From the NCBI GenBank assembly GCA_947458675.1, contig CANHAW010000016.1, positions 1 through 13,753 of the forward strand: DNA of 13,753 bases, written 5' to 3'. Of the stretch, positions 1 to 13,753 are shown one piece after another. Position numbers and translations under genes: made by a program. The notes under the pieces were generated by a model. It ran no database searches and was not told where the DNA came from. It saw nothing but the letters and a program-made list of their open reading frames with translations. The stretch's first letter is position 1. The number at the start of each line of letters is the position of its first letter. Source of the stretch: Beijerinckiaceae bacterium. Its GTDB lineage: Bacteria; Pseudomonadota; Alphaproteobacteria; Rhizobiales; Beijerinckiaceae.

Positions 1-1673
1 GCATTGACCGACAAGGTTGAATCATCGACTGGCGCGCCATCCGAAATCATCATGAGAATCCGGCGCTGTTCGGTGCGCGCAAGCAGGCGCTTGTGCGCCC
101 AATCAAGCGCCTCTCCGTCGATATTCTCCTTGAGCAGGCCTTCGCGCATCATCAGCCCAAGATTGCGCCGCGCGCGACGCCAAGGTGCATCCGCGGCCTT
201 GTAAACGATATGGCGCAAATCGTTGAGGCGTCCCGGATTGGCAGGCTTGCCGGCCTGCAGCCAGGATTCGCGCGATTGTCCGCCCTTCCAGGCGCGTGTG
301 GTGAAGCCGAGAATCTCGACCTTCACGCCGCAACGCTCGAGCGTTCGCGCCAGAATATCGGCGCAAGTCGCCGCTACCGTAATGGGGCGACCGCGCATGG
401 AACCCGAATTGTCGAGCAGCAGCGTCACAACCGTATCGCGGAAATCTGTATCTTTCTCGCGCTTGAAGGAGAGCGGCTGCTGCGGATCGATAATGATGCG
501 CGACAGGCGCGCGGGATCGAGCATGCCCTCTTCAATGTCGAATTCCCATGAGCGATTCTGCTGCGCCATGAGGCGCCGCTGCAGACGGTTCGCCAGTCGC
601 GCGACAATCGCCGACATGTGCTGCAATTGCTTGTCGAGATAGGCGCGCAGACGCTCGAGTTCTTCGGGCTCGCAGAGTTCTTCGGCCAGAACCATTTCAT
701 CGAATTTATTGGTAAAGGCCTTGTAATCGGGGCCGCGATGCTGCGCCTCGCCATGCACGGGCGGACGGCGGCTTTCGCGCGATTCCTCGTCATCCCCCTC
801 GCCTTCTTCATCCAGCATGTCGCCGGAGGGCGCTTCGGACGCATCCATCTCGCCCTCTTCGAGCTCGTCGGTGGATTCGTCCGTTTTCTCCATCTGCATG
901 GCCTCGCCGGATCCCTCGAGGTCGTCGCCCTCGGCCTCCTCCGGGTCCTGCGAATCCTGATCCTGTTCGGCGCCATCCTGTTCGCCGGTCTCATTATCGT
1001 CGAGGGACGCCTCGTCCATCATGTCGAGATTGGCGAGCAATTTCTGGATGGCGCGGCCGAAGGCGAGCTGGTTTTCAATGGAATCGCCCAGCTTGGCGAG
1101 TTCTTCGCCGGCGCGCGATTCGATGATCGGCCGCCAGAGATCGACAAGTTTCTGCGCGGATTTTGGCGGCGGCAGGCCAGTGAGACGCTCGCGCACCATC
1201 AGCGCAACCGCATCTTCCATCGGCGCATCGGCGCGATCGGTGACCTCGGCATAAGTGCCGCGATGATAACGATCCTCAAGCATGGCGGCGAGATTGGACG
1301 ATACGCCCTCCATGCGCCTTGCGCCGATCGATTCGACGCGCGCCTGTTCAACGGCTTCAAAAACGGCGCGCGCATTTTGCTGCTGGGGAAGCAGTTTGCG
1401 ATGCGTGCGCTCATCGTGACAGGCAAGACGCAGCGCCATGGAATCCGCATGGCCGCGCACAATGGCTGCTTCGCGCGGCGAGAGCTTGCGCGCAGGCTCG
1501 GGCAGACGCGCCTTCGCGCCCTCGCCCGTGCCCACCAGCGCCGGACGGTCCGGCGCATAAGTGACCTCAAGCTCATGAGCCCCCGACATGGCGCGCATGC
1601 ACGAGGCAACAGCCCGTTTGAACGGCTCCTGCGGCGCGTCTGGTTTGGTCGACGGCTTGCGATTGGTCGTCAT
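1..1673 (-). CDS. cobT: Aerobic cobaltochelatase subunit CobT (3' end outside window)
   Basis: CobT is the MIDAS subunit of the CobNST cobaltochelatase, which uses ATP to insert cobalt into hydrogenobyrinic acid a,c-diamide in the aerobic B12 pathway. It pairs with the AAA+ subunit CobS in the cytoplasm. The frame is open from the ATG at 1673 to the left edge, giving 557 complete codons; the family is about 630 residues, so roughly 70 are missing. Order: a helical N-terminal region (1-217), a strongly acidic Asp/Glu/Ser-rich linker (about 218-310), then a von Willebrand A domain. The VWA domain shows the MIDAS motif DNSGSM (D421, S423, S425). A later segment, [10 protein letters not shown], fits the second MIDAS strand. 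The start overlaps the stop of the DUF2442 gene as ATGA, which suggests translational coupling. The Shine-Dalgarno is weak (GGAACGGA), consistent with coupling. The family assignment is very secure. Confidence 0.96.
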
Positions 1674-2014
1674 GCAGCGTGATCCGTTCCGGGACGGAAA
1701 CATCCCGTCTGTGAAATAGCGCGATGCATGGCGTCGGGTGCGAGATCAAGCCCGTTAGGCCAGACAATCGCGCCGTGCTCGACGCGCACAGCACCAAACA
1801 GGGATTCATCTTTCAGGGACGAAAAAACGCCCGCCCCGCTCGAGACTATCAAAGAGGCCATCTGGACTTCGCCCTCAAGACCATCCACGAAACGCACCTC
1901 GAGTTTGTAATTGCTTTTGGCAATGACGGCGGCCACGCGCCAAGGCGCCTTGGAAACCGGCATGCCCATTACGGGAGCGGCGCTATTTTCTTTGGATGCT
2001 GATTGGTTGCGCAT
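1670..2014 (-). CDS. DUF2442 domain protein inside the cobS-cobT operon
   Basis: Small protein (114 aa) recognised as DUF2442 from its pattern: a strand with KLEVRFVDG followed by EGEV, a central '[12 protein letters not shown]' segment, and the closing '[12 protein letters not shown]'. No biochemical role is established for the family. Members are often encoded next to a DUF4160 gene, as here. Three in-frame starts exist. I chose the ATG at 2014 because GGAGG lies about 10 nt upstream, inside the DUF4160 gene. The ATG at 1969 forms a TAATG junction with the DUF4160 stop, gives a 99-residue product that still holds the whole domain, but has no clear Shine-Dalgarno. The ATG at 2059 would lengthen the overlap to 91 nt. 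The stop overlaps the cobT start as ATGA. The role may be antitoxin-like or regulatory, but that is inference. Confidence 0.8.
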
Positions 2015-2229
2015 AGATTCCAATCCTCCATCAATTCCAAACGATGTTCCGTCGCCCATTCAAGCACCAGAACCAAAGCCCGCCTGGGCAGACGCCCCTC
2101 CAGAACCTCAAGGGTCCGGATGTCGATCAACACTTCATCTTCGCCGTAAAGCGCGTGGAAATGCGGTGGTGCGTGGTCCTGCCAGAACATTTGGATCGCA
2201 ATGCCGTAGAAAAGCGAGATCGTCGGCAT
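1969..2229 (-). CDS. DUF4160 domain protein
   Basis: Compact 86-residue protein matching DUF4160 along its whole length. It has the N-terminal 'MPTISLFYGI', a conserved 'DHAPPHFHA' segment (H19, H23, H25), the 'IDIRTLEVLEG' strand, and a C-terminal helix 'RALVLVLEWATEH'. The clustered histidines could bind a metal or form a catalytic site; this is inference. The gene starts 16 nt after the cobS stop and overlaps the DUF2442 gene by 46 nt if that gene starts at 2014. No membrane segment or signal peptide is seen. DUF4160/DUF2442 pairs occur in many bacteria and resemble toxin-antitoxin modules in size and arrangement, but I know of no demonstrated activity. Which partner would be the toxin cannot be told from the sequence. 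Confidence 0.85.
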   Translation of the reverse strand: MPTISLFYGIAIQMFWQDHAPPHFHALYGEDEVLIDIRTLEVLEGRLPRRALVLVLEWATEHRLELMEDWNLCATNQHPKKIAPLP

Positions 2230-2245
2230 TGCGGTCCAGCTCTCG

Positions 2246-3232
2246 TCAGCTTAACGCCACATTGACGGCGCTTTCCGGCAATTCCTGGCCGAAGCAGCGC
2301 TGATAGAATTCGGCAACAAGCGTGCGCTCGAGTTCGTCGCATTTGTTGAGGAAGGTCAGCCGGAAAGCAAAGCCGACATCCTTGAAAATGTCCGCATTTT
2401 CCGACCAGGTGATCACCGTGCGCGGGCTCATGACGGTCGACAGATCGCCGGCCATGAAAGCATTGCGCGTGAGATCGGCCACGCGAACCATCTTGTTCAC
2501 GATGTCGCGGCCTTCCTTCAGTTTCTTGTAATGCGGCGACTTGGCGAGGACGATGTCCACTTCCTTGTCATGCGGCAGATAATTCAGCGTCGTCACGATG
2601 GACCAGCGGTCCATCTGCGCCTGATTGATCTGCTGCGTGCCGTGATAGAGACCCGACGTATCGCCAAGACCGACCGTATTGGCGGTGGCAAACAGGCGGA
2701 AGGCGGGATGAGGACGAATGACGCGGCTCTGGTCGAGCAAGGTCAGACGGCCGGAGGATTCAAGCACGCGCTGAATGACGAACATGACATCCGGACGGCC
2801 GGCATCATATTCATCGAACACGAGTGCAATATTGCGTTGATAGGCCCAGGGCAGAATGCCGTCGCGGAATTCGGTGACCTGCTTGCCATCCTGCAGCACG
2901 ATCGCATCCTTGCCGACGAGATCGATGCGCGAGACATGGCTGTCGAGGTTGATGCGGATCGAGGGCCAATTGAGGCGCGCTGCAACCTGTTCGATATGGG
3001 TCGACTTGCCGGTGCCGTGATAGCCCGTGACGATCACGCGACGATTGCGGGCAAAGCCGGCCAGAATGGCGAGCGTCGTGTCGCGATCGAAAAGATAGTC
3101 CTTGTCGAGCTCGGGCACATGTTCGCTTCCTGCCGAAAAGGCGGGAACATCCATATCTGTGTCGATCCCGAAGACCTGGCGCACGGAAACCTTGGTATCC
3201 GGCAGGCCGGTCGGCGTTTCTGTCTTTTGCAT
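2246..3232 (-). CDS. cobS: Aerobic cobaltochelatase subunit CobS
   Basis: CobS is the AAA+ ATPase subunit of the CobNST cobaltochelatase and forms a ring complex with CobT that drives cobalt insertion by CobN. Seen in the 328-residue product: an N-terminal segment before the AAA+ core, Walker [10 protein letters not shown] (70-78), Walker B LVFDEYD (137-143), sensor-1-like FATANT (181-186), and an arginine in MDRW (R209) that could act as the arginine finger. The length matches the family, about 330 residues. I set the start at the ATG at 3232 because GGAGG sits just upstream. An in-frame ATG at 3271 would add 13 residues of poor quality. The gene follows the J-domain gene after 107 nt and precedes the DUF4160 gene by 16 nt. 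Confidence 0.96.
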
Positions 3233-3306
3233 CCTACCTCCGTACCCGCGAACGTCATGCGCGCGGGGCATAATCTGGGTCTGGAACCTTGGGGCCCCGA
3301 CCGGGC

Positions 3307-3324
3307 GCCGCGCAAAGACGCGGC
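3307..3324 (-). repeat. Short inverted repeat between the J-domain gene and cobS
   Basis: A perfect 6-bp stem (GCCGCG/CGCGGC) with a 6-nt loop lies in the 107-nt gap. The heptamer CAAAGAC occurs at 3313-3319 and again at 3324-3330, an 11-nt tandem spacing. No U-tract follows on the minus strand, so an intrinsic terminator is not supported. No B12-box-like or cobalamin riboswitch structure is evident, and the gap is too short for one. Confidence 0.35.
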
Positions 3325-3339
3325 AAAGACCCTGCCCGC

Positions 3340-3939
3340 TCAGGCGAGCTTGGCCGATTTCAAAAAATTATAGGCGTGGATGATCTCACGCAGGCGGTCT
3401 TCCAGCGACCTGTCGCCGCCATTGGCGTCGGGGTGCAGCCGTTTGACCAGCTCCTTGTAGCGCGCCTTGATCGTTTCTGCATCAGCCGTTTCATCGAGCC
3501 CGAGCGTATTCAGGGCTTTCATGGCAGCCAACCCATAACGTGGCCGGCGGGGGCGGTCTTCGCCCGGCCCGCGGGCCCGGTCACGGAACATGCCCAAAGG
3601 ATCGACGAAGCCCTCCGGCTCCACCCCCTCCTCGCGATGACCCTTGCCCGCCCGGTTCACCCCCATATTCCAGGTCGGACGATGGCCGACAACGGCTTCC
3701 TTCTGATATTTGGCGACATCCTCGTCGCTCATGCCCCGAAAATAATTATAGGAGGCATTATATTCGCGCACATGATCGAGGCAGAACGAGAAATATTGGC
3801 CCTCGCGCAGGCGTCCCTTGGGCGCGCGATGGGCGCCGGGCGCCTCGCAGCCGGGGTGCTCGCAACGCAGGGTCGCGGCATCCGGCTGGGGTTCCGGCTT
3901 GACCCTGATGCGCTTGAACAATGGTGAATTCAAATCCAT
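3340..3939 (-). CDS. J-domain (DnaJ-like) protein with a Cys/His cluster
   Basis: A 199-residue protein with a C-terminal J domain (about 139-195) carrying the HPD tripeptide (169-171), which stimulates Hsp70 (DnaK) ATPase activity. The N-terminal half is not a canonical DnaJ arrangement. It has C26-x4-C31 and C53-x2-H56, which could form one zinc site, in a segment rich in basic residues, followed by a Gly/Arg/Pro-rich linker (about 95-135). It lacks the G/F region, the CXXCXGXG repeats and the substrate-binding domains of DnaJ, so it is a specialised co-chaperone. It precedes cobS by 107 nt on the same strand. This pairing may assist the cobaltochelatase ATPase complex, but that is inference from position. 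No Shine-Dalgarno precedes the ATG; see the promoter candidate just upstream. Confidence 0.88.
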
Positions 3940-3947
3940 CGGCGGAC

Positions 3948-3975
3948 ATTATGGGTGCGGCGCGCCCCCGGCAAG
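3948..3975 (-). promoter_or_regulatory. Candidate promoter of the J-domain gene, possibly leaderless
   Basis: On the minus strand a CATAAT hexamer (3953 to 3948) lies 8 nt before the ATG at 3939, with CTTGCC/TTGCCG 15-16 nt further upstream. If this is the -10 element, transcription would begin at or within about two bases of the start codon. That fits the lack of a Shine-Dalgarno. The spacer is short and the -35 element is imperfect, so this is tentative. Confidence 0.33.
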
Positions 3976-4161
3976 GCAGAGTGGCGAAGTAACGCTGGCC
4001 GGAAGCACTTGTGCGCGACCGGTTCGGGAGATTTCGTGCGCCGGCGCGATTTTTCCACCCATGGCCGGAAAAAAACCCACAGAATTGCGAAAAGATTCTC
4101 CGGCCGTCTGTGCTAGTAAACCGCCAGATCGGCCGGATCGGGCCCAAACAGAGAGACGGAC

Positions 4162-4467
4162 ATGGCGCACGACGGCACCAGCGTAAAGGACACGATCGCA
4201 GCTAAATTGCAGGCGGCCCTTGCGCCGTCTTCACTCGAAGTGATCGACGAATCCGACCAGCATGCCGGTCATATGTTTCACCCAGGCGGCGTCGAGCCGC
4301 GGGGGGAGACCCATTTCAGGATCAAAATCGTCTCGGCGACTTTTTCAGGCCAAAGCCGGCTCGAGCGCCATCGCACGATCAATCATGTGGTGGCCGAGGA
4401 ATTGCGCGCCGGCGTCCATGCTCTTGCCATTGAGGCACGCGCGCCCGGCGAGGCACCAAGGCGATAG
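4162..4467 (+). CDS. bolA: BolA family protein
   Basis: A 101-residue BolA-family protein. The family forms [2Fe-2S] complexes with monothiol glutaredoxins and takes part in iron-sulfur trafficking, iron sensing and stress morphology. Visible hallmarks are the helix-strand start 'KLQAALAPSSLEVIDES', the 'HAGH' segment (H34, H37), 'GETHFRIKIVS' (49-58), 'RLERHRTIN' (66-74) and the C-terminal 'VHALAIEARAPGE'. H70 and H85 are in the positions of family histidines proposed as cluster ligands. The start at 4162 follows GAGAGACGGAC, an acceptable ribosome site. The gene is divergent from the J-domain gene across a 222-nt gap and is followed by a 100-nt gap without a clear terminator. Its glutaredoxin partner is not in this window. 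Confidence 0.95.
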   Translation: MAHDGTSVKDTIAAKLQAALAPSSLEVIDESDQHAGHMFHPGGVEPRGETHFRIKIVSATFSGQSRLERHRTINHVVAEELRAGVHALAIEARAPGEAPRR

Positions 4468-4567
4468 CCACGAAATTGCCTCAGGCAGGCGGAATATCGG
4501 AGCATGTTAGGAACGGATTAGGAGTCAAAGGCTGAAGCTTTGCCACGACATTCCCGATTCGGGCAGG

Positions 4568-5941
4568 ATGAGGTCGATGAGCGTGTTTTCGAGGCGCAGA
4601 GGATGGGCGAGCCTGATCGCCGCGGGGCTTGCCATTGCGGGCAGTGCGCAGGCGTCCCATGCCGCGCCTTCGCTCGTGGCTGATCTTGTCACCGGCCATG
4701 TCATTTCCCATGAGGATGGCACACGCCCCTGGTATCCCGCATCTCTGACCAAACTCATGACGGCCTATGTTGCGCTGAAAGCCGTGCGCGAAGGCCGTGT
4801 GACGATGGACACGCCTTTCGTCATGTCGGCGCGCGCCGCGCGCGTGGCGCCTTCCAAAATGGGATTTAATCCCGGCACGGAGGTGACGCTCGATAATGCG
4901 CTGAAAATGCTGATGGTGAAATCGGCGAATGACATTGCCATCATGATCGCCGAAGGCATTTCGGGATCGGTGGAAGGTTTTTCGGCAGAAATGAATGCGG
5001 CCGCGCGCCAGATCGGCATGCGCCAATCGCATTTCCTCAATCCGCATGGATTGCATGAAGCAAACCATGTCAGTTCGGCGCGCGACATGGCCATGCTCGC
5101 GCGCGCCTTGCATATGCAATTCCCCGAACGCGCCGATCTCTATGGAATTGGCGCGCTCAAACTCGGCGACCGGATCATGCCGACGCATAATGGCCTGATC
5201 GGCCGTTATCCTGGCGCGGACGGGATGAAGACCGGATTCGTCTGCGCTTCCGGTTTCAATGTCGTTGCCAGCGCCATTCGTGGTGGACGCCAGATTGTCG
5301 TCGTTGTCATGGGCTCGCCCAATGCCAGATCACGCACAATCAAGGCCGCCAATCTTTTCGATGCGGGCTTTGCCTCATCCAGCTTTTTCCGCCCGACATC
5401 GCTTGCGGCCATGGCCGACCAGCCCGGACCGCCGCCCAATATGCGCGAGGATATTTGCGGCAAGAACCGGTCGCGCGTGGTGCAGGAGGACGATCTCGCC
5501 GTCATGACACCGCAGCAGGGTGGCGAAGATAATGCGGCCGCTTTTTTCGCCAATGATGGGCGGGCATCAGGACGCCAATTTGTCATGGGGCCGCGCCCCA
5601 ATTTCGAACCGGTCGATGTTTTTATTGGCCGCAAATCTGGCTGGACGGGGCCGGTGGCCCAGGCCATGCCAGCCGCCGTCGTTGTTGCAGGAGCTGCCGG
5701 CGCAGCAGCGCGATCGCTGGCGTCTCCGCAACCGAACGTCGGGACAACGGCGTCTCGCGCCATTGCGGTGAAAAGCACAAGCGACAAAAAGCCCGAACAG
5801 AAAATGGCATCGAGCAAGCCGACGCAGAAAAAAGCGGCTGTGAAAACGAAGAAGCCGGAACAGAAAAAATCCGTCAAAAAGCCGGAGAAAAAGAAAGTCC
5901 CGGCCAAACCCGCCACGCAGAACAAGGTCAAGACGCAATGA
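4568..5941 (+). CDS. Secreted D-alanyl-D-alanine carboxypeptidase (peptidase S11) with Lys-rich tail
   Basis: A low-molecular-mass penicillin-binding protein that trims the terminal D-Ala from peptidoglycan stem peptides in the periplasm. The 457-residue product begins with a signal peptide: an Arg-rich n-region, a hydrophobic core (about 13-25) and an AXA-type site near 'ASHA' (30-33). The serine-enzyme motifs are complete: SLTK (S59, K62), SAN (119-121) and KTG (221-223). The catalytic domain ends near residue 280. A long low-complexity extension follows, with an Ala-rich stretch (about 368-385) and a final Lys/Pro/Gln-rich tail (402-457). The tail may bind anionic wall or membrane polymers; it lacks the amphipathic anchor typical of DacA/DacC. 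The start is 4568, or 4577 with three fewer residues; neither has a strong ribosome site. The stop overlaps the next start as ATGA. Confidence 0.93.
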   Translation: MRSMSVFSRRRGWASLIAAGLAIAGSAQASHAAPSLVADLVTGHVISHEDGTRPWYPASLTKLMTAYVALKAVREGRVTMDTPFVMSARAARVAPSKMGFNPGTEVTLDNALKMLMVKSANDIAIMIAEGISGSVEGFSAEMNAAARQIGMRQSHFLNPHGLHEANHVSSARDMAMLARALHMQFPERADLYGIGALKLGDRIMPTHNGLIGRYPGADGMKTGFVCASGFNVVASAIRGGRQIVVVVMGSPNARSRTIKAANLFDAGFASSSFFRPTSLAAMADQPGPPPNMREDICGKNRSRVVQEDDLAVMTPQQGGEDNAAAFFANDGRASGRQFVMGPRPNFEPVDVFIGRKSGWTGPVAQAMPAAVVVAGAAGAAARSLASPQPNVGTTASRAIAVKSTSDKKPEQKMASSKPTQKKAAVKTKKPEQKKSVKKPEKKKVPAKPATQNKVKTQ

Positions 5942-7125
5942 ATGAGGGTCAGCCAGATTCCATTCTGACACGCCGTCCGCCGCCGCCCATTCCTGTTTCG
6001 ATTCTGACCGGATTTCTCGGAGCGGGAAAAACAACGCTCCTCAATCGGCTTTTGCGCGATCCCGCCCTGTCCGACACTCTGGTTCTGATCAATGAATTTG
6101 GCGAGATCGGGCTCGATCATCTGCTTGTCGAGCGCGCCGATGGCGACATGATCCTCATGTCGTCGGGTTGCCTGTGCTGCACGATTCGCGGTGATCTCGT
6201 TTCGACGCTGGAAGATCTTCTCAAGCGGCGGGACAATGGCCGTATCACGCCCTTCCAGCGCGTGCTGATTGAAACGACGGGCCTCGCCGATCCTGCTCCC
6301 GTGCTGCATACGATCATGTTCCACCCCTATCTGATGTTGCGCTACCGGCTGGAGGGCGTGATCACGCTGGTGGATGCGGTCAACGGCTCATCGACGCTCG
6401 GTTCGCATGAGGAATCGGTGAAACAGGCCGCCGTTGCCGACAGGCTCGTTCTGTCAAAGACCGATCTTGTTTCCGACCGGGCCGATTTGGAAAATCTCGA
6501 AGCGCGCCTGTCGGCGCTCAATCCTGCTGCGCGTATCTTTGAGGCACGTAACGTCTCGGCCGCGCAGCTTCTCGATGCCGGGCTTTACAATCCAGAAACA
6601 AAGACGCCCGATGTCGCGCGCTGGCTGAATGCCGAGGCGGTCGAGCATGCGCAATCGCACGGCCATCACCATCATCACGATCATCATGGGCACGATCATC
6701 ACCATCATGGCCATGCTCACCATCACGATGTGAATCGTCATGATGCGCGCATCCGCGCCCATTGCCTGCGCTCCGACAAGCCGCTCGATCCACGCGGCTT
6801 CGATCTGTTCTTGAATATGCTGCGGGAGTTTCATGGCCCGAGCCTGCTACGGGTCAAAGGCATTGTGGCGCTCTCGGATGATCTTTCGCGTCCGCTCGTC
6901 ATTCATGGCGTGCAACATGTCTTCCATCCACCGATCAGGCTCGATGCCTGGCCGGATGACGATCATTCGACGCGGATTGTTTTTATTCTGAAAGATCTGA
7001 CGGTCGATTTTGTCGAAAAGCTCTGGGCGGCTTTTGCCAATATTGCGCGCACAGACACGCCCGATCGCGACGCGCTCGAGAATAATCCGCTGGCGCCGGG
7101 ATCGAAGAGCGGATTGTTCAGCTAG
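5938..7125 (+). CDS. COG0523/CobW-family metal-binding GTPase with His-rich loop
   Basis: A G3E-type GTPase of the CobW/COG0523 family, which act as metallochaperones or insertases, often for zinc or cobalt. The 395-residue protein shows Walker A GFLGAGKTT (25-33), the CXCC metal motif GCLCCT (C78, C80, C81), the switch/Walker B segment ETTGLADP (112-119), and SKTD (173-176) in place of NKxD. A His-rich loop (242-264) contains 16 His in the 21 residues 243-263 and separates the GTPase domain from the CobW C-terminal domain (about 275-375). The start shares ATGA with the carboxypeptidase stop. Although cobS and cobT are nearby, the gene is not in their operon. The His loop argues as much for zinc or nickel handling as for cobalt, so no symbol is given. 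The stop lies inside CTAG, shared with the convergent gene. Confidence 0.92.
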   Translation: MNEGQPDSILTRRPPPPIPVSILTGFLGAGKTTLLNRLLRDPALSDTLVLINEFGEIGLDHLLVERADGDMILMSSGCLCCTIRGDLVSTLEDLLKRRDNGRITPFQRVLIETTGLADPAPVLHTIMFHPYLMLRYRLEGVITLVDAVNGSSTLGSHEESVKQAAVADRLVLSKTDLVSDRADLENLEARLSALNPAARIFEARNVSAAQLLDAGLYNPETKTPDVARWLNAEAVEHAQSHGHHHHHDHHGHDHHHHGHAHHHDVNRHDARIRAHCLRSDKPLDPRGFDLFLNMLREFHGPSLLRVKGIVALSDDLSRPLVIHGVQHVFHPPIRLDAWPDDDHSTRIVFILKDLTVDFVEKLWAAFANIARTDTPDRDALENNPLAPGSKSGLFS

Positions 7126-8732
7126 TCGCCGTCACGCAACAGGCGGCGGATGACCTTTCCGCTTGTCGTCAACGGCAATTCCTTGATGAAGGCGATTTCG
7201 CGCGGATATTCATGCGCCGACAAACGCGCACGCACAAAGCCCTTGATCTCTTCGGCCAAAGCATCGGAGGGCGCATAGCCCGCTTTCAAAACTATAAAGG
7301 CTTTGACGATTTCCGTGCGCAAAGCATCGGGCTTGCCGACCGCCGCGCCGATCTGGACGGCGGGGTGACGCAACAGACAATCCTCGATTTCGCCGGGGCC
7401 GATGCGATAGCCAGACGAGGTGATCACATCGTCATCGCGTCCGATGAAATGGACATAACCATCTTTGTCCTGGCGGGCGAGATCGCCCGTCGTCATCCAG
7501 TCGCCAATGAATTTTTCGGCTGTTGCTTTGGGCTTTTTCCAATATTCGAGAAACATCACAGGATTGGGCCGGCGAATGGCCACCTGGCCCATTTCATCTG
7601 GCTCGCACAGACTGCCGTCGCCCCGAATGACGGCAACATCATGCCCCGGCACCGCGCGCCCGATGGCGCCGGCGCGCGACACGCCAATAGCGGCGCAAGA
7701 TGCGAGCACGAGATTGCATTCGGTCTGCCCATAAAATTCATTGATCGTCAGGCCAAAGGCTTGCCGGCCCCATTCATAGACTTCTGCGCCAAGCGATTCG
7801 CCGCCTGAGGCCAAGGTGCGCAGATCGAGCCGGAATTTTTTGCGCGGCTCTGGAATGGCGCGCAACATGCGCAAAGCGGTTGGCGGAATGAAAGCATTGC
7901 GGACCTGCGCTTCATCGATCAATGCGAGGGCTGCTTCCGGATCGAAACGTTCAAATCGTCGCGCCACGACAGGCACGCCAAGATAGAGCGATGGCAGAAG
8001 GACATTCAGCAATCCACCCGCCCAAGCCCAATCGGCCGGTGTCCACATGCGATCTCGCGCCTGCGGCAGAAATTCATGCGGAAATTGCACGCCGGGAATA
8101 TGTCCGAGCAAAACGCGATGCCCATGCAGCGCCCCTTTCGCCTGTCCCGTCGTGCCCGATGTGTAGATCATCATGGCTGGATCATCGGCGGCCGTATCGC
8201 GCGCTTCATGGTTCGGCATTTCGCGGGCCATATCGGCCGCAAGATCACGCACGCCGCCATCGGCTCCATTGGCGCTCCAGATCACGCGCAAATCCGGCAA
8301 GCCGGCAATGCTGCGAATTTTTGCAACACCGGCGGCATCCGTGACAAGGGCGGCGCATTGCGAATCGGTGAGCCGATATTCCAGAGCATCGGCGCCAAAC
8401 AAAGCCGCCAGCGGCAGGGCAATCGCACCGATTTTGTAAATGGCAATATGCGCGATCAGGGTCTCGGGCGATTGCGGCAGCAATATTCCAACGCGCTCAC
8501 CGGGGCGCAGGCCCTGGCGCAGCATGGCATTGGCCAGCCTGTTGGAAGCCCGGCGGAGATCTTCATATGAATGAGTGACCAGGCCACCCGCCGTCCATTG
8601 GATCAGGGCCGGACGATCGGGCTCAAGGCGGGCCCAGGCATCGCAAATAGCGGTTCCTATATTGAACCGCTCGGGCACAGACCAATGAAAGTCGCGGACC
8701 AAAGTCTCGTAAGCGGCGACCGGGCGCAGCAT
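7122..8732 (-). CDS. AMP-forming acyl-/acetyl-CoA synthetase-like enzyme
   Basis: A 536-residue member of the ANL superfamily, which adenylates a carboxylic acid with ATP and transfers the acyl group to CoA. Motifs in order: the phosphate-binding loop YTSGTTGQAKG (190-200), YGQTE (334-338), TGD (415-417), the hinge region GRDDDVITSSGYRIGPGEIE (431-450), and the C-terminal catalytic lysine in TTSGKVIRR (K526). All residues expected of an active enzyme are present. The sequence style is that of short- or medium-chain acyl-CoA synthetases related to acetyl-CoA synthetase. Lengths near 540 residues are typical of this group, shorter than Acs at about 650. The substrate cannot be read from the sequence. 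Start: AAGGA lies upstream of the ATG at 8732. The gene is divergent from the ParA-like gene and convergent with the GTPase. Confidence 0.93.
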   Translation of the reverse strand: MLRPVAAYETLVRDFHWSVPERFNIGTAICDAWARLEPDRPALIQWTAGGLVTHSYEDLRRASNRLANAMLRQGLRPGERVGILLPQSPETLIAHIAIYKIGAIALPLAALFGADALEYRLTDSQCAALVTDAAGVAKIRSIAGLPDLRVIWSANGADGGVRDLAADMAREMPNHEARDTAADDPAMMIYTSGTTGQAKGALHGHRVLLGHIPGVQFPHEFLPQARDRMWTPADWAWAGGLLNVLLPSLYLGVPVVARRFERFDPEAALALIDEAQVRNAFIPPTALRMLRAIPEPRKKFRLDLRTLASGGESLGAEVYEWGRQAFGLTINEFYGQTECNLVLASCAAIGVSRAGAIGRAVPGHDVAVIRGDGSLCEPDEMGQVAIRRPNPVMFLEYWKKPKATAEKFIGDWMTTGDLARQDKDGYVHFIGRDDDVITSSGYRIGPGEIEDCLLRHPAVQIGAAVGKPDALRTEIVKAFIVLKAGYAPSDALAEEIKGFVRARLSAHEYPREIAFIKELPLTTSGKVIRRLLRDGD

Positions 8733-8912
8733 GCGAACTCATCCTTCGGTTGCTGACTTTGGGGCACCTTATGGGCGGGCTGGCAGGCAGGCAAGCGCCC
8801 GGTCCGGGCCCGGCCGCCCCTTATACGTCTCAGTTTCTGCAATCTATATTGCGCAAGCGGAGATTCGTGTACTATCCATAGCCGAGTTCAAGCCATTTTT
8901 TTGGAGTTTCAA
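8733..8912. promoter_or_regulatory. Divergent intergenic region upstream of the ATPase pair
   Basis: This 180-nt gap must hold the start signals for both the CoA synthetase and the ParA-like gene. It contains a GC-rich palindrome, GCCCGGTCCGGGC (8797-8809), an 8-bp palindrome TTGCGCAA (8849-8856), and TACTAT (8870-8875), a possible -10 for the plus-strand gene. TTGCGC sits 15 nt upstream of that -10, which is short for a sigma-70 spacer. GGAG at 8903-8906 is the ribosome site of the gene starting at 8913. None of these sites is certain. Confidence 0.35.
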
Positions 8913-9626
8913 ATGAAGCCTGCCGTCATTTTGGTCGGTGCCGACAAGGGGGGCGTTGGCAAGACCACGATTTCCCGGGCGGTCCTCGATTATCTCGCAG
9001 CCAAGGGCATTTCCGCCCGCGCCTTCGACACGGAATCGCCGCGCGGCGCCCTTCATCGCTTTCACCCGCACGAGACCAATATCGTCGATATTACGGAAAC
9101 CGCCGACCAGATGAAAATTCTGGATACGCTCTCGGGTTCTTCCGTGCGCGCGACCGTGATCGATGTGCGCGCCGGACAAATGTCGGAAACCTTGCGCGTC
9201 CTTGAGGATGTCGGCTTTCTCGATGCAGTCAAAGACGGCCAGATCACATTCATCGTCGTGCATGTGCTTGGACCCTCGGTTTCCTCATTGGGAGAGATTG
9301 CTGAAATCGCTCCCTTTATGGACGATGCGCATTATTTCCTGGCGAAGAACCACATCAACGACACCACATTTTTTGAATGGGATCCGCAGACCTATGCATC
9401 CTATTTCGGTGACGTGAAATGCGCCGGCGAGATCACAATCCCCAAGCTCGATGAAATGGCTTACGAGCAGGTCGAGCTGAATGGCGTGCCGTTTGCGAGC
9501 TTCATTGCAGGCAAGCAGGGCTCCTTTGTTCTGCGTGGCTATGTGCGCACCTGGTTGCGCAATATCTCGAGCGAGCTCGATGTTATTGGCCTGCACACTC
9601 TGGTTTCGCCCGAATTGCGACGCTGA
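8913..9626 (+). CDS. ParA/MinD/TraL-like P-loop ATPase
   Basis: A 237-residue cytoplasmic ATPase of the deviant Walker A (SIMIBI) class. The P-loop ADKGGVGKTT (10-19) carries both the signature lysine (K12), which in this class reaches across a dimer, and the phosphate-binding lysine (K17). Other visible parts are an acidic residue after strand 2 (FDTES, D39) and a Walker B-like ATVIDVRAG (80-88, D84). No DNA-binding helix-turn-helix, signal peptide or membrane segment is seen, and no parB or centromere is adjacent. The style recalls TraL/MobD-type ATPases more than chromosomal ParA, but I cannot name the family. Start: GGAG is 6 nt upstream of the ATG at 8913; an in-frame TTG at 8901 is less likely. 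The next gene begins 23 nt downstream and encodes a diverged paralogue. Confidence 0.85.
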   Translation: MKPAVILVGADKGGVGKTTISRAVLDYLAAKGISARAFDTESPRGALHRFHPHETNIVDITETADQMKILDTLSGSSVRATVIDVRAGQMSETLRVLEDVGFLDAVKDGQITFIVVHVLGPSVSSLGEIAEIAPFMDDAHYFLAKNHINDTTFFEWDPQTYASYFGDVKCAGEITIPKLDEMAYEQVELNGVPFASFIAGKQGSFVLRGYVRTWLRNISSELDVIGLHTLVSPELRR

Positions 9627-9649
9627 CTGGAAGCGGCAAGGATCGCAGC

Positions 9650-10369
9650 ATGAGCAGGATACCTGCCTATATCGTTTGCTCCCCCTTCGCCCGATGCGGG
9701 TCGACGACGATTGCGCGACTCCTTGCCGATTTCCATCTGCTTGAACAACGCGAGCTGACCCTGTTTGAGACGAACAGCCAATCGCCTGTGCTGGAAAACT
9801 GGTTCCCGGACATCTGCAACGTTGTCGATCTGATGACAACGCGCGGTCAGATGGACCTGTTCGATCAGATGATTTTCGCCGAGCCGCAAACGCGGATCGC
9901 GGAAATATGTTCAGGCTATTACCGCGCGTTTTTCATGCAGGCGCGCGAGATAGGTTTTTTCGAGGAGGCTGAAAGCCGCGGCTATCATCCTGTCATTGTT
10001 TTTGTCAGCAATGGCTCGCATATTTCGGTCGAGGCCATGACGACGCTTCACGCTTTATGGCCGAGCGTCACCAAAGTCGTGGCGATCAATGAAGGGTTGG
10101 TGCGGCTGGGCAAAAATTTGCACGACCATCTCGCCGCTTTTCCGACGGAATTGTCGTTTCAGATTCCAGCGCTTGAGGGCCTTCCGCGCCGCGAATTTGA
10201 GGCGCCCGATTTTTCGATTTCCAATTTCTTCGTCTCGACGCCGCCCGACGACATGTCGCTCGTTGTCCGGGCCGATTTGCGCAATTGGATGCGTCGCGTC
10301 TTCACGCAATTCCACAGTCATGAATTGCGGATGGCATTCGACAATGCGCGCTATTTGATGCGCGCCTGA
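9650..10369 (+). CDS. Degenerate P-loop paralogue of the upstream ATPase (pseudo-ATPase candidate)
   Basis: A 239-residue protein that aligns by eye with the product of the gene just upstream. Its N-terminus has strand-loop-helix form but reads SPFARCGSTT (11-20), so the signature lysine is F13 and the phosphate-binding lysine is S18. The strand-2 acid is E40 (D39 in the partner) and the Walker B acid is E85 (D84). Parallel segments elsewhere include NVVDLMTTRGQMDLFDQM versus NIVDITETADQMKILDTL, and REIGFFEEA versus EDVGFLDAV. The C-termini also match (ADLRNWMRR versus GYVRTWLRN). The frame is intact, so it is not a decaying pseudogene. It probably no longer hydrolyses ATP and may act as a partner or regulator of the first protein; that is inference. 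It ends 2 nt before the convergent atpC stop. Confidence 0.82.
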   Translation: MSRIPAYIVCSPFARCGSTTIARLLADFHLLEQRELTLFETNSQSPVLENWFPDICNVVDLMTTRGQMDLFDQMIFAEPQTRIAEICSGYYRAFFMQAREIGFFEEAESRGYHPVIVFVSNGSHISVEAMTTLHALWPSVTKVVAINEGLVRLGKNLHDHLAAFPTELSFQIPALEGLPRREFEAPDFSISNFFVSTPPDDMSLVVRADLRNWMRRVFTQFHSHELRMAFDNARYLMRA

Positions 10370-10371
10370 TC

Positions 10372-10773
10372 TTAGAGGTTGAGAGCCGAACGCAATTCGC
10401 GCAGTTGATCGCGGCGCAATTGCGCAGCGGCCAGCTGCGCATCATTGCTTGCGTCTTCGACATCTTCTTCAGCCGCGCGCAATTCAGCATCGATCTTCGC
10501 AGCATCGAGCTCGGCGACCGGAATGGCCTGTTCGGCAAGAATGGTCAGACCCTTGGGCGACACATCGGCAAAACCGCCGCGCACAAAGAGACGGCTGGAT
10601 TTGCTGGCTGATTCGACAATTTCAACGACGCCGGGACGAATGGTCGACATGACCGGCCCATGATTGGCGAGGACTGTGAAGGCACCCTCGGATCCGGGCA
10701 CGACAACCTGCTCGACCTCACCTGAAAAGATGAGACGTTCGGGCGAGACGAGCTCGAAATGAAAAGCGGCCAT
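10372..10773 (-). CDS. atpC: F1 ATP synthase epsilon subunit
   Basis: The epsilon subunit is part of the central stalk of F1Fo ATP synthase, couples gamma rotation to Fo and can inhibit ATP hydrolysis. The 133-residue product has the N-terminal beta-sandwich hallmarks '[22 protein letters not shown]' style (5-27), '[19 protein letters not shown]' (30-48) and 'FVRGGFADV', followed by the C-terminal helical pair (about 85-133), which is Ala/Glu/Arg-rich. Length is normal for the family. GGAG lies 7 nt upstream of the ATG at 10773. It is the last gene of the atp operon. No terminator follows before the convergent gene, which ends only 2 nt away. Confidence 0.96.
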
Positions 10774-10792
10774 AAACTATCTCCAACCGGGG

Positions 10793-10828
10793 CATGCAGA
10801 CGGAGCGCGCCAATGCGCGCCCCGCATG
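10793..10828 (-). other. Intercistronic stem-loop between atpD and atpC
   Basis: Ten nt after the atpD stop the minus strand can fold into a 9-bp stem (arms 10823-10815 and 10810-10802, one G-U pair) with the 4-nt loop AUUG. An outer 5-bp stem (10828-10824 with 10797-10793) is possible across a 4-nt one-sided bulge. No U-tract follows, so it is not a standard terminator. It may protect or process the mRNA or lower atpC output. Confidence 0.5.
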
Positions 10829-10837
10829 ATCTCAGTA

Positions 10838-12295
<1,458 letters not shown>

Positions 12296-12309
12296 TCACT
12301 GATGATGGG

Positions 12310-13185
12310 TCAGAGCGCTTCGGCGCCCGAGATGATTTCGATGAGTTCTTTGGTGATCATTGCCTGACGCGAACGGTTGTACGTGATCGTCTGCTTTTTG
12401 ATCATGTCGCCGGCGTTGCGGGTGGCATTGTCCATCGAGCTCATGCGCGCGCCCTGTTCGGATGCGGCATTTTCAAGCAGCGCCCTGAACACCTGCACCG
12501 AAATATTGCGCGGCAGAAGCGCATCGAGAATGCCGGCTTCGCTTGGCTCATATTCATAAGCCGCCTGCGCGCCGCCCGCCGATTCCGCTGCCGTAAATTG
12601 CGCCGGAATGAGCTGAAGAGCCGTCGGGATCTGTGCGATCACCGAGCGGAAACGCGCGAAGAAGATAGTGCAGACATCATATTCGCCGGCCTCGAAGAGC
12701 GAGATGATCTTGCGGCCGATCGGATCGGCATCGCTGAAGGCCATCTGCTTGACCGAGCGAAGTTCGATCAGCTCGATGATCTGCTTTTCGAACTGGCGGC
12801 GGAGCTGATCATAGCCCTTTTTGCCGACGCAGATGATTTTCACCGTCTTGCCCGCCGCCATCAGCGCATTGGCGCGCTCGCGCGCAAGTCGCACGATCGA
12901 CGAGTTGAACGCGCCGCAAAGGCCGCGCTCAGCCGTGCAGACAACGAGCAGATGCACATTGTCGCGACCATTGCCGGACAGAAGCGCAGGGCCAGTGCCC
13001 GGCGTCATATTGCCTGCAATATTGGCCAGCACCGCTTCCATGCGCTCGGCATAGGGACGCGCCGCCTCAGCCGCCAGCTGCGCACGACGCAGCTTCGCCG
13101 CCGCGACCATTTGCATGGCCTTGGTGATCTTCTGCGTCGCCTTGACGGAGGCGATGCGGTTACGCAGGTCCTTCAATGAAGGCAT
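12310..13185 (-). CDS. atpG: F1 ATP synthase gamma subunit
   Basis: The rotor shaft of F1 ATP synthase. The 291-residue product has the conserved N-terminal helix '[27 protein letters not shown]' style (6-32), the central '[14 protein letters not shown]' segment (about 91-104), and the C-terminal helix with '[13 protein letters not shown]' and '[16 protein letters not shown]', all typical of bacterial gamma. Length is normal. The start at 13185 has only a weak purine-rich site upstream, and a stem-loop lies in the 67-nt gap after atpA. It is followed by atpD after 23 nt. Confidence 0.97.
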
Positions 13186-13216
13186 GATGTGTCCGCTTCA
13201 CTCGGGATCGGGAACC

Positions 13217-13240
13217 CCCTCGCACATGACTGCGCGAGGG
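13217..13240 (-). other. Intercistronic stem-loop between atpA and atpG
   Basis: On the minus strand, arms at 13240-13232 and 13225-13217 form a 9-bp GC-rich stem with one G-U pair and a 6-nt loop (AGUCAU), 12 nt after the atpA stop. No U-tract follows, so a full terminator is not supported. It has the same architecture as the atpD-atpC element: 9 bp with one G-U, shortly after a stop codon. Confidence 0.5.
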
Positions 13241-13252
13241 TGATGAAGGTGT

Positions 13253-13753
13253 TTAGGCAAAGCTCTTGGCGAAAGCGTCGACAGCTGCTTTCAGCTTGCC
13301 GGCCGTCTCGTCGTTCAGGTCCTTGGTGGTCCGGATCGAGTCGAGAATGTCGGTATGCTTTGTGCGCAGCGCGGCGAGCAGGCCGTCTTCGAAAGCGCGG
13401 ACCCGGTTGACCGGGATCGCATCGAGATAGCCGTTGACGCCGGCATAGATCACAGCCGTCTGCTCTTCCATCTTCAGCGGCGAGAATTGCGGCTGCTTCA
13501 GGAGTTCGGTCAGGCGCGCACCGCGGTTGAGCAGACGCTGCGTCACCGCATCGAGATCGGAACCGAATTGCGCGAAGGCCGCCATTTCGCGGTATTGCGC
13601 AAGCTCGCCCTTGATCTTGCCGGCGACTTTCTTCGTCGCCTTGGTCTGCGCGGCGGAGCCGACGCGCGACACGGACAGACCGACGTTCACCGCCGGGCGA
13701 ATACCCTGGTAGAACAGGTCCGTCTCAAGGAAGATCTGGCCGTCGGTGATCGA
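13253..13753 (-). CDS. atpA: F1 ATP synthase alpha subunit (C-terminal 166 residues)
   Basis: The non-catalytic nucleotide-binding subunit of F1. Only the last 166 codons and the TAA stop are in the window; the frame is open to the right edge and the full protein is about 510 residues. The visible part begins with '[14 protein letters not shown]' and '[20 protein letters not shown]', the conserved end of the nucleotide-binding domain. The C-terminal helical domain follows, with '[18 protein letters not shown]' and '[13 protein letters not shown]'. An internal GTG at 13690 is not a start. It is the first visible gene of the operon; the delta gene (atpH) should lie just to the right. Confidence 0.97.

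Follow-up and report, generated by a model that had tools for sequence, protein, structure and literature searches.

A ParA/MinD-class ATPase gene and its adjoining degenerate paralogue as a putative switch-plus-accessory module

Two adjacent genes encode an ATPase of the ParA/MinD class (A) and a paralogue with a degenerate P-loop (B) in a 13,753-nucleotide stretch of DNA from a Beijerinckiaceae bacterium, the whole of which is called here the window; the pair has the look of a small module, made up of a switch and an accessory, for which no description was found. The two proteins are homologous and have a common predicted fold, their genes are linked in most of the genomes that hold them, B is under purifying selection in spite of its lost lysines, and A is kept in places where B is gone. 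ATPases of the ParA/MinD class set the location of chromosomes, plasmids, septa, flagella and organelles, and their hydrolysis is normally triggered by an unrelated partner. We tentatively read A as an autonomous switch of this type and B as its accessory, modulating or directing A, an interpretation to which we give somewhat less than an even chance. If true, the conserved partner is a degenerate copy of the ATPase itself, which amounts to a different control principle.

Locus, homology and predicted fold

The source genome of the window is 2.18 Mb in size and 77% complete. As described in the original prediction, A and B are two open frames on the same strand with 23 nt between them, and the catalytic positions of A (K12, K17, D39, D84) and their counterparts in B (F13, S18, E40, E85) were confirmed (Table 1). 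The two flanking genes were named by reading their translations, and 2 nt separate the stops of B and atpC. With the AMP-binding gene divergent upstream and atpC convergent downstream, the pair probably constitutes its own transcription unit. A unit common with the atp genes was rejected, atpC being present in only 14 of 80 loci and convergent with B in the window. Antisense ORFs are also frequent on the strand opposite the pair, with clusters in 75 and 55 of 81 loci; we read them as by-products, because they overlie A and B, whose plus-strand frames have low dN/dS.

Table 1. Positions in the window of the two genes, their P-loop and catalytic residues, and the flanking genes
Feature	Position	Strand	Remarks
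Gene A, 237-aa ParA/MinD-class ATPase	8913..9626	+	ATG at 8913, GGAG at 8903-8906
P-loop of A, residues 9-19, GADKGGVGKTT (intact deviant Walker A)	8937..8969	+	
K12 of A, signature lysine	8946-8948	+	81/81 bacterial and 80/80 viral A
K17 of A, Walker lysine	8961-8963	+	81/81 bacterial and 80/80 viral A
D39 of A	9027..9029	+	conserved in 161/161 A proteins
D84 of A	9162..9164	+	conserved in 161/161 A proteins
Gene B, 239-aa paralogue of A, degenerate P-loop CSPFARCGSTT, same predicted fold	9650..10369	+	
F13 of B, aligned to signature lysine of A	9686..9688	+	never K in 82 B
S18 of B, aligned to Walker lysine of A	9701..9703	+	S in 1/82 B
E40 of B	9767..9769	+	D in 80/82 B, E in 2/82
E85 of B	9902..9904	+	D in 77/82 B, E in 5/82
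AMP-binding acyl-CoA ligase gene	8732-7122	-	upstream, divergent
atpC	10773-10372	-	downstream, convergent with B

The proposal that the two proteins are paralogues was borne out by a two-sequence BLASTP (20% identity across 239 columns, E 8e-10) and by profile searches, the A profile finding B at 56 bits and the B profile finding A at 72 bits. These reciprocal matches, together with the common predicted fold and the recurrence in dozens of genomes, indicate a likeness above chance. The predicted models of A and B both have the fold of the ParA/MinD class, and their structural matches include chains of MinD, FlhG/FleN, Cfd1, SRP54-FtsY, nitrogenase Fe protein and Get3/ArsA. B is thus predicted to have the P-loop fold rather than that of an unrelated family. 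Sequence searches against solved structures gave only weak P-loop matches for A and B; the top match of B was a designed protein (E 0.0017), which was not accepted as kin.

No Pfam or NCBIfam model reaches its cut-off on B. A falls just under the Pfam cut-offs for CbiA (23.2 of 25.4 bits) and MipZ (18.6 of 20.7 bits), and scores at most 18.2 bits on the NCBIfam ParA/TraL/MinD models, for which the cut-offs are at least 180, placing it in none of these curated families. Four other CbiA-type matches above cut-off are found in the same genome as the window.

Distribution of the pair and state of the P-loop

Searches with one sequence as query returned 5,523 relatives for A and 19 for B, and a profile built from 90 B sequences matched at least 1,143 proteins (7,999 candidates scored). 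Among 150 relatives, the same 35 genomes match both A and B at E 0.001. Note that each query weakly matches the other protein, hence the gene places were checked in these 35 genomes: in 32 of them, A is immediately followed by B on the same strand. A and B are on two contigs in G020, apparently through a contig break, and on different contigs in G111 (B at 95 bits); G140 has no recognisable B and carries instead a divergent second P-loop gene upstream of A. From 495 loci, ranked by how closely they resemble A, the best 80 were taken; B is downstream of A in 76 of these, with a gap of -4 to 223 nt (median 48.5). One of the four exceptions (L070) stops at a contig end and has its B on another contig; in the remaining three (L075-L077), B has been lost. 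The frame of B is open and of normal length in 72 of the 76 loci. Of the other four, it runs into a contig end in two (L112 and L138), is interrupted by an in-frame stop in L095 and is apparently frame-shifted in L063 (compare G043), the last cases all coming from draft metagenome assemblies. The survey of relatives proposed with the original prediction therefore found the two genes regularly together.

At the level of the order, 23 of 297 genomes gave a match (at most nine candidates scored per genome). A is followed by B in 18 of these 23; the two are unlinked in G111, B stands alone in G536, and no recognisable B was found in G140 and G589. In G599, A borders the end of its contig and a different contig carries a B-like gene. 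A search of the class found A in 2 of 385 genomes (at most seven candidates scored per genome). The presence of the pair is patchy even in the same genus, with A in 25 of the listed genomes and missing in 20, the list leaving aside some non-matching genomes. Besides an intact pair, G637 has a duplicate pair with neither gene intact (L247, L252). A locus from a distant family (L244, 2292-3077, minus strand) has a second P-loop protein upstream of A with R at both lysine positions (SERGGEGRT).

A and B likely derive from one duplication inside the family; we say likely rather than proven because the long-branch placements in the tree, namely those of the MinD outgroups, the second G140 gene and the second Acidovorax gene, are unsure.

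The motif xKGGxGK[TS], with both the signature and the Walker lysine, is present in all 161 A proteins, which together with the class fold of both models sustains the assignment to the ParA/MinD/TraL class of P-loop ATPases made at the outset. From the class, we take D39 to be the switch I acid and D84 to be the Walker B/switch II acid. B had been described as a degenerate partner without both lysines. For the signature lysine this stands throughout, the position being occupied in the 82 B by R (36), H (26), Q (5), S (5), F (3), N (3), L (2), Y (1) or A (1); for the Walker lysine it does not hold in general, as the position is K in 40 B, and V (30), T (7), A (4) or S (1) in the others. An isolated mutation in the window B is ruled out by the absence of the Walker lysine from 42 of 82 B: S18 is one state of a branch-wide loss and not a private change. 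The acid changes E40 and E85 of the window B are local.

On a B tree from which the P-loop columns were left out, the state of the Walker lysine requires two changes. All 42 B rows without this lysine (K-less) fall inside one 45-row group (SH-aLRT 90, not starred), which also includes three K-bearing rows (L094, L125 and L129). The named K-less rows are mostly Methylocystaceae, Beijerinckiaceae and Rhodoblastus, plus Tepidamorphus, and the named K-bearing rows mostly Afipia, Pseudolabrys and other Nitrobacteraceae or Xanthobacteraceae. Since the signature position is K in none of the 82 B and the Walker lysine was lost on one branch, the ancestral B most likely lacked the signature lysine only, the Walker lysine having gone later; E85 and E40 come on top of this in a few rows, the window B among them. 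The K-less B retain T/S19 in 42 of 42, D40 in 40, D85 in 37 and N147 in 41. A basic shift goes along with the loss of the Walker lysine: residue 15 of B (window 9692-9694) is R/K in 42 of 42 K-less B compared to R in 22 of 40 K-bearing B, residue 207 (window 10268-10270) is R/K in 40 of 42 compared to R in 3 of 40, and residue 211 (window 10280-10282) is R/K in 40 of 42 compared to R in 5 of 40.

Selection on B is purifying, K-less lineages included. Over 13 related pairs, nine of them K-less, the Nei-Gojobori dN/dS ranges from 0.025 to 0.205 for B and from 0 to 0.155 for A, with dS values of up to 2.0 approaching saturation in two or three pairs. The dN/dS of B is above that of A in 10 pairs, equal in 1 and below in 2, and dN of B exceeds dN of A in all 13, with a median ratio of ~2.7.

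Occurrence of A without B, of B without A, and the empty site

In the three Methylocystis-type loci without B (L075-L077), a fragment of the central part of B follows A, and an aldo/keto reductase gene, named by reading, comes next. The best remnant match per locus spans 44-51 nt at 78-86% identity (E 9e-11 to 2e-7), and no B was found elsewhere in these three genomes, the sole match in each being A itself. The loss in these related loci was probably one event. Among them, the dN/dS of A is 0.024-0.065.

A-like genes with 37-58% identity are also borne by 80 viral loci (the best 80 of 125; L142-L221), and L223 is a further viral locus of this kind. A search for B at E 0.01 found none in these 80 viral stretches, which span 4.0-12.7 kb rather than whole contigs; no B relative was found in viral contigs with one degenerate, non-exhaustive pattern, and tblastn with a single Afipia B as query gave none in phages or plasmids. 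As A is constrained after the Methylocystis deletion and phage A occurs without B, A can have a job without B. Using four terminase large-subunit query sequences, three named by PHROGs and one by its record, we observed a same-strand match no more than 2.5 kb downstream of A in 27 of the 80 viral loci; for eleven of the 27, the identity is 22-37%. Of the 19 phage rows in the tree, 18 gather next to host A (SH-aLRT 87). The nineteenth, L142, branches from within host A (SH-aLRT 95), suggesting that A was captured a second time, again without B.

The reverse case is G536, a 100% complete genome with a B at 188 bits (G536:C1:72659-73327; L246, L325) and no A, the 38.8-bit match to A being B itself. 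B is therefore not always tied to A. Note that the loci were ranked by similarity to A, so that B-only genomes are under-sampled.

No conserved third gene of at least 90 aa adjoins the pair in the 81 loci clustered, the next ORF clusters beyond the antisense ones reaching at most 20 loci. The annotated recurring neighbours are metabolic or housekeeping genes, namely nitrite/sulfite reductase, aldo/keto reductase, AMP-binding and M48 peptidase genes; in L072, the AMP-binding neighbour is named by Pfam. The site was compared in 11 same-genus genomes, taken from the 20 listed that have no pair. In five of them (L306, L307, L310, L311 and L312), atpC directly adjoins the AMP-binding gene at a spacing of 0.1-0.2 kb by aligned ends; in the other six, no AMP-binding match was found up to 1.5 kb beyond atpC, and none of the 11 has a remnant of A or B at E 0.01. 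In the window, the pair lies between the two genes that are neighbours in these five pair-less genomes, a presence/absence pattern with which loss and gain are both compatible. PADLOC 2.0.0 gave no match for A or B at E 0.1, and a known anti-phage defence system was rejected on this ground.

Proposed function and comparison with known systems

Judging from its intact motif, A would form an ATP-dependent sandwich dimer. B should be unable to complete a normal sandwich, and the B of the window lineage, having lost its Walker lysine, probably cannot hold ATP. Loss of this lysine normally abolishes phosphate binding in P-loop NTPases. Such a 'no ATP' state cannot hold for all B, since half of the family has the Walker lysine, and an unusual nucleotide binding by K-less B is possible, as they retain T/S19, D40, D85 and N147. 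The linkage of the genes points to an A-B contact, and B would most likely bind the dimer face of A, or the A dimer, acting as a brake on A-A dimers or as an adaptor that links A to the cargo or surface it positions. Having the same fold but no trans lysine, B would be a good candidate for capping A or for coupling it to another component. We consider a modulating accessory of A likelier than one half of an obligate, half-active heterodimer, as the former fits better with A occurring without B in phages and in one Methylocystis deletion; the B without A in G536 weakens it.

A more far-reaching version, which we consider speculative and rather unlikely, is that A is governed by its own catalytically dead twin and not by a partner of the ParB/MinE type: asymmetric A-B sandwiches that cannot fire would set the pool of active A-A dimers, this design would have arisen at least twice (on Hyphomicrobiales chromosomes and on cyanobacterial plasmids), and phages would have taken the catalytic half alone. 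The family provides a natural series in this respect: B occurs in forms with and without the Walker lysine, is deleted in one lineage and stands alone in one genome, and A stands alone in phages.

B could also be a ParB-like adaptor to a cargo or surface that stimulates the ATPase of A, its P-loop fold being a mere scaffold and the sandwich face of A remaining untouched. This is in line with the absence of a conserved third gene adjoining the pair, and the basic C-terminal helix (residues 207 and 211) together with the basic residue 15 might suit a nucleic-acid or membrane surface in K-less B. However, most K-bearing B are without the basic 207/211 pair, which argues against a common function of this kind, and phage A has no B nearby; we hold such an adaptor to be unlikely.

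The term pseudo-ATPase would be wrong if B still binds or even hydrolyses nucleotide with an unusual P-loop, like StbB of R388. The Walker lysine, without which phosphate binding is normally abolished, is missing in 42 of 82 B, the window B included. On the other side, GKT is retained in 40 of 82, the Mg/acid residues are largely retained, and one genome (G536) has B without A. According to PMC3098194, one StbB branch, with StbB of R388, has a serine at the signature position, which by modelling may stand in for the lysine, and in the presence of StbA conjugation depends on StbB of R388; a missing signature lysine is hence by itself no proof of inactivity. Overall, we regard a nucleotide-binding B as improbable.

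The original prediction had offered a heterodimer with a single active site. In its obligate form, in which A needs B as its other half, this agrees with the tight linkage and the conserved gene order, and P-loop heterodimers are known in SRP54-FtsY and Cfd1-Nbp35, SRP54-FtsY and Cfd1 chains being among the structural matches of our models. It is weakened by A remaining constrained after deletion of B in three related Methylocystis-type genomes and standing alone in 80 of 80 viral stretches, by B standing alone in G536, and by the absence from 82 of 82 B of the lysine meant to reach the ATP of A, so that we find it doubtful.

That the pair is a patchy host module in a host-phage contest, with phages carrying the A half alone as a mimic or subverter, is very unlikely. 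The patchy presence (25 with A and 20 without among the listed same-genus genomes), including that beside atpC, the A-like phage genes, one of them nested among host A (SH-aLRT 95), and the terminase match near 27 of 80 would fit, but PADLOC gave no match, the annotated recurring neighbours are metabolic or housekeeping genes, and the terminase neighbourhood fits a DNA-handling role of the phage itself. Finally, a decaying duplicate without function, suggested by the lost catalytic residues, the higher dN of B in 13 of 13 pairs, and its deletion in one lineage and breakage in draft metagenome assemblies (L095, L063/G043), is refuted for the family as a whole by dN/dS of 0.025-0.205 in 13 of 13 pairs, nine K-less (dS near saturation in some), and normal-length frames in 72 of 76 loci, and has next to no chance of being right, though it could hold in single genomes.

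The accessory reading can be set against the systems already described. Among the papers listed in the literature searches, to which subscription papers and preprints do not belong, none described the A-B pair, and none of the papers searched mentions bll2492/bll2491 or DUF6753. A tandem of similar make was found by tblastn in plasmids, 16 cyanobacterial plasmids matching A at 22-26% identity. Of ten stretches, we set aside L285 (no intact pair annotated) and L286 (a transposase at the place of the first gene), and used only the second gene of L287, whose third gene is unnamed. In the seven others (L278-L284), a KGGVGKS protein, annotated as ParA, MobD, AAA family ATPase or hypothetical, is followed by a signature-lysine-less homologue, as in the A-B pair, but then by a third gene of DUF6753 type, named as such in six stretches and recognised by similarity in L279. 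The second proteins have the P-loop GDARVGKS or GDSRVGKS, with GKS kept in 8 of 8 read. They form their own clade (support 100) apart from B (97), and their loop is one residue shorter; because of this, the two tandems probably go back to separate duplications.

The original prediction saw no known job of the class in the gene context. This stands for the chromosomal loci examined and does not extend to more distant plasmid relatives, which sit near mobilization genes: a MobV relaxase gene lies within the stretch in L278 and L283, and the smaller plasmids L293 and L294 have a single ATPase near a mobC gene. An Acidovorax plasmid (L290, 3959-5508) carries two adjoining ParA-like genes with both lysines in each, near rep/parB-like genes, and a Methylorubrum plasmid (L289, 3959-8259) a related P-loop gene near SAVED-domain and DncV-like nucleotidyltransferase genes and a MobF relaxase.

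MinD, FlhG/FleN, Cfd1, nitrogenase Fe protein and Get3/ArsA are nucleotide-sandwich dimers and share the P-loop class with A, which lies far under the curated NCBIfam cut-offs for MinD, ArsA and Get3. ParF (the ParA of TP228) and MipZ, whose DNA-binding residues are treated in PMC7229837, have identities of 9-16% only. In ParABS partition systems, parB and parS sites adjoin parA; around the A-B pair, no further ORF of at least 90 aa is conserved. The nearest described kind found is that of StbB, TraL and MobD (R388 stbABC, RP4 traL, pTF-FC2 mobD), ATPases of plasmid mobilization regions with a role in plasmid localization and conjugation. In PMC3098194, they are ParA-like ATPases of three-gene operons sitting beside a relaxase gene in plasmid leading regions. 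They share with A the ParA-like deviant Walker A; the TraL NCBIfam model scores 16.3 bits on A, far under its cut-off of 360, and the A profile gives 22-43 bits on four plasmid MobD/P-loop proteins. StbB, TraL and MobD are plasmid-borne, whereas the A-B pair is chromosomal, is without a conserved third gene and has a degenerate paralogue adjoining the ATPase.
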